From Secundilactobacillus odoratitofui DSM 19909 = JCM 15043 (GTDB lineage: Bacteria > Bacillota > Bacilli > Lactobacillales > Lactobacillaceae), in contig NZ_AZEE01000025.1 of the NCBI RefSeq assembly GCF_001434895.1, positions 1 to 64,000 of the forward strand: a stretch of DNA of 64,000 bases, given 5' to 3'. The notes under the pieces are model-generated. The model was not told where the DNA came from and ran no database searches. It saw only the letters and a program-made list of their open reading frames with translations. Positions 1-64,000 of the stretch are shown here, one piece after another. A program made the position numbers and the translations under genes. Positions within the stretch are counted from its first letter, which is position 1, and the number at the start of each line of letters is the position of its first letter.

Positions 1-3000
1 GCCGTTGAAGTACTGTTGATGGCCGTGATGTCATCGTTTAGGTGATCAGCCGTGGCTGCTGACACGATTCCGTCAATCAGAGCCGATTGTTTAGCTGCTT
101 CCTGAGAGGCGGCAGTTGCGACGGCAGTCTCACTGGAAGCAACGACAGATGCAGAACTTGCAGAAGCACTATTACCAGCACTCGCAAAATCACTGGCCGC
201 CTTAGCGGCACTACTTGCAGCATTAGCTGCTGTCGAAGCAGCAGTTGAAGCGGTATTGATTGCTGAACTTACGCTGTTAATTGCTGTCAAAGCAGAAGTA
301 ATCGTTGAATCATCTGAATAGTCAGTGTGCATACTTGAAACTGCATTTACAGCACTAGTGGCATTATCAGAAACAGTAGACAATGCCGTTGAAGCCTTAC
401 CCGCATCGATTGCCGAACTTGCTGCAGCTGAAGCATCCGCATTCATATGTGCATTGTTCGCATCAGCGACAATACCAGCAATCTTAGCTGCTTCATTGGC
501 AGCGATGACAGACTGCTCACTTGCAATCGATGATTGAGCGGCAGCTGATAATGAATCGCCCGTAACAGCTGCACTATCACTGCTTGCTGCATTGGTAACG
601 GCTGAAGTTGCAAAACCATTTGCTGACGTTGCAGCATTCGAGGCAGCAGTTGATGCAGATTGAATTGCTACACTCACGATATTGATGGCAGCAGATGCAG
701 ATTGCAATGCAGAATTATTTGAATAATCACTAAGCAAAGCTGCAATTGAAGCACTGGCATCCTTCGCTGTTGTTGATTCAGATGATTGATTAGCATCTGC
801 AGTCGCTGCTGTTGCACTATCAGAAGCTGCACTGGCATCTTTATTCATGTGCCAGTCCATAACTTGTGTCGTATTATCATTTGCAGCAATGACACTGTTT
901 TGAGCATCTTGAGCAGCAATGGAAGCTGACTTAACGCTTGTTAATGCTGAAGCAACGATCGTACTTGCTGTGGTCAAATCCTTCGCTGCAATTGCACTCG
1001 ACAGCGCCGAAATAGCACTGGTAACTGCAGTCACAGTCGATGTTGTTGTATCGTTATTTTTTGCAATGTTATCTGAAATCTGAGCGACCGCTGTAGAAGA
1101 AGCAGTTACGCTGGCAGAATCATCAGAATAATCTGAAAGTGCGCTGTTGATACTCGTAATATCACTATTAACAGATTTAATTGCGTTACCAGTAGTCGTA
1201 GCGTAACTGTTGGCAGACGTTAACGCATTATTAAGATCCTGCGTATAAGTCCAACCCGTATAAGCATCGGAATCACTGGCAATTGCATTACTACCAGTAG
1301 TTAAATCATTGTTATTGTTAAATGCATTTGATCCAGCAACATAACTAGTCATGGCGCTGGCAACACTATTGTAATTACCAGCTGTAATTGCACTGCTCAT
1401 ATCAGATACTGCACTTATCATCTCGCTGTATGCACTGCTTGCAGCTGTTGAAACGTCAGCGATACTGTCAAGAACCGACTTAGCATTAGCAAGTAATGCC
1501 GCTACCGAAGAATTTGATGCGTTACTTGCAGCAGCGGTTGATAATGCATTATAACTTGCAAGAGCACTATTGTAGTCATTATTTACCGTGGTTGAAGTGG
1601 CAGCCAAACTGGCTACGGTTGAACTTGCGGAAGCGACTGAGGTTGCAATGTTAATATTATTTGCAATCGAAGTAGCCTCTGCACCAGTCACCAAGACATT
1701 GTCATTAGCAAGAGTTAAATTAGCGAACGCAACTTGTAAACCGGCCGATAATACAGTCATTCCAGAAGCGTTACCAGCCACATCAGCAGCACTGATTGCG
1801 TTCGAAAGTGTTGTAATATCCGCATAGATTGAACCAGCAGCAGAACTTTGAGTATTCAAGCTTTTTACTCGATCTGATAGCATTGACATCAGCGTTGTTA
1901 AGCTTGAATCATTGGCAACGTACCCGCTAACGGTGGTGCTGGCACTGGTAAGCAATGTATTACCTGAGGTAGTAGCGGTATTTACTTGTGTTGAAGTTGC
2001 TTTTGCAGTTATAGAGATTGAATTAGCAACTGAAACTGCGTTGTCGATGGTGATACGGTCGGAAGCTGTAGAAGTAGCAGTTTGTCCTGTCGTATTCGTT
2101 GCAGTAGCACTGGTGCTTGCCTGTGTAGCAGTTGTCGAAGCAGTTACAACTTCATTGGATAATGAAGCTGCATCGATACCGTAGCTTTCAGAAACTAAAT
2201 CTGTATTAACAACTGCTGATACTGCGCCAAGACTTGTCAGTGTATCACTGATTGCCAGTAACGAGGCTTGTAAGTCTGCAATTGCTGAATTAGCAAGTAC
2301 AACTGCTGCGCTAAGGCTTAGATCAGACACACCATAACTCGTAATGCCACTTTGCAAAGTAGCCACACTATTTTGCAATGCCAAAATTGAATTGTTTAAT
2401 GCAGTGCTCTCTGCAGTCCAGGTATCGATAGCAGTAGATGCAGCACTTGATACTGTCAATAAATCATTTCTTGAAGATGCTGCTGTCGAAGCTTCTGAGT
2501 ATGCTTGCGCTGCTTCAGTTGTAGCGATGGATGCAGAACTAATTGTGGCTTGATTTACAAGCACTTCGATAAAAGCTGATTCAATACCAACAAAATTGTT
2601 CGCATTAACAAATGAAGATATATCTGAAAAGGCAGAAGTCAATGCGCCAACTGCACTACTGACAGCATCACTATTACTCATGTAATCTGAATAAGCTGCG
2701 TCTCTCTCAGTAGCTAGCGATTGCAACTTTGTATCAGAAGTACTGTACGAAATACCACTTGTTAAACTCAAATTCTCAATTGAAGTTGAAACTGACGCTG
2801 CCGATGAATTAATACCACTAGCTTCTAGGCCTACTCCATTGTTATACAAATCTTCTGCATAATCTACGACGCTTCCATCCATGTAAGAATTCATTACTGT
2901 CGCAATTGAATTATATACATCAAAAGCAGATATTGCAGCACCGAGATCACTAGCTGTAGATGCCGACGTAAAATCAGTAGCATATGATCCAGCCGATTCA

Positions 3001-4808
3001 GCTGCAATCGAATTTGATATCGGAGATACGTAGCTTACTATTTCGCTGAATTGGTTGATTGCACTCAATAATGATGCGTCAGAACTATTACTGCCATACT
3101 TGCTTTCAAGACCAGCAAGCAACTGATCTATACCTGAATAACCGTTCATGAAATTATTGTAGTTGTTTACATTTTTTGCAGCAGATGTATTCCAATTGTT
3201 TAAATTAGCCCATGCCAAGGATTGTGCCTTAACGGTTAAACTTGAAACTGTTACAACTCCAGTTGAAGCGGCTGAAATTCTAGTCTTTAAATCTGTAACA
3301 TTATTGTTTAATTCAGAAATCGTACTTACTGGCTGTGTCTTATTTAAGATAGAGGCCATAATTGCGGAGGTCGTTTCTGCATTTGTCACTTCATTAGATA
3401 GTGCAATATACGCACTTGAAATGTCGCTCGTTGCCGATGAACCGGCCAAATCCGGATATTTTGTAATCCCACTTGCTAGGGTGCTTGCGTCTTGTAACTC
3501 ACCTTGCAAAGAATCGATAACTGTTTTAGTCACAGTACTCTCAATGCTTGCCATACTTGCAACATTTGTGTTCATAACACTGTTAGCTGACGAAGTTGCT
3601 GATGCAGCCGCTGCAAGTGAAGTTGTTAATTGGGTTAAAGTAGTGGAAGCAGCAGCAATTGATGCTGAGTCAGTCATTGTTGCCAGATTTGATATAAGGT
3701 TACTTAGGCTGGCTCCTAACGCTAAATAGCTAGCAGCTACAGAATCAGTAGTTCCAAATAGCGCCAAATACGTGTTAAAAATTGCTGTTGAGGCAGAGGT
3801 TAACGAAACCGCGTGATCAGCGTATCCTGAAGCAATTGCTAAATAAAAGCCGACACTACCCACCATTGAATTTGTTGCAATTTCAGAAACTGCCGAACTC
3901 AACGAACTAGCGTACGATTCCGCTGCTGCAATAGCATCAGCCATATCAGCAACCGATGCATTTACTGTGGCTGTAGTCATCGCCTTAACCATCGGCGTTC
4001 TCAAAACAACCGACTCCCGAGTATCAGAAGAAGCGGCAGCATTAGAAGCAGCAGTTAAACTATCACTCAAGGTCGAGTTAATATCTGATGTCGTGTCTGA
4101 GCTGCCATTAGTAGCCGCATCACTCAACATCCCACTAACATCCGAACTACCACCCGAAATAGCGGCAGTATCCGAGCTAGCAGAAGCACTTAAATCATTA
4201 CCACTCGCAGGGTCACTTGCAGAATTACTATCCGCACTCTGGCTGACCGTAGTCGGTGTAGCGCTAACATTGTCACTACTACTTGTCCCAGCACTGGTAG
4301 TATCGCTTTCTGTACTGCTTGCCGTCGTTGTGCCGGCGGATTGCGTTGATTGCACACTGGTATTATTGGCGTCATCTGAGGCCAATTCGTTGGTTGACTT
4401 GTCAGTGGTTTCATCGGCGACTTTCACGGAAGTGCTGGCGTCGTCTGAAGTTGCACTTGAAGAAACGCTGCTTACTGCGGCAACGCTGGTATCGGCAGCC
4501 ATACTAGTTGTACTGGCTGCTGTAGCACTTTGCTGTAAAGTGTACGTATCTGATTGCAGTGACGTCCCCGAACTGGTGGCGTTGGATGCAGAATCAGGTG
4601 AATTGTTGTTTGTGGTTGCAACTGTATCGGCGTCCGCAACGGTACCGCCATCAATCACATAACCGCTGATTGAGGTGAAGAAAAGCAGGATGGCACTGTA
4701 CATCCATCGCTTCCCAGCCTTAAACATCTTATAATGACGCTTTTCGGTCACGTCATTATCATTCTTTGGATTTCTAAATCGACTACTCATATAGTTGGTT
4801 GCCCCCAT
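1..4808 (-). CDS. Serine-rich repeat surface adhesin, 5' part only (runs off the window)
   Basis: About 1,600 codons are visible; the C-terminus lies beyond position 1. The protein is almost wholly Ser, Ala, Thr, Asn and Asp, as in serine-rich repeat glycoproteins exported by SecA2/SecY2 and heavily O-glycosylated. Residues 27-35 read KMFKAGKRW, a close match to the KxYKxGKxW accessory-Sec signal motif (Phe for Tyr), followed by a hydrophobic segment ending near GYVIDGG. No LPXTG anchor is visible because the C-terminus is missing. Start: ATG at 4808 has AGGAG about 15 nt upstream; an in-frame ATG at 4790 is the alternative. The two glycosylation genes lie just upstream and probably share its transcript. 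The C-terminal part in the window becomes an ordered 135-residue repeat. Family assignment rests on composition and signal motif, not on a search. Confidence 0.88.
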   Translation of the reverse strand, partial: MGATNYMSSRFRNPKNDNDVTEKRHYKMFKAGKRWMYSAILLFFTSISGYVIDGGTVADADTVATTNNNSPDSASNATSSGTSLQSDTYTLQQSATAASTTSMAADTSVAAVSSVSSSATSDDASTSVKVADETTDKSTNELASDDANNTSVQSTQSAGTTTASSTESDTTSAGTSSSDNVSATPTTVSQSADSNSASDPASGNDLSASASSDTAAISGGSSDVSGMLSDAATNGSSDTTSDINSTLSDSLTAASNAAASSDTRESVVLRTPMVKAMTTATVNASVADMADAIAAAESYASSLSSAVSEIATNSMVGSVGFYLAIASGYADHAVSLTSASTAIFNTYLALFGTTDSVAASYLALGASLSNLISNLATMTDSASIAAASTTLTQLTTSLAAAASATSSANSVMNTNVASMASIESTVTKTVIDSLQGELQDASTLASGITKYPDLAGSSATSDISSAYIALSNEVTNAETTSAIMASILNKTQPVSTISELNNNVTDLKTRISAASTGVVTVSSLTVKAQSLAWANLNNWNTSAAKNVNNYNNFMNGYSGIDQLLAGLESKYGSNSSDASLLSAINQFSEIVSYVSPISNSIAAESAGSYATDFTSASTASDLGAAISAFDVYNSIATVMNSYMDGSVVDYAEDLYNNGVGLEASGINSSAASVSTSIENLSLTSGISYSTSDTKLQSLATERDAAYSDYMSNSDAVSSAVGALTSAFSDISSFVNANNFVGIESAFIEVLVNQATISSASIATTEAAQAYSEASTAASSRNDLLTVSSAASTAIDTWTAESTALNNSILALQNSVATLQSGITSYGVSDLSLSAAVVLANSAIADLQASLLAISDTLTSLGAVSAVVNTDLVSESYGIDAASLSNEVVTASTTATQASTSATATNTTGQTATSTASDRITIDNAVSVANSISITAKATSTQVNTATTSGNTLLTSASTTVSGYVANDSSLTTLMSMLSDRVKSLNTQSSAAGSIYADITTLSNAISAADVAGNASGMTVLSAGLQVAFANLTLANDNVLVTGAEATSIANNINIATSVASASSTVASLAATSTTVNNDYNSALASYNALSTAAASNASNSSVAALLANAKSVLDSIADVSTAASSAYSEMISAVSDMSSAITAGNYNSVASAMTSYVAGSNAFNNNNDLTTGSNAIASDSDAYTGWTYTQDLNNALTSANSYATTTGNAIKSVNSDITSINSALSDYSDDSASVTASSTAVAQISDNIAKNNDTTTSTVTAVTSAISALSSAIAAKDLTTASTIVASALTSVKSASIAAQDAQNSVIAANDNTTQVMDWHMNKDASAASDSATAATADANQSSESTTAKDASASIAALLSDYSNNSALQSASAAINIVSVAIQSASTAASNAATSANGFATSAVTNAASSDSAAVTGDSLSAAAQSSIASEQSVIAANEAAKIAGIVADANNAHMNADASAAASSAIDAGKASTALSTVSDNATSAVNAVSSMHTDYSDDSTITSALTAINSVSSAINTASTAASTAANAASSAAKAASDFASAGNSASASSASVVASSETAVATAASQEAAKQSALIDGIVSAATADHLNDDITAINSTST
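3..1260 (-). repeat. Tandem 405-bp (135-codon) repeats inside the adhesin gene
   Basis: A (S/T)DYS(D/N)(D/N)S motif recurs with its Tyr codon at 1128-1130, 723-725 and 318-320, exactly 405 bp apart each time. A second landmark, (D/A)H(M/L)N, falls at about 849, 447 and 42, that is 402 and 405 bp apart. Between them each unit carries an alternating Ser/Ala/Thr stretch. At least three units are visible and the array runs off the left edge. Units further upstream in the gene (above about 1,300) are much more diverged. Confidence 0.8.
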
Positions 4809-4826
4809 TTCATAAAAAAGCTACTC

Positions 4827-5534
4827 CTAGCTCATAATTAACTCTGCGTCATACTTCTTAACTTCATTGCTTAAAAAATAATCAAAAGCGGTTTGTTCGC
4901 TATCGAACCAGCGATGTTCACCGTCGTAGTCCATGATTTCAAAACTCGTTTGGACCACTGGCCATTCGTTTTGCGTTTTACCCTTCAGGTGTTGCCACAT
5001 AAATGATGATTGTGCGCCGACTCGACCCTCACCGTTATAAAAGATGATGTGGGTCAAGCCGCCGTACGTCGTGTAGTACCGGGTAGCGGAGCGAAAACCG
5101 CGCCAATCCCAGATATCTGAAACCACGTTTTCCTCTCGCCGGTCCAAGTAGTTGAGCATCGATACTTGACCCAGCGGTTGTTCACCGAACAAATCAATGT
5201 CGATCATGGTCCGACCGTAATCTACCCCGTCGCGCTTAGCTCGAGCTAAGGCAAAATCGGTTCCCTCTAAATGATACTGAGTCTTATCGATTTCAGGATT
5301 GTAACGGTAATGAACAACCTTTTCTGGCATGTTTGTCGTGCCTAAGAACACATCGTACATATTTAATAAATCGCCACTATCCAGACCGTAGTCCTTCAAA
5401 TGGGCGTGTTGATTAGGAAAATACCCCCGCACAACGATTTTAGCTGCAATGCCTGCGTCCTTATCCTTCTTGACGGCCTCAGCGACTGCCGGGTCCAAGT
5501 TAGGATTATTTGATTTATCAACATATAGTTTCAT
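4827..5534 (-). CDS. Short GtfB-like protein: extended beta-sheet domain without a catalytic GT domain
   Basis: The 235-residue protein shares a segment with its neighbour: about residues 130-175 (VSDIWDWRGFRSATRYY, then a Gly-rich turn and FYNGEG) align with VDFYDTRGFVSKTQYI and YLDRDG in the 644-residue protein. This corresponds to the extended beta-sheet (DUF1975-like) domain of GtfA/GtfB and TarM-type enzymes. The GT-B Rossmann halves and the EX7E motif are absent. GtfB proteins of adhesin loci are usually about 440 residues and act as non-catalytic partners of GtfA, so this could be a minimal partner or a truncated gene. It ends about 18-36 bp before the adhesin start and begins 17 bp after the upstream gene, so it is in one operon with both. 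Confidence 0.6.
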   Translation of the reverse strand: MKLYVDKSNNPNLDPAVAEAVKKDKDAGIAAKIVVRGYFPNQHAHLKDYGLDSGDLLNMYDVFLGTTNMPEKVVHYRYNPEIDKTQYHLEGTDFALARAKRDGVDYGRTMIDIDLFGEQPLGQVSMLNYLDRREENVVSDIWDWRGFRSATRYYTTYGGLTHIIFYNGEGRVGAQSSFMWQHLKGKTQNEWPVVQTSFEIMDYDGEHRWFDSEQTAFDYFLSNEVKKYDAELIMS

Positions 5535-5551
5535 AACTAGCCCTCCAGTCG

Positions 5552-7486
5552 CTAATTGCGTTTAAAGTATTTGACAGACTTCGGACCGCGCCACGTCACT
5601 TCGTTGGCACGTTGCCCCATCTGATACTGGGTGTCCATTTCACCCTTATAAGCAACGCCATAGCGTGGTAAATCATAGTGTTGCTTGTAAAGTTCCGGCC
5701 ACTGCTTGTTGGCGTCATCAATCAAGGCCTTCCAAGCATCCCAGACTGTTTCTTCATAGAATCGTTTACTCAAGTCATAGGCTTGGTCAGACAAATCTTG
5801 GAGCTTCTTATCACTGCTGAAGACTTCGTAGAATCGATCGGCCATTTCCTTAACAAAGAGGTTTTCTTGTCCCTGTGGTGCCCAACGCGTCAAGTAACCG
5901 TTCTTACCGTGAATGATCAGGTCATTTGGCCCGTAGTTCACGTCGGTGGAGATAGCTGGTTCACCGTTAGCCATGGCTTCCATCATCGAAATATTGAAAC
6001 CTTCCATAATTGACGCTAAGGCGTAAACCTGGTGAGAGCGGTGAATGCGATATAACTCATCGCGATCCGTAATGTAGTTGTGTAAGGTCACCACGTCGGA
6101 TTCGAGGCGCCTGGCCTTGGTGATATCATCCGTTGGCTTATCCTGATCATCTAACATGGTTGGCTTATCTAATTTGAAATCTTCGAACAGTTTGAGCAAA
6201 TCGCGGTTAGTTTGGTTGTTGTTGCTGCCATCAAAGTAGCCGTAGACGTCCAAATGGGCATTTAAGCCGGGATGTTCGCGATTAGCAATCATCAAAGCTT
6301 CCGTAACAGCGTTGATTCGCTTATCAGGCGCTCGACGGACGATCATCAAAACGGAATGCGGATCACGTTCATTCATTGGGACGCGGTCTAAGTCCCGAAT
6401 CGCTTGTGGTACGACCCCAACTGGAATCGTGAAGCCAGTTGCGTTTGATTTATAACGCTTATTGACATCTCGACGTTGCTTGTTAGTCGCCGAAATAATC
6501 GCGTTGAATCGATTATTGTTGATTAAATCATATTCATAGTTGTTGTTAGCATCCGTTGTCATCACGTCGCGAGTATCAGAGGCGTGCAAGTTATGCAGAT
6601 GCAGTGCCTTATAGGCTGGTTGTGACATGTTCACCATGCCATCACCAGCTGCACTGGTTCGGTCAGAAATGAAGACGTTCGGTGTTTTTTCACTGAAAAA
6701 GTCGTTGTTCAAATCATCTAAGAAGGTCTTAGTTAATTCGTCAAATGAATCGATCATGTAGGTAAAGCCGTTTGGTTTGATCAGACGGTAGCCTGTGACA
6801 AACGTTTCTTCCTTCGGTGCTTCAAACTTGCCTTCTTTAAACTCAGTCCCGTTTAATTCAGCGTTAGCTTTACGTTGACCCTCGGCCTCAAAAAACTTTC
6901 GTCGTCGAAGATTTATCTCGCTTGTACGTAACGGCTTTTTGCGTAAAAATTCCTCAATGACTGGACGGCCGTCACGATCCAGGTAGACGTTGGTGTTTGG
7001 CGTGCCATCCGGATCAATATACTGGGTTTTTGAAACAAAACCACGGGTATCGTAAAAATCTACCTTATATAAGTTACCGAAATGTTCAAACACTTCCGTA
7101 AAGGTAACAATGTTGTCATGTTTGGCATCCGTATGAATGCGACCCATAAACTTAGTTTTTTCGTTGTCTTCCCAGACCATGGTCACTTCTGGGTTCTTTT
7201 CGTCAGGTTCCAAGATTGCCGGCGTTCGACCGCCCCAATCAACATCCTGAGCGTGAACTGGGTGTTCTGGTACGTATTCAGTCTGTGCGTAGTAATCAAA
7301 CAAGTTGATCAGTTCCGCATCGTTAATGTTCCATGCGAGAATATCGCGGTGACCAGTTTGCGTGTAAGTCCGGGTCACAATTTTAAATGACACTTCATTC
7401 TTGCGGAATAGTAAGCCACGCTGTACCTGTGCATGTTCGATACCTGAACCCTGCTCAGCGACGCGTTCATTTACAAAGAAATACAT
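5552..7486 (-). CDS. GT4-family glycosyltransferase, GtfA/TarM type (adhesin O-glycosylation)
   Basis: The 644-residue protein starts with a GtfA-like segment (GSGIEHAQVQR, then LLFRK), has a beta-sheet insertion at about residues 110-200, and a C-terminal GT-B half. The EX7E motif of retaining GT4 enzymes is EGFNISMME at residues 495-503, followed by GEPAIST. It probably transfers GlcNAc or glucose from a UDP-sugar to Ser/Thr of the downstream adhesin in the cytosol; teichoic-acid glycosylation (TagE/TarM) is the main alternative. The RBS GGGGG lies about 9 nt before ATG 7486. The order gtf-gtf-adhesin differs from the common arrangement in which gtf genes follow the adhesin and sec genes. 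Confidence 0.8.
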   Translation of the reverse strand: MYFFVNERVAEQGSGIEHAQVQRGLLFRKNEVSFKIVTRTYTQTGHRDILAWNINDAELINLFDYYAQTEYVPEHPVHAQDVDWGGRTPAILEPDEKNPEVTMVWEDNEKTKFMGRIHTDAKHDNIVTFTEVFEHFGNLYKVDFYDTRGFVSKTQYIDPDGTPNTNVYLDRDGRPVIEEFLRKKPLRTSEINLRRRKFFEAEGQRKANAELNGTEFKEGKFEAPKEETFVTGYRLIKPNGFTYMIDSFDELTKTFLDDLNNDFFSEKTPNVFISDRTSAAGDGMVNMSQPAYKALHLHNLHASDTRDVMTTDANNNYEYDLINNNRFNAIISATNKQRRDVNKRYKSNATGFTIPVGVVPQAIRDLDRVPMNERDPHSVLMIVRRAPDKRINAVTEALMIANREHPGLNAHLDVYGYFDGSNNNQTNRDLLKLFEDFKLDKPTMLDDQDKPTDDITKARRLESDVVTLHNYITDRDELYRIHRSHQVYALASIMEGFNISMMEAMANGEPAISTDVNYGPNDLIIHGKNGYLTRWAPQGQENLFVKEMADRFYEVFSSDKKLQDLSDQAYDLSKRFYEETVWDAWKALIDDANKQWPELYKQHYDLPRYGVAYKGEMDTQYQMGQRANEVTWRGPKSVKYFKRN

Positions 7487-8427
7487 ATTAAGTTACCCCC
7501 GTAACGTAAAAAAATGCCTGTAAGTTCGATACTCCTACATATCGTTTAATGTGTTAACCATTAAGGTTATAACACTCGTGACTATAAATATCGTAACTTC
7601 CATTATACTAAATGTAAGTGAAAATAACAGCATTTAAAGCATAATCTTAACAATTTTACGACGTTATTTGATTTCCTCAAATAATATAAATTCACTTTTC
7701 TGTGTAGGTGACTCACCATGATCAAACAGCAGGTTGAGTGGACGATCAATTTTGACTTATGTTCATAACATTTGAATCCAAAAAGCATGACTATTTAAAT
7801 TGACTTTGATTAGTTTTTTACCAGTTTCTCCATCTGGCAAAAGCCCGGTATAATCCTTTTAATCGGAATTCTCTCTTCTCAAGGCATCAATAATAGTTTA
7901 CTTCCCTATCATAATCAACTTACCTTTGAAAAAACTTAAAACTCGCATTTAAAACTCAAACAAAAGTAAGTCACCCTTACCCAATGAATTCCCCGTTACC
8001 ACAATGGGTGATAAGTCCTGTTATAACGGGATTTAGTAGTTTAAATTTATCACGACTTTTACGGGTTTGTCGATAAGTATAGCAGGATAAGTTATGGTAT
8101 TAATGACCTTTTCAGTATTATACTCCTACTTATTTATGATGATTTCATAAATTTGGAGATTTTCATTAAATTATCGGCACTGAAAGTAGTCAGAATCAAG
8201 TGAGGTCAAAATTAGAAATGTCGAGCTTAGTTTCCAGGACTTTCTCAGCACATTTATTCAAAAAATAATCCAACGTATTAATTAAAGTAATACCTTTCTG
8301 CACCTACATTGTAGTCGGTTAAAAAATTTTTAGTTGGAAAATGCAATTTTTTATTCTTGATTTAAGATTATTGGAGTATGATTAGAGCTGTAACTACATA
8401 TTAATAATTCGAAAGTAGGTTTTAAAC
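7487..8427. other. AT-rich 940-bp intergenic region
   Basis: This gap separates the divergent glycosyltransferase and dehydrogenase genes. I see no convincing gene; the only reading frame over 60 codons (7603-7788 minus) has atypical composition and no good RBS. A partial inverted repeat, CCCGTTA (7992-7998) and TAACGGG (8024-8030), could be a protein-binding site or a weak hairpin. Confidence 0.5.
7602..7630 (-). promoter_or_regulatory. Possible promoter of the glycosyltransferase-adhesin operon
   Basis: On the minus strand a perfect TATAAT -10 (7607-7602) is preceded by AT-rich DNA, with only a weak -35 (CTGTTA) at 17-bp spacing. It would give a leader of about 110 nt before the gene starting at 7486. 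Confidence 0.35.
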
Positions 8428-9516
8428 ATGTCTAAACGATACAGCAGCGACAAGATGAAAAAATTGGTTCGCGATATTTACAGTGCGTACGGTTTTAACG
8501 ACCAACAAGCACAACAAGTCGCAGACACACTTATTTATACCGACATGCACGGCATCGCCTCACACGGTGTTCAACGCATGGTGATGTACGATCACTTCAT
8601 TCAAAATGGTAAGGTTCGAGTGAAGAGCCAACCCGAAATTGTCACCGAAACCGATGTCAGTGCCGTTGTGGATGGTCACTTTGGCTTAGGTTCGCTCATC
8701 GGGACCTACAGCATGAACGTTGCCATCGAAAAGGCCAAAGCTCACGGTGTCGGCATCGTTGCCACCCGTAATTCCGGTCACTACGGTATTGCTGGCTTCT
8801 ACGCCAACATGGCGGCCGACCAAGGCTTGATTGGTTTATCTTCAACCAACTCGCGTCCTGCAATGTTACCAACACATGCCCTGCAAGCTTTCGTGGGCAC
8901 CAACCCAATTGCATTCGCAATGCCAGCCAAGCCACATAACTTCATCTATGACGCGGCCACTACAACCGTGCCTCAAGGCAAAATTGAAGTTTACCGGAAA
9001 TTGGAAAAAGACTTACCCGCATTCTGGGTTGCTAAGGAAGGCGACGAAGAAATCAACGACCACACCGATGACGTTGACTTGGACGCTTTGCGTGATCCAT
9101 ACTCACACGTCGGCTTAACTCCACTTGGTGGTGTTGAAGAAGCCACTGGTAGCCATAAGGGCTTCGGACTTGGTATGATTGTCGAAGTCTTCAGTGCAAT
9201 CTTATCTCAAGGGAACACTTCACCGGAAATCACCCCTGAAGACCTACAAGTTGGCCCTAGTCAAAGCTTCATTGCCATCGATCCATCAATCTTTGGTAAT
9301 CCCGATGCCATCATCAAGAAGTTCTCCGATTACCTGCAACAGATTCGTGAATTACCAGCCCGTCCAGGCAAAACAATTTACGTTCATGGTGATAAAGAAG
9401 CGATTGCTTATGACGATCGTAGCAAGAACGGTATCGTGGTTGACGACAAGACGTTAGCCGAAGTTACTGGCATTGCTGACCGGTTGGGTGTCACTTATGG
9501 TGATTTAACTGAATAA
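8428..9516 (+). CDS. Malate/L-sulfolactate dehydrogenase family NAD(P)-dependent oxidoreductase
   Basis: The 362-residue protein belongs to the Ldh2/MDH2 family, which differs in fold from classical lactate dehydrogenases. Visible family signatures are the HGIASHGVQRM segment (about 44-54, with the catalytic His), the VDGHFGLG turn (about 83-90), ATRNSGHYGIAGFY and the C-terminal SHKGFGLGM. Members oxidise or reduce malate, sulfolactate (ComC), ureidoglycolate or 2,3-diketogulonate; the substrate cannot be read from sequence. The RBS is weak (GTAGG). It is monocistronic, ends in a strong terminator at 9546-9592, and faces a phosphatase/ComA-like operon across an element pair. Confidence 0.85.
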   Translation: MSKRYSSDKMKKLVRDIYSAYGFNDQQAQQVADTLIYTDMHGIASHGVQRMVMYDHFIQNGKVRVKSQPEIVTETDVSAVVDGHFGLGSLIGTYSMNVAIEKAKAHGVGIVATRNSGHYGIAGFYANMAADQGLIGLSSTNSRPAMLPTHALQAFVGTNPIAFAMPAKPHNFIYDAATTTVPQGKIEVYRKLEKDLPAFWVAKEGDEEINDHTDDVDLDALRDPYSHVGLTPLGGVEEATGSHKGFGLGMIVEVFSAILSQGNTSPEITPEDLQVGPSQSFIAIDPSIFGNPDAIIKKFSDYLQQIRELPARPGKTIYVHGDKEAIAYDDRSKNGIVVDDKTLAEVTGIADRLGVTYGDLTE

Positions 9517-9545
9517 TTACGCCACATGTCACTGACGTCAAACTG

Positions 9546-9592
9546 AAACAAGCCATAGATAACGAAAATATCGTTGTCTATGGCTTGTTTTA
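9546..9592 (+). terminator. Rho-independent terminator of the dehydrogenase gene
   Basis: An almost perfect 20-bp stem starting AAACAAGCCATAGA and closing TCTATGGCTTGTTTT, with a short AAAT loop. The flanking A and T runs make it usable in both directions. Confidence 0.85.
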
Positions 9593-9639
9593 ATTTACCG
9601 CTATTAAAATTATTAATCATCACTGTCACGACCACTCCA

Positions 9640-9807
9640 GGTAACACGCCTTTTCAGCTGCTGTGGGACCGACTTCAGCCACGAAAAACACGTGTCTTCC
9701 GCCTCGCTTGTGAGCCTTCAAAACCCGAAGTCTCACAAACGTCCAGTTCGAGTAACCGCTAAAGCGCTAACTCGAACTTGTCACTGCAACTGAAAAACCG
9801 CGTTACC
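9640..9807 (+). repeat. Structured intergenic element, alpha subtype (left member of pair 1)
   Basis: P1 arms are 9640-9661 and 9786-9807 (GGTAAC...CAGCTGC with GCAACTG...GTTACC). The core GCTGTGGGACCG starts at 9659. P3 is TTGTGAG/CTCACAA and P4 is AGTTCGAGT/ACTCGAACT, followed by TTGTCACTGC. Its 5' flank (CCACTCCA) and 3' flank (CTTCCG, then CTCACGTTA) are shared with the other alpha copies. Confidence 0.85.
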
Positions 9808-9947
9808 TTCCGCTCACGTTACCATGATTATAGTAGTAATAATTGTCCTTCACCAAAAAGTTACTGAACAATCCGACTATCAACTATCGAATTCATGTAA
9901 CCAAAATTCGACAAATTTTCACCCACTACATAAGCCGTAGTGCCAGA

Positions 9948-10110
9948 AGCCAGTCTTTTGGGCGGGTAGCAGTGACTAGTGCCACTTTGCGCGTAGCGCT
10001 TAGTGGCACTGGACGCTTCTGAGCCTCGAAAATCACGAGTCTCAGAAGCGAGACGGAAAACGCGAAGCGGTTGAAGTCGGTCCCACAGCTACCCGCCCAA
10101 AGGACTGGCT
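9948..10110 (-). repeat. Structured intergenic element, beta subtype (right member of pair 1)
   Basis: P1 arms are 10110-10088 and 9970-9948, starting AGCCAGTC and ending GGGTAGC on the minus strand. P3 is CGCTTCTGAG/CTCAGAAGCG and P4 is AGTGCCACT/AGTGGCACT. The 5' flank carries GCCTTCGGCCGCC and the 3' flank CACTACGGCTTA. It ends about 15-30 bp from the stop codon of the facing phosphatase gene, which has no other obvious terminator. Confidence 0.85.
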
Positions 10111-10140
10111 GGCGGCCGAAGGCGGACTTCTAACTAATTA

Positions 10141-10791
10141 TCAAATAATCGAAACGTTCCCCTCATTTAAATCAACATGATTCAAATAAGCGGTTTGGTT
10201 ATAAACGTCAACGTAATAGCCATCAGGCCGAACCCCAAGAATTGAAGTTGACAAGTTTTTCAATCCCAGCAAGTGTTGGTTACCAGTTGCACCCTTGATA
10301 CCGAGTTGACTAATGCCGCCATGAGAAAAAATCAGGGCATTTTCATCCGGACCCAATGATGCGGTAATCTGATCCAAAGCCCGCACATATCGTTGTTGTG
10401 CTGCATTAAAATCTTCGACACCAATCGCCGTTAGACCTGGATCATTTTGACGTTTTGATAATTGTTTGAACAAGTCTGGTTGAGCCACTATCAGTTCTGC
10501 TTTGGTCTTGCCCTCCCACTCACCAAAAGAGAGTTCTTTTAAATCCGGCAGCAGTTGAATATCATCAATCGGCTGCTTCATGCGCAACGTTACCAGTTTG
10601 GCTGTATCCACCGCGCGTTCAATGGGACTGCTGTACACCTGGCTAAACCGATACGTATCCAAATAAGCGGCCAATTGTTCGTAACCAGTTAAATCATCCG
10701 TAAGCAACGGACTGTTGGCACCGGCCCCTTGCAGGCGTTTTTCAAGATTCCACTGTGTTTTACCATGACGAATAATGAATAATCGTTTCAT
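10141..10791 (-). CDS. Histidine phosphatase (phosphoglycerate mutase-like) family protein
   Basis: The 216-residue protein opens with FIIRHGKTQWN, the RHG phosphohistidine motif, has the second arginine at YSSPIERAVDTA, the acid in LSFGEWEG, and the second catalytic His in IFSHGGISQLG. The family covers cofactor-dependent phosphoglycerate mutases and many small-molecule phosphatases. It starts 5 bp after the ComA-like gene and is surely cotranscribed, so it may dephosphorylate that enzyme's product (inference). Start ATG 10791. Confidence 0.85.
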   Translation of the reverse strand: MKRLFIIRHGKTQWNLEKRLQGAGANSPLLTDDLTGYEQLAAYLDTYRFSQVYSSPIERAVDTAKLVTLRMKQPIDDIQLLPDLKELSFGEWEGKTKAELIVAQPDLFKQLSKRQNDPGLTAIGVEDFNAAQQRYVRALDQITASLGPDENALIFSHGGISQLGIKGATGNQHLLGLKNLSTSILGVRPDGYYVDVYNQTAYLNHVDLNEGNVSII

Positions 10792-10796
10792 ATTAA

Positions 10797-11549
10797 TTAA
10801 ACCTTTCCGACTGTATCGCCACGGAGACCACGACGAATCGTTGCAACCGAGATGGCGTCCTCAGTGGCGATGTTTCCAAGATTAACTGCCGGACCGTATT
10901 TCAAGACCAACGCCACTTGTTGTGCTTTTAGTGGCGCTTCGATAATCAAGTGTTCTACGCCGGCTTGTGCCAGCACTTTCAGTTCATCATCGATAATTTG
11001 CCCATTGGCATCATAGATACCAATGTTCTTACCAGCTTCGCGCGCTTCGAGAATCACATAGTGCGCACCATGGTCAAGGTCAGCTTGGATCATGGCTAAC
11101 CGTTCAGTTGGCGTTAATTCGTGGTCTAGGTCAGGGTTCTTTTTACCAACCTCTGAAATCACGAAAAAGCCGGCGTCTCGTGCCTGCTTGATTAGTTCGC
11201 CCCGGGTAACAGCATCAATGACGGTCGACCCATCCGAGACTTCAATGCCGGTAAAGCCGATTGCGCGCGCTTCATTCAGATATTCAGCGTACTTACCTTG
11301 CAACACTGCAACTTCAAGTAACGTACCGCCCGGATAAGTTGTGATGCCAGCAGCGTTATAAGCTGCCACTTTCTGCTGAATGAGATTTCTGTCTGACACG
11401 GCACTGGTTCCCCAGCCAAACTTCACAAAGCTGATATGAGCACCAGCGACAGCAATTAAATCCGTTACCTCATTTAAGCCCAGCCCCTTGTCTAGCACCA
11501 TGGTTTTACCCATTGGTCGATCAGTCGTTAAAAAGTTAAATGCGTTCAT
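10797..11549 (-). CDS. ComA-like phosphosulfolactate synthase family protein
   Basis: The 250-residue TIM-barrel protein shows the family layout: MVLDKGLGL near residue 18, ISFVKFGWGTS near 40, TTYPGGTLLE near 71, GIEVSDG near 101, VISEVGKK near 132, and a C-terminal VNLGNI. ComA joins phosphoenolpyruvate and sulfite to give (2R)-phosphosulfolactate; bacterial homologues exist outside coenzyme M producers. Length fits the family. It is first in a two-gene operon with the phosphatase. Whether sulfite is the real substrate here is unknown. Confidence 0.8.
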   Translation of the reverse strand: MNAFNFLTTDRPMGKTMVLDKGLGLNEVTDLIAVAGAHISFVKFGWGTSAVSDRNLIQQKVAAYNAAGITTYPGGTLLEVAVLQGKYAEYLNEARAIGFTGIEVSDGSTVIDAVTRGELIKQARDAGFFVISEVGKKNPDLDHELTPTERLAMIQADLDHGAHYVILEAREAGKNIGIYDANGQIIDDELKVLAQAGVEHLIIEAPLKAQQVALVLKYGPAVNLGNIATEDAISVATIRRGLRGDTVGKV

Positions 11550-11643
11550 ACGGCGCCTCCTGTTTTTAATGTTGCTATGATTATAGCAGAGTTGGCTTAA
11601 GTGGAACTAAAGGATCCCGAGCAGTAGTGTGGTTTTTATCAGA

Positions 11644-12906
11644 TTACAGTTGTTGTTTTGGCTTCTTGGCCTGGTGTAACACTAACTGAGATGACGCACT
11701 AGCCAATGCAACGCCCAGTCCTAGTGGCAGAAGTGCCGAGTAGTCCAGGTGGCAGACCTCAAAAATCATGAAGAGTGCCATTAACGGCGCTTGTTGTGAG
11801 CTGGCTAACAGCGTTGCAGCACCAATTAGGCCGCCCTGCCAAATGGCGATGCCAGGGATTAGCATGTGCGCCACGACACCAAGAGCCATACCAATCGTTG
11901 CGCCGATGGCAATTGAAGGCGTCAGGGTACCACCAGAGGCACCGGCTCTGAGTGAGAACACGGTCACCAGCGCTTTAGCGAGGCCGCCAATTAGAAATAA
12001 GCCAACCAATCCGGCTGATTGATTTGTCATCGCCGGTTGTGCCAGAGCGCGACCATTCCCCGAGATTTCAGGATAGAAGTATGCAATCGCGCCGGTTAAC
12101 ACGGCTACGACAGGCAGTAGCCACAAAATTGAACGGTCCCGGGCCTGATGCTTGTTGGCCCATTGAAAGAAGCGACGGAAGTATGCGCCCACAAAGCCAC
12201 AAAGTGGTCCAACGATAACCACTAATACCACCGAAATGGGTGAGAAATCACCATTACCGACGGCGTAGTACGGGTGAAAGCCCCGCAAAGTTGAACCCAT
12301 CAACATCGCAATTGACGACATAGTGAGGCTCACTGCAACGGCTCTGCCAGTCACCTTCTTATACAACAGCTCGATGGCAAACATGGTCCCGGTTAACGGT
12401 GCAATATAGATACCAGCAAATCCAGCACCCGCAGCCGCCGCAATCAGTAACTTTCGATCCTCTTCATCAAAGGTGATGCCAAACCGATGTAAAAACCGTT
12501 GCCACGTTTGCGACAACATCGCACCAAATTCTCGTGGTGCCAATTCACGACCGACTGATCCGCCTGTGGCCACAAAGAAAATTTGGGTAAAAACGTGAAC
12601 CGCAGTGGTCCACACCGGCATGGTCTCACCATCCAGCGCCTTGGCAATGCTAACGGTTGGCTTCATTTTAGTTCGCATGTAGTACCACACAATGGCCGCG
12701 ATGACACCGCCAATAATCATCGAGACTAACCTCCGCGTACCACTGACGTTAGCTGCAAATGGACTCAGGGGTGTTTCGTTGAAATTCAAGAAGAGCTTTT
12801 CAATGATATCCAAAAAGTTGGCCAGAATCAGCGACCCCAAGCCGGCAATCACCCCCAGCACAACTGTTGAAATGGTCATCATTAATCTTTCACGTGTTTT
12901 TGTCAT
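11644..12906 (-). CDS. ClC-family chloride channel/antiporter
   Basis: The integral membrane protein of about 420 residues has roughly ten hydrophobic segments. ClC landmarks are GGSVGRELAPREFG (the GK/REGP region carrying the gating Glu, about residue 120), GAGFAGIYIAPLTG, and GASGGTLTPSIAIGA (GGxFxP-like, about 325). The GREGP motif is altered to GRELAP. No C-terminal CBS domains. The preferred start is ATG 12906 with GAGGG about 12 nt upstream; a TTG at 12915 is less well placed. It lies downstream of nothing obvious and is probably monocistronic. Ion selectivity cannot be called. Confidence 0.85.
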   Translation of the reverse strand: MTKTRERLMMTISTVVLGVIAGLGSLILANFLDIIEKLFLNFNETPLSPFAANVSGTRRLVSMIIGGVIAAIVWYYMRTKMKPTVSIAKALDGETMPVWTTAVHVFTQIFFVATGGSVGRELAPREFGAMLSQTWQRFLHRFGITFDEEDRKLLIAAAAGAGFAGIYIAPLTGTMFAIELLYKKVTGRAVAVSLTMSSIAMLMGSTLRGFHPYYAVGNGDFSPISVVLVVIVGPLCGFVGAYFRRFFQWANKHQARDRSILWLLPVVAVLTGAIAYFYPEISGNGRALAQPAMTNQSAGLVGLFLIGGLAKALVTVFSLRAGASGGTLTPSIAIGATIGMALGVVAHMLIPGIAIWQGGLIGAATLLASSQQAPLMALFMIFEVCHLDYSALLPLGLGVALASASSQLVLHQAKKPKQQL

Positions 12907-13096
12907 ATGATTCAAATTCCCTCTTATTTTAATATGTAGACTTTCCGCCTAAATTAAGGTAGCACGGTTAGCGACGAGATTCAACTTAAACTCAAGTTCA
13001 TTGTGACTGTGACAGCTATTAGCCAATTAGTTGTGCGTTTTTACTAGCCAGATTCGGCGAGACAATGTGGCCAACGCGGTAACTTTGTCACATCAT

Positions 13097-13192
13097 TACT
13101 GCCACTACCACTTCAGAAAACGCGAAGCGGTTGCAGTCGTTCCCACAGCTACCCGTCAAAAGCCAGGCTGGCGGCCAAAGGCGGCATTTCCA
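13097..13192 (-). repeat. Deletion remnant of a structured element pair
   Basis: The right part (about 13114-13192) matches the 5' half of beta copies: GCCGCCAGCC, a P1 5' arm ending CGGGTAGC, then GCTGTGGGAACG and the stretch GAAAACGCGAAGCGG on the plus strand. P3, P4 and the P1 3' arm are missing. The left part (about 13097-13112, CTGCCACTACCACT) matches the 5' flank of alpha copies such as that at 38180. The simplest reading is an alpha/beta pair whose middle was deleted. Confidence 0.7.
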
Positions 13193-13227
13193 ATCCCTTT
13201 TACAATTCAAAGAATAATTTGAGACAT

Positions 13228-13258
13228 AAAAAAACGACGCCCATACGAGCGCCGTCTA
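13228..13258 (-). terminator. Rho-independent terminator of the araBDA operon
   Basis: On the minus strand GACGGCGC and GGCGTCG form the stem, with a loop of about 7 nt, followed by seven T residues, 15 bp after the araA stop. Confidence 0.85.
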
Positions 13259-13272
13259 AAAACTTACTATCC

Positions 13273-14697
13273 TTATTTAATGTTAACAAGTGGCAAGTTA
13301 ACCATCTTAGTGAAGTCTTCGATTTGTTGTGCAGTAACTGCATATGAGAATACCGTGTGGTGGCCACCGCCGTTTTGGATCCAAGCAGTTGCGCCTTCCT
13401 TAAGGCCAACCTTTGGTGTCCATAATTGCTTAGCAACTGGCAATTTTGGCGTTTCAGCTTCTGGCTTGTTTGCGTCTACTTCATACATGATCATCTTGAA
13501 GTCGTCGCCAAAGTCAGCCAAGGTAACATCGATTGCGTCGCCTTCTGAACCAGTGAAGACCAAACGTGCAGGATCATCTTTACCACCAATATCCAATGGG
13601 TGAACTTCAACACGTGGCTTGTCTGAAGCGATTGAAGGATCAACTTCCAACATATGTGAACCCAAGATTGCTTCGTGACCCTTACGAAGATCCAATGTGT
13701 AGTCTTCCATGAAGGCAGTCCGCTTGTTGTGGGCGATGATCTTCATCAAACGACCCAAAGCAGCAGTCTTCCAGTCACCTTCAGCGCCGAAGCCGTAACC
13801 TTCAGCCATCAATAATTGAGTAGCCAAACCAGGTAATTGCTTCATACCATGTAAGTCTTCAAAGTTGTTTGTGAAGGCAGTTGCACCACGATCATCCATG
13901 AACTTCTTGATAGCGAAGTATTCGCGGATTTGGTACTTAACTGATTCTTCAAACTTGGCAGCATCGTTGTCGCCTGGCGTGAAGGTGTATTCCTTTTGTA
14001 ATTCGGCGTATTTCTTGTCGATGTCAGCATCAGAAACCTTGTTGATTTCTTCGACTAAATCACCAACGGCCCAGTAGTCAACTGTCCAGCCTAATTGAAT
14101 TTGGGCTTCAATCTTGTCACCATCGGTAACGGCAACGTTACGCATCTTGTCACCAAAGGCAACCACTTTGATCTTGAAGCTTTCGTTATAGGCAACAGCA
14201 ACGTCTTGCCAGTCAGCGATTTCTTGTTGAGTTTCTTCATCGCCCCACCAGCCGTAAACGACTTTGTTGTTCAAACGAAGACGGGCGTTGATAAAGCCGT
14301 ATTCACGGTCACCATGAGCACTTTGGTTCAAGTTCATGTAATCAAAGTCAATGTCTGCATATGGAATCTTGTTCAAGTATTGAGTAGCCAAGTGAAGTAA
14401 TGGCTTTTGAAGAAGTTGTGTCCCACGGATCCAGTTCTTAGCAGGACTGAAGGTGTGCATCCAAGTGATCACACCAGCAACTTCGTCATCGTAGTTGGCT
14501 TCCTTCATGAACTTAGTGATGTTTTCGGCAGTCGTTGCAACTAACTTGAATTCGACTGGGTAAGGCAACTTACCAGAAGCGTTCAACTTGTCAACGATGT
14601 CTTTAGCATCTTTTTCAACGGACTTTAATTGTTCTTCACCATAAAGGAATTGTGAACCAGTAACAAACCAAAACTTGTAATTTGGGGTACTTAACAT
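13273..14697 (-). CDS. araA: L-arabinose isomerase
   Basis: Converts L-arabinose to L-ribulose, first step of arabinose catabolism in the cytosol. The 474-residue length and the N-terminal [15 protein letters not shown] are typical; [14 protein letters not shown], the metal-binding ENNFEDLHG-like segment ([10 protein letters not shown], about 278-287), MEDYTLDL and the C-terminal [12 protein letters not shown] are family landmarks. A good RBS (AAAGGAG) precedes ATG 14697. It is the last gene of araB-araD-araA, 57 bp after araD, and ends in a terminator. Confidence 0.97.
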
Positions 14698-14754
14698 AGT
14701 AATAATCTCCTTTAAAATAAATAGTTTTAATAGTTGGTTAACATAAATTATGAA

Positions 14755-15483
14755 TTATTCGTGCTTAGCATGGCTTTGTGACTTAGCGTTATTTTGGCCA
14801 TAATAAGCGTTGGCACCGTGCTTACGGTAGTAGTGCTTATCGAGCAAGTACTGAGGTAGCCGTGAGTTATCCATCGTCATTTGCATGGCGTGGTAGTCTT
14901 CTTCAGCCACAACTTCAAGGACTTTTGAGTTGTAAACGGCCTTGGCTGGTGTTGGTCCCCAAGCAAATGGGCCGTGTTGGCTGACCAAAGCAGCTGGAAT
15001 GGCTTCGTAGTCGATACCGCGTTCTTCAAAGGTCTTCACGATGGTCTTACCCGTGTTACCTTCGTAGTCTTCTTCAATCTCTTCCTTAGTTAAAGCATCC
15101 GCAGCTGGTACGTCACCGTAGAAAGTATCAGCGTGAGTCGTGTTCATGGCTGGTACGTCCAACTTAGCAGCGGCGAATGAGACAGCCCATGGTGAATGGG
15201 TGTGCACAATACCACCGATCTTTGGGAAGTGATTGTAGAGGTACGTGTGAGTTGGTGTATCACTTGATGGGTTCATGTCACCTTCGACGACTTCCCCCTT
15301 CAAGTTAACGACCACGAGGTCAGAAGGCTTTAATTCGTCATAATCAACACCAGATGGTTTGATAACGAAGAGTCCCTTCTCACGGTCAATACCACTCACG
15401 TTGCCCCAAGTAAAGGTCACTAGACCCAACTTTGGCAATGACATGTTAGCTTCGTAGACTTCTTGTTTTAGTTCTTCAAGCAT
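14755..15483 (-). CDS. araD: L-ribulose-5-phosphate 4-epimerase
   Basis: Interconverts L-ribulose 5-phosphate and D-xylulose 5-phosphate, feeding the phosphoketolase pathway. The 242-residue protein is a class II aldolase-fold enzyme: TWGNVSG (about 25-31) and KPSGVDY bind phosphate, SSDTPTH (about 74-80) precedes the zinc ligands in GIVHTHSPWA (His-x-His, about 94-98), and a third His follows in the C-terminal half. It lies 22 bp after araB and upstream of araA. Confidence 0.96.
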   Translation of the reverse strand: MLEELKQEVYEANMSLPKLGLVTFTWGNVSGIDREKGLFVIKPSGVDYDELKPSDLVVVNLKGEVVEGDMNPSSDTPTHTYLYNHFPKIGGIVHTHSPWAVSFAAAKLDVPAMNTTHADTFYGDVPAADALTKEEIEEDYEGNTGKTIVKTFEERGIDYEAIPAALVSQHGPFAWGPTPAKAVYNSKVLEVVAEEDYHAMQMTMDNSRLPQYLLDKHYYRKHGANAYYGQNNAKSQSHAKHE

Positions 15484-15505
15484 TTCGACTAAACACGCTC
15501 CTTAA

Positions 15506-17110
15506 TTAAAGTTCAATTGATTTAACAGCTTGCGATTCAACTTCAAGCCCCTTCTTATAGGCTTCGATAAATTCGTTGCAACCCTTGACTCCTTCTGGGT
15601 TAGGCTTAACCGTGACACTTTCAGGATCAGCAAAGACCTTGTCGTCCAAGAAATCGGCCAAACTTTGCTTGCCATCGTTGTTCTTGGTATAGAGGGCCAA
15701 AACAGCCATGCCCCAAGGGCCACCCTCACCGGCGTTACTCATGACGGTGATTGGCGTATCCAGTGCGTCAGCCAAAACTTGTTGGCCAACTTCTGGTGTC
15801 TTGAACAGACCACCTTGAGCGATGAAGACGTCAGCCTTGATGTGTTCATCGTTGGCCAGGATGTCGTTACCAATCTTGAGTGGTGCGAAGGCGGAATAGA
15901 GATGCGTCTTCATGAAGTTTGGTAAGTTAAAGCGACTGTTTGGTGTCCGAACAACCATTGGCCGGCCTTCAGGCATCTTGGTGATGTTTTCACCTGAAAG
16001 ATAGGCGTAACTCAGTAAACCACCGGCGTTATCTTCAGCTCGCTTTGAGCTGTTGAATAAGGCACCGTACAAATCGTTCGGTTTCAAATCAACGCCAATT
16101 TCTTTGGCGAATTCATTGAACAGACCTACCCAAGCGTTGATATCTGATGAACAGTTGTTGGTGTGCACCATAGCAACTGGATCACCACTTGGTGTCGTGA
16201 CCATATCGATATCACGGTGAACATTATCCATTGGTGAATCCAAGACCACCATTGAGAAAGCTGATGTGCCGGCACTGATGTTACCTGTCCGTTTACGAAC
16301 AGCGTTGGTTGATACCATCCCGGTCCCAGCGTCACCCTCAGGCGGTGCCATGACGGCGCCGGCTTCAAGAGTGCCACTTGGATCAAGTAATTTCGCCCCT
16401 TCAGCGGTCAAGTTACCAGCACTTTCACCGGCAAACTTGATGCCAGGTAAAACGTCCTTTAGGCTCCAAAGATACTGACGAACGGCTGGTTGCTGATTGA
16501 ATTTATCAATCATCCCCTGGTTGTAAGTCTTAGTAGCGTCATCAATTGGGAAGACCCCTGACGCATCACCAATTCCTAATACCTTTTCACCAGATAACTT
16601 CCAGTGAACATAGCCGGCTAAAGTCGTAATAAAGTCAACGTCCTTGACGTGATCTTCTTGATTTAAGATGGCTTGGTAAAGGTGGGCAATACTCCAACGT
16701 TGTGGAATGTTGAAGTCGAATAACTCGGTTAGATCATCCGCAGCTTGTTCAGTAATGTTGTTACGCCAAGTTCTAAATGGCACTAACAAGTTACCTTCCT
16801 TATCAAATGGCATGTAGCCGTGCATCATCGCACTGATACCAATGCCACCAATTTTCTTTAACGCCACGTGGTACTGGTCGTTAACATCGTTGGCCATTTT
16901 TTGATAACTGCTTTGGATACCAGCCCAAATCTTGTCGACTGGGTAAGTCCAAATGTTATTGACCAATTCGTTCTCCCAAGTAAAGTCGCCAGCAGCAACG
17001 GTTTGGAAGTCGTCTGTTACTAAAACAGCCTTGATCCGCGTTGACCCTAGCTCAATACCGAGGGAAATGTTTCCGCTTACAATTTCATCTTTAATAGCAC
17101 TCGAATCCAT
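15506..17110 (-). CDS. araB: Ribulokinase (FGGY family)
   Basis: Phosphorylates L-ribulose with ATP. The 534-residue protein opens with an actin-like phosphate loop (LGIELGSTRIKAV, about 17-29), contains GISAMMHGYMPFD, GIGDASGVFPID and GNISAGTSAFSM, and ends with a GGLFKTPEVGQQ-like FGGY C-domain and GEGGPWGMA. First gene of the operon; its promoter region carries two AraR operators and a cre site. Start ATG 17110 follows TGGAGGAT. The family also contains gluconate and xylulose kinases, but the context settles the call. Confidence 0.95.
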   Translation of the reverse strand: MDSSAIKDEIVSGNISLGIELGSTRIKAVLVTDDFQTVAAGDFTWENELVNNIWTYPVDKIWAGIQSSYQKMANDVNDQYHVALKKIGGIGISAMMHGYMPFDKEGNLLVPFRTWRNNITEQAADDLTELFDFNIPQRWSIAHLYQAILNQEDHVKDVDFITTLAGYVHWKLSGEKVLGIGDASGVFPIDDATKTYNQGMIDKFNQQPAVRQYLWSLKDVLPGIKFAGESAGNLTAEGAKLLDPSGTLEAGAVMAPPEGDAGTGMVSTNAVRKRTGNISAGTSAFSMVVLDSPMDNVHRDIDMVTTPSGDPVAMVHTNNCSSDINAWVGLFNEFAKEIGVDLKPNDLYGALFNSSKRAEDNAGGLLSYAYLSGENITKMPEGRPMVVRTPNSRFNLPNFMKTHLYSAFAPLKIGNDILANDEHIKADVFIAQGGLFKTPEVGQQVLADALDTPITVMSNAGEGGPWGMAVLALYTKNNDGKQSLADFLDDKVFADPESVTVKPNPEGVKGCNEFIEAYKKGLEVESQAVKSIEL

Positions 17111-17158
17111 GGTTTAAATCCTCCAGAATGGCTTTGCACTTCTAAATTCGTTTCAAAT

Positions 17159-17172
17159 TCGTATCGCTTACA
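17159..17172 (-). promoter_or_regulatory. Candidate cre site (CcpA) upstream of araB
   Basis: TGTAAGCGATACGA on the minus strand matches 12 of 14 positions of the catabolite-responsive consensus. It lies about 50 bp before araB and downstream of the AraR operators, a position consistent with repression. Confidence 0.55.
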
Positions 17173-17188
17173 AAACAAATTGTAGAAT

Positions 17189-17204
17189 ATTTATCCGTAT
17201 AAAT
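17189..17204 (-). promoter_or_regulatory. AraR operator (proximal) of araBDA
   Basis: ATTTATACGGATAAAT on the minus strand, identical to the operator at 18506-18521 before galM. It resembles known AraR boxes of Gram-positive bacteria in size and AT-rich dyad ends. Confidence 0.8.
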
Positions 17205-17217
17205 CAACAATTAATTT

Positions 17218-17233
17218 ATTTATCTGTATAAAA
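17218..17233 (-). promoter_or_regulatory. AraR operator (distal) of araBDA
   Basis: TTTTATACAGATAAAT on the minus strand, two changes from the proximal site, with centres 29 bp apart, which allows cooperative binding of two dimers. Confidence 0.7.
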
Positions 17234-17242
17234 AATTAGTGA

Positions 17243-17273
17243 AAAAAAGACACGAGCCTTACAAGCTCGCGTC
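17243..17273 (-). terminator. Rho-independent terminator of araR
   Basis: Minus-strand stem GACGCGAGC/GCTCGTGTC with a 7-nt loop, followed by seven T residues. It lies 22 bp after the araR stop and just before the araB operators. Confidence 0.85.
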
Positions 17274-17294
17274 ATAAAAGTTCTCAAACAATTT

Positions 17295-18374
17295 TTAATT
17301 TATTTTTTTGACGGAATTTCGAACGATTAATTCAGGGTCATACATGATAGATTCTGCAGGTTCTTTTTCGATCATGTTGATCAACAGCCTTGCTGCATCG
17401 TGCCCCATTCGTTCCTTTTCATGCACCATAGTAGTAATGGCCGGATCCATGTAACGGCCCAGTTGATAATCATCAAAGCCAGTAATTGAAATGTCATCTG
17501 GAATACTGAGGTCCATGGACTTCACCAGATCAATCACTTGAATGGCCAGTTGATCATTATAGCAAACAATTGCGGTTGGCCGCTTATCCGTTCGAATATG
17601 TTGTTCAACTTGTGCCAACACCTCTTTGATTGGATCGGTAGACCGATACATGACAATATTGCTCTTTAAGGTGATCTGAGGATGTGCTTGATACGCGTTG
17701 ATAAAGCCGTTCATCCGGTTAACGCCTTGAACGTCATCAACCTGAAAAACGCCCAAGATGCGTTCGTGACCCTGATCCATTAAGTAGTTGGTGAGCTTTT
17801 CGATTGCGCCCTGATCATCAGTCGTAACTGAAACACCATCGATGGCGTTGTACTTGGCGTTAATGAAGACCACTGGCAAGTTTAACTCATGAATTTTTTG
17901 ATATAAATCCATGTTTGGCGATTGCAAAGTACTTTGCGTTGGTTCGATAATCAACCCCGTAACGTTGCTATCCAACATCGTAATCAGTGATTTCCGTTCC
18001 CGCTGCGGATCATTATGAGTGTTAGCAAGTAACATGGCGTAACCGTTATCCGAGATAATTTGGTCAGCCCCACTAATGATATTGGGGAAAATATAGTTGG
18101 CAATGTGGGTGGTGATAATGCCAAGCATGCGGTTTGACGTGGTTTCTGTCGCCTTGGCACTCTGCCAATCGTTCACGTACATACCACCACCTTGAATCCG
18201 GTACACAAAGTGCTCGTTTTCTAGGTCACCGATTGCTCGTCGCACGGTATAACGACTGACGGCATACTTTTGCATCAACTCCGTTTCAGTGGGTAATTTG
18301 TCGCCAACCTGATACTCACCAGACAGGATCTTTCCCTTGATGCCTTCTTCTACTATTTCATATTTTGCCTGCAT
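17295..18374 (-). CDS. araR: Arabinose operon repressor AraR (GntR-LacI hybrid)
   Basis: The 359-residue protein joins an N-terminal GntR-type winged helix (about 1-70; LPTETELMQKYAVSRYTVRRAIGDLE) to a LacI/PBP1-like sugar-binding domain (about 80-359; LGIITTHIANYIFP, ITGFDDYQLGRYM). L-arabinose normally releases AraR from DNA. The gene sits between the divergent galM and the araBDA operon, and matching operators lie before both, so it likely represses both; no clear operator lies immediately before araR other than the shared galM/araR region. Ends at its own terminator. Confidence 0.93.
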   Translation of the reverse strand: MQAKYEIVEEGIKGKILSGEYQVGDKLPTETELMQKYAVSRYTVRRAIGDLENEHFVYRIQGGGMYVNDWQSAKATETTSNRMLGIITTHIANYIFPNIISGADQIISDNGYAMLLANTHNDPQRERKSLITMLDSNVTGLIIEPTQSTLQSPNMDLYQKIHELNLPVVFINAKYNAIDGVSVTTDDQGAIEKLTNYLMDQGHERILGVFQVDDVQGVNRMNGFINAYQAHPQITLKSNIVMYRSTDPIKEVLAQVEQHIRTDKRPTAIVCYNDQLAIQVIDLVKSMDLSIPDDISITGFDDYQLGRYMDPAITTMVHEKERMGHDAARLLINMIEKEPAESIMYDPELIVRNSVKKIN

Positions 18375-18500
18375 ATTGACAACTCCATTTACTAGATTGT
18401 ACGTGTTCTATTCTATGTATCGACTTAAGAAACTACTATTATTAATATAGCATAAAATAACCTCAAATTGACTTGAAATCGTTGGATTTACCAGATGTTG

Positions 18501-18529
18501 TTGACATTTATACGGATAAATTATATCTT
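18501..18529 (+). promoter_or_regulatory. Promoter of galM with AraR operator between the hexamers
   Basis: A perfect TTGACA -35 (18501-18506) is followed by TATATC/ATATCT at 15-16 bp. The spacer is filled by the AraR operator ATTTATACGGATAAAT (18506-18521), so bound AraR would block polymerase directly. Confidence 0.65.
18506..18521 (+). promoter_or_regulatory. AraR operator 1 before galM
   Basis: ATTTATACGGATAAAT, the same 16-mer as the araB proximal operator. Confidence 0.8.
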
Positions 18530-18543
18530 GTAAACGGATACAT
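18528..18543 (+). promoter_or_regulatory. AraR operator 2 before galM
   Basis: TTGTAAACGGATACAT, 12 of 16 positions shared with operator 1, centres 22 bp apart (two helical turns). Confidence 0.65.
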
Positions 18544-18566
18544 TATTTAATCTGGAGGGATAACCC

Positions 18567-19595
18567 ATGCAAACTAGCCAACACGTCTTTGATCAATACG
18601 AAGGTCACGATGTCACTGCTTTTCAACTCACCAATGATAACGGCGTTTCTGCAACTATTTTAAGCCAAGGTGGTTTGATTCACGAATTTAACGCACCAAC
18701 TGCGGATGGTGGTCACCAAAACGTTCTGTTGTCATACCCAACTACTGCCGATTACTATACCAACCCATTTTACGTCAACATGGCGATTGGTACGGCTGCT
18801 GGTCGTACGAAAGCGGCTAAGTTTGTGATTGATGGTAAGCAAGTTGACGTTACAGCCAATGAAGGCCGTAACACCCTTCATGGTGGCCCTCACGGCTTTA
18901 GTAGCGTCAATTGGGACGGTCAGACAGCCGTAACTGACGCTGGAGCAACGTTAACCTTAACCCACCACTTTGAAGGCGGTGCCGGTGAATTTCCAGCCAT
19001 GGACGTCACGATCACTTACGTCTTGGATGCCAACAACACGTTATCACTGACATACACGGCCACCAGTGAAGCGCCAACCGTCTTTAACCCAACCCAGCAC
19101 GTCTACTTCAACTTGACCGGTGCAGACAGTATTCGCCAACAAGTTCTCCAGTTGAACACAACACGTCACTTAGACGTTGACGCCGAAAAATTACCAACTG
19201 GTGACTACCTTGATAACGCTGGTACACCGTTTGACTTCAGTAAACCAACCGTCTTAGGCGACGCAATTGATGGGATGCAAAATACTACCGAAAAGGGCTT
19301 TGATGATATTTTTGAAGTCAAGCCTGACGCCGATAACACAATTGCTCGTCTCAGCGACCCTGACAGTCAGCTGGCCGTCACAATTCACTCATCACGCAAC
19401 GGACTTGTCGTTTTCACTGCCAACTCGTTCACTGATGACATGAACCTTACAATTGGCCATGGCAAGCCTAATATGGGTGTAGCACTTGAAGCCCAGAACT
19501 TGTCAGACGCAACCCGTCTGCCACAGTTTGGCGATATTACGCTAAAACCTGGCGAAGAGAAATCATACACGATTGGCTATCACCTATCATTTTAA
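18567..19595 (+). CDS. Aldose 1-epimerase (mutarotase), AraR-controlled
   Basis: The 342-residue GalM-family protein interconverts alpha and beta anomers of aldoses. Landmarks are IGTAAGRTKAAKF (about 72-84), NEGRNTLHGG (about 93-102, substrate His), FNPTQHVYFNLTG (about 172-184, catalytic His) and the C-terminal GVALEAQNLSDATRLPQFG (catalytic Glu). The RBS GGAGGG and ATG 18567 are clear. The AraR operators show that it works on arabinose here rather than in the Leloir pathway. Ends at a strong bidirectional terminator. Confidence 0.92.
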   Translation: MQTSQHVFDQYEGHDVTAFQLTNDNGVSATILSQGGLIHEFNAPTADGGHQNVLLSYPTTADYYTNPFYVNMAIGTAAGRTKAAKFVIDGKQVDVTANEGRNTLHGGPHGFSSVNWDGQTAVTDAGATLTLTHHFEGGAGEFPAMDVTITYVLDANNTLSLTYTATSEAPTVFNPTQHVYFNLTGADSIRQQVLQLNTTRHLDVDAEKLPTGDYLDNAGTPFDFSKPTVLGDAIDGMQNTTEKGFDDIFEVKPDADNTIARLSDPDSQLAVTIHSSRNGLVVFTANSFTDDMNLTIGHGKPNMGVALEAQNLSDATRLPQFGDITLKPGEEKSYTIGYHLSF

Positions 19596-19638
19596 GCTAA
19601 ATATTTCTAATGTTAAAACCGACTAATTCTAGTATAAA

Positions 19639-19681
19639 TAAAAGAAGCGCTCCCTATGCTTACGCGGGGAGCGCTTCTTTT
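19639..19681 (+). terminator. Bidirectional terminator after galM
   Basis: AAAAGAAGCGCTCCC pairs with GGGGAGCGCTTCTTTT around an 11-nt loop. Confidence 0.9.
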
Positions 19682-19726
19682 ACATCTTATAAGTCGCTAA
19701 ACGATTGTCTTCCGCCTTCGGCTCCC

Positions 19727-19871
19727 GGTCAGGGTGGGGGATGCTGTGGGGCCGGTCCGAGCCAAAATGCTGTCTCGGACCTCGAAGTTGAATCGTGCCA
19801 AAACCCATGCACGTTTCAACTTCGTCCCCGACTGGTTACCCAGTCGTTTCACTGCATCCACCACCCTGACC
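19727..19871 (+). repeat. Structured intergenic element, gamma subtype (left member of pair 2)
   Basis: P1 arms are 19727-19744 and 19854-19871 (GGTCAGGGTGG/CCACCCTGACC, one mismatch). The core is GCTGTGGGGCCGG. Hairpins are P2 GGTCCGAG/CTCGGACC, P3 CGAAGTTGAA...CGTGC with its complement, and P4 GACTGG/CCAGTC, followed by GTTTCACTGC. The flanks CCGCCTTCGG and CACTACGGCTTA are shared with beta copies. Confidence 0.85.
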
Positions 19872-20065
19872 GTCCGCACTACGGCTTACATTATACATTT
19901 AGGTTCGTTTGGCTAATTGGAAATACAGCGGTCTTCAAGACACATTGGTCCTGTTGCAATCATCAAAAGTTAAATGCAGCAATTTATATTTGATAAATTC
20001 TCTACTTAAACTCTTCCATTTCAACTAGATAAGCTTCCAACCTGGATATAAGCCGTAGCGCCACC

Positions 20066-20228
20066 AGCCAGTTTTTCTGGCGGGTAGCAGTGACTAGTGC
20101 CACTTTGCGCGCCAGCGCTTAGTGGCACTGGACGCTTCTGAGACTCGTAATTTTCGGGGCTCAGAAGCGAGACGGAAAACGCGAAGCGATTGAAGTCGGT
20201 CCCACAGCTACCCGCCAAAAAACTGGCT
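20066..20228 (-). repeat. Structured intergenic element, beta subtype (right member of pair 2)
   Basis: P1 arms are 20228-20207 and 20088-20066 (AGCCAGTTTTTTGGCGGGTAGC on the minus strand with its near-perfect complement). P4 AGTGCCACT/AGTGGCACT is as in other beta copies. It lies about 40 bp beyond the terminator of the symporter gene. Confidence 0.85.
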
Positions 20229-20265
20229 GGAGGCCGAAGGCGTCCGCTACAAGTTTCGCCATTTC

Positions 20266-20295
20266 AAAAAGAGACCCACCAGTAAAGGTGAGTCT
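20266..20295 (-). terminator. Terminator of the sugar symporter gene
   Basis: Minus-strand stem GAGACTCACC/GGTGGGTCTC with a 6-nt loop, then TTTTT. Confidence 0.8.
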
Positions 20296-20320
20296 CAAAT
20301 TCTACTATATAAATGAACCT

Positions 20321-21778
20321 TTAGAATGTACCTGGTTCGCCAGCTTCAACGTGACCCTTAGCGTGAGCACGGCTACGAAGATCGGCTTCAAGTGATTCCA
20401 AAGTCCGGTTACGAGTTTCAATCGTAAACTTGGCAATGAACCAAATCGCAACGAAACAAAGAATACCGTAAACGATGAATAATTTGGCAATGCCTTGGCC
20501 TTCTGCGTTGACTGCGTGAGCAGGCGTAAAGGCAATCAATAACATTGGGAAGGTTTGGGAAACACCGAAGTTGGCAGCCCAGTTGATTACGGCACCAAAT
20601 GAGTTCCCTAACCCACGAATGTTAAGTGGGAAGGCTTCACCAATCATAACCCACATAACTGGGCCCCAAGTTGCTGAGAAGAAGGCGATGTAAAGTGTTA
20701 ATGCGATAACACAGATCCATGAACCCAAGTTACCATTACCGGCTTTCAAGACCAACATAGCAGTTGACATCACCAAAAGTGACGCACCCATCCCGATGGC
20801 ACCGTAAGTTAACATCTTCTTACGATCAATCTTATCCATGATCTTAACGGCAATCGCAGTCACAATCACGTTGAACAATCCGATAACAATGTGAGATTGA
20901 AGTGCAAAGTGTTCGCTAAAGCCAGCTGAGATAAAAATCTTAGGCGCATAGTACAGCACCGTGTTACAACCCATCACTTGTTGGAAAATCGCAAGTCCTA
21001 AGGCCATAATCAGAACTGGCCGTGCCATGGTACCAAATAATTCTTTGAAACCGCCTGAAGGAATTGAGGCTTGTAACTTGATGTCTTCCAATTCTTCATC
21101 AACGGCATTATCGTTTGAGTTAATTTGAAGTAAAACGTTACGGGCGTCGTCATTACGACCGGTTTTAACCAAGAACCGTGGTGATTCTGGTAAGAATAAC
21201 CCACCTAAGAACAGTAGTGCGGCTGGCACAGCAGCTAAGGCAAGCATCCAACGCCAACCAACAGCAGGTGATAAGCCAAACATCCCTTTAGGAGAAAGCC
21301 ATTCGTTAGAAACGTAAGCAAGGAAGATCCCAGTCATAATCATGAGTTGGAATAACGTCCCAATCCCACCACGTTTTTCAGCGGGTGCCAATTCGGCCAA
21401 GTAAGTTGGAATCAAAGCTGATGCACCACCAACGGCGATCCCCAACAGAACCCGAGAACTAACCAGCACAGCATAATCTGGTGCGAAGCCAGAACCCAGT
21501 GCCCCAACAAAGAAGATAACAGCGGACGTCAATAGTAACTTTTTCCGTCCTAACTTATCAGAAAGTGGTCCGATAATCGCGGCACCCAAGATGGCACCCA
21601 ACAATACTGAAGCGGTGATAAACCCATCTTCAAAGGAACCTGCTTTAATGCCTAATTCTGCACCAATAAATAACATGGCCCCAGAAATAACACCAGTATC
21701 ATAACCAAACAACAAACCACCGAGGGCGCCAAAGAAGTAGATGAAGTTGGTTGACATTTTCTTCTTGCTACTAGTCAT
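20321..21778 (-). CDS. MFS sugar/proton symporter, probable arabinose transporter
   Basis: The 485-residue protein has twelve predicted membrane helices and sugar-porter signatures: GYDTGVISGAM in TM1, DKLGRKKLL between TM2 and TM3, a PESPRFLV motif before the central loop, DKIDRKKML, and PETK-like ETRNRTLESLE at the end. These place it in the AraE/XylE/GalP group. It lies convergent with galM and near the ara genes; a cre-like site 63-76 bp upstream suggests glucose repression. I see no AraR operator in front of it, and an AraC-type gene lies just upstream. Confidence 0.88.
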   Translation of the reverse strand: MTSSKKKMSTNFIYFFGALGGLLFGYDTGVISGAMLFIGAELGIKAGSFEDGFITASVLLGAILGAAIIGPLSDKLGRKKLLLTSAVIFFVGALGSGFAPDYAVLVSSRVLLGIAVGGASALIPTYLAELAPAEKRGGIGTLFQLMIMTGIFLAYVSNEWLSPKGMFGLSPAVGWRWMLALAAVPAALLFLGGLFLPESPRFLVKTGRNDDARNVLLQINSNDNAVDEELEDIKLQASIPSGGFKELFGTMARPVLIMALGLAIFQQVMGCNTVLYYAPKIFISAGFSEHFALQSHIVIGLFNVIVTAIAVKIMDKIDRKKMLTYGAIGMGASLLVMSTAMLVLKAGNGNLGSWICVIALTLYIAFFSATWGPVMWVMIGEAFPLNIRGLGNSFGAVINWAANFGVSQTFPMLLIAFTPAHAVNAEGQGIAKLFIVYGILCFVAIWFIAKFTIETRNRTLESLEADLRSRAHAKGHVEAGEPGTF

Positions 21779-21840
21779 ACAATAATCCTCCTACATGACG
21801 AAATATAATTGCTAAAATATCAGTGAAATAAAAAAAGAAA

Positions 21841-21854
21841 CGTAAGCGCTTTCT
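21841..21854 (-). promoter_or_regulatory. Candidate cre site before the sugar symporter
   Basis: AGAAAGCGCTTACG on the minus strand, with the conserved centre AAAGCGCTTAC of catabolite-responsive elements. It lies in the 378-bp gap 21779-22156, which otherwise holds only AT-rich DNA and the upstream gene's terminator. Confidence 0.6.
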
Positions 21855-22043
21855 TTGCATGTGTATACCATATACTACTTGGTTGGTTTTTTCAACCAAC
21901 TAAAGCAATTTTGTTTAAATTTTTTATTGATTGATAGATACTTCAATTTTTTCGACTTGTGATTTAAACCCGAATAGTTGCAAGAATTACTAGTATTTCA
22001 ATCGTTTGTTCGGTGGTTCAAATTCACAAAATAAGTCATGACA

Positions 22044-22079
22044 CAAAAAAACAGCTCACCCTGAACTGGGTGAACTGGT
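22044..22079 (-). terminator. Terminator of the AraC-family gene
   Basis: Minus-strand stem CAGTTCACCC/GGGTGAGCTG followed by TTTTTTT. Confidence 0.85.
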
Positions 22080-22156
22080 CTAGTTCGATATATGACGTTA
22101 AGAAAACTTCCTCAATAAATAGAACTTGAGGTTACTCATTTTGATTTCGGATTCAT

Positions 22157-23032
22157 TTAATCAGGTTGAGAGGCCGCATTTTGGCGATACTTGGTTGGTG
22201 CGATGCCGGTATATTTCTTAAACGACGTCGAGAAATAGTAAATATTTTGAAAGCCAACGCTCAGCGCGATTTTTTCAATCGAAGCATCCGTATTTAGGAG
22301 CCAACGAGCGGCCTCTTCCATTCGATACTGCATTAAAAACTCTGCTGGTGACAGCCCAATTGTCTGCCGTAATACACGGACCAAATAGTTTGGGCGTTCA
22401 TTAAAATGGTCGCTCAGCGTTGCAGCGGTAATTTTTTGATTAAAGTTCTTCTTCAAGTACTGTTGAATTGACAATGATAGCTGCGTTAACTCATTCTTGG
22501 CGTTGTCCTGCGCTTGTAAGCTTGCCAATAATTTGAGGAATAATTGCTGGGATTCAAAAAACTGCTTTGAATCACAATTATAGGCTTTTGACACTAACTG
22601 ATCGACCATTGGGTAGATTTCAGTCGTGTTATTAAGCGGTCGATGCTGCATCAAAAACAGCGTTTGTACCGGCACTGGTGGGTGTAACATCAGCTTTTCC
22701 ATTGAATTTTTGGCTGGCGTCAAGTTCGACTGAGTATGCCAATCCCCCGCAACATACCCATAGATCCAATCAAGTTCAACCTTCTCTTCGGTAGCCCACC
22801 AGACGTACTGATGGTGGCCCGGAGTCATGATGTATAAGTCATTCTCGCGAACCGTCTGCTCTACGCCATCCTGAACCATGGTCAACTCCCCCTTGCGCAC
22901 AAAGGCAAACACGAAGTATTCCAAATGAATCTGATTCATCTTACTGCCATCTGGTTTGATTTCAAGCCGACGTCCTTCAATGAACGTCGGCAGTGGCAGG
23001 CAAGATAGCGAAAGATATGCAGTTTGTGCCAT
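22157..23032 (-). CDS. AraC-family transcriptional regulator
   Basis: The 291-residue protein has a cupin-like N-terminal sensor (about 1-150) and two C-terminal helix-turn-helix units (about 190-285): KITAATLSDHFNERPNYLVRVLRQTIG, then SIEKIALSVGFQNIYYFSTSFKKYTGIAPTKYR. Such proteins usually activate carbohydrate genes. The downstream neighbour is the sugar symporter, separated by a terminator, so it is a possible target; the effector is unknown. Start ATG 23032 follows TAGGAGG. Confidence 0.88.
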   Translation of the reverse strand: MAQTAYLSLSCLPLPTFIEGRRLEIKPDGSKMNQIHLEYFVFAFVRKGELTMVQDGVEQTVRENDLYIMTPGHHQYVWWATEEKVELDWIYGYVAGDWHTQSNLTPAKNSMEKLMLHPPVPVQTLFLMQHRPLNNTTEIYPMVDQLVSKAYNCDSKQFFESQQLFLKLLASLQAQDNAKNELTQLSLSIQQYLKKNFNQKITAATLSDHFNERPNYLVRVLRQTIGLSPAEFLMQYRMEEAARWLLNTDASIEKIALSVGFQNIYYFSTSFKKYTGIAPTKYRQNAASQPD

Positions 23033-23170
23033 GATTCATTCCTCCTAACAACATTCGCTATCACTCAATCATTATTGAAAGCTACGATACCTTCTCCATA
23101 ATATCACGATTACTAATTGGTCTATTTAATCACAACCCTATTTTACCAATATCACACAGGTTATAACAAC

Positions 23171-23218
23171 AAAAAGTGTTGATAAATCCGAATCTTTCGG
23201 CTTTAACAACACATTTTT
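23171..23218 (-). terminator. Terminator of the his operon
   Basis: Minus strand: TGTTGTTAAAGCCGAAA pairs with TCGGATTTATCAACA with a few mismatches, followed by CTTTTT, directly after the hisC stop. Confidence 0.8.
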
Positions 23219-23219
23219 A

Positions 23220-24302
23220 TCACTTTTGTCCTTTTTTGAAGGCTTTAATTAATCCTTGTATAACTAAGTTATCCGCAGGTTTACCAATTGTAACCCGCAA
23301 CCAATTCTCGCCAAGACCGGTTCGAACTAAATAGCCATGATCGAGCAACAATTCACTTAGCTGTTTGGCGCCATTTATTTTGAAAAAGACAAAATTAGCC
23401 TGGGACGCGTCAAACTGCAACCCAAGTTCCGCCAAAAAGTTTAACCATTGGGCACGTTCTTGTGCCACTGTCTTAACCACACTATCTACAAAAGCTTGAT
23501 CTTGATAGGCTGCCACCGCTGCAATTTCTGCTACCGTACTCAAGTTGTACGGTAATCGAACGGTTTGCAACAACCGAGCTAACGGCTTGGCGACCACCGC
23601 ATACCCCACTCGAAAATTGGCGAGCCCGTACGCCTTTGAAAAAGTACGCAACACGACTAAGTTTTCAAACTGTGGTGTCAAATCGATCACCGAAGCCTGA
23701 GATTCAGCCGTGACAAAGTCAATGTAGGCCTCATCCACAACCACTGTAACAGTGGCAGGTACCTGTGTCATAAAATCCGCAATCGCTTGATGTGTCACGT
23801 AAGTTCCAGTCGGATTGTTCGGATTACATAACCAGATCATTTGTGTCTTCGGCGTAATCGCACGTAACATGTCATTTAAATCCGTTTCCCCCGTGTCTGT
23901 GGCTGCAACGTTAACTAGTTTAGCGCCTTCAATTTCGGCGTGGAGCCCATACTCTGAAAACGTTGGTTGAGTCAAAATCACTTCATCATCCGGTGACAAC
24001 AGGGTCCGGGATAACAGCTGAATGACTTCATCCAGGCCGTCCCCAAAAACCAGTTGCTCTGGATCAATTGTTAACCGATCGGCAATAACACCTCTCAGTT
24101 GAGCAACGTTACTATCCGGATAACGATTCACATCGGTAATGCCCCAATCGAGAATCGCCTGTTTGACTTTCGGAGAGGTTCCCCAGGCGTTTTCGTTTGC
24201 TGACAACCGGACTAATTTGTCTAACCCGCGCTGCGCCTTCAAGGCTGCCAAAGTTTGCTCGGGAACGTAGGGTGTTAATTGTTTAATTGCTGATTTGACC
24301 AT
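23220..24302 (-). CDS. hisC: Histidinol-phosphate aminotransferase
   Basis: PLP enzyme making histidinol phosphate from imidazole-acetol phosphate and glutamate. The 360-residue type I aminotransferase fold shows RLSANENAWGTSP, CNPNNPTGTY, VDEAYIDF and the PLP-lysine motif RTFSKAYGLANFRVGY (about 215). Last gene of the operon, 11 bp after hisE. Some lactobacilli use a similar enzyme for aromatic amino acids, but position decides the call. Confidence 0.95.
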   Translation of the reverse strand: MVKSAIKQLTPYVPEQTLAALKAQRGLDKLVRLSANENAWGTSPKVKQAILDWGITDVNRYPDSNVAQLRGVIADRLTIDPEQLVFGDGLDEVIQLLSRTLLSPDDEVILTQPTFSEYGLHAEIEGAKLVNVAATDTGETDLNDMLRAITPKTQMIWLCNPNNPTGTYVTHQAIADFMTQVPATVTVVVDEAYIDFVTAESQASVIDLTPQFENLVVLRTFSKAYGLANFRVGYAVVAKPLARLLQTVRLPYNLSTVAEIAAVAAYQDQAFVDSVVKTVAQERAQWLNFLAELGLQFDASQANFVFFKINGAKQLSELLLDHGYLVRTGLGENWLRVTIGKPADNLVIQGLIKAFKKGQK

Positions 24303-24313
24303 TTGCTCCCCCC

Positions 24314-24634
24314 CTATAAGTCCTGAATATCACGGCGTTCCTTGGTTTTACTCATGAGCCCCTCACGTTCAGCGAGTTCACGTTTGATTTGATCCACGCT
24401 AATGCCACGATTAGCCATCAAAACCAGGACGTGGTAGGTCAAGTCGGCCACTTCATAGATAAATTCATCATCACTATCATTTTTAGCAGCAACAATGACT
24501 TCGGTGGATTCTTCGCCCACCTTCTTCAAGATTTTATCCAATCCCTTGGTAAACAGATAATCCGTATACGACCCTTCTTTGGGGTTGGCCTTACGATTTA
24601 AAATAAGTTGGTAAAGTTCATCGATATCTTGCAT
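24314..24634 (-). CDS. hisE: Phosphoribosyl-ATP pyrophosphatase
   Basis: Removes pyrophosphate from phosphoribosyl-ATP. The 106-residue all-alpha MazG-like protein shows [17 protein letters not shown] (metal-binding Glu residues) and [11 protein letters not shown]. It is separate from hisI here (stop of hisI and start of hisE adjoin), unlike the fused hisIE of many bacteria. Confidence 0.95.
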
Positions 24635-24982
24635 TTAGTTTTCCTCCTGCTGTGCTGTTTCAAGGTTAATTTCACGATAAAAGCAACTGGTATGGCCTGT
24701 ATGGCACGCTGGTCCGGCTGGTTTGACGCGGACCATCAATGTATCTTCATCACAGTCAATCCAAATTGCGACAATGGTTTGCGTATTGCCACTCGTCTCA
24801 CCTTTGTGCCAGAGCGACTGACGACTCCGAGACCAAAACCACGTTTGCCCAGACTCCAGGCTCAAGCGATAACTTTCAGCATTCATATACGCCATCATTA
24901 ACACCTGTTGCGTTTGGTCATCGACCACGATGGTGGGTACCAGGCCATCTGGATATTTTGCAAAATCTGGTTTCAACGTCAT
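24635..24982 (-). CDS. hisI: Phosphoribosyl-AMP cyclohydrolase
   Basis: Opens the adenine ring of phosphoribosyl-AMP. At 115 residues it shows [27 protein letters not shown], the metal-binding DCDEDTL and the zinc cysteines in [13 protein letters not shown]. It overlaps hisF by 4 bp. Confidence 0.95.
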
Positions 24983-25737
24983 CTGACCGTCACCCCGTTT
25001 CGTTTCAAAGCTTGTTTGACAGCCGGAATCGTGAGTTCACCAAAGTGAAACACTGAAGCGGCCAGTGCGGCATCCACGTCAGTTTGAGCGAACACATCCG
25101 TAAAATGACTCACTTGACCACAACCGCCAGACGCAATAATTGGCACATTCACGGCCTGCGTGAGCTGCTGATAAAGTGGCAGATCAAAGCCAGTCTTAGT
25201 ACCATCCTTATCCATGCTGGTCACTAACAGCTCACCGGCACCAGCAGCGACACCCTGTTTGGCCCATTCAATCACATCCAGGTCGGTGGCTTGACGACCA
25301 CCATTCACGTAAACCTGGTACCGTTTTGTCGCGTCGTCCCACTTACTATCAATCGCAAGGACGACACACTGACTGCCAAATTTCTCGGCGCCGGCCGTAA
25401 TTAATTGCGGATCGCGAACAGCTGCCGAATTGACGGCGACTTTGTCCGCACCTGCTTTTAAGAGTCGCTGCATATCATCTACCGTATGAATACCACCACC
25501 GACAGTTAACGGCATAAAAACCTGACTGGCGACTTGTTCGATCGTATCCACAATGGCTGGCCGTTTTTCATTGGTTGCCGTGATATCCAAGAAAACTAGT
25601 TCGTCTGCACCCTGTTTTTCATACGCTGCCGCAATGGCAACTGGGTCACCAACATCCGTTAAATTAACAAAGTTGACACCCTTCTTAACTCGGCCGTGGT
25701 CGACGTCCAGACAGGGAATAATCCGCTTAGCTAACAT
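24979..25737 (-). CDS. hisF: Imidazole glycerol phosphate synthase, cyclase subunit
   Basis: Forms the heterodimer with HisH that makes imidazole glycerol phosphate and AICAR. The 252-residue (beta/alpha)8 barrel has both catalytic aspartates, in [14 protein letters not shown] (about residue 11) and [11 protein letters not shown] (about 130), and both half-barrel phosphate sites. It overlaps hisA by 11 bp. Confidence 0.96.
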
Positions 25738-26455
25738 CTTTGACCACCTCCGCTAAAGTCGATAGTGGCAAATCACCCGTCGCCATTGCGCGACCGACAA
25801 TGGCTGCCTTAATACCGGCCTGTGCCAGCGTCTTAAGGTCAGCCACCGTGGTCACACCACCTGAAGCAATCACCGAAGTAGTTGGATAAGCATTTTGTAA
25901 TGTCGTCAACAACGCTGTATTAGGGCCGCTCAGCGTCCCATCCTTAGCAATATCGGTCACAACGAAGTTCACGACACCAAAGGCGACCATAGACGCCATC
26001 AGCGTACTCATGGTAACGTCGCTTTCTTCCAGCCAACCAGATATTGCCACTCGGCCATCCTTGCCATCGATTCCCACCACAATTTGATCGTTACCAAACT
26101 GATTAATGGCTTCCTGCACTAAGTTAGGATTCGTCAAGGCCGCTGAACCAAGGATCACGCGGTTGACACCACTGGTTAAATAACCATTGATTTGAGCTAG
26201 GGTTCGAATGCCGCCACCGACCTCAACTTTGACGTTGGTCTCGGCACAAATCTGTTGAATCAAACGTCGATTGACGGGCCGGCCACTCTTAGCACCATCC
26301 AGGTCAACTAAGTGGAGTCGGCTTAACCCAGCAGCTTCAATTTGTTTTGCCTGTGTCACTGGATCATCAGCAATCAGCGTCGTTTGTTCAAAATCGCCCT
26401 GATATAACCGGACGCTTTGCTGATTCTTTAAATCAATTGCGGGAATAATTTCCAT
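25727..26455 (-). CDS. hisA: ProFAR isomerase
   Basis: Amadori isomerisation of ProFAR to PRFAR. At 242 residues it starts [18 protein letters not shown] (Asp8) and carries the second acid in [12 protein letters not shown] (about 130). It overlaps hisH by 23 bp, the deepest overlap in the operon, which suggests translational coupling. Confidence 0.96.
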
Positions 26456-27059
26456 TTTCTACCAACTCCTTAAAGGCCAGTAAACCGTTCAGTCCAACTT
26501 GACCGCTTTTTTCCGGGTGAAATTGCATGCCGATGACGTTGTCTTTTTGAACAATGCTTGGCAGCGTCACACCATAATCACAGGTCGCCAACGTGTATTT
26601 TTCACTGGTTTTAACGTAGTACGAATGCACGAAATACGTTGCTTCTTGATCAAAACCTTTGGCAATTACACTTGGTTGTGTGACCTGGTTTTGGTCCCAG
26701 CCCATGTGTGGCACCTTGACACCTAAGTCATCCGGAATTGCGACCACTTCACCCGGAATCAGGCCAAGTCCGGCCGTTTCACCAAACTCAAAACTACGAT
26801 CAAATAATAACTGCATGCCCAGACAAATGCCTAGCATTGGCATCCCCGACTTGGCTGCTGCTTGAATAACGGGAATCAATTGCCGTTCGTTCAGTGCATC
26901 GACCGCTTTTTTAAAGGCCCCCACACCGGGCAGAATCAACCCATCTGCTTGATTGATTACCTCAGAGTCTGCTGACAAAACATTATCAATGTTGAGATAA
27001 TCCAGCGCCTTTTTCACGTTGCGGGTATTACCCGTATCATAATCAATGATGACAATCAT
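26433..27059 (-). CDS. hisH: Imidazole glycerol phosphate synthase, glutaminase subunit
   Basis: Class I glutamine amidotransferase supplying ammonia to HisF. At 208 residues it has DYDTGNTRNV, LPGVGAF, the nucleophile in GICLGMQLLF (about Cys79), and the His-Glu pair in MQFHPEKSG (about 183-187). It overlaps hisB by one base. Confidence 0.96.
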   Translation of the reverse strand: MIVIIDYDTGNTRNVKKALDYLNIDNVLSADSEVINQADGLILPGVGAFKKAVDALNERQLIPVIQAAAKSGMPMLGICLGMQLLFDRSFEFGETAGLGLIPGEVVAIPDDLGVKVPHMGWDQNQVTQPSVIAKGFDQEATYFVHSYYVKTSEKYTLATCDYGVTLPSIVQKDNVIGMQFHPEKSGQVGLNGLLAFKELVENGNYSRN

Positions 27060-27643
27060 CAGATCACTCCTTTAGTCGACGGCACACCCTTAATTTCAGG
27101 ATTTAGTGTCACGGCTGCGCGTAACGCCCGACCTAACGCCTTGAAGAGCGTTTCAACTTTATGGTGAGTGTTACGACCGTACAGTACTTCGGCGTGAAGA
27201 TTCAACTCTGCATTAAATGCAAAAGCTTGGAAGAAATCCTCGGTGACTTCTGTATCGTAATCGCCTAATCGTGGACTAGTTAGTTCCGCGTTGAAAACCA
27301 AATAACTACGACCAGATAAATCAACCACTACGCGGCTTAAGGTTTCGTCTAATGGAATTAAAGCCGATCCAAACCGTTCGATGCCCTGTTTATCACCTAA
27401 CGCTTGCTTGAGTGCCATACCAAGCGCAATGCCAACGTCTTCGGTGGTGTGATGCGGATCAACGTCCAGGTCACCAGTTGCCTTTACAACCAACCCAAAG
27501 CGACCGTGCCGAGCAAAGGCGTCTAACATATGATTGAAAAAGCCGATACCGGTATCGATCTCAATCGTGTCGTAATTGTCCAAATTAAGGCTGAGCTCAA
27601 TTTGTGTTTCGTTGGTGTCTCGTTTTATCGTTGCTTGTCTCAT
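27059..27643 (-). CDS. hisB: Imidazoleglycerol-phosphate dehydratase
   Basis: Manganese enzyme making imidazole-acetol phosphate. The 194-residue monofunctional form lacks the N-terminal phosphatase domain of enteric HisB. Metal motifs are [25 protein letters not shown] and [12 protein letters not shown]. It begins 558 bp after hisD; the gap holds element pair 3. Confidence 0.96.
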
Positions 27644-27742
27644 GGTGTACTCCTTTGGGTGTGTCTGCTTTTCCGTTAAAATGCTGATTCGTGATTCTAC
27701 TACTATTTATCCAAGTAAACGTGACTGTTTGACTACCACTCC

Positions 27743-27906
27743 GGTTATCAGCGGTGGTCTGCTGCTGTGGGACCGGCTTCAGCCACTCTGTTTCTTACGC
27801 CTCGTTATCAAGCCTTGAAAATCACAAGTCTCGGTAACGTCCAGTGGTTGTAAGTGCTAAAGCACTAACGACCACTTGTCACTGCTGCTGACCACCGCTG
27901 ATAACC
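27743..27906 (+). repeat. Structured intergenic element, alpha subtype (left member of pair 3, inside the his operon)
   Basis: P1 arms are 27743-27765 and 27884-27906 (GGTTATCAGCGGTGGTC with GACCACCGCTGATAACC; one bulged pair near the core). P3 is GTTATC/GGTAAC and P4 is AGTGGTTGT/ACGACCACT, both with G-T wobble pairs. It is antisense to the his transcript. Confidence 0.85.
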
Positions 27907-28008
27907 TCCGTTCTCGTCTGGCGTCGATGCGGTGAGAAAAACAGTACGAATAAAAATCATCAAACAACAATATAATCATTCTGCTCGATCTCAGCCGGAG
28001 GTAACCAA

Positions 28009-28155
28009 GTCGGTTGGCTACCGCTGTGAAACGATTGGTGGGTTTCACCAATCGGGGACAAGTCTAAGACGAGCAATGGTTTTTAGCTCGGCTTGGACTT
28101 GAGGTTCGAGACCGATCTTCGGCTCGAACCGGCCCCATAGCGGTAGCCGACCGAC
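28009..28155 (-). repeat. Structured intergenic element, gamma subtype (right member of pair 3, inside the his operon)
   Basis: P1 arms are 28155-28139 and 28025-28009 (GTCGGTCGGCTACCGCT with AGCGGTAGCCAACCGAC). The core reads CTATGGGGCCGG. P2 is GGTTCGAG/CTCGAACC, P3 is closed by CAAGTC/GACTTG, and P4 is GATTGGTG/CACCAATC. It is in the sense direction of the his operon, 47 bp after the hisD stop. Confidence 0.85.
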
Positions 28156-28201
28156 TTCGTTGCCGGAGGCGAACATCACAGCAATGTACGTTTACTTAGT
28201 G

Positions 28202-29482
28202 TTATTTAAACCGAGCTTCAACAGCACGAGCGTGGGCTTCAAGCCCTTCAACCCGAGCCAACGTTGTGATCGCCTTTTCCTCTTTCTTCAAGGCCGCTTT
28301 CGAATAGGTCACAAACTGAATTCGCTTCACAAAATCAGATACCCCAAGTGGTGAGAAGAACCGCGCAGTCCCACCAGTAGGTAAAATGTGATTGGGACCG
28401 GCCACATAATCACCAACCGGCTCCGAGGCGTTGAAGCCCAAGAAAACGGAGCCAGCGTTTTTAATTTGGTTCAAATATTGCATGGCATCGGCCAGCTCAA
28501 TTTCCAAGTGTTCTGGTGAAATGGCGTTCATAACTGTGAAAGCTTCATCAAGGTTATCAACCACAGCGATAAATCCTTTATTCGCAACTGATGCACTAGC
28601 AATTTCTCGTCTTGGTAAAGTTTCAAGTTGCCGATCAATTTCAGCACTCACTGCATCCGCAAAGGCCTCACTTGGTGTGACTAACATTGGGCGAGCTAAC
28701 TTATCGTGTTCGGCTTGTGATAGTAAGTCTGCAGCAACATTCTTTGCATCCGCACTGTCATCTGCAATTACGCCGATTTCAGAAGGTCCGGCAATCATAT
28801 CAATGTCCACTTGACCAAAGACCTGCTTTTTCGCTACAGCCACAAAAATATTACCTGGACCAGTGATTTTATCGACACGTGGTACACTCTGTGTCCCGTA
28901 CGCTAAGGCTGCAATTGCCTGCGCACCACCAATTTGATACACTTCATCGATGCCAGCAATTTTAGCCGCTGCTAACACAGCTTGGCCAATGCCATCCTTT
29001 TGTGGTGGCGTGACCATCACAATTTTTTCAACGCCCGCTAACTTGGCTGGAATCACGTTCATCAAAATCGATGATGGATAGGCTGCGGTACCACCTGGCA
29101 CGTATAGCCCGACTGCTGCCAAAGGGGTAATCTTTTCGCCACGCACAACACCGGGCTGTTCAGCGTCAACAAAACCATTTTGAATTTCTTTCTTGTGATA
29201 GCTGATAATGTTACTTTTAGCGAGGTTCAAGGCGTCGATCAATGATTGATCTGCGTTTTGATAAGCTTCATCAATCGCTGCCTGTGACACACGGAGGTCA
29301 TCCAGCTCAACTTGATCAAATTTTTGACTGTAAGCCTTTAGCGCCGCATCACCATTTTTAATGACATTAGCAATAATTTCCGAAACGGCCGCTTCAACTT
29401 CTGGCTGGTTAGCCTGTTGGTCGGTTTGACGATCAACTTGTTCTAGTAATTGTGAGAGGGTTTGATTTTTTAAAATTTTCAT
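28202..29482 (-). CDS. hisD: Histidinol dehydrogenase
   Basis: Two-step NAD oxidation of histidinol to histidine with zinc. At 426 residues it shows YVPGGTAAYPSSILM, GGAQAIAALAYGT, the zinc/catalytic region AGPSEIGVIAD, LLSQAEHDKLARP, and the general-base Glu-His pair in ISPEHLEIE, then GPNHILPTGGTARF. It overlaps hisG by 4 bp. Confidence 0.96.
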   Translation of the reverse strand: MKILKNQTLSQLLEQVDRQTDQQANQPEVEAAVSEIIANVIKNGDAALKAYSQKFDQVELDDLRVSQAAIDEAYQNADQSLIDALNLAKSNIISYHKKEIQNGFVDAEQPGVVRGEKITPLAAVGLYVPGGTAAYPSSILMNVIPAKLAGVEKIVMVTPPQKDGIGQAVLAAAKIAGIDEVYQIGGAQAIAALAYGTQSVPRVDKITGPGNIFVAVAKKQVFGQVDIDMIAGPSEIGVIADDSADAKNVAADLLSQAEHDKLARPMLVTPSEAFADAVSAEIDRQLETLPRREIASASVANKGFIAVVDNLDEAFTVMNAISPEHLEIELADAMQYLNQIKNAGSVFLGFNASEPVGDYVAGPNHILPTGGTARFFSPLGVSDFVKRIQFVTYSKAALKKEEKAITTLARVEGLEAHARAVEARFK

Positions 29483-30111
29483 TGCGCATTCACTCCTTGG
29501 GTTTGTTGTAAGGCATCAATTAAACTTCTAATCTGTGGTTGGTACTGTTTGAGCGCCAGTCGATTCACGACTAACTTAGTGCTAACGGGCTGCAACTCCG
29601 CGTAGACGTGCAGGTTATTTTCCTTCAGCGTCGTGCCCGTTTCGGTGATATCAACGATGGCATCCGCTAAGCCAATTAACGGTGCCAATTCCACGGAACC
29701 TTCAATTTTGATAATTTCAACATCTTCGCCAATACTTTGAAAGTAACGTTTAGTGATATTCGGATATTTGGTTGCAATAATTTTTCGGCTAACTTGCTGT
29801 GGATCGAAGTCACTTGTGGAGGCGAGAACGAAACGACAGCGACCGACGCCTAAATCCAGCATGGCGTACTGTGGATTACGTTGCTCGTCTAAAATATCGC
29901 TCCCGACGATACCAAGCTGCACCGCGCCACTGTTGAGATATGTTAAAACGTCGGGACCCTTCACCAAAATAGTTTCGTAAACGGGATCTTCATCAAAAAT
30001 CAACCGCCGCCCCTTGCTGCGAATGCCAGAACAATCAATGCCACTGGCTTCCAGTAACGGCACAACTTGTTGTTCCACGCGGCCCTTAGTTAACGCTATC
30101 TTAATTGGCAT
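29479..30111 (-). CDS. hisG: ATP phosphoribosyltransferase, short form
   Basis: Commits PRPP and ATP to histidine synthesis. The 210-residue short form lacks the C-terminal regulatory domain and needs HisZ. Motifs: IALTKGRV, GADVL-like GPDVLTYL, VGRCRFVLAS and the PRPP loop DAIVDITETGTTLKEN. It starts 4 bp after hisZ. Confidence 0.95.
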   Translation of the reverse strand: MPIKIALTKGRVEQQVVPLLEASGIDCSGIRSKGRRLIFDEDPVYETILVKGPDVLTYLNSGAVQLGIVGSDILDEQRNPQYAMLDLGVGRCRFVLASTSDFDPQQVSRKIIATKYPNITKRYFQSIGEDVEIIKIEGSVELAPLIGLADAIVDITETGTTLKENNLHVYAELQPVSTKLVVNRLALKQYQPQIRSLIDALQQTQGVNAQ

Positions 30112-30115
30112 TTGC

Positions 30116-31255
30116 TCACCTGCTTTCTGTTAAATCAATCAGTTGCTTGGCGGTGCTAACGGCAATTCGTTCTGCTTCCTCACGACTGTCCGCCAAACAT
30201 AACGTACTATTTGGTGTTCTTGCTAAGGTTGCTTCAGCTAGTTGCCATTGATCAGCATCAAAGTAGATCAAGGTTTGGGGCGGTGTTGCGGGTGTTGCCA
30301 CCTTGTCAGCCAGGGCATCAACGTCAAAGGCCAACCCAACAGCCGGCTCCTTGACCTGTTGGAAACTCTTCAAGAGGTCATCGTAGCGACCACCACTAAA
30401 TAAGTAATCCGACGCGTTTTGCGTATACCCTCGGAAAGCCATTCCCGTGTAATAACGTTGCGGTGACGGAATGCTGAGGTCTAATACCACTCGTTGCGAT
30501 GGTGCTTGCTGCTTAAGGAAAGCCGCAGTCGCCTTTAAATCATCAATCACCGGGGTTAAGGCAGGAATCGCTGGTAATTTGGCAACGACTTTCATCACGT
30601 CATCGAATTCACCGAACAACCAGGGCCATTCAGCTAAAAACGGACCAAACGGTGTCTTTGCCAGTAGCGCTGAAATTTGCTGATAAGTCGTTAGATTCTT
30701 TGCAAATAGTGCTTGTTGCAACGCTTGTTTCGTTGGCGTTGGTACTGGCAGTGCTTCAAGGACGCTCGCAACGAACCGGGCATCGCTGAGTTCTAACGTC
30801 ATTTCAGTGACACCAGTTTCGCGACAACCTGCTAACGCAATCATCAATGATTCCCATTCGCCCTTAAGACCACCATAGCCGACCAACTCGAAGCCGGCCT
30901 CGCTGATCTGGTTATAGCTGCCGGATAACTGTTTCTTGACCCGAAAAACGTCGCCGCTGTAATACCACTTAGCGGGTAGCTCCACACCAGTCGTACTCAA
31001 CATCCGTGCCACTGGTAACGTCAAATCAGGCCGCAGTACCAAGGCTTCACCTTGCTCATCCAACAACTGATACGCGCGGTTGTTTGTGAGATTCAACGGT
31101 TTAAATACATCCGCGTATTCCAAGATTGGTGTGGTGAGTTTTTCAAACCCGCGTTGCTTTAAGATGGCCAGTAGCTTTGCGGTAATCTGTTCCTTCACCG
31201 CGGCTCTGGGACCAAATTCATCTCGCGTCCCACTTGGTAAATTTCGATTTTTCAT
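30116..31255 (-). CDS. hisZ: ATP phosphoribosyltransferase regulatory subunit
   Basis: A histidyl-tRNA-synthetase-like paralogue that forms the octameric HisZG complex and carries feedback control. It has class II motifs (TTPILEYADVF, LRPDLTLPVARM, a C-terminal GGRYDDLLKSF) but no anticodon domain, about 379 residues. First gene of the operon, behind a T-box. Start: ATG 31255 has AGGGG about 6 nt upstream; an in-frame GTG at 31261 is too close to the RBS. Confidence 0.93.
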   Translation of the reverse strand: MKNRNLPSGTRDEFGPRAAVKEQITAKLLAILKQRGFEKLTTPILEYADVFKPLNLTNNRAYQLLDEQGEALVLRPDLTLPVARMLSTTGVELPAKWYYSGDVFRVKKQLSGSYNQISEAGFELVGYGGLKGEWESLMIALAGCRETGVTEMTLELSDARFVASVLEALPVPTPTKQALQQALFAKNLTTYQQISALLAKTPFGPFLAEWPWLFGEFDDVMKVVAKLPAIPALTPVIDDLKATAAFLKQQAPSQRVVLDLSIPSPQRYYTGMAFRGYTQNASDYLFSGGRYDDLLKSFQQVKEPAVGLAFDVDALADKVATPATPPQTLIYFDADQWQLAEATLARTPNSTLCLADSREEAERIAVSTAKQLIDLTESR

Positions 31256-31294
31256 TGTCACGCCCCTTTTCGACCATCGCTGTGTTTAGAAAAT

Positions 31295-31545
31295 AAAAAA
31301 GTCCTCGCAAACTAACTTAATAGTTTACGAGGACGATATAATCGCGGTTCCACCTCAATTTGCCGACACCTCACGATGCCAACCTTACGTTGCCAATAAC
31401 TAGTCGTCGAAGCCCACTTCGAGAACAGTTACGGTAACCCTGATAACGCTAAACATGCGGAGGGGCTTACTTTATTCAGCCCATCAGTTCATAGAGGTGT
31501 TTCACGGTATCAATGGTCTGGTTCACACCGGCCCAAACTCTCTTA
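31295..31545 (-). promoter_or_regulatory. T-box leader with His (CAC) specifier before hisZ
   Basis: On the minus strand: Stem I begins AGAGAG (31543-31538) and its 3' side reads GTGAAA-CAC-CTCT, placing the specifier CAC (His) at 31499-31497. The T-box core GAGGTGGAACCGCG lies at about 31356-31343. The terminator stem GTCCTCGTAAACTA with its complement is at 31334-31301, then TTTTTT. Uncharged tRNA-His should stabilise the antiterminator. The UGGN base is A, which would need U73 for a standard pair. Confidence 0.9.
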
Positions 31546-31713
31546 ACATTGACTCACCGTTACTTTTTCTAATCACAACTTTATTTTGTCATTTAGTTTT
31601 AATTTATGAGTTAAATTTACCACCAAATTCTAATTTGTCAACTGATTTTTCTTAAAAATAATCAAGTTACATTTTAAATTCCGGATAATCATAACTCGTT
31701 TGACTGCCACTCC

Positions 31714-31877
31714 GATTACCAGTGGTGACTAGCTGCTGTGGGACCGGCTTCAGCCACGACATGTCTTACGCCTCGTTGATGATCCTTGAAGTTCACAAGT
31801 CTCATCAACGTCCAGTGTTTGTAAGTGCTAAAGCACTAACAAACACTTGTCACTGCAGCTAACCACCGCTGGTAACC
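31714..31877 (+). repeat. Structured intergenic element, alpha subtype (left member of pair 4)
   Basis: P1 arms are 31714-31736 and 31855-31877 (ATTACCAG...AGCTGC with GCAGCT...CTGGTAAC). P3 GTTGATGA/TCATCAAC and P4 AGTGTTTGT/ACAAACACT are perfect and differ from every other alpha copy by paired changes. Confidence 0.85.
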
Positions 31878-32009
31878 TTCGTTCTCGTCAGGTAATGTAA
31901 AATCTTATTACATATCTGTCCAGGCCATTGGAATCGAGACGTACAACTTCAGCGTACATTTCAAACCAAAATTTCTAGCAGCCTTCGTCCACTGCATCAG
32001 TCAGAGATG

Positions 32010-32165
32010 GTCAACTCGGTCGGTTGTTGCTGTGAAACGATTGGTGGTTTTCACCAATCGGGGACAAGTCTAAGACGAGCAATGGTTTTGGCTCGGCTTA
32101 GACTTGAGGTCCGAGACCGCCGTTTGGCTCGGACCGGCCCCATAGCGGTAACCGACCGAGTTGAC
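32010..32165 (-). repeat. Structured intergenic element, gamma subtype (right member of pair 4)
   Basis: P1 arms are 32165-32144 and 32031-32010 (minus strand GTCAACTCGGTCGGTTACCGCT, complement with G-T pairs). P2 is GGTCCGAG/CTCGGACC, P3 CAAGTCTAAGCCGAGC with GCTCGTCTTAGACTTG, P4 GATTGGTG/CACCAATC. It begins 37 bp after the stop of the ABC ATPase gene, with no separate terminator between. Confidence 0.85.
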
Positions 32166-32201
32166 TACCGAAGGCGAAAGTCACAACTTGAACTTATTAA
32201 A

Positions 32202-32972
32202 TTATGATGCCGCAACTTGGTCCTTAGCACCAAAATTAAGTTTATCTTGAATCTGCTGACGGAACTTCAAGAACTCATCAGAAGTCCGCTGACGTGGATA
32301 AGGCAACGGATTCGTCACAATTTCCTTAATTTGACCAGGTCGCGGCGTCATTACAATAATCCGATTAGATAGGTAAACCGCCTCATCAATATCGTGGGTC
32401 ACCAGAATCATCGTGGTTTTGGTTTGTTGCCAAACCCGGTAAATCACATTTTGAATATCCGCCCGCGTAAAGGCGTCTAGGGCACCCATTGGCTCATCCA
32501 GCAATAACAGCTCGGGATGCATAATAATCGACCGTGCCAAAGCAGCTCGCTGTGCCATCCCACCAGAAACTTGATGTGGGAATGCCGATTCGAAGCCCTT
32601 GAGGCCCATTAAATCAATGTATTGATCAACGAGGGCTTGATCAAAATGTCTGCCCTGGGTTACGCGTAATCCGGCACTGATATTGTCTCGAATCGAAAAC
32701 CAGGGAAATAAACTACCATGTTGGAAAACATAGCCACGTGAGACATCTGGTTTAGTAACCAACTTGTCGTTAACTTTAACGGTCCCCGACTCTGGTTGAT
32801 CCAGTCCTGAAATCAAGCGCAGCAGCGTTGTCTTGCCACAACCTGATGGCCCAATCAGCGATACGAACTCGCCGGGTTCCACATCAAAATTAATATTGTT
32901 TAAAACCGGTACTCGTTGGCCGTTGTTATCAGTCAGAATTCGGTTTACAGCTTTAACCTCTAATAAACTCAT
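32202..32972 (-). CDS. ABC transporter ATP-binding protein, SsuB/TauB type
   Basis: The 256-residue protein has Walker A GPSGCGKTT (about 40-48), the signature SGGMAQRAALARS (about 137-149), Walker B LLLLDEPMGALD and the switch His in LVTHDIDEAVYLS. It belongs with importers of nitrate, sulfonate, taurine and pyrimidine-precursor type. It is the last of three genes under the Met-type T-box, 12 bp after the permease gene. Confidence 0.9.
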   Translation of the reverse strand: MSLLEVKAVNRILTDNNGQRVPVLNNINFDVEPGEFVSLIGPSGCGKTTLLRLISGLDQPESGTVKVNDKLVTKPDVSRGYVFQHGSLFPWFSIRDNISAGLRVTQGRHFDQALVDQYIDLMGLKGFESAFPHQVSGGMAQRAALARSIIMHPELLLLDEPMGALDAFTRADIQNVIYRVWQQTKTTMILVTHDIDEAVYLSNRIIVMTPRPGQIKEIVTNPLPYPRQRTSDEFLKFRQQIQDKLNFGAKDQVAAS

Positions 32973-32984
32973 TGTCGTTCCTCC

Positions 32985-33992
32985 CTAACGTCCGGCATCG
33001 CGCCACCGGAGCAATCGTGCTTCTACTTTATTAATGACGGCAAAAATGACTGAGAACAGGAGTGCCATGATTGCGATGGCCGCATAAACTTGCGTGTAAT
33101 TACCGACACCCTTCGCCCAGTTGATGTACCAGCCGAGGCCAACCTTGGCGCCAATCATTTCAGAAATCACTAACATGGTGAACGAGAGGCCCATCGCCGT
33201 GAAGACACCGATAAAGATGCTTGGTAGCGCACCTGGAATAACAATTTTACGCACAATTTGAAACTCACTGAAGCCCAGTGTTTTGGCGGATTCAAAATAA
33301 TCCTTCGAGATGCCCTGTACGCCACCAATTGTCATAAAGGCAACTGGGAACCACACAGAAAACGCGATTAGAAATACTTCCGCCATATAGCTGGTCGGAA
33401 AAATCACCATTGTCAATGGCATCCAAGCTGCGGCCGGAATAATCCCAATGACTTTCAAATAGGGAAAAGCCCAGTAATTAAACTGCCGATAGCGACCCAT
33501 GAAGAGGCCTAAGAAGACCCCAAGTAATGTCCCAACGACAAAGCTCACCGCCCAAAGGCCAAGTGACGACAACGTTGATTCCCACAGTAGTTTGGCATCC
33601 TCGTGAATTTGCTGCAATATTTGAGCAAAGCTAACAAAAAACGGTAGCGCCATTAATGCAAATTTTTCGGTAATTAAATCTTGTATGATGAGCAAGATAC
33701 CAATTGAACTATTAAGCTGTGCAAAGTGGCCACTATAACTCCGAACGCCACCGTGGGTCACCTGTCCGATGACGTAAACAATGATCAAATAAGCGATGTA
33801 GGCCCCTAAAAACCAGTGATAATACCGATTATCGACGGTTTCTTGCGTGGGTACTAGAGCGTTTTCCAAATAAGCCAGTGCGATAGTCAACACGCTAAAC
33901 ACGTTCCAGCCAATTGACCATTTTTTCCAATAATTGCGTTCACGCTCGTGCTGTTGAATCAGCTGACGTTCTTGTTTTACTGACGATTGCAT
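32985..33992 (-). CDS. ABC transporter permease, SsuC/TauC type
   Basis: The 335-residue protein has the BPD-transporter domain in the second half, with the EAA-like loop YFESAKTLGFSEFQIVRKIVIPGALPSIF (about 235-265). About 100 residues at the N-terminus add two or three extra membrane helices not present in typical SsuC (about 250-260 residues). It lies 24 bp after the binding protein gene. The substrate is unknown. Confidence 0.87.
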   Translation of the reverse strand: MQSSVKQERQLIQQHERERNYWKKWSIGWNVFSVLTIALAYLENALVPTQETVDNRYYHWFLGAYIAYLIIVYVIGQVTHGGVRSYSGHFAQLNSSIGILLIIQDLITEKFALMALPFFVSFAQILQQIHEDAKLLWESTLSSLGLWAVSFVVGTLLGVFLGLFMGRYRQFNYWAFPYLKVIGIIPAAAWMPLTMVIFPTSYMAEVFLIAFSVWFPVAFMTIGGVQGISKDYFESAKTLGFSEFQIVRKIVIPGALPSIFIGVFTAMGLSFTMLVISEMIGAKVGLGWYINWAKGVGNYTQVYAAIAIMALLFSVIFAVINKVEARLLRWRDAGR

Positions 33993-34016
33993 GTGAAGAC
34001 TCCTTTAGCGAATAGA

Positions 34017-35057
34017 CTAGTTCAACTTGGGATTCCAGTAAGCCTGCTTCAATAATTGCTTGTTGTTCGTGTCCTTCTTCAGGTAACCGGCTTGCTTGAG
34101 CTGTTGAATGTAATAACTTAGGTCCGACTTGCCCTTCTTAAGGTTCAAGTCAAAGTGTTCGTCTTTCAAAATCTGGGTAACGTTTTTAACGTTAATAAAC
34201 TTGGTCTTTGAGACATAGCCCTTGTTCAACTCAATCTTGGCAGTTTCTTCTGGATGCTTGTTGATCCAATCAGCAGCTTCCTTGTATGATTTCACAACGG
34301 CCTTAGCTTTGGCTGGGTTCTCCTTGATCAGCTTGTTAGAGAGATACAAGTAACAGCATGACCCTTGCTTCTTCATCCCCATAGCGGCCATTTTGTTGCT
34401 ACCTGAATAATTGTTGTTATCAATGATTGCTTTGAAGCCATCCTGTTTTTGGGCTTGATAAGCGTATGGATCAACTGTCCCAACTGCATCTATTTCACCC
34501 TTTTGAGCTGCCTTGGCCAGTAAATCGGTGCTGTAAACTTTCCACGTCACGTCCTTCTTCGGATCAATGCCAGCGTGTTGTAGCGCAATCGAGGTCACGT
34601 ACTGGGGTGTTGATCCTTGGGCTGGAATACCAATCGTCTTGCCCTTTAAGTCTTTGACGCTCTTGATACTTGAGTTTTTAGGGACCAACAACTTGATACA
34701 ACCTTGGTGAATGCCACCAGCCGCCTTAATTTGAGCACCGTTTTGAATGGCGGGTAAATATTGAAAATCACCGTTTTGGGCATCGTATTTACCACTAGCG
34801 AAACCGGCTTCCAAGTCGCTGATATCCCGTGGATTGGCCACAATCTTGGCCTTAATTCCATTTTTCTTGAAGAACCCTTTTTCATATGCAATGTAGTTCG
34901 GCGCGTTACAAATCGAACCATCCTTCGCTGGGATCGTAACCGTCCCATACTTGTAGGTGCTACTCTTGCCTGCGGTTGACTGATTGCCACAACCTGCAAG
35001 CACGCTTCCCAATGCTAAAACACCAACTAAACTTAACAATGTCTTACCAATTCTCAT
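34017..35057 (-). CDS. ABC transporter substrate-binding lipoprotein, NMT1/SsuA-like
   Basis: The 346-residue protein begins MRIGKTLLSLVGVLALG with lipobox LAGC, so it is a lipoprotein. The mature part is a type II periplasmic-binding fold (NAPNYIAYEKGFFKK, DLKGKTIGIPAQGS, EIDAVGTVDPYA). ATG 35057 is preceded by AGGGAGG (35073-35067). An in-frame extension to 35120 would run through the T-box terminator and is rejected. Control by a Met-specifier T-box suggests methionine or a sulfur-containing precursor as ligand (inference). Confidence 0.88.
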   Translation of the reverse strand: MRIGKTLLSLVGVLALGSVLAGCGNQSTAGKSSTYKYGTVTIPAKDGSICNAPNYIAYEKGFFKKNGIKAKIVANPRDISDLEAGFASGKYDAQNGDFQYLPAIQNGAQIKAAGGIHQGCIKLLVPKNSSIKSVKDLKGKTIGIPAQGSTPQYVTSIALQHAGIDPKKDVTWKVYSTDLLAKAAQKGEIDAVGTVDPYAYQAQKQDGFKAIIDNNNYSGSNKMAAMGMKKQGSCCYLYLSNKLIKENPAKAKAVVKSYKEAADWINKHPEETAKIELNKGYVSKTKFINVKNVTQILKDEHFDLNLKKGKSDLSYYIQQLKQAGYLKKDTNNKQLLKQAYWNPKLN

Positions 35058-35077
35058 ACCCAATAACCTCCCTAAAA

Positions 35078-35420
35078 TAAAAAAAGTCGTCCTCGTATCG
35101 TTACGATACAAGGACGACAAAGTCGCGTTACCACCTTAAATTTAAACACATTTCACAATGTGTTCCTTAGAGGTACTGTCTTTTACAGTCGATCAACGCC
35201 ACCCTCCTTGTACTTCGGAGGCCAACCAACGTTGAGCAGTGCATCACAATACCCGCCCGCTGTAACGGGCGGACCCGTTGATGACTAATTGTTCGCCATC
35301 AAATGACGATAAGACCATATTCACCACGTCACATTGGCTGGTTCACATCAACCCCAGCTCTCTAAGCAATGCGTTATGGTTACTCAACTTACCATTGTCA
35401 AAATGTATAAAATTAGGCTT
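35078..35420 (-). promoter_or_regulatory. T-box leader, probable Met (ATG) specifier, before the ABC importer
   Basis: Stem I begins AGAGAG (35363-35358). Its 3' part reads GTGAAT-ATG-GTCT, which aligns position by position with GTGAAA-CAC-CTCT in the His T-box at 31.5 kb, so the specifier is ATG (35318-35316). The T-box core AAGGTGGTAACGCGA is at about 35137-35123; UGGU fits A73 of tRNA-Met. The terminator stem GTCGTCCT(T/C)GTATCG is at 35118-35086, then a T run. Confidence 0.82.
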
Positions 35421-35471
35421 AAAACTTGAATATACATTAAATTATAATTAGAAAATTTGAGTTGTCAATAG

Positions 35472-36314
35472 CTATTTTTCATTTAGCATGGCAGCTAACG
35501 TATGAAAGCCGTGCCCAACTTCCGCGATACTGTGTGCATCTGAGCCAAACACTAACGGAATTTGCAGCCGTTGAGCAAGTTGGACGGTTGGTAAATCTGG
35601 GTAGACTTCATTACAAAATGGTTTGTAAAGACCGGCCGCGTTGTAATCTAATTGGCGACCTTGTTGTGAGATTAAAGTCAGCAACTGTCCTAAAACCGCC
35701 TGTGTGTCAGCATCGTACGTCCGAGGTAAGTAAAAATAGTCTTGAAACTTGCGAATGAGCGTGATGTGACCAATGCGCTTGGGTGCAAACGGTCCTAGGT
35801 CAGTGGAAACAGCTTCAATCAGGGCGTTAAAATACTGTTGGTACAGAGTCTGCCCATCCGCAGCATTGGCTAATAAACCACGTTCAAAATCTGGCATCGT
35901 ATCATCCACACACCAAAAATGATCGTCTGTCCCCTGCATAAAGTGAACTGACAAAATGTTGTCGCTAGTTTGTGGCCCATACTCATTCATGAAATCACGG
36001 GTCCAGGCGACGTGATGTGGTAAAAAGTCGAGTTCAAAGCCAACGTTAATTTGAATTTGATCCCCGTATTTTGCCTGCATCTGCCGGCATTTTTTGAAAT
36101 ACGCAGGTAAATCAGACATCTTCATCGAGGCCTCAGTAAGACCAGTCTCATTTCCCGCATACTCCGCTTTAAAATCATCAGGTAGTGGGGCATGCTCAGT
36201 AATGCTATACGTCTCAAAGCCTAATTTAATCGCCTTTTGAATCATTTGTTCAACATCGTCGCCGCTACCGTGTGGACAAAATTCAGTATGTGAATGGCCT
36301 TCTTTTTTTAACAT
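35472..36314 (-). CDS. hisJ: Histidinol-phosphatase, PHP family
   Basis: Dephosphorylates histidinol phosphate, the one step missing from the his operon. The 280-residue PHP-domain protein has GHSHTEFCPHG (metal His residues), SITEHAPLP, GFELDF, SVHF and the C-terminal FGSDAHSIAEVGHGF. ATG 36314 has AAGGAGA 7 nt upstream; the longer in-frame start at 36356 lacks an RBS. It is a separate transcription unit; I see no T-box in the 160 bp before it. Confidence 0.92.
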   Translation of the reverse strand: MLKKEGHSHTEFCPHGSGDDVEQMIQKAIKLGFETYSITEHAPLPDDFKAEYAGNETGLTEASMKMSDLPAYFKKCRQMQAKYGDQIQINVGFELDFLPHHVAWTRDFMNEYGPQTSDNILSVHFMQGTDDHFWCVDDTMPDFERGLLANAADGQTLYQQYFNALIEAVSTDLGPFAPKRIGHITLIRKFQDYFYLPRTYDADTQAVLGQLLTLISQQGRQLDYNAAGLYKPFCNEVYPDLPTVQLAQRLQIPLVFGSDAHSIAEVGHGFHTLAAMLNEK

Positions 36315-36474
36315 GTCGTTTCTCCTTCGCGTGCGTTTGCTATACTTATACCACAAAATATGGCCAAGGATCTTCTTTTATGCAATTTTATAAAAGTCGC
36401 CCCACCCAATGCGAAAAATTGTTATAATAAGCAAGACGTCTCATCAGATTTTCATTTTTGAAGGAGGTGCTAGC

Positions 36475-37065
36475 ATGCCAATCGAACCAAGCATGACCGT
36501 TGCTAAAAGTATTGCGCCAGACGGTGACTTTATCAATCTACAAAAAATCGATGATAGTATCATTGTTGATTTAAAATACGCCACTGAAGACAACTTTACT
36601 GGCCAAGTGATTTATCAATTTCAAACTGCGGTTGCTCGTGTGGGGACCGCTCGTAAACTCGGCATTGCAGCACAATTATTTAAGGCACAGGGCTACCGAA
36701 TCAAAATTTGGGATGCATATCGTCCAACTGTAGCGCAACAACGACTGTACGATGTTTATCCTGATGATACTTGGGTGGCCACGCCCAACCCCAACTACAG
36801 CCACGAAAAAGGTGTTACCTTTGATATGACGCTCACCGATCTTGATGGCCACGAACTGAACATGCAGAGTGGCTTTGATGATTTCTCTGACCGCGCCAAA
36901 CGCAATTACCATCGCACCCCTGAACAAGAACGCAATTACCAATTACTCAACACCATTATGACTAAGGCCGATTTTCACGGCTACGAAAATGAATGGTGGG
37001 ATTTTATGGACAATGATGCGGATGCCTACGGACCATCGCAAGTTGATCCAAATGATTATCGTTAA
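36475..37065 (+). CDS. VanX-family D-alanyl-D-alanine dipeptidase
   Basis: The 196-residue zinc peptidase has the substrate Arg in WDAYRP (79-84) and the SxHxxGxxxD motif as SHEKGVTFD, with His110 and Asp117 as zinc ligands. The ExWH motif is EWWD: Glu173 is kept but the third zinc ligand His is Asp176. ATG 36475 follows AAGGAGG; an upstream in-frame start at 36409 has no RBS. It sits 12 bp before the DmpA-like gene, so the two form an operon for D-amino-acid or unusual peptides (inference). Many lactobacilli are naturally vancomycin resistant, and such enzymes also serve peptidoglycan recycling. Confidence 0.85.
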   Translation: MPIEPSMTVAKSIAPDGDFINLQKIDDSIIVDLKYATEDNFTGQVIYQFQTAVARVGTARKLGIAAQLFKAQGYRIKIWDAYRPTVAQQRLYDVYPDDTWVATPNPNYSHEKGVTFDMTLTDLDGHELNMQSGFDDFSDRAKRNYHRTPEQERNYQLLNTIMTKADFHGYENEWWDFMDNDADAYGPSQVDPNDYR

Positions 37066-37077
37066 GGAGGCTTCATT

Positions 37078-38169
37078 TTGGGATTATCAAAACCTTTTTT
37101 AGACCCGGTTAGCGAAACCCTACCCGGTCCACGTAACCTCATTACCGACGTGCCTGGTGTAAGTGTGGGTCAAACAACTATTCAAGACGGGGTGCATAAC
37201 ACCGGTGTGACCGTGATCAAACCGGCACCAGATAACGTCTTTTTAAACAAGTTAACAGCAGCCACTCACGTTATTAACGGCTTTGGCAAAAGTACTGGCT
37301 TAGTTCAGATCAATGAACTGGGGACCCTTGAAACGCCTATTGTGTTAACCAACACCTTTGCTGTGGGGACTGCCCAAAATGCCTTGGTAAAAGCGATGTT
37401 GGCTGACAACCCAGATATTGGTAATACCACCAGCACTGTCAATCCGGTCGTCATGGAATGTAACGATGGTGATATAAACGCCATTCGCGACGTTCACGTT
37501 ACTGAAGCGGACGTTTTATCGACACTTGATCAAACGGCTGAAACGTTTGAAGAAGGCACGGTTGGTGCTGGCGTTGGCATGAGCTGCTACGATCTAAAGG
37601 GTGGCATCGGTTCAGCTAGTCGGGTGATCGACATTGATGGTCAATCATTTACCATGGGTGCACTAGTTCTCTCAAACTACGGCTTTTTACGCGACCTTAA
37701 CATCTATAACGTACCAGTTGGTGCTAAGTTAGCAGCCGATAAAGCGGCTCAAAAACAAAAGGAAAAGGGCAGTATCGTCACGATTCTAGCGACTGATATT
37801 CCCTTCAATGAACGCCAGTTAACTCGAATTGCCAAACGGGCCAGTGTTGGCATTACCCGTACCGGTGCGTTTATTGGTAATGGTAGTGGCGAGATCGTGT
37901 TGGCATTCTCAACCGCTAATCGCATCCCACACTATCCAAAAACTGAGTTAACTACCCACGCCGCCATCAGCGACGATAAGTTTGACCGTTACTTTCGAAT
38001 GACCGTTGCCGTTGTCGAAGAAGCCGTTTTGAGTGTGTTAACTCATGCCACAACGGTAACTGATCGAAAGGGTCAGCCACGCCTGAGTTTGACTGATGCG
38101 CTTGACCAATACCAAACAACTTATCAAGATAATGATATTGCACGTTTGCAACAGCAATTGGGCATCTAA
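37078..38169 (+). CDS. P1 (DmpA/DegA-like) L-aminopeptidase / D-esterase family protein
   Basis: The 363-residue N-terminal-nucleophile hydrolase begins PGPRNLITDVPGVSVGQTT, typical of the family. The self-cleavage site is a Gly-Ser in TGAFIGNGSGEIVLAF (about 270), the Ser becoming the N-terminal nucleophile of the beta chain. The start is TTG 37078 with AAGGAGGC 7 nt upstream, overlapping the stop region of the dipeptidase gene. Known members cleave N-terminal residues of peptides, D-Ala amides or beta-peptides. Confidence 0.85.
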   Translation: MGLSKPFLDPVSETLPGPRNLITDVPGVSVGQTTIQDGVHNTGVTVIKPAPDNVFLNKLTAATHVINGFGKSTGLVQINELGTLETPIVLTNTFAVGTAQNALVKAMLADNPDIGNTTSTVNPVVMECNDGDINAIRDVHVTEADVLSTLDQTAETFEEGTVGAGVGMSCYDLKGGIGSASRVIDIDGQSFTMGALVLSNYGFLRDLNIYNVPVGAKLAADKAAQKQKEKGSIVTILATDIPFNERQLTRIAKRASVGITRTGAFIGNGSGEIVLAFSTANRIPHYPKTELTTHAAISDDKFDRYFRMTVAVVEEAVLSVLTHATTVTDRKGQPRLSLTDALDQYQTTYQDNDIARLQQQLGI

Positions 38170-38196
38170 ATTAGTTTGGCTGCCACTACCACTCCA

Positions 38197-38364
38197 GGTA
38201 AGGCGTTTTTGCAATTGCTGTGGGACCAGCTTCAGCCACGAAAACCACGTGTCTTTCGCCTCGTTTGTGAGCCTTCGAAGACCAAAGGCTCACAAACGTC
38301 CAGTTCGAGTAATCGCTAAAGCGTTAACTCGAACTTGTCACTGCAACTACAAAAACGCCTTACC
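38197..38364 (+). repeat. Structured intergenic element, alpha subtype (left member of pair 5)
   Basis: P1 arms are 38197-38218 and 38343-38364 (GGTAAGGCGTTTTTG with CAAAAACGCCTTACC). The G-to-C change relative to pair 1 (GGTAAC/GTTACC to GGTAAG/CTTACC) is compensated. P3 is GTTTGTGAG/CTCACAAAC and P4 AGTTCGAGT/ACTCGAACT. It starts 28 bp after the aminopeptidase stop. Confidence 0.85.
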
Positions 38365-38486
38365 TTCCGTTCTCGTTACTTACACCTGTACACCACAACG
38401 TTGTTTGACAATATGCCAGTTGATCATTGACTTAAAAAACCATCGTATGGTCGAATTTCACCCGCAATATGAGCCGTAGTGCCAGA

Positions 38487-38650
38487 AGCCAGTCTTTTGG
38501 GCGGGTAGCAGTGACTAGTACCACTTTGCGCGATAGCGCTGAGTGGTACTGGACGTTTCTGAGACTCATGGGTTTCGAGGCTCAGAAGCGAGACGAAAAA
38601 CGCGAAGCGGTTGAAGTCGGTCCCACAGCTACCCGCCAAAAAGACTGGCT
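38487..38650 (-). repeat. Structured intergenic element, beta subtype (right member of pair 5)
   Basis: P1 arms are 38650-38628 and 38509-38487. P4 is AGTACCACT/AGTGGTACT, a compensated A-T for G-C change relative to pairs 1 and 2. The flanks GCCTCCGGCCGCC and CACTACGGCTCA are present. Confidence 0.85.
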
Positions 38651-38702
38651 GGCGGCCGGAGGCGGCTTTCATCAGTGTACTTTCAGTTCAAGCTGCCACA
38701 GT

Positions 38703-38744
38703 AAAAAAGATGGCACGTCGAAAAAGTCGACGAACCATCTTTTT
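38703..38744 (-). terminator. Bidirectional terminator after the C39-like gene
   Basis: AAAAAGATGG and CCATCTTTTT enclose an inner CGTCGA/TCGACG stem. Confidence 0.85.
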
Positions 38745-38749
38745 AATTG

Positions 38750-39562
38750 CTAACCAATTGATACCGCCCATTTACGAGCATCATAAGCCTGTTTAAATCG
38801 CGCCGTACTTAGCCAGTACCGGCCATCGATTGGATCCGAAACATGGAGTAAGTCATCGCCAAAATAACCGTCCAATAAAACGGCATGATTATTACTCAAA
38901 GCCTCACCAAACGAATATTGCGCCGATTCAGGTGTCTCAAAGCCGACCGTCACGTACGTTACGATGGGCTTTTTTTGTGCAATCAATTGACGTAAATCTT
39001 CAATTTCAGCATTGGCGAGTTGATGCGCTGGTCCGTATTGTCGTGCCCATTTGGCCAACGGTTCTGGAAAAATTGCCTCAAAGTGACCTGGCACGTTCTC
39101 GTCAGGTTCACCGCCAAAACCATGATAAGGATTGTAATCAGTCGCTCGTGGCATCTCCGCAATAAAATCAAGGTAACTTAACGTTTGGGCATAGCCCATG
39201 AGGTGTAACCCCTCCAGCAAAGCGGCCGGTTCACACCCGTTTGGCATCCCCCAACGAATCTGATTGATATTCTCGGCATTCAGGTAATGATACTCTGCCT
39301 GATCGTCGTGTGCTGCTTGCCATTTCGTAATCTCGGTAGTGACATCGTTTTTTAAAACAAAGCGATCAGGGTCAAGCTGATAATAATGGCGACCTTTTTC
39401 ATCAACGACTTCCGCTTCAATTTTGAGTTGTTCGTGCGGTGCAGTGCGCTTAATCAAGTCGCCATCCGCATCAAACAACCGTGCACCGGCCGATAAAATC
39501 ACCACAACCGTCGTTGCCTCGGGCTGGTGTGGTGCCAATGCATGAATTAACCTTCCTGCCAT
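38750..39562 (-). CDS. Peptidase C39-like protein with N-terminal SH3/SLAP-like region
   Basis: The 270-residue protein has about 80 N-terminal residues resembling a small beta wrapping domain (ARLFDADGDLIKR, YYQLDPDRFVLK), then a papain-like C39_2 fold: Cys in PNGCEPAALLEG (about 108), His in NNHAVLLDGY (about 225) and Asp in VSDPIDGRYW. No signal peptide or membrane segment is visible, odd for a family often secreted. It overlaps the Nudix gene by 16 bp. Confidence 0.7.
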   Translation of the reverse strand: MAGRLIHALAPHQPEATTVVVILSAGARLFDADGDLIKRTAPHEQLKIEAEVVDEKGRHYYQLDPDRFVLKNDVTTEITKWQAAHDDQAEYHYLNAENINQIRWGMPNGCEPAALLEGLHLMGYAQTLSYLDFIAEMPRATDYNPYHGFGGEPDENVPGHFEAIFPEPLAKWARQYGPAHQLANAEIEDLRQLIAQKKPIVTYVTVGFETPESAQYSFGEALSNNHAVLLDGYFGDDLLHVSDPIDGRYWLSTARFKQAYDARKWAVSIG

Positions 39563-40014
39563 GACTGTACCTCATCGATGACCGCCTGGGCCATTTTGTT
39601 AGATTGTTCGTTAAATAGTGGTGGTAACTGGTCTAAGGCAAAGTACTTCACCTGCTTGGTTTCATCCGTGACGTGATCCAGTAGTTGACCACCGGTTTGC
39701 TTAACTAAGTAAAGTGCTGTGATCAACTGTGTCTGGTCACCGTTGGGATAGGTATAAAAATCCTTGTCGAATAACTTCAATAGCTTAAGTGGTTCGACCT
39801 CAAGACCCGCGTCCTCGAGATACTCACGCTGACAGGTCTCTGCAAAAGAGGCGCCAAATTCCATGTAGCCACCTGGAAAGCTCCAATCACCAGTGTCAGT
39901 TCGTTCCTGTAACAGCAAGCGATTATCATCATCAAGCAGCGCACCAGCCGCCGTGTTCAGAATCATCGGCCGGTGTCCCACTAACGCGCGCATCTCATGA
40001 ATATAATCTGCCAT
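39547..40014 (-). CDS. Nudix hydrolase
   Basis: The 155-residue protein carries a Nudix box at about residues 50-75, GGYMEFGASFAETCQREYLEDAG. The first conserved Glu (GX5E) is Ala and EExG is EDxG, so metal binding may be altered. The substrate is unknown. ATG 40014 with AAGGGG 8 nt upstream is preferred over a GTG at 40023 inside the RBS. It is translationally coupled to the C39-like gene. Confidence 0.82.
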   Translation of the reverse strand: MADYIHEMRALVGHRPMILNTAAGALLDDDNRLLLQERTDTGDWSFPGGYMEFGASFAETCQREYLEDAGLEVEPLKLLKLFDKDFYTYPNGDQTQLITALYLVKQTGGQLLDHVTDETKQVKYFALDQLPPLFNEQSNKMAQAVIDEVQSWQEG

Positions 40015-40056
40015 TAAAACCACCCCTTCAATTTTTTCGTGATTCTATTATATCAG

Positions 40057-40770
40057 TTACTCGGCTTCTTGCGTATGCTCAGGTACTGTTTTAAAAATGT
40101 AACCAAAGCCTCGAATTGTTTGTAAATACTGTGGTTGTTTAGCGTCTTCTTCAATTAACTTACGTAATTTACTAATGTGAGAGTCAATTGCGCGCATCGT
40201 AGAGTCACGACCATTACGCCAGACGCCCTCCGCAATTTGGGCTCGGGTCAAGACGACGTTTTCGTGTTGCATAAAGTACACGAGTAAGCGAAAATCTACC
40301 GGCCCCATGGTAAGCTTGCGTCCAGCCACGCTCACCATGTAGTGTTGAAAATCAACTTGTAACTGGCCAGTGTTTAATATTTCACGACTCTCTTCTTGCG
40401 GTTGGTAATATCGCCAGATTTTTTGCTGAATTCGAGCGTGTAATTCACGATTCGACATCTCTAATGAGAGTAACTCATCAAAGTGGAACCGTTCAAAAAT
40501 ATCGCATATCATTGCTGCCGTGAGTCTTTGGCGGTGAATGGCTAGTAATGGTCCACGAAATTGCTGGCGCATTAAAAATAACGTATCTGGACGCTGCCCA
40601 AGTTCTGAGAAATGGTCGAGATCTAACAAAATCAGGGTTTGACTATCACGATTCAATAGAATATCAGGGAGGTAAGTTGGGCTACTAATGACTTGCCAGT
40701 CGGTCATAATCTGCTTCAGACGTTTCAAAAGATTAGGATTATCACTAATCAGTAAAATGCTGCGTTCCAT
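40057..40770 (-). CDS. OmpR/PhoB-family response regulator, orphan; probable phosphate regulator
   Basis: The 237-residue protein has a receiver-like N-terminal half with the likely phospho-acceptor Asp50 (LILLDLDHF) but lacks the conserved Lys-Pro near residue 102 (FDELLSLEM). The C-terminal winged helix is intact (about 130-230: LTMGPVDFRLLVYFM, RAIDSHISKLRKLIE, IRGFGYIF). No histidine kinase lies beside it. It is divergent from pstS, whose promoter carries PHO-box repeats, so it is the likely activator. Confidence 0.8.
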   Translation of the reverse strand: MERSILLISDNPNLLKRLKQIMTDWQVISSPTYLPDILLNRDSQTLILLDLDHFSELGQRPDTLFLMRQQFRGPLLAIHRQRLTAAMICDIFERFHFDELLSLEMSNRELHARIQQKIWRYYQPQEESREILNTGQLQVDFQHYMVSVAGRKLTMGPVDFRLLVYFMQHENVVLTRAQIAEGVWRNGRDSTMRAIDSHISKLRKLIEEDAKQPQYLQTIRGFGYIFKTVPEHTQEAE

Positions 40771-40836
40771 GGCGATCCTCTTTTCGTTTTAGTCGTTACA
40801 ATAGTTATCGCACGTTTATTTACCCAACAAAACCCG

Positions 40837-40876
40837 TTTTACATAAACTTTACACGACCTATACATTAACTTTACG
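40837..40876 (+). promoter_or_regulatory. Four-repeat PHO box upstream of pstS
   Basis: TTTTACA (40837), CTTTACA (40848), CTATACA (40859) and CTTTACG (40870) are spaced exactly 11 bp apart, the pattern bound by PhoP-type regulators. A -10 (TTATAC/TATACT, 40885-40891) follows 9 bp later with no good -35, as in activated promoters. Confidence 0.85.
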
Positions 40877-40950
40877 CAAGCGTCTTATACTGTCCCTGTA
40901 CTTAGAAATCAGGTGTTTCTAGGACAATACTTTTAAAGGGGAATATGCTC

Positions 40951-41847
40951 ATGCACAAAAAAACACTCGTTTCCACGTTAGTTGCATTTAGCCTTGCCGG
41001 GTTGCTCTTAGGGGGCTGTAGTTCTAACTCCAGCAAAAAATCAAGCAGCAGCGACACAAAGGCAGCCAAGGTCACTAAGATCACCGCTGTTGGCTCAACT
41101 GCCCTTCAACCACTCGTTGAACAAGCTGCCCAAGACTACCAAGCAACTAACAAAGACGTCAACCTAACCGTTCAAGGTGGTGGCTCTGGTACAGGGCTCA
41201 GCCAAGTTCAGCAAGGTGCCGTTCAAATTGGAAATTCCGATATTTTTGCAGAACAATCTTCTGGTATCAAGGCCAAGCAACTCGTTGATCACCGGGTAGC
41301 CGTTGTGGGAATGACACCAGTTGTTAACCCAACTACCGGTGTAACGAACGTTACCATGGCTCAACTCCGCGATATTTTCACTGGTAAGATTACCAACTGG
41401 AAACAAGTCGGTGGTAAGGACCAAAAAATTTCAGTCATCAACCGTGCGCAAGGTTCAGGTACGCGTGCCACCTTTAAATCAGCCGTTTTGGAAGGTAAGA
41501 AAGCCGTCACTTCACAAGAACAAGATTCGAATGGTACGGTTCAAAAATTGGTTGCTAGCACACCTGGCGCCGTCAGCTACTTAGCTTTCTCATACGTCAA
41601 CACGAAAGTTAAGGCTCTTTCAATCAATAACGTTAAACCAACTGATACCAACGTTGAATCCAATAAGTGGACGATCTGGTCTTATGAACACATGTACACT
41701 AAGGGTCAACCTGACAAGGCAACTGCCGGCTTCTTAAAGTACATGACATCAAGCAAGGTTCAAGGTGATCTCGTTCAAAAACTTGGTTACATCAGCATTC
41801 ACGATATGAAAGTAACTAAAAACGCTAAAAACGTTGTCACAAAGTAA
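40951..41847 (+). CDS. pstS: Phosphate-binding lipoprotein
   Basis: High-affinity phosphate receptor of the Pst importer, anchored outside the membrane. It starts MHKKTLVSTLVAFSLAG with lipobox LLGGC. Phosphate-binding segments are VGSTALQP, GGGSGTGLSQV and RAQGSGTRATF. ATG 40951 sits 9 nt after AAAGGGG; the in-frame ATG at 40945 is too close. About 299 residues. Followed by a hairpin before pstC. Confidence 0.95.
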   Translation: MHKKTLVSTLVAFSLAGLLLGGCSSNSSKKSSSSDTKAAKVTKITAVGSTALQPLVEQAAQDYQATNKDVNLTVQGGGSGTGLSQVQQGAVQIGNSDIFAEQSSGIKAKQLVDHRVAVVGMTPVVNPTTGVTNVTMAQLRDIFTGKITNWKQVGGKDQKISVINRAQGSGTRATFKSAVLEGKKAVTSQEQDSNGTVQKLVASTPGAVSYLAFSYVNTKVKALSINNVKPTDTNVESNKWTIWSYEHMYTKGQPDKATAGFLKYMTSSKVQGDLVQKLGYISIHDMKVTKNAKNVVTK

Positions 41848-41896
41848 CAGCGTTAAAGGATCAAACTAAACTCGTTTCACCCAACTCACCCCAATT

Positions 41897-41946
41897 GATA
41901 AGCGGAAAACCGGATTGTTTGATAACGATTTGGTTTTCCGCTTGTC
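41897..41946 (+). other. Hairpin between pstS and pstC
   Basis: GATAAGCGGAAAACC pairs with GGTTTTCCGCTTGTC around a 20-nt loop, with no strong T run. Such a structure usually protects pstS mRNA or partly terminates, so that the binding protein exceeds the permease. Confidence 0.65.
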
Positions 41947-42001
41947 TATCTCAGTATGAACTATTCCCACTCCCACCATTCAACCACCAAGGAGGATCAC
42001 C

Positions 42002-42925
42002 ATGGATGAGATTCAAAAAAAACTAGTTTCGCCCTCCAAAGCTTCCCATGAAGATATCCTGGGTCGCATCATTAGTTACACCTGTATTGCCGCCATCATC
42101 ATCTTAGTTGTCAGTATCTTGTACTTTATCACCTCACGTGGTATTGCCACTTTTACCAACGATCACGTCAACCTCTGGCGTTTTTTAAGCGGCACTGACT
42201 GGAACCCTGGCAGTCTAGATGCTAAGGGAAACCCACAAGTTGGGGCGCTACCAATGATTGTCACTTCGTTTAGTGTCACTGTACTGGCTGCCCTAGTGGC
42301 AACGCCCTTTGCAATCGCGGTTGCCCTGTTTATGACCGATATCGCACCAAAAACGGGTGCTCGTTTTCTTCAACCGGTGATTGAATTACTGGTCGGTATC
42401 CCATCCGTTGTCTACGGTTTTATCGGTTTGACGGTCATCGTGCCCGCTATTCGGCAGCTATTTGGTGGCACTGGATCAGGAATCCTCGCCGGTACCATTG
42501 TGTTGTTTGTGATGGTGCTACCTACCATTACCTCACTTTCTGTTGACGCACTAAAAGCTGTCCCCGGTTACTTTCGTTCAGCGTCACTGGCACTTGGCGC
42601 AACCCGTTTTCAAACCATTTATAAAGTATTACTTCGAGCTGCCATGCCACGGCTACTGACCGCCATTATCTTTGGGATGGCACGAGCATTCGGTGAGGCG
42701 TTAGCCGTTCAAATGGTGATTGGTAACGCCGCGTTGATGCCACATAATTTGATTACACCTACTTCGACCTTAACGAGTCAATTAACGACTAACATCGGCA
42801 ATACGATCATGGGGACACTTCCTAACAACGCGCTTTGGTCGCTTGCCCTAATTTTATTACTCATGTCACTGGTCTTTAACCTGCTCATTCGTTTTATTGG
42901 AAAGCGAGGCACGATTAACTCATGA
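42002..42925 (+). CDS. pstC: Phosphate ABC transporter permease PstC
   Basis: The 307-residue protein has six membrane helices, with a lead segment (IISYTCIAAIIILVVSI) and the EAA loop SLALGATRFQTIYKVLLRAAMPRLLT (about 198-222). AAGGAGG precedes ATG 42002. It overlaps pstA by 4 bp. Confidence 0.95.
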   Translation: MDEIQKKLVSPSKASHEDILGRIISYTCIAAIIILVVSILYFITSRGIATFTNDHVNLWRFLSGTDWNPGSLDAKGNPQVGALPMIVTSFSVTVLAALVATPFAIAVALFMTDIAPKTGARFLQPVIELLVGIPSVVYGFIGLTVIVPAIRQLFGGTGSGILAGTIVLFVMVLPTITSLSVDALKAVPGYFRSASLALGATRFQTIYKVLLRAAMPRLLTAIIFGMARAFGEALAVQMVIGNAALMPHNLITPTSTLTSQLTTNIGNTIMGTLPNNALWSLALILLLMSLVFNLLIRFIGKRGTINS

Positions 42926-43809
42926 CGCCACATCAAACTGACCGCGTTGCCACCCAAATCATCAATCTACTCGTTGCGGTAGTGGTTTTGATTCTCTTGT
43001 TCCTACTCGGTGACATCATTATCAGCGGTCTACCCCACATCAGTTGGCACTTTTTAACCTCACCATCCAGTTCATTTAGCGCTGGTGGCGGCATTCGTGA
43101 TCAACTGTTTAACTCGTTATATCTATTGGTCTTAACCCTGGTCATCTCGTTTCCACTGGCATTGGGTGCCGCAATCTACTTATCCGAATATGCCGGTAAT
43201 AACTGGTTTACCGGCCTCATTCGAACGGCTATCGAAGTGCTGAGCTCGCTACCATCCGTGGTTGTCGGCTTGTTTGGTTACCTCCTTTTCGTGATTTCTT
43301 TTCACCTTGGCTTTTCGATTCTTTCCGGTGCAATCGCACTGACTTTTTTTAACCTGCCACTCCTGGTTCGAAGCATCGAAGGTTCACTTCACGCAGTGCC
43401 AGATAGTCAACGTGAAGCCGGTATAGCCCTTGGCCTCTCGAACTGGCGAACGATTCGCGGCATTATTTTACCGGCTGCGTTACCTGGCATCTTAACTGGC
43501 ATTATTTTAAGTGCCGGTCGAGTATTTGGTGAAGCCGCTGCCCTCATCTACACCGCTGGTCAAAGTGCGCCCATCGTCGATTACACCAACTGGAATCCCG
43601 TTGATAGTAACAGTTTTCTAAACCCGATGCGACCAGCAGAAACCTTAGCCGTTCACATTTGGAAAGTGAATACGGAGGGGGTCACGCCGGATGCCGTTAG
43701 TATCTCAGCCGGTGCGTCAGCAGTGTTAATCATCGTGATTTTGATTTTTAACTTTGGCGCTCGCGCCATCGGAAACCACCTTTACAAAAACATGACCGGC
43801 GGAAAGTGA
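42922..43809 (+). CDS. pstA: Phosphate ABC transporter permease PstA
   Basis: The 295-residue partner of PstC has the EAA loop EAGIALGLSNWRTIRGIILPAALPGILT (about 166-193), the conserved FGEAAALIYTAG and LAVHIW near the C-terminus. It ends 7 bp before the first pstB. Confidence 0.95.
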   Translation: MTPHQTDRVATQIINLLVAVVVLILLFLLGDIIISGLPHISWHFLTSPSSSFSAGGGIRDQLFNSLYLLVLTLVISFPLALGAAIYLSEYAGNNWFTGLIRTAIEVLSSLPSVVVGLFGYLLFVISFHLGFSILSGAIALTFFNLPLLVRSIEGSLHAVPDSQREAGIALGLSNWRTIRGIILPAALPGILTGIILSAGRVFGEAAALIYTAGQSAPIVDYTNWNPVDSNSFLNPMRPAETLAVHIWKVNTEGVTPDAVSISAGASAVLIIVILIFNFGARAIGNHLYKNMTGGK

Positions 43810-43816
43810 GGACCTT

Positions 43817-44611
43817 ATGCAAAGCTATAACTTAAATGAGACCCATATTGTGACACCTGATGAAGAAATTGCGCTGTCCACCCACCAACTGCAAGTCTTT
43901 TATGGCAGCAATCACTCAATGACCGACGCCAGTTTGAGCTTTCCCCGGTTTCAAATTACGGCGTTAATTGGTGCCTCAGGATCTGGCAAATCGACTTATT
44001 TACGATCGTTAAACCGAATGAACGATCGAATTGCAACAGTTAAGGGCGAAATTATGTATCGGCATACTGATATTAATAGTCGAAAAGTGAACGTATTTGA
44101 AGTTCGTAAACATATTGGCATGGTGTTTCAAAAGCCCAACCCATTCGCAAAGTCTATCTACGACAACATCACTTTTGCTTTAAAGGCAGCCGGACTAACC
44201 AATAAAAAAGTACTAGACGACCGCGTTGAAAGCAGTCTTAAAGAGGCGGCTCTCTGGGACGAAGTCAAAGACGATCTTCATAAGAGTGCACTATCCCTAT
44301 CTGGTGGGCAACAGCAACGACTGTGTATTGCCCGTGCAATTGCGATGCAACCCGACATTTTGCTACTCGATGAACCGGCCAGTGCACTGGATCCCATCTC
44401 CACTGCCAAATTAGAGATGACCTTGAAGAATCTGACGGAGAAATACACCATTATCATCGTGACCCACAATATGCAACAAGCCTCTCGAATTAGTACTTAC
44501 ACCGCCTTTTTCCACTTAGGTCACGTGATTGAATACGACAAAACAGAAACCATTTTTCAAACACCCCAAATTCAGGCTACTCGCGATTACGTTACCGGTC
44601 ACTTTGGCTAA
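43817..44611 (+). CDS. pstB: Phosphate ABC transporter ATPase, first copy
   Basis: The 264-residue ATPase has Walker [10 protein letters not shown], the Pst-specific [20 protein letters not shown], signature [14 protein letters not shown] and Walker [14 protein letters not shown]. An extension of about 20 residues precedes the ATPase core. Two pstB genes in tandem are common in lactic acid bacteria and streptococci. Confidence 0.94.
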
Positions 44612-44627
44612 CCACAGGAGGAACGTT

Positions 44628-45383
44628 ATGACACCAATTCTAGCAACCCAAAACGTGCGCCTGTCGTATGGCGAAAAAGAAGCGCTCCACGGAATTGATC
44701 TTAACTTTGACGAACATAGCATTACCGCTCTGATTGGTCCGTCGGGATGTGGTAAGTCAACTTACCTACGCTGTCTCAATCGGATGAACGACCTGATTGC
44801 TGACACGACCGTCACAGGTAGCTTTCAATTCCATGAACAAGATATCTACGCACCTACGACCAACTTAGTTGAACTTCGTAAGCAGATTGGCATGGTCTTT
44901 CAACAGCCAAACCCATTTCCCTTCTCACTCTACGAAAACGTCACCTATGGCTTAAAGCTTGCGGGTCATAATGACAAACGTTTTCTGGACGAGCAAGTTG
45001 AACGCGCGCTAAGACAGGCTGCAATCTGGGAGGAAGTCAAAGACGATTTGCATAAAAACGCCTTTTTGTTTTCTGGTGGTCAACAACAACGCATCTGTAT
45101 TGCGCGATTACTTGCAGTTCAACCTGACATTATTTTACTGGATGAACCCACTAGTGCACTTGACCCAATTTCAAGTGCACAAATTGAAGAAACGCTTCTG
45201 ACACTGAAAAACGACTACACGATTATCATCGTGACCCACAATTTACAACAAGCCTCCCGCGTTGCCGACCGCACCGCCTTTATGCTGAATGGCGATCTAG
45301 TTGAAGTCGACTCAACCAGTCAGCTATTTACTCAACCCGCCCACCAACAAACTAGTGACTACCTTAACGGGAAGTTCGGTTAG
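44628..45383 (+). CDS. pstB: Phosphate ABC transporter ATPase, second copy
   Basis: The 251-residue ATPase has [30 protein letters not shown] and [14 protein letters not shown], where the signature's first Leu is Phe. ATG 44628 follows CAGGAGG and begins 17 bp after the first copy. An in-frame frame extension to 44529 would overlap the first pstB and lacks an RBS. Confidence 0.94.
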
Positions 45384-45393
45384 GAGATTGCAC

Positions 45394-46074
45394 ATGAAAA
45401 ACATTTTTTCAGAGGAACTCAAAAAGTTATTCTCAGATTTCACCGACATGGGAACTGCTGTTAGCGGACAAATTGCTCAAGCCACACAATCCTATATTGA
45501 TCATGATAAGGCCGCAGCCCAATCGTTGGTTACGCATGACCAATCTATTAATGGCAATGAAGTTGACTTGGAAAAACAAGCCCTCACTTTGATGACGCTA
45601 CAACAGCCCGTCGCCGATGATTTTCGGGCGGTCGTCTCAATTCTCAAAGCGAGCGCAGATTTAGAGCGGATTGGTGATCACGCAACGAGTATTGCGTCTG
45701 AAACGATTCGGGTAAAGGGTTCGCACCGTAACCAGTCCGTTGAAGTTAAAATTGCCTCATTGTCTCAACAAATTCGTGATATGCTGACAACTGCCTTAAC
45801 GGCCTTTAACGCTAATGATGCAACTCAGGCCGAAAAAATTGCCAAACAAGACCAATCAGTTGATGATCAATTTGACGAAATTCGAAACACCGTTACAGTT
45901 GCCATGCAGCAAGACCCGGAAGTTGCAGCGGCTGGTGCAAGTTATTTACTCGTCACTAAACTACTCGAGCGAATTGGTGATCGAATTGTCAATCTTGCCG
46001 AAGAACTGGTATACAACCAGACTGGTGAAATTATCGAATTAAATCAAAGTCGAATTCGCCCGGATGGTGATTAG
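45394..46074 (+). CDS. phoU: Phosphate uptake regulator PhoU
   Basis: The 226-residue protein is made of two three-helix PhoU repeats, each with a metal-binding ERIGDHA-like motif: LERIGDHATSIA (about 92) and LERIGDRIVNLAE (about 195). It restrains Pst transport and signalling to the kinase. ATG 45394 follows TAGGAG, 10 bp after the second pstB. Last gene of the operon. Confidence 0.94.
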   Translation: MKNIFSEELKKLFSDFTDMGTAVSGQIAQATQSYIDHDKAAAQSLVTHDQSINGNEVDLEKQALTLMTLQQPVADDFRAVVSILKASADLERIGDHATSIASETIRVKGSHRNQSVEVKIASLSQQIRDMLTTALTAFNANDATQAEKIAKQDQSVDDQFDEIRNTVTVAMQQDPEVAAAGASYLLVTKLLERIGDRIVNLAEELVYNQTGEIIELNQSRIRPDGD

Positions 46075-46336
46075 TTCACTCGAACTTAGGCGTGAATCCC
46101 AACAACATCAAAAAGAATTAACTAGGGAATAGAAGCCATCTCATGCACTTCGTTGCCAAAATCACCGTGAGTGTTGAAAAGAATTAGTTGCTATTCGGTC
46201 GAACAACTGGTAAGCTGTTAACTAATGTATTTAATACTTCGAAATTTTGGTACGACGTTCGTAAGAATGACTTCCCTATTTCAAAAGTTTCAGATACACA
46301 AATATATTGCGCTATGCGCTCGGAGGTTTCATTCTT

Positions 46337-46537
46337 ATGGAACAAGGTACTGTTAAATGGTTCAACGGTGACAAAGGTTTTGGTTTTATTACATTGGAAA
46401 ACGGTTCAGACGTTTTCGTACACTTCTCAGCAATCAATGCTGAAGGTTACAAGACGCTTGAAGAAGGCCAAAAAGTAACTTTGGACGTTGAAGACGGCGA
46501 CCGCGGCCCACAAGCTGCTAACGTTACTGTTGCTTAA
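46337..46537 (+). CDS. Cold-shock protein (CspA family)
   Basis: The 66-residue OB-fold RNA chaperone has [12 protein letters not shown] (RNP1), VFVHFSAI (RNP2) and a C-terminal GPQAANV. GGAGG lies before ATG 46337. The 260 bp between phoU and this gene contains no other frame and may include a long, structured 5' leader as in other csp genes. Confidence 0.95.
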
Positions 46538-46556
46538 TTCAATTTAAGCGTTTAAA

Positions 46557-46590
46557 GAAACCATCATTTCTTCGGAAATGGTGGTTTTTT
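46557..46590 (+). terminator. Terminator of the cold-shock gene
   Basis: AAACCATCATTTC, TTCG tetraloop, GAAATGGTGGTTTTTT. Confidence 0.92.
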
Positions 46591-46653
46591 GTGTCTTAAA
46601 TTTTGGTAATTCACTCTCACCAAAGTAATCTTATAGCTGCCACTGTCACTCCA

Positions 46654-46821
46654 GGTAACGCGCTTTTGCCGTTGCTGTGGGACCGGTTCCAGCCACGAAA
46701 ACCACGTGTCTTCCACCTCGTTTGTGAGCCTTCACAACCCAAAGTCTCACAAACGTCCAGTTCGAGTAAGCGGTAAACCGCTAACTCGAGCTTGTCACTG
46801 CAACGGCAAAAACGCGTTACC
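46654..46821 (+). repeat. Structured intergenic element, alpha subtype (left member of pair 6)
   Basis: P1 arms are 46654-46675 and 46800-46821 (GGTAACGCG...GCCGTTGC with GCAACGGC...CGCGTTACC). The P4 inner helix AGCGGT/ACCGCT replaces the CGCT/AGCG seen at 9.7 and 38.3 kb. Confidence 0.85.
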
Positions 46822-46979
46822 CTCCGTTCTCGTTACTAATGTTAATGGGACAATTACGGCAAGTTTTTCTTTTTTATCAATCTGAGTCTGTTCACCAAGA
46901 ATTATTTTCAAAGTTACGTGTAAGAGCCAAAACCATAATAAAAATAAACATTGACCACCCTATAAGCCGCAGTACCAGA

Positions 46980-47142
46980 AGCCAGTTTTGGGGACGGGTA
47001 GCAGTGACTAGTACCACTTTGCGCGCAGCGCTTAGTGGTACTGGACGTTTATGAGACTCGTGGTTTTCGAGGCTCAGAAGCGAGACGGAAAACGCGAAGC
47101 GGTTGAAGTCGGTCCCACAGCTACCCGTCCCCAAAACTGGCT
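46980..47142 (-). repeat. Structured intergenic element, beta subtype (right member of pair 6)
   Basis: P1 arms are 47142-47120 and 47002-46980; the minus strand begins AGCCAGTTTTGGGGACGGG, with its exact complement in the other arm, differing from beta copies in pairs 1 and 5 by compensated changes. P4 is AGTACCACT/AGTGGTACT. Confidence 0.85.
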
Positions 47143-47186
47143 GGCGGCCGGAGGCGGAATTCACTCGTTTTAAATTGACCAAGTAC

Positions 47187-47232
47187 AATAGCAGGGCGAT
47201 TATCAGTAAATCGATAATCGCCCTGCTATTGT
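47187..47232. terminator. Long perfect hairpin between element pair 6 and the dehydrogenase gene
   Basis: CAATAGCAGGGCGATTATC is a perfect 19-bp inverted repeat around an 8-nt loop. It lies about 17 bp after the stop of the minus-strand gene. The T run is weak, so it may act through stem strength alone. Confidence 0.65.
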
Positions 47233-47248
47233 AAATTCATTTCAATCA

Positions 47249-48208
47249 TTAACTCGTCTGCGATGCCATTTTAGGCTGGTTAACCGCATAGGTTGGCGTT
47301 TGACCAGTCAATACTAGATCAATCATTTTAGCGGCCGTCATCGCCATCTCTCGGTTGGCCTCAACCGTGTTGGCACCCACATGGGGCGTTAAAATCACAT
47401 TATCAAGACGGTACAATGGGCTATTTTGTGGCAATGGTTCGACTTCAAACACATCCAACGCAGCCCCCGCAATCTCACCCGTAGAGAGCGCGTGAATCAT
47501 GGCCGATTCGTCAACAATTGCACCGCGGGCTAAATTAACGAGAAAGGCCGTGGGTTTCATTAACTTAAACGCTGTTTCATCAATACTACGAAACGTCTCA
47601 GCGTTAGCCGCAACGTTGATTGAAACAAAATCAGCTTCACGAAGCAACGTCTCTCGGTCAACAAAGGTACCAAGCGTTGTTTCAACGGGCTGACGCGCAT
47701 TAATCAGCGTCCGAACACCGAAACTGGTCAGCAGTTGAGCTAAGGCCTGACCCACATGGCCGAAGCCGATGATACCAACAGTGGCCCCACTGAGGTCATG
47801 CCCCATTAACTGGTACGCACCCGCCCAGTCACCTTGACGGGTCCGTTGATCAACCGCTCGGAATTGACGGGCCAACATCATCATATCCATCAACGCCGCT
47901 TCAGCGACACTACGGGCGTTCGCGCCTGGTGTATTAGTCACCCACACACCGTGTTCTGCTGCCGCATTCACATCAATGTTATCGTAACCAACGCCACGTC
48001 GAGCCAGTACTTTTAGGTTTGGCATCTGCTCATAAATTTGGTTAGAGAGTTTCTTACTGATCATCATCACCGCAGCAGCATCTGGCGCCACCGTGAGTAA
48101 TTCCGTTTCACCAGGATTATCCACCGTCACCACGTCATAACCCTTTTTAGCAAGGTAGTTATCGGTCAACTCAGCCGCCACTTTAGGCATCAATACTTTA
48201 GGTTTCAT
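47249..48208 (-). CDS. D-2-hydroxyacid dehydrogenase (phosphoglycerate dehydrogenase-like)
   Basis: The 319-residue NAD enzyme has the nucleotide loop GIIGFGHVGQALA (about 143-155), catalytic Arg in NLARGAIVDE (about 225), Glu in FEVEPLP and His in LTPHVGAN (about 281). The substrate could be 3-phosphoglycerate, hydroxypyruvate or a branched 2-oxoacid. ATG 48208 follows AAGGAGCG. It directly follows a DAACS transporter gene, so it may process the imported acid (inference). Confidence 0.87.
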   Translation of the reverse strand: MKPKVLMPKVAAELTDNYLAKKGYDVVTVDNPGETELLTVAPDAAAVMMISKKLSNQIYEQMPNLKVLARRGVGYDNIDVNAAAEHGVWVTNTPGANARSVAEAALMDMMMLARQFRAVDQRTRQGDWAGAYQLMGHDLSGATVGIIGFGHVGQALAQLLTSFGVRTLINARQPVETTLGTFVDRETLLREADFVSINVAANAETFRSIDETAFKLMKPTAFLVNLARGAIVDESAMIHALSTGEIAGAALDVFEVEPLPQNSPLYRLDNVILTPHVGANTVEANREMAMTAAKMIDLVLTGQTPTYAVNQPKMASQTS

Positions 48209-48232
48209 CTTGCACGCTCCTTCTTTACGCAA

Positions 48233-49546
48233 CTATTCTGCCGCAGTAACCGTCTTGACGTTTCGATGGCCACTCAACGAATCAGCGTAACGATCAGCTT
48301 GTGCTTGATCAAAGGCCCCTTCTGATTTTGAGACGACCACGGAAGCTAGCGAATTACCAAAGACGTTCACGCATGTTCGACCCATATCAACGACCCGGTC
48401 AATCCCCGCAATGAAGGCCAGTCCTGAAGTCGGTACGCCAATGGTTGACATGGTGGCAAGCAAGACCACAAAACAAGCACCGGTAACACCAGCGGTCCCC
48501 TTGGACGTCAGCATTAATACGATTACAAGTGAGAGCTGTTGCGCCAAACTCAAGTGGATATTGTACGCTTGAGCAAGGAACAGTGCCGCAATCGATTCAT
48601 ATATGGCAGCGCCGTCCAAGTTGAAGGAATAACCAGTTGGAATAACGAACGAAACGAACGATCGATTAACGCCATAGTGTTCCATTTTATCCATCAGTTT
48701 TGGTAAGACAGTTTCTGAACTCGATGTTGAAAAAGCTAACACGATTTCTTCCTTCAAAACGCGCATCAACTGGAAGAAGTGAACTCCGAATAAACGCGCT
48801 GTTAGCCCAAGAACACCAAAGACAAACAAGAAGAACGCAGCGTAACAGAGTACAATAAAGTAACCTAATGGCGCTAAAGCCGATAAACCCATCTGTGCAA
48901 TGGTGGCCCCAATTAATGCACAAACACCAATTGGCGCAATTTTCATGACCCAGTTTGTGACTTTAAACATGGCCTGTGAAACTGCATTTAACAAATCAAT
49001 AATGACCTGTCCTTTTTCACCAAGAGAAGCTACACCAAGCCCAAACATCACACAGAAAAAGATGATTGGCATCATATTGCCTTCACTTAACGAGCTAAAA
49101 ATATTAGTCGGAATGATGTCCATCAATAGGCCCCAAAAGCCGCCGTCTTTACTATAACTTTTGGCACTTGAAACATATTGACTGATGCTAGTTGCCTTCA
49201 GTGAATGAATGTTAACGAGGTCACCGACGTGAAACACATTTGCTAAAATGAGTCCTAAAACAATCGCAATTGTAGTAATGATCTCAAAGTAGACCAGTGT
49301 TTTAACCCCAACTCGTCCTAACTTGCGAACATCACCCATGCCGGCTATTCCGACTGTCAAACACGACACTACAATTGGCAGCACGATCATTTGAATCAGA
49401 TCGATAAACATGGTTCCAATATTTTGCATGGCCGTAATGGCCGTGGTATTTTGATAAAAAATAACGCCTAGAATCAATCCCAGCGCAAGGCCAATCATAA
49501 TTTGCCAACTTTGCGAGATTCGGAATCGTGACTTGCTTTTTTGCAT
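48233..49546 (-). CDS. Dicarboxylate/amino acid:cation symporter (DAACS, GltP-like)
   Basis: The 437-residue protein has eight helices and two re-entrant loops. Family motifs are AFSTSSSETVLPKLM (HP1, about 275), GYSFNLDGAAIYESIAALFLAQ (TM7) and SKGTAGVTGACFVVL (HP2). Substrates of the family include glutamate, aspartate, serine, fumarate and succinate. ATG 49546 follows AAAGGAT. The gene is upstream of the hydroxyacid dehydrogenase gene by 24 bp. Confidence 0.9.
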   Translation of the reverse strand: MQKSKSRFRISQSWQIMIGLALGLILGVIFYQNTTAITAMQNIGTMFIDLIQMIVLPIVVSCLTVGIAGMGDVRKLGRVGVKTLVYFEIITTIAIVLGLILANVFHVGDLVNIHSLKATSISQYVSSAKSYSKDGGFWGLLMDIIPTNIFSSLSEGNMMPIIFFCVMFGLGVASLGEKGQVIIDLLNAVSQAMFKVTNWVMKIAPIGVCALIGATIAQMGLSALAPLGYFIVLCYAAFFLFVFGVLGLTARLFGVHFFQLMRVLKEEIVLAFSTSSSETVLPKLMDKMEHYGVNRSFVSFVIPTGYSFNLDGAAIYESIAALFLAQAYNIHLSLAQQLSLVIVLMLTSKGTAGVTGACFVVLLATMSTIGVPTSGLAFIAGIDRVVDMGRTCVNVFGNSLASVVVSKSEGAFDQAQADRYADSLSGHRNVKTVTAAE

Positions 49547-49733
49547 AAAAAAGATCCTTTCAGTATGTACAAACGTGACAATCAACGTTTAGTACGTTAC
49601 CTGCAGGACCTTAACTTTAACTTAAGTACACTCATTATATCGATTGATGAAGTAGCCGAAACAACGCTACCGTACCGGAGACCACTTGACAATAACACCA
49701 GTAATTACAAGTGGTGTGCGGGATCATTAACCC

Positions 49734-50543
49734 TTACTCATTGCGTTTAACAAAGTTGAAATCACGACCGCCATAATCCTCAATGTATTGGTATAAAATC
49801 AGTTCCATTAAGGCTATCGTCGAGATTCGCGAACTAATATCAGTGCCATTAACTCGGACAGCATCGGAGAAAATGTATAAATTAATGTCACTCAGATTTT
49901 GAATGGTGTTGTTATCCGGTTCCGTAATCGAAATCAAAAACGGTCGCGTTGTCTGTCTGAGCATCTGATTCATCATTTCTAAAAACTCGCTGTCCATACC
50001 GTCATAGGTCATGATAAAAACTAAGTCGTCAGGTTGCACTTGACCGCGGACAACGCTCCGATACGAATGTTCACGCGGAAATTCCACCTGAAAACCTGCC
50101 ATGATAAATAGATAGTAAATGTAATCCGTGGCGTGCTTACTGACACCCTTAGCAAAAAAGTAAATTTTGGGATGGGCTGACAGTAATTTTGTAATTTCAT
50201 GCAATTTGCTGGTGGGCACAACTCGAACAGACTCAGTGATGTTCTTCAAGTACTCTTCACGGTAATCCGTTTGAGAAACCGTAAAGGGCATGTCACTTTC
50301 AGTGTCCTGGTCGTCGTTTAACAGCGTGTATTTCAACACCGTTGTAAACTCACTAAAACCAGCAAAACCAATTTTCTTAACAAACCGCAAGAAGGTGGCG
50401 GTGGACACGAACGTCTCCCCCGCTACCTCCCGAATACTTTGATTCTTAATTTGATTCATATTTTTTACGACATAGTCGAAAAGTGCTTGTTCGTTGTTTG
50501 TTAATGAACTGAGATGGGGATTAACAATCTCAAAAAAGTTCAT
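49734..50543 (-). CDS. aguR: RpiR-family regulator of the agmatine deiminase operon
   Basis: The 269-residue protein has an N-terminal HTH_6 (about 1-75; NQSIREVAGETFVSTATFLRFVKKIGF) and a SIS sugar-isomerase-like domain (about 110-240). It overlaps the second agmatine deiminase gene by 4 bp, so it is the last gene of the operon and likely autoregulates it. The symbol follows the usage for the regulator of this pathway; LuxR-type AguR proteins of other genera are unrelated. The effector may be agmatine or a phosphorylated ligand, unknown. Confidence 0.75.
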   Translation of the reverse strand: MNFFEIVNPHLSSLTNNEQALFDYVVKNMNQIKNQSIREVAGETFVSTATFLRFVKKIGFAGFSEFTTVLKYTLLNDDQDTESDMPFTVSQTDYREEYLKNITESVRVVPTSKLHEITKLLSAHPKIYFFAKGVSKHATDYIYYLFIMAGFQVEFPREHSYRSVVRGQVQPDDLVFIMTYDGMDSEFLEMMNQMLRQTTRPFLISITEPDNNTIQNLSDINLYIFSDAVRVNGTDISSRISTIALMELILYQYIEDYGGRDFNFVKRNE

Positions 50544-51646
50544 CGAACGCCTCCTGTCTGTTGACCTGGCACACTCAGTAAGATTGTGTGCAAGCCCCCG
50601 CCACCGGTTAAAATCTCACGGGCCGGAAAATCAATTATTTCTCGATCTGGGTAAAGCTCAGCTAACTGCTGATGTGCAACTGAATCTTGCGGGTCGTCAA
50701 ATTTAGGCATCACGATGATGTGATCCGTCGTAATGTAATTGACGTACGTCGCCGTTAACCGCTGATTAGCAGTTCGGGGCAACATCCCGTTGATTGGATC
50801 AACACCGTTCGCCTCCTCTTCGGTGAGGAGTAATTGGGCTGGCAATTGCAACTGATGCACTTTGAAGTGTCGCCCTCGTGCATCCGTGGCGTGCTCTAAC
50901 ACTTCAAGCGCTCGCCGACAAATGCCATACATCGGATCAGTCTGGTCATCCGTCCATGATAAAACCAGTTCTCCCGGTCTAACCAAGCTGACCATGTTAT
51001 CAATGTCACCACCGGTTTCGTCTAAGAAAAAGCCCTCAGGCAGCCAAATAACTTTTTCTGCGCCAAAGTAATCGTGAAAGACCTGTTCTGCCTCTTCTTT
51101 AGAGGCATTAGCATTACGCCCCTCCGATAAGATCACGTCTTCAGTCGTCAAAATGGTCCCCTCGCCATCAGTCGTGACTGAGCAACCCTCTAACACGCGA
51201 TCATGATGATAATAATCAAGTCGATTTAAGCCGGCTATTTTTTCGGTCAGTTCATTATCCTTGTCCCACGGAAAATACAGACCGTCCAACAAGCCACCCC
51301 AAGCGTTAAAGTTAAAATCAGCAATTCTAACCGAACCCTGTTTATTAATTAAGTAAAATGGGCCGGTATCCTTGATAAAGGCATCATTACTGCTCATTTC
51401 GATCACTCTAACTTTATCCGGTAACATTGACCGTGCATTTTGATACTGGTCCTCATTAACGAGCATCGTAATCGGTTCGTGTTCGGCAAGTAACGTAGCC
51501 AATTTGGCGAACGCATATTGAGCCGGTTTTCCGCCATCACGCCAATTATCAGGCCGTTGTGGCCAAATCATATACCCCGCTTGATTTTCTTCAAAGGCTG
51601 CGGGTAATCTGAAGCCATCTTCGACTGGTAAGGTTGTTAGCTTCAT
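50540..51646 (-). CDS. Agmatine deiminase paralogue lacking catalytic residues (probable pseudoenzyme)
   Basis: The 368-residue protein aligns over its full length with the active enzyme encoded at 52978-54075. The nucleophile Cys in GGGNIHC becomes Thr354 in GGGGLHT, the catalytic His in NGHVDN becomes Asp214 in GGDIDN, and WIRDCG becomes FIKDTG. Only some acids remain. The frame is intact and the fold core is well conserved ([26 protein letters not shown]), so it is not simply decaying. It lies between the carbamate kinase and regulator genes with a 195-bp leader. Confidence 0.85.
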   Translation of the reverse strand: MKLTTLPVEDGFRLPAAFEENQAGYMIWPQRPDNWRDGGKPAQYAFAKLATLLAEHEPITMLVNEDQYQNARSMLPDKVRVIEMSSNDAFIKDTGPFYLINKQGSVRIADFNFNAWGGLLDGLYFPWDKDNELTEKIAGLNRLDYYHHDRVLEGCSVTTDGEGTILTTEDVILSEGRNANASKEEAEQVFHDYFGAEKVIWLPEGFFLDETGGDIDNMVSLVRPGELVLSWTDDQTDPMYGICRRALEVLEHATDARGRHFKVHQLQLPAQLLLTEEEANGVDPINGMLPRTANQRLTATYVNYITTDHIIVMPKFDDPQDSVAHQQLAELYPDREIIDFPAREILTGGGGLHTILLSVPGQQTGGVR

Positions 51647-51766
51647 AAAATCTCTTCCTTTCTGATTAAATTACACGCACCTTGACGGTCACTGATCAGC
51701 ATTTTCTGCAATGCTATTATACGCATAGTTATCCAGTAATTGTTACTATTTTTTCATAGATATAAC

Positions 51767-51805
51767 AATAATCCGTATGATTGACTATCAATCACGCGGA
51801 TTATT
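51767..51805 (-). other. Hairpin between carbamate kinase and the deiminase paralogue
   Basis: AATAATCCGCGTGATTGA pairs with TCAATCATACGGATTATT (minus strand) around a 3-nt loop, 37 bp after the kinase stop. With no strong T run it may be a partial terminator or a processing site. Confidence 0.55.
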
Positions 51806-51841
51806 TTGACACTGAAGTACTCTGAAAATACCTGTTAACGA

Positions 51842-52807
51842 CTATTTTGTGGCATTCTCAGCAACTTTTGAAATAATGGTGCCTTCGCCGCTTGCTAAAA
51901 ACTCACCAATATTTTCAAGTGACGTAATCACTGTTTGACCATGATCAGTATGCTCAACAAAATCAATCGCAGCCTGAACTTTTGGTAACATGCTGCCCTT
52001 AGCAAACTGTCCCTCTTCAATGTACTGCTTTAATTCAGGAACCGTGACCTTAGTCAAGGACTTCTGGTCTGGCTTGTTGAAGTTAACAAACACGTGATCC
52101 ACGGCCGTTAAGATAATCAACGTATCGGCATTGATTTGTTCAGCCAATTTTTCTGAGGCAAAATCCTTATCGATGACAGCTTCGCGGCCCTCAAGGCGAT
52201 TGCCGACCCGAACAACTGGCACACCGCCACCACCAACTGAAACTGGAATGATGCCGTTATCGACTAAGTTTTCAACCACGTCAGCTTCCACCACGTTCAC
52301 TGGTTTAGGTGATGGCACAACGCGACGGTAGCCACGGCCAGCATCTTCAACGTACCGATAATCGGGGTGCTCAACGTGTTGCTGTTCAGCAACTTCACGG
52401 GTGTAAAATGGTCCGATTGGCTTGCTTGGGTCTTCAAAAGCGTGGTCAGTTTCACTGACTTCCACCTGAGTAACCACCGTTGCGACAGACTGGGTTAAAC
52501 CGGCGTTAACGAGTTCTTCGCGTAACGCGTTTTGTAACCAGTAGCCGATGCTGCCTTGGGTCATTGAAACGGCGGTATCAATTGGCATGGCTGGATTAGT
52601 TTCGGTACTACCAGCAGCTTGTTGTAATAACAAGTTCCCAACTTGTGGCCCATTACCATGTGAAACTACCAATTCGTCTCCTTGTTTCACAAATTGAACT
52701 AAATACTTTGCGGTTTGTCGCAGTGCTTCTTGTTGTGCTTGTGCTGAAGCATCCTTTGAAAGGATGGCGTTGCCACCTAGGGCAACGACAACGCGTCGTT
52801 TTGCCAT
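51842..52807 (-). CDS. aguC: Carbamate kinase of the agmatine pathway
   Basis: Makes ATP from carbamoyl phosphate, the energy-yielding step. The 321-residue protein opens [11 protein letters not shown], has [12 protein letters not shown] (about 53), [11 protein letters not shown] and the C-terminal [19 protein letters not shown] precedes ATG 52807. It is fourth in the operon. An arginine-deiminase ArcC has the same sequence features, but the neighbours assign it here. Confidence 0.93.
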
Positions 52808-52892
52808 GGTTATTTCCTCCTGAAGTTAAATTCAATTTTTCTGAAGTCTTATTTTTAATCAAATCGTGCATCAAGAAACTCGCACTTATGTA

Positions 52893-52945
52893 TAAGGGGT
52901 CCACGGTTCTATCCCAAGTTCGGGGATAATACCGTGAACCCCTTA
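52893..52945 (-). other. Long intra-operon hairpin between agmatine deiminase and carbamate kinase
   Basis: TAAGGGGTTCACGGTATTATCCC on the minus strand pairs with GGGATAGAACCGTGGACCCCTTA (two mismatches) around a 7-nt loop. No T run follows, so mRNA processing or stability control is more likely than termination. Confidence 0.7.
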
Positions 52946-52977
52946 CACGCTAGTCTTAAAGCGCTTGGTTCTATACG

Positions 52978-54075
52978 CTAGTTTTCTGGTACTTGTTGGG
53001 TAATGCAGTGAATGTTACCGCCGCCAAGGAGAATTTCGCGGGCTGGTACACCGACGATTTTACGGTCTGGGTATAATTCAGCCAACGTTTCCTTAGCCTT
53101 TTCATCGTTAGGATCGCCAAAGGTTGGGAAGACGATACCGCCATTAGCAGTGTAGTAGTTAACATAGCTAGCGGCTAAACGTTCGCCTTCAGTCCGTGGT
53201 AAGGTCCCGTCGACAGCGTCAACCCCTTCACTTTCTTCCTTAGTGATCGTTACTGGCTTTGGCACGTACAACTTAACAACTTTAAGCTTACGACCCTTAG
53301 CATCAGTAGCATTTTCCAAGATTTCTAAGTTTTCTTTTGAGATCTTGTATTGTGGATCAGACTTATCATCCGTCCAAGCTAAGGCAACGACACCTGGCTT
53401 AACGAAGTTAGCAATGTTATCCACGTGACCGTTGGTTTCGTCGAGATAAATCCCGTTCTTTAACCAAATCACCTTTTCAAGGTTCAAGTGTTGTTTGAGC
53501 ACTTCTTCGATTTGTTCACGTGATAATTGTGGGTTACGACCCTTTGATAACAAGCATTCTTCAGTCGTAATCAAAGTCCCTTCACCATCAACGTGAATTG
53601 AACCACCTTCAAGCACAAAGTCGTCTAAACGATAACGGTCAGTGTGTTCTTGTTCTGCCATCTTTTGAGCAACCCGGTCGTCCTTGTCCCATGGGAAGTA
53701 AAGACCATCTTCTAAGCCGCCCCATGCGTTAAAGGTCCAGTCAACCGCGCGCAAGTCACCCTTGTCGTTCTTAACAAAAGTAGCGCCACAGTCACGAATC
53801 CAAGAATCATCATTTGAAATTTCAACGACTTCAACGTTATCAGGTAACATGGTCCGTGCGTTAGCGTATTGATCATCGTTAACACCAACGGTCACATGCT
53901 CGAATTCGGAAATGGCTTCAGCAACCTTCACGAAAGTCTTTTGAGCAGGCTTCCCACCGTTACGCCAGTTATCTGGACGTTGTGGCCATAAGATATAAAC
54001 GCCTTTGTGAGGTTCGAATTCACCGGGCATTCTGAAACCATCTTTTTTAGGGGTGCTATCTAAAGTTTTAGTCAT
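52978..54075 (-). CDS. aguA: Agmatine deiminase
   Basis: Hydrolyses agmatine to N-carbamoylputrescine and ammonia. The 365-residue enzyme has the five-blade pentein residues: Asp95 (SWIRDCG), Glu156 (VLEGGSIH), His217 and Asp219 (TNGHVDN) and nucleophile Cys357 (GGGNIHC). It overlaps aguD by 4 bp. Confidence 0.96.
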
Positions 54076-55478
54076 GATAATGAACTCTCCTTTGATTGAG
54101 TGTTTTGGGTTTTAACTTTGTTTTTGTGTTCGGCATAACGAACGACGATTTCACCAATAATAAGTGTCACGATCGTTCCAATTAGGATTGGCATTTTACC
54201 TGAAATTTCTTCGGAACTACCATTTAATGGTACCGCAGTGAAGACAACGGTGGCAATCAAGAGAATTTCTGGTACCCAAGTCATGAGTTGAATCATAACT
54301 GGTCCACCAGGCACCTTGAATGGTCGTTCTGTATCAGGATCTGATTTACGCAACTTCAGGAAGGCTGGGAACATCATCGTGTATGACAAGAGTAATGCCA
54401 CCACGTTCAGTGAGAAGAAGGCCCAGAAAATGTCTTGGTTAGGAATGAATGGTGCAGCAACCACAAGAATTGATGCAACTATCCCATTTAAGTAACCTGT
54501 ACCAACTGGCATCCCCTTCTTGTTTTCAGCACCGAAGATGTTAGGTAGCACGTGGTCCTTAGCAGCGTAGTCCGCCACGTAGTTGATACCAAGTGCCCAT
54601 GACACCATTTCAGAAGCCAAAATGTAGAGGAAGAAAATACCGATTAAAATAACGAACCAGTTCATGTTACCAATTAAGAGAATGAAGCTGTCGAGTAACC
54701 CACTTGAAGCTGAAAGCTTGTCGGTTGGCACGGCGACACTCATCCCAAAAGCTGATACCAGGTAAAGGATCGCAATCAAGAGACCACCATAGATGATGGC
54801 TTGTGGAATCTGTTTCTTAGGTTTGTCCATATCATCGGCCATTGTAGCCACAACTTCAAAGCCTAAGAAGTTAAAGATGATGACTGACAGGTTGCTTAAT
54901 GAACCAACGTTCATTTGAGGCAACAAGTTCTTTGGTGAAAAGTCATTAGCGACACCCTTCGTCATGGCAACGTAAATACCAAGAACGGCTAGGGCAACGA
55001 TTGTAAAGATCTTCGCAAAGGCTGCTAAGTTCATGATCCACTTTGATTCTGACACTGGTTGATTCCCTAAGATCACAACGACCCAAACGAAAATCAACTG
55101 AATGATCATGCTGGTAGCGGTGTTCATCTTCCAGCCGGCAATGGTGCCCAGCACTTGCTGGAACAACACGGCCAAACTTGACATCCAAATTGGGTAATTG
55201 ATCCAATACAGCCAAGCTAACCGCCCGCCCCAACGAGCGCCAAATGCTTGTTTGACCCAGTCATACAGGCCACCTTCACCAACGTAGGTCGTTCCTAATT
55301 CTGATGAAATCAGTCCATATGGTAAGAAGAAGAGGACTAGTAAGAAGCCCCACCAGAAGAATTGAGAGGTCCCAATCGCTGCAGCCGGTGCCACCGATTC
55401 CACAACCATGATAACAACCACGGACATGAGCACGGCGTCAAATAATCTAAATTTTTTCTTTGGTTTCCCGTTTTCCAT
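54072..55478 (-). CDS. aguD: Agmatine/putrescine antiporter (APC family)
   Basis: Exchanges external agmatine for putrescine. The protein of about 468 residues has twelve membrane helices; [13 protein letters not shown] in TM1 and the [14 protein letters not shown]-like TM2-3 loop are typical of APC amine antiporters. ATG 55478 lies 7 nt after GGAGA; the in-frame ATG at 55493 contains that RBS. Second gene of the operon, 45 bp after ptcA. Confidence 0.92.
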
Positions 55479-55522
55479 GACGCTATCTCCCATCTATTGC
55501 GTACAACACGTAATCGGTTTAA

Positions 55523-56557
55523 TTATTTTTCGTTACGTGTATCAACTGCGTTTCTTAGCATGAGTTCAAATTCTGCGTCGTACTTTTCAGCAACGGCCTT
55601 TGAAGCATACTTCAATTCTGGGTTCAGCAAGTAAACGAAGATTGCACGCATCGCCGTCTTACGGTTTTCAGCTTCGTCCCAAACGATTGAGTAATCTGAA
55701 TCAAGCACTTCATCGGTAACTTCTTCACCACGAGTTGCAGGTAAGCAGTGCATGAAGCGAACGTGATCAGAAGCCTTAGCAACCATCTTGGCATCAACTT
55801 GATACTTAGGATAGAAGATGCTCATCCGTTCGTCCTTACCCATTTCAGCGTCGTACAAGCCATACCATACGTCGGTGTAGATAAAGTCGGCATCCTTCAT
55901 GGCTTCATCTTCGTCTTCAGTCAAGGTAACACTGCCACCATACTTCTTGGCATTTTCCTTACCAATCTTGACAACGTCATCCTTCATCTGGAAGTCCTTA
56001 GGGCCAAATTGTACGAAGTCCATGCCCATCTTAGTTGTCATAAACATGGTTGAGACACAAACTTGAGTAGCGTCGCCGACAAAGACGATCTTGCAATCAC
56101 TTAACTTCTTGCCCTTTGGTAAGTGTTCAGTCATGGTGATGATGTCACCAAGTTCTTGGGTTGGGTGGTTGTAATCACTCATAAAGTTAACAACTGGCAC
56201 CTTAGCGAACTTACCAACTTCAGCAACGGTGTGATGACGATCAACCCGGGCACCGATGATGTCAAGAATCCGACCAAGAACCTGTGATGTATCTTCAATG
56301 GTTTCGTGACCACCTAATTGGATTTGGCCTGGTGCAAGGTATTGTGCGTGACCACCAAGTTCAGTCATTGCAGCTTCGGCTGAAGTACGGGTACGAGTTG
56401 AGCTTTGTTCAAAAATCATACCCAACGTCTTGTTCTTCAATAGTGGTGGGTAGTAACCATTCTTGATTGATTCCTTGATCTTAATGCCTAAATCAATCAT
56501 GTATTGAATTTCGCTTTGTGAATAAGTATTAGTATCGATGAAATCACGTTTTGTCAT
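55523..56557 (-). CDS. ptcA: Putrescine carbamoyltransferase
   Basis: Phosphorolysis of carbamoylputrescine to putrescine and carbamoyl phosphate. The 344-residue transcarbamoylase has the phosphate loop [13 protein letters not shown] (about 51-63), [12 protein letters not shown] and [16 protein letters not shown]-terminal residues extend beyond ornithine carbamoyltransferases, as expected for the putrescine enzyme (family knowledge). First gene of the operon, with AAAGGAG before ATG 56557. Also called aguB. Confidence 0.92.
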
Positions 56558-56602
56558 AGTAAAAACTCCTTTAGTTTTGTTTGTTCATTTGTTTACATAT
56601 GC

Positions 56603-56640
56603 ATCATACCGGGTATCGAAAAATAATAAAAGCGTTTTCA
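56603..56640 (-). promoter_or_regulatory. Promoter -10 and cre site of the agmatine operon
   Basis: TGAAAACGCTTTTA (56640-56627) matches 13 of 14 positions of the cre consensus and lies just upstream of or over the -35 of a promoter whose -10 is TATGAT (56608-56603). CcpA repression by good sugars is expected. Confidence 0.65.
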
Positions 56641-56666
56641 TGCTGTTTGAACGGGCTTTTCACGGG

Positions 56667-56701
56667 GTGTCACGTGTTTCATATCGTGTAACATGTTTCA
56701 T
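56667..56701 (-). promoter_or_regulatory. Direct-repeat operator upstream of the agmatine operon
   Basis: Minus strand ATGAAACATGTTACAC (56701-56686) and ATGAAACACGTGACAC (56682-56667) are 16-mers with two differences, starting 19 bp apart, upstream of the promoter. The position suits an activator, possibly the RpiR-family protein encoded at the operon's end. The rest of the gap 56558-57037 shows nothing else but the luxS terminator. Confidence 0.55.
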
Positions 56702-56975
56702 CGTCTTGCTACCATTGTGGTGTCGCTTACATGATTAATGTGAAGCCTTTATCTTTCCGGTTTAAAAGCTTCTTTAACTTGAACTAACATGCATATGTAT
56801 AATATCTAATTGTTTGCAATCTTTATTCATCTCATCCAAATGAGAGATTAGCGGCAAAATCCATGCCGATTTGTTTCATGTTGTTGATTTACCACGATTA
56901 AGTAACGCTGACTAAAATGTGAAAGGCCTTGTCTCACTCGCACAAAACCACCATGGCGATGTGATTAGCGGACAC

Positions 56976-57015
56976 AAAAATTCCCCGCACAACGTCACCG
57001 TCGTACGGGGAATCC
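56976..57015 (-). terminator. Terminator of luxS
   Basis: Minus strand ATTCCCCGTACGAC pairs with GTTGTGCGGGGAAT, then TTTT. Confidence 0.85.
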
Positions 57016-57037
57016 AGATTGCTTCTATTAAAGGTTG

Positions 57038-57511
57038 CTAAATCACATGGCGTTCAAATGGTTGGTCTGAAATACCTTCACTCAAAATCTTCTTAGACCA
57101 TTCTTTAGCGGAGAATAATGAATGGTCGCGATAATTACCGCAGCTATAGATATCAGTGCCGGGAACATCTTCCCACTTGATATCATTGGCAATTTGTTCG
57201 AGGGAACTCTTCAAAGCCTTGGCAACCTCAGTCGTACTTGGTTCGCCCCAGGCAATCAAGTGAAAGCCAGTCCGGCAGCCAAATGGTGAGCAGTCAATAA
57301 TGCCGTCCATTCGGTCACGTAACAGCCCTGCCAACAGGTGTTCGATTGTATGAAGTCCTGCCGTTGGAATGGCATTTTCGTTTGGCTGAACCAATCGTAA
57401 ATCAAAGTTGGAAATGGCGTCACCACTAGGCCCCTTCTCGACAGTAATCAAGCGAACGTAAGGTGCCTTTACTTTTGTATGATCTAATTCAAAACTTTCT
57501 ACTTTAGCCAT
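57038..57511 (-). CDS. luxS: S-ribosylhomocysteine lyase (AI-2 synthesis)
   Basis: Cleaves S-ribosylhomocysteine to homocysteine and the AI-2 precursor DPD. The 157-residue protein has the zinc ligands His54 and His58 (HTIEH) and Cys124 (YSCGNYRDH), and the catalytic Cys79 in [16 protein letters not shown] precedes ATG 57511; it has its own promoter and terminator. Confidence 0.97.
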
Positions 57512-57546
57512 GAACTTCCTCCTTGAAATAATCTCAATACGACATC

Positions 57547-57575
57547 AGTATAGTAGCGACCGGAATTTCTCGCAA
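57547..57575 (-). promoter_or_regulatory. Promoter of luxS
   Basis: Minus strand TTGCGA (57575-57570), 17-bp spacer, TATACT (57552-57547), about 40 bp before the start codon. Confidence 0.65.
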
Positions 57576-57636
57576 GTACTGCGACCCGGTCCAATCCATG
57601 CACTGTCTCGTCATAAAACAGTCTGAAACACCCGTC

Positions 57637-58422
57637 TTATTCGTACAATTCTGGTCGTCGGTCTTCAAAGACGGGCATAAACCCACGAACGTGATCCGTT
57701 TCATCCGTATCGATGGTAACCGTCTGAAGTTCTTCACGACTATCTAGGCGTAACACTTCGTTGCCAAGTGGATCGATCACCACTGAATTGCCACCAAAGT
57801 GATTGTCAGGATCACTGCCGACCCGGTTAACCGCCACCACAAAGCTTTGGTTTTCGATTGCGCGGGCTGCAAGTAATTTACGCCACTGTGCAATTCTTGG
57901 GCTTGGCCATTCGGCCGGCACAAAAATAATGCGACTGTCCGTCAAACTTAACGTCCTTAACCACTCTGGAAAACGAATATCGTAACAAATCACGCTGGTT
58001 GCGGGCACGCCCTTGACTTCAAAGCGACTCTTCTGATCACCAGCCGCGAGAAAATCATCTTCGCGCATTAAACCAAACAAGTGCACTTTGTCGTAGTTAC
58101 AAATCAGTTGGCCGGCTTCATCCGTCACGTACGTCGTGTTATAAAATTGTTGGTCGCGTTGCGTGGCCACTGAACCACCATGAATCATCAAGTGGTACTT
58201 CTTAGAAAGTGCGGACAGAACGTGCTTCGTCTGTTCGCCATTAACATCCGCAATATCGTTTAACCGAGTCAAATCATAGCCGGTGTTCCACATCTCAGGA
58301 AAAACGATGATATCGGCATTCGCTTGTGCCGCTTTGGCGACGAACGATTCAATTCTCGAAAAGTTCTCTGCAGGTTGGCCAAAGCTAATCTTCATTTGTG
58401 CAATCGCAATGGTTAGTTTCAT
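57637..58422 (-). CDS. Carbon-nitrogen hydrolase (nitrilase superfamily), omega-amidase-like
   Basis: The 261-residue protein has the Glu-Lys-Cys triad: FPEMWNTGYD (Glu about 43), NYDKVHLF (Lys about 110) and SVICYDIRFPEW (Cys about 145). Members most like this hydrolyse 2-oxoglutaramate or 2-oxosuccinamate; in methionine-salvaging Firmicutes such enzymes remove the amide left by glutamine transamination. The neighbour luxS hints at sulfur amino acid recycling (weak inference). ATG 58422 follows GGAGG. Confidence 0.85.
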   Translation of the reverse strand: MKLTIAIAQMKISFGQPAENFSRIESFVAKAAQANADIIVFPEMWNTGYDLTRLNDIADVNGEQTKHVLSALSKKYHLMIHGGSVATQRDQQFYNTTYVTDEAGQLICNYDKVHLFGLMREDDFLAAGDQKSRFEVKGVPATSVICYDIRFPEWLRTLSLTDSRIIFVPAEWPSPRIAQWRKLLAARAIENQSFVVAVNRVGSDPDNHFGGNSVVIDPLGNEVLRLDSREELQTVTIDTDETDHVRGFMPVFEDRRPELYE

Positions 58423-58544
58423 CGTGTTACCTCCGTTTATTCACAAGTATAGTCTCGTTTTTTGAGTTGTAAAGTACCATTTGCTTTTACACCAATTTTC
58501 AAGCACAATAGGGTTTAAAATGAAAATGAAAGAGGTTATTCCCC

Positions 58545-59186
58545 ATGAATCCATTCACCGTTTATCTCGTCCGTCATGGCAGTACTATGCTAAATGGTTT
58601 TGACCGTATGCAAGGTTGGATCGACTCCGATTTATCTGAAGATGGTATTCAACAAGCTGAACAAGCTGCTGAAAAATTAGCGGGTATCCCGTTTGATCGA
58701 GCTTTTTCATCTGACCTCGGTCGGGCAGTTGATACGCGTGATATTATCCTCAACGCCCTACAGCAGACCCCCACTGAAACGCGGGTATTACCAGAATTCC
58801 GTGAAGTTAACTTCGGCTTTTTTGAGGGCTTGAACTCAACCGACATTTGGTCTGGTATCGCGGCACCATATGGCAAGCATAGCCAAGAGGATCTAATCGA
58901 ACTAGGCGGTCTTGCCGAGACACGAAAAGCGATGAAAGCTGCTGATCCGTCACATACGGCTGAAGATTACGACGAAGTCATGGCGCGAGTCAAAGCTGGG
59001 TTTCAGACGTTACGTGAGCACTGCCAGCCAGGCGAAACCGTCTTGTTGGTTAGTCATGGTACGCTAATTCGGACTATTGCCGACTACCTCGGTGTCGACA
59101 CCAATGATAACTACCCTAAAAACGGTGGTATTAGCGAGTTAACGATTTATGAAGACCAGGCTGTCTTTGAAACTTATAATCAATAA
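58545..59186 (+). CDS. Phosphoglycerate mutase-family phosphatase
   Basis: The 213-residue RHG-family protein opens YLVRHGSTMLN, has SDLGRAVDTRD, a catalytic acid in FREVNFGFFEG and the second His in LLVSHGTLIRT. Unlike true GpmA it lacks the long C-terminal extension, so a phosphatase of unknown substrate is likely. AGAGG precedes ATG 58545. Monocistronic with a terminator. Confidence 0.85.
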   Translation: MNPFTVYLVRHGSTMLNGFDRMQGWIDSDLSEDGIQQAEQAAEKLAGIPFDRAFSSDLGRAVDTRDIILNALQQTPTETRVLPEFREVNFGFFEGLNSTDIWSGIAAPYGKHSQEDLIELGGLAETRKAMKAADPSHTAEDYDEVMARVKAGFQTLREHCQPGETVLLVSHGTLIRTIADYLGVDTNDNYPKNGGISELTIYEDQAVFETYNQ

Positions 59187-59234
59187 TTGTTGTGAATTGT
59201 AATCAATTTTCAATCTAGAATGTTGATAAATCAG

Positions 59235-59263
59235 GATTCGTCCGTGGTGGTCGAATCTTTTTT
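59235..59263 (+). terminator. Terminator of the phosphoglycerate mutase-like gene
   Basis: GATTCG/CGAATC stem, 11-nt loop, then TTTTTT. Confidence 0.75.
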
Positions 59264-59274
59264 GTGCTAATCAT

Positions 59275-59288
59275 TGAAAACGGTTACA
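59275..59288 (+). promoter_or_regulatory. Consensus cre site upstream of ackA
   Basis: TGAAAACGGTTACA satisfies all 14 positions of TGWAANCGNTNWCA. It lies 54 bp before the start, upstream of any likely promoter, as in ackA genes activated by CcpA. Confidence 0.8.
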
Positions 59289-59341
59289 TTCTTCGTTAGA
59301 CTGTACTTAGTGCTACAGATTATAACGAGGTGGAAAATACC

Positions 59342-60529
59342 ATGACAAAAACATTAGCAATTAACGCAGGCAGTTCAACACTCAAGTGGAAGCTATTCTC
59401 GATGCCGGATGAATCCGTGATCGCCAGTGGCCTAGTGGACCGCCTGAATTTACCTGGGTCGATATTTACCGTTAAACGACCAGATGGTGATAAATATCAG
59501 GTCACGCAAGATAATATCGATTATCGTTTAGCGGCCGCCATGGTGCTTTCTCACTTAAAAGAAGCCGGCATCGTTAAACACTTACACGAAATCACTGGTA
59601 TCGGTCACCGGGTCGTGGCTGGTGGGGAGATTTTCTCTGATTCAGCCGTTGTGACTGATGAAACGTTGAAGCAGATTCACTCATTAGCACAGTATGCACC
59701 GCTCCATAACCCAATCGAAGCCCAGTACATCGAAATTTTCCAGCAATTACTACCAAACGCCAAGCAGGTCGCTGTTTTTGACACATCCCTTTATACCAAC
59801 ATGCCAAAAATCAACGCACTTTACCCAATCCCATACGAATATTACGAAAAATACGGTGCGCGTAAATACGGCGCTCACGGTACAAGTCACCGATACGTGG
59901 CCAACCGTACCGCTGAATTATTGGGTAAACCATTGGCAGACCTTAAGCTGATCACTCTGCACTTAGGTTCTGGTTCTTCAATTTCAGCCTTTGACCACGG
60001 TAAAGTCATCGATACATCAATGGGCTTTACGCCGTTAGCTGGTGTGATGATGGGGACTCGTTCTGGTGACATTGATGCGTCTTTGGTCACCTTCTTGGCC
60101 GAGAAACTCAACATCAGTATGCAAGAAATCACTGACATTTTGAATCATAAATCTGGCTTACTTGGCATCTCTGAGTTATCCCCTGACCAACGGGATTTGG
60201 AAGATGCTGAAGAGACAAATCCAAAGGCCAAGTTAGCGTTAGACATGTTTGCTAACCGAGTCGTTCGCTACATCGGCACTTACGTTGCTGAACTCAACGG
60301 CTTAGACGCACTAGTCTTCACTGCTGGTTCTGGTGAGAATGGCATCGCTATGCGTCAAAAGATTGCTGATCAACTCAGCTACTTCGGCATTCAAATCGAT
60401 ACCGAAAAGAACCAAGTTCGTGGCAAGGAACGGACGATTAGCCCAGATGGTGCACCAGTGGACGTTTTGGTCGTTCCAACTAACGAAGAGTTAATGATTG
60501 CACGTGATGTGCAACGTTTGACGAAATAA
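59342..60529 (+). CDS. ackA: Acetate kinase
   Basis: Makes ATP and acetate from acetyl phosphate, the last step of the phosphoketolase acetate branch. The 395-residue protein opens LAINAGSSTLKWKLF and has GHRVVAGG, FDTSLY, GAHGTSHRYV and LGSGSSISA, TMGFTPLAG-like SMGFTPLAGVMMGTRSGDID and TAGSGENG. ATG 59342 fits the usual length; an in-frame GTG at 59330 overlaps the RBS GAGGTGG. Confidence 0.96.
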   Translation: MTKTLAINAGSSTLKWKLFSMPDESVIASGLVDRLNLPGSIFTVKRPDGDKYQVTQDNIDYRLAAAMVLSHLKEAGIVKHLHEITGIGHRVVAGGEIFSDSAVVTDETLKQIHSLAQYAPLHNPIEAQYIEIFQQLLPNAKQVAVFDTSLYTNMPKINALYPIPYEYYEKYGARKYGAHGTSHRYVANRTAELLGKPLADLKLITLHLGSGSSISAFDHGKVIDTSMGFTPLAGVMMGTRSGDIDASLVTFLAEKLNISMQEITDILNHKSGLLGISELSPDQRDLEDAEETNPKAKLALDMFANRVVRYIGTYVAELNGLDALVFTAGSGENGIAMRQKIADQLSYFGIQIDTEKNQVRGKERTISPDGAPVDVLVVPTNEELMIARDVQRLTK

Positions 60530-60576
60530 TTTGATGTAACGCACTTTTTAAATGCTTTGAGACGATTTATCTCCTA

Positions 60577-60619
60577 ACGAACCGTTGTTTCTAATTTTTA
60601 GAAGCAATGGTTCGTTTTT
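60577..60619 (+). terminator. Terminator of ackA
   Basis: AACGAACCGTTGTTTCTAA pairs with TTAGAAGCAATGGTTCGTT, then a T run. Confidence 0.88.
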
Positions 60620-60799
60620 GCTACATATTCGGTTTTGATGTGTGTTCCCTCTATCGGTGCGCTCCCAAGTTCATCGTGTAGCAATTATCCTAGAACTTGC
60701 AATTTGATGTCAAACCTTACTGTTTGGTTAAATCACTTGAATTAATCAGCCATAATCATCATACTTAAAGTTTAGTGAAGAATTTTAAGGAGTTATCCC

Positions 60800-61753
60800 A
60801 TGCTTAACCGTAAACGAACTTGGTTGCTCGGTGGACTACTGGTCCTACTCGCAATTTTAGGTTTTGGCTATGATCAATTGAAAAGCCAGCCCACACCGAC
60901 TAAAGCGCCGGCAGTCCGAAATATGACCTCGGCAACCAGTAACCAAATCAAAACAACTTCAAATAAATCAGATATCCCCACTTTATTTGTCCATGGGGTT
61001 GGCGGGATGCTTCGGTCCGAAATTCCCATGGCAAAGCAGGCCGTGCACAACGGTAAAGCTAGTTGGGGCATGATTATCCACGTCCGACCTAATGGTAAAC
61101 TTGCCATTAAAGGGACATTGAAAAACAAGCACAACCCCATCATTCTCATCCGTTTCGATAATAATGTGGCCGGAGAGGTTCAAGATGCCGCTTGGTTACG
61201 CACAATCCTAACCACGCTCAAAACTAAGTATGGTGTCACCAGTTATAATTTAGTCGGCCATTCCATGGGAGCCTACGCAGCCGTTTACTACGAAGAGTAC
61301 TACAGTCACGATGCTAATCAACCTCAGTTGAATAAGCTCGTGACGCTGGCTGGTCCCTTCGACGGAATTTTAACCCGGAAACGGTATCGCTGGGAAGGTC
61401 GAGCGCCAAAGGCAATTCTTAAGTTATGGGATGATTCTGAAAATCTCAATCATCTCAATAGTGCCGGCAAACCGACTATTATTCACCCCGAATACCGGAC
61501 GTTACTGCAACAACGCGGGCAGTTTCCGCGTCAAGCTCAGGTCATGAACCTGTACGGCAACGTCGGTAACGGGCATAACTCAGACGGAACCGTTTCAACG
61601 GCTTCAGCTGGTTCGCTTAAATATCTGTTAGCATCTCGCGTTCGAAGTTACGAAGAACATGAAATTCGTGGTGAAGATGCGACTCACTTTATGCTGCACG
61701 AGAATAACGCCGAAGTTCGTCGGTTATTAACGGCGTATCTTTGGGAGAATTAG
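60800..61753 (+). CDS. Alpha/beta hydrolase, DUF915 family, membrane-anchored or secreted
   Basis: The 317-residue protein has an uncleaved-looking signal/anchor (residues about 5-25, TWLLGGLLVLLAILGFG), then IPTLFVHGVGGM, the nucleophile elbow GHSMGAYA (Ser about 155), a conserved Asp region near NSDGTVS and a C-terminal His in DATHFMLHEN. DUF915 proteins are extracellular esterase-like enzymes frequent in lactobacilli; the substrate is unknown. AAGGAG precedes ATG 60800. Confidence 0.85.
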   Translation: MLNRKRTWLLGGLLVLLAILGFGYDQLKSQPTPTKAPAVRNMTSATSNQIKTTSNKSDIPTLFVHGVGGMLRSEIPMAKQAVHNGKASWGMIIHVRPNGKLAIKGTLKNKHNPIILIRFDNNVAGEVQDAAWLRTILTTLKTKYGVTSYNLVGHSMGAYAAVYYEEYYSHDANQPQLNKLVTLAGPFDGILTRKRYRWEGRAPKAILKLWDDSENLNHLNSAGKPTIIHPEYRTLLQQRGQFPRQAQVMNLYGNVGNGHNSDGTVSTASAGSLKYLLASRVRSYEEHEIRGEDATHFMLHENNAEVRRLLTAYLWEN

Positions 61754-61792
61754 CACAACGGTATAATCTATTTGTGCTCGATTGCGCCTTCG

Positions 61793-61944
61793 GCTCCCGG
61801 TAAGGTGGGGACCTGCTGTGGGGCCGGGTCGAGCCCAGGTCTCGACCCTCGAAGTTGAACCGTGCCAAAACCCGTGCACGTTTCAACTTCGTCCCCGACT
61901 GGTGGCCCAGTCGTTTCACTGCAGGTCCCCACCTTACCGGGAGC
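61793..61944 (+). repeat. Structured intergenic element, gamma subtype (left member of pair 7)
   Basis: P1 is a perfect 24-bp helix, arms 61793-61816 and 61921-61944 (GCTCCCGGTAAGG...ACCTGC). The core is GCTGTGGGGCCGG. P2 is GGGTCGAG/CTCGACCC, P3 CGAAGTTGAA/TTCAACTTCG plus CGTGC/GCACG, P4 GACTGG/CCAGTC. It lies 39 bp after the hydrolase stop with no other terminator in between. Confidence 0.88.
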
Positions 61945-62088
61945 ACTACGGCTTATATTGAATCGGACCTTTGATATTAAGGACAATCGGCTTAATCGCG
62001 TAATGTCATAATAATTCAGCGGTGTAACCTTTCAACCGAAAAGTAAGCGACTACTACTGTTCACCACTACGTAAGCCGTAGCGCCAGA

Positions 62089-62251
62089 AGCCAGTTGGTT
62101 TGACGGGTTGCAGTGACTAGTGCCACTAAGCGCTGCGCGCAAAGTGGCACTGGACGTTTCTGAGACTCGCGGGTTTTGAGGCTCTGAAACGAGACGGAAA
62201 ACGCGGAGCGGTTGCAGTCGGTCCCACAGCAACCCGTCAAACCAACTGGCT
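62089..62251 (-). repeat. Structured intergenic element, beta subtype (right member of pair 7)
   Basis: P1 is a perfect 23-bp helix, arms 62251-62229 and 62111-62089 (minus AGCCAGTTGGTTTGACGGG); the inner half GGTTTGACGGGTTGC differs from all other beta copies with full compensation. P3 CGTTTC/GAAACG replaces CGCTTC/GAAGCG. The P4 loop is the reverse complement of that in other beta copies. Confidence 0.88.
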
Positions 62252-62310
62252 GGCGGCCGAAGGCGGACTTCATCGCATCAATATACTTGTAATGACTTTC
62301 ATACACATCA

Positions 62311-62359
62311 AAAAAGTGTCAGCCAAACTTCCACAATGGGAAATTTGACCGACACTTTT
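62311..62359 (-). terminator. Terminator of oppA
   Basis: Minus strand AAGTGTCGGTCAAATTTCC pairs with GGAAGTTTGGCTGACACTT, then TTTT. Confidence 0.88.
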
Positions 62360-62372
62360 ATTTATTAACTCA

Positions 62373-63998
62373 CTATTTTACATAAGCATCTTTAAAGTTA
62401 TAGTTGGCACCGGCTGAGTTATAGACAATGTCTTTAACGTTTTGGTTAAACAGCCATGGCGCTGATGATTGATACAGTGGCGTAATACCTTGATCCTTCA
62501 AGAGGATGTTTTGCGCCTGAACCATGTCATCCCAACGCTTGGAAGCGTTATTAGCATCCGTAGTTGATGATGCCTTGATCAATTGGTCATACTGACTATT
62601 TGACCAACCGGAAATGTTGCTTGGGTTACCCTTCGTGTAGATGTTCAAGAAGGTGATTGGATCGGCAAAATCAGCAAACCAGTTTGCAAAGGTCACTTCG
62701 TAATTATGTGAAGCTTGCCGAGCTAACACTGAACGGAATGGAATGTTTGAAACCGAAACCTTCAGACCTGGCAGGTTCTTTTCCAAATCACTTTGGAGGT
62801 ACTCGGTCACTTTCTTACCAGCATCGCTATCGGCCGCTAAAATCGTGAAGTTTGGATTAGTGATACCATTTTCTTTCAACCCTTCTTGCCAGAGTTTCTT
62901 AGCTTGGGTTGGGTTATACTTCATTGAAGCTGGCGTCGTGATGTCTGACGTAAAGTCTTTGTTCGTCTTAGGGTTTGTTGCTAATCCCTTAGATACGAAG
63001 CTACCGTTGACAATTGAGCCGTCACCCAAGACACGCTTGGTAATTTGTTGACGATCAATGGCCATGGAGATGGCTTCTCGAATTTTCAAGTTCTTAAACA
63101 AGGCCTTCTTTTGGTTCAAAGCCAAGTAGTAACTGCTTGATTGTGGCCGTGAAATCAGGTCTTTGTTCTTCGATAAGTTCTTGGCTTGGTTACCAGTTAA
63201 TGGCGCCCCAATCAACTTCTTAGAGTTGTATTGGTTCAAGGCCGTCTGGTTATCCTTCACAACTTGATAATGAACGCTGCTTAGTTTAACCGCCTTTTTA
63301 TCCCAATAACTGTTATTCTTCTTAAGTGTCCAAGTGGTCCCCGTACCATTCCAATTGGTTAACTTAAATGGTCCGTTGTAGACCATCTTGTCACTACGAG
63401 TCCCATAGCCGCTACCGTATTTATCAACCACTTTTTGATTTTGTGGATAAAATACAGGGAACCCAAGGAGCAACTTGAAGTATGGAATTTGTTGTTCCAG
63501 GTTGATAGTTAACTGGTACTTACCGGTTGCTTTGATGCCCAATGTTGAGGCTGCTTTTTTACCTGCTGAAATCGCATCGGCGTTTTGAATACCACTGAAT
63601 AAATAAGCATATTGTGAAGCAGTCTTCGGGTTAACTGTCCGCTGCCAAGAATAAACGAAATCCTTGGCGGTAACAGTATCGCCATTGCTCCACTTCGTGT
63701 TGTGTCGAATATCGATCACGTACTTTTTACCATTATCGGACTGGGTCAACTTGGTTGCCAGTCCAGTTTCAGGCTTACTGTTCTTCCCTAAACGGTAAAG
63801 GCCTTCGTTGGTATTATTCAACATGTCAAACGTCCCTAACGCCGTTGACTTCGACAAGTCAATGGTGGATAACTCACTATCAGTTGGCATCGTAAAGCTT
63901 TGCGACTTACTTGATGAACTGTTCGATGAACAAGCGCCAAGTAAAACCGCTAACCCGGCAATGCCAAACGTCACCGCCCATTTCTGAGTGAACTTCAT
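62373..63998 (-). CDS. oppA: Oligopeptide-binding lipoprotein
   Basis: The 541-residue receptor of an Opp-type ABC importer, a family 5 solute-binding protein. The signal peptide MKFTQKWAVTFGIAGLAVL ends in lipobox LGAC (Cys about 23). Typical segments are STIDLSKSTALGTFDMLNNTNEGLYRL, WSNGDTVTAKDFVYSWQRTV and MAIDRQQI. No permease or ATPase genes follow it downstream, so it is an orphan receptor here; pheromone or cell-wall peptides are possible ligands. ATG 63998; upstream sequence lies outside the window. Confidence 0.92.
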   Translation of the reverse strand: MKFTQKWAVTFGIAGLAVLLGACSSNSSSSKSQSFTMPTDSELSTIDLSKSTALGTFDMLNNTNEGLYRLGKNSKPETGLATKLTQSDNGKKYVIDIRHNTKWSNGDTVTAKDFVYSWQRTVNPKTASQYAYLFSGIQNADAISAGKKAASTLGIKATGKYQLTINLEQQIPYFKLLLGFPVFYPQNQKVVDKYGSGYGTRSDKMVYNGPFKLTNWNGTGTTWTLKKNNSYWDKKAVKLSSVHYQVVKDNQTALNQYNSKKLIGAPLTGNQAKNLSKNKDLISRPQSSSYYLALNQKKALFKNLKIREAISMAIDRQQITKRVLGDGSIVNGSFVSKGLATNPKTNKDFTSDITTPASMKYNPTQAKKLWQEGLKENGITNPNFTILAADSDAGKKVTEYLQSDLEKNLPGLKVSVSNIPFRSVLARQASHNYEVTFANWFADFADPITFLNIYTKGNPSNISGWSNSQYDQLIKASSTTDANNASKRWDDMVQAQNILLKDQGITPLYQSSAPWLFNQNVKDIVYNSAGANYNFKDAYVK

Positions 63999-64000
63999 AA

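Follow-up and report, generated by a model that had tools for sequence, protein, structure and literature searches.

The hisD-hisB gap and its contents

The locus raises the question of why a histidine operon whose genes are otherwise packed end to end should open widely at a single junction. In the window (the whole stretch of 64,000 nucleotides analysed here) the minus-strand his genes run from hisZ (31261) to hisC (23220), behind a T-box leader at 31326-31585 (minus strand; RF00230, 116.6 bits). Their junctions are overlaps or spacings of at most 11 bp (hisZ and hisG are 4 bp apart, hisG and hisD overlap by 4, hisB and hisH by 1; overlaps also occur at hisH-hisA, hisA-hisF and hisF-hisI, hisI and hisE adjoin, and hisE and hisC are 11 bp apart), except that hisD (28202-29482, minus strand) and hisB (27059-27643, minus strand) are separated by exactly 558 bp, at 27644-28201. 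The reading frames of both genes are intact.

The gap is filled by two elements. Gamma occupies 27987-28178 on the minus strand (outer limits by eye; model match 27997-28167, 94.6 bits), starts some 20-25 bp past the hisD stop codon and reads GCTATGGGGCC...TTTCACAGC on the his strand. Alpha, at 27728-27918 on the plus strand (outer limits again by eye; model match 27738-27911, 166.1 bits), faces it across a spacer at 27919-27986. A 10-bp inverted repeat encloses the pair, one arm being AAGTAAACGT at 27713-27722 on the plus strand and the other lying at 28188-28197 on the minus strand (ACGTTTACTT on the plus strand); among the 46 pairs checked in the assembly such an enclosure is not a general feature. 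A run resembling a ribosome-binding site, AAAGGAG, was recognized by eye before hisB at 27650-27656 (minus strand). Compared with 100 dinucleotide shuffles, the 558 bp fold better by 9.6 SD on the his strand and by 9.8 SD on the other.

A sister pair (31698-32185) is found a short way upstream of the operon, where it separates an ABC-transporter gene from the hisZ T-box leader. It has alpha at 31698-31892 (plus strand) and gamma at 31997-32185 (minus strand); both halves are 83-86% identical to those of the his pair, while its spacer (31893-31996) is unlike the his spacer. The preliminary description of the locus, which had reported the tightness of the other his junctions and an alpha/gamma pair in the gap with gamma in the sense direction, is borne out on all these points: both halves recur in the sister pair and among the related elements of the assembly, and gamma on the his strand with alpha opposite is the arrangement of every two-element site that we found. 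Its nomenclature is refined in one respect, as alpha and gamma are subtypes of a single family, one covariance model matching both.

In the reading that we regard as probable, the gap contains one copy of a non-autonomous, REPIN-like unit, consisting of two homologous facing elements of about 190 nt and a fast-changing spacer, which acts as folded DNA. Such a unit would spread through copying of the folded DNA by an enzyme supplied in trans, and one copy would have landed between the hisD stop codon and hisB.

The same junction in related species

With the HisD of the window as query we collected 80 loci, including those of 12 named Secundilactobacillus species. A comparison of gap lengths in relatives had been proposed in the preliminary description, and it finds the junction tight in 10 of these 12 species, in which hisD and hisB overlap or are 10-12 bp apart: eight are spaced by 10-12 bp as measured by script, in S. 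kimchicus hisD overlaps hisB by 4, and in S. similis the distance is 11 bp by eye. The script had given 121 bp for S. similis, a value rejected as an artefact because the hisD match (1277 nt) is out of frame; the length of this match (L049:6001-7277) is not a multiple of three, pointing to a frame change or an assembly error. In S. collinoides the gap is 356 bp, and the corresponding sequence (L033:7284-7641) contains a GC-rich hairpin and a masked run. In S. paracollinoides no hisB is present in the 528 bp that remain on the contig after hisD, and hisD is therefore followed by at least 528 bp of other sequence.

In a HisD-HisB tree the species of the window lies near S. similis, with the forks open, S. 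collinoides and S. paracollinoides form a separate, well-supported clade, and the short-gap species occupy several other branches. The simplest reading of these relationships is that the junction was enlarged at least twice separately. About 25 bp beyond gamma and about 80 bp beyond alpha are likewise missing from the relatives, so that the his insertion is not a clean one.

The insert of S. paracollinoides (G009; L036:7285-7812) itself belongs to a dispersed family, found with alignments longer than 100 bases at 40 separate places of the genome (74 match lines, many of which are pieces of the copies) and with 21 match lines in genome G002. When 20 copies are aligned with the his copy, the unit that emerges is conserved over about 560 nt and contains two structured parts, one of which includes a 69-nt stretch matching the other in reverse. 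Unlike the family of the window it keeps its spacer conserved, and our covariance model (R1, described below) gives no match to it. This two-part dispersed unit indicates that the S. paracollinoides junction took up a different paired repeat, and the place where the his pair is found is also one where a sister lineage acquired a repeat of another kind.

Structure and covariation of the elements

Each element, about 190 nt long, is closed by a long stem, P1, and contains the three hairpins P2, P3 and P4, in the order P1 strand, GCTGTGGGRCCG, P2, CTCG, P3, CGTCC, P4, TCACTGC, other P1 strand, with the junction letters conserved. The covariance model R1, built from 42 elements of the assembly, has 58 pairs in seven helices and matches alpha, beta, gamma and one further end type. 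A fragment at 13100-13185 of the window combines an alpha-like start with a beta-like end and is perhaps the remnant of a pair without its middle.

In a structure-blind MAFFT alignment (A1), 94.6% of 2408 cells are paired, against 70.2% in shuffles and 35-41% when the structure is slid along the alignment, and double changes are seen in 45 of the 58 pairs against 35.0 in shuffles. One of the five covariation measures, the number of further pair types, is not clearly above the shuffles, 82 of 500 of which reach the value of the elements. Among the elements of other genomes (97 matches) the paired share is 92.0% of 5272 cells, in an alignment that was fitted to the model, and 60 of 500 shuffles reach the observed number of further pair types. 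Overall the stems covary strongly. No Rfam family matches the element above its gathering score.

Copy number, pairing and distribution

The assembly contains at least 138 elements at 92 sites, a lower bound since 150 of 686 candidates were scored. Two elements are present at 46 sites, facing each other (→ ←) in all 46; the other 46 of the 92 sites hold single elements (24 on the minus and 22 on the plus strand), with a median of 126 bits as compared with 150 for the 92 paired elements. In the window, facing pairs are also found between convergent genes at 9620-10130, 19703-20248, 38177-38670, 46634-47162 and 61775-62271. The window also contains a cspA thermoregulator leader (46189-46589; RF01766, 89.1 bits), and two 300-nt direct repeats at 44090-45161, 71% alike and 772 bp apart, are probably a duplicated piece of a gene. 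The spread over the assembly is uneven: on the 680-kb contig C5 the 5 sites are confined to the first 86 kb, while 7 are found on the 71-kb C2 and 8 on the 93-kb C11.

The geometry in other genomes was studied in 20 regions of six genomes, using 93 of 97 matches after four overlapping opposite-strand matches had been dropped. Within these regions all 26 two-element sites, from five genomes of three other genera, are facing, and all three triplets read ++-; in the triplets (L249, G332) the second plus element follows 63-87 nt past the first. In the regions of S. similis (G013) 7 of 7 sites are single elements. For three of these a contig end is no more than 500 bases away, so that a partner could be cut off.

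Across the Lactobacillaceae, a match at E 1e-8 or better was obtained in 81 of 397 genomes and in 10 of 40 genera, in a survey with six candidates scored per genome and stricter filters. In the set of 15 genomes of the genus itself, two (G003 and G006) have no match and ten have 1-7. Four other genomes carry 146, at least 150, at least 150 and at least 150 copies; in several lactobacilli the copy number of this large structured repeat, which has no Rfam match, is thus well above one hundred. Among the copy-rich genomes is G239, apparently that of L. brevis CD0817, for which the accessible part of the genome paper counts 214 interspersed repeated sequences without describing them. Matches also lie within the loci surrounding hisD in Companilactobacillus baiquanensis, C. 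kedongensis and C. keshanensis, and in Lactiplantibacillus pingfangensis, L. herbarum and L. fabifermentans. A plasmid collection gave no match to one alpha and one beta element used as queries, and a plasmid origin was rejected on that basis.

Genomic placement

Genes and terminators were called with home-made programs. None of the 92 sites overlaps a called gene; 36 lie between convergent, 50 between tandem and 5 between divergent genes, and one is of unknown type. With 16 convergent, 196 tandem and 42 divergent cases among 254 element-free junctions, the convergent share is 36/91 for element sites against 16/254. Of 122 gene ends next to an element, 89 have a called terminator after the stop codon and ahead of the element, as compared with 53 of 106 element-free ends, and the end of hisD is one of ten tandem element-adjoining ends at which none was called. 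Avoidance of divergent spaces is not general, because 6 of 25 sites in the regions of G323 are divergent.

The pair is not a feature peculiar to the his operon; it is one copy of a Lactobacillaceae-wide repeat unit that often sits past terminators. The his copy has the value of a natural experiment, in which a unit of this kind lies instead inside a T-box-led biosynthetic operon.

A preference for convergent spaces and for positions behind terminators would also be expected of a structural element that the host maintains in the service of the flanking genes, be it by insulating them in both directions beyond terminators, by nucleoid or gyrase binding, or by protecting 3' ends, in which case the his copy would be a recruited regulator setting hisD against hisB-C. 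Against this explanation stand the patchy representation in the genus described above and the tightness of the his junction in 10 of 12 relatives; together with the evidence from orthologous places given below, we judge it unlikely.

Transcription across the gap

The strong structure of the his strand in the gap, and the fact that the stretch of about 80 bp before hisB (27644-27727) is new with respect to the relatives, could also be accommodated by an operon boundary, in which the pair or its flanks terminate transcription of the operon downstream of hisD and a second unit starts from a promoter ahead of hisB. A scan of 27450-28300 by simple consensus sites detected neither a sigma-70-like promoter, of which shuffles would give 0.6, nor, on the his strand, a terminator-like site (GC hairpin and T run); the sole terminator-like site is on the opposite strand, at 27644-27665. 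Nor are promoters enriched over control in the interior flanks of the elements in general, where 15 of 138 elements have an outward and 13 of 138 an inward promoter in the spacer. An operon boundary at this junction is accordingly a highly improbable explanation.

The preliminary description had argued that the pair cannot be a full terminator unless a new promoter lies inside it, and had named a promoter directly before hisB, together with a lack of read-through, as the finding that would speak for a boundary. The consensus scan found no such promoter, and the argument itself is partly supported: both a promoter and a his-strand terminator are missing from the scanned stretch, and the pair is an addition at a junction that 10 of 12 relatives keep tight. 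As far as the sequence allows a judgement, nothing found in it makes the gap an operon boundary, and the likeliest state appears to be an operon that is read through, with the T-box leader of hisZ at its head. Because neither promoter nor his-strand terminator was found, polymerase would be expected to read through the gap, and the operon would carry a highly folded stretch of about 550 nt between hisD and hisB. This folded insert would break the translational coupling of hisD and hisB, and may alter the stability of the hisBHAFIEC part.

Turnover of copies

When pairs are compared half by half, both halves of one prove to be related to those of others; pairs therefore duplicate as units. In alignments of sister pairs the halves are conserved, the spacers have diverged and the flanks are for the most part unrelated. 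Over 18 pair comparisons the halves average 90% identity and the spacers 0.50, against 0.45 for shuffled spacers; in the youngest trio of pairs spacer identity is 0.63-0.74. The spacers are thus nearly random.

High copy number, intergenic position and a short CTGYCRC-like start shared by the two outer ends of the pair (by eye) are properties that might be looked for in an ordinary DDE-transposon MITE with its terminal inverted repeats and duplicated target. For the 46 pairs, though, neither direct repeats (target duplication) nor general terminal inverted repeats outside the elements exceed mismatched controls, and the ends are cloverleaves of about 190 nt around a spacer that is not conserved, so that this origin seems extremely unlikely. 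A RAYT as mobiliser was rejected as well: Y1/RAYT (PF01797) has no match in the assembly and is uneven elsewhere, being matched in 7 of the 15 genus genomes, including that of S. similis (G013), in six of ten further element-bearing genomes (five times in the L. brevis-like G239; the four without a match include the copy-rich G323), and also in 5 of 14 control genomes.

Among close copies in the assembly, 770 of 1368 changed Watson-Crick pairs are again Watson-Crick. These counts come from 198 pairs of copies, which are not independent, and no probability is therefore claimed for them; the set comprises the first 138 of the 150 rows of alignment A2, of which one is a re-match (9943-10115, other strand) of an element already counted, and leaves out the weakest distinct element (37.7 bits).

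In three other genomes (G323, G277 and G332), which represent three species of another genus, elements are kept at orthologous places, within flanking blocks that are mostly 75-89% alike. Ten such elements were compared for G323 and G277, and the comparison extends to G332 for five of these; of the Watson-Crick pairs that have changed, 91 of 107 and 81 of 117 have become another Watson-Crick pair, in an alignment fitted to the model. Since they persist at orthologous places in three species, the elements are not simply short-lived mobile copies. This persistence, together with the compensated changes at these places and among the close copies of the assembly, favours a host-maintained element; but for one pair of species the identity at orthologous places lies anywhere between 0.65 and 0.94, a scatter that fits the replacement of whole copies, which yields matched stems for free. 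Because of this scatter, replacement of copies by other family members is likely to occur besides point change. At one place a pair in G323 corresponds to only a decayed half in G332 (by eye), and another place is empty in G323 and occupied in G277 and G332. About 1.9 kb of extra sequence, which could be an insertion into the spacer, separates the halves of an otherwise orthologous pair (L236 735-1224) at about 30000-32000 of G277:C3 (L277).

To return to the non-autonomous, REPIN-like unit, we propose in addition, and tentatively, that it may represent a new class of paired, cloverleaf-ended DNA repeat, present in at least 10 genera of Lactobacillaceae with up to at least 150 copies per genome, in which sites and structures are kept across species while letters and spacers turn over. 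Copying or exchange would then proceed by a mechanism still to be described, in several copy-rich genomes without a Y1 transposase. Against the REPIN-like reading itself count that neither a mobiliser nor target duplications nor general outer inverted repeats were found, that the his insertion is not clean, that half of the sites in the assembly have a single element, that elements persist at orthologous places, that further pair types do not clearly exceed shuffles, that some G323 sites are divergent, and that A-C outnumbers G-T in the assembly.

DNA or RNA

The covariation of the stems would also be expected if each element were the gene of a structured non-coding RNA, read outward from the spacer and ending at the bidirectional terminator of the flanking gene. 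The elements of the assembly at first favoured an RNA strand: the reverse strand folds with the lower energy in 41 of 42 elements, and A-C mismatches exceed G-T mismatches (242 to 117; 38 columns against 13), as if the reverse strand were the folded one, which would fit selection on one strand, either as RNA or as single-stranded DNA. Six other genomes then weakened this idea. A-C and G-T are about equal in G323, G332, G300 and G013, so that the strand asymmetry is absent there; G239 repeats the excess (32 to 13), and G360 has too few cells. The G-T share of paired cells in the six genomes is 0.9-3.5%, and the G-U share of the stems is low by the general expectation for an RNA family. With no promoter signal above control in the spacers and no match in Rfam, RNA genes are very unlikely to account for the family.

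On balance we lean towards folded DNA, because the A-C/G-T asymmetry is mostly absent elsewhere, the G-T share is low and the spacers give no promoter signal. The rarity of wobble pairs and their mostly absent strand bias outside the assembly suggest that the stems would be maintained by selection on the pairing of DNA rather than RNA.

Comparison with known repeat systems

In the open-licence literature searched we found no description of this repeat family. The stem-loop repeat families (PMC2267715), such as BOX and RUP of pneumococcus and Lac-1 of L. johnsonii, are likewise structured and dispersed, but the accessible part of that source describes no facing cloverleaf pair. REPs of 20-40 bp are mostly located between convergent and unidirectional genes, many of them next to 3' ends, according to the portion of PMC3733652 available to us, and the elements described here resemble the GTAG-tagged REP/BIME in this placement. 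They differ from them in size. GTAG occurs near the reverse-strand start of 72 of the 138 elements of the assembly (14.6 expected), but is not enriched in the elements of other genomes (9 of 93, against 9.8 expected). The words Firmicutes and Lactobacill do not appear in the text of PMC3733652.

The closest likeness is to the REPIN, in which, according to the accessible text of PMC8049555, two REP sequences lie in inverted orientation on either side of a short and highly diverse spacer and are duplicated by a RAYT. The two systems share homologous inverted elements in pairs, a short and diverse spacer, many intergenic copies, the lack of a gene of their own and the existence of singlets. They differ in that each half is here a four-way structure of about 190 nt rather than a REP of 20-40 bp (as sized in PMC3733652), in that the assembly has no Y1/RAYT match, and in that the family belongs to the Lactobacillaceae, while the same part of PMC8049555 tells of REPINs in E. 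coli and Pseudomonas. Our assessment is that the family would work like a REPIN but should not be filed as one, because it has the inverted pair and the diverse spacer and lacks the REP size and the RAYT. A REPIN-like architecture without a RAYT would mean that facing-pair repeats have a different way of arising or of persisting.
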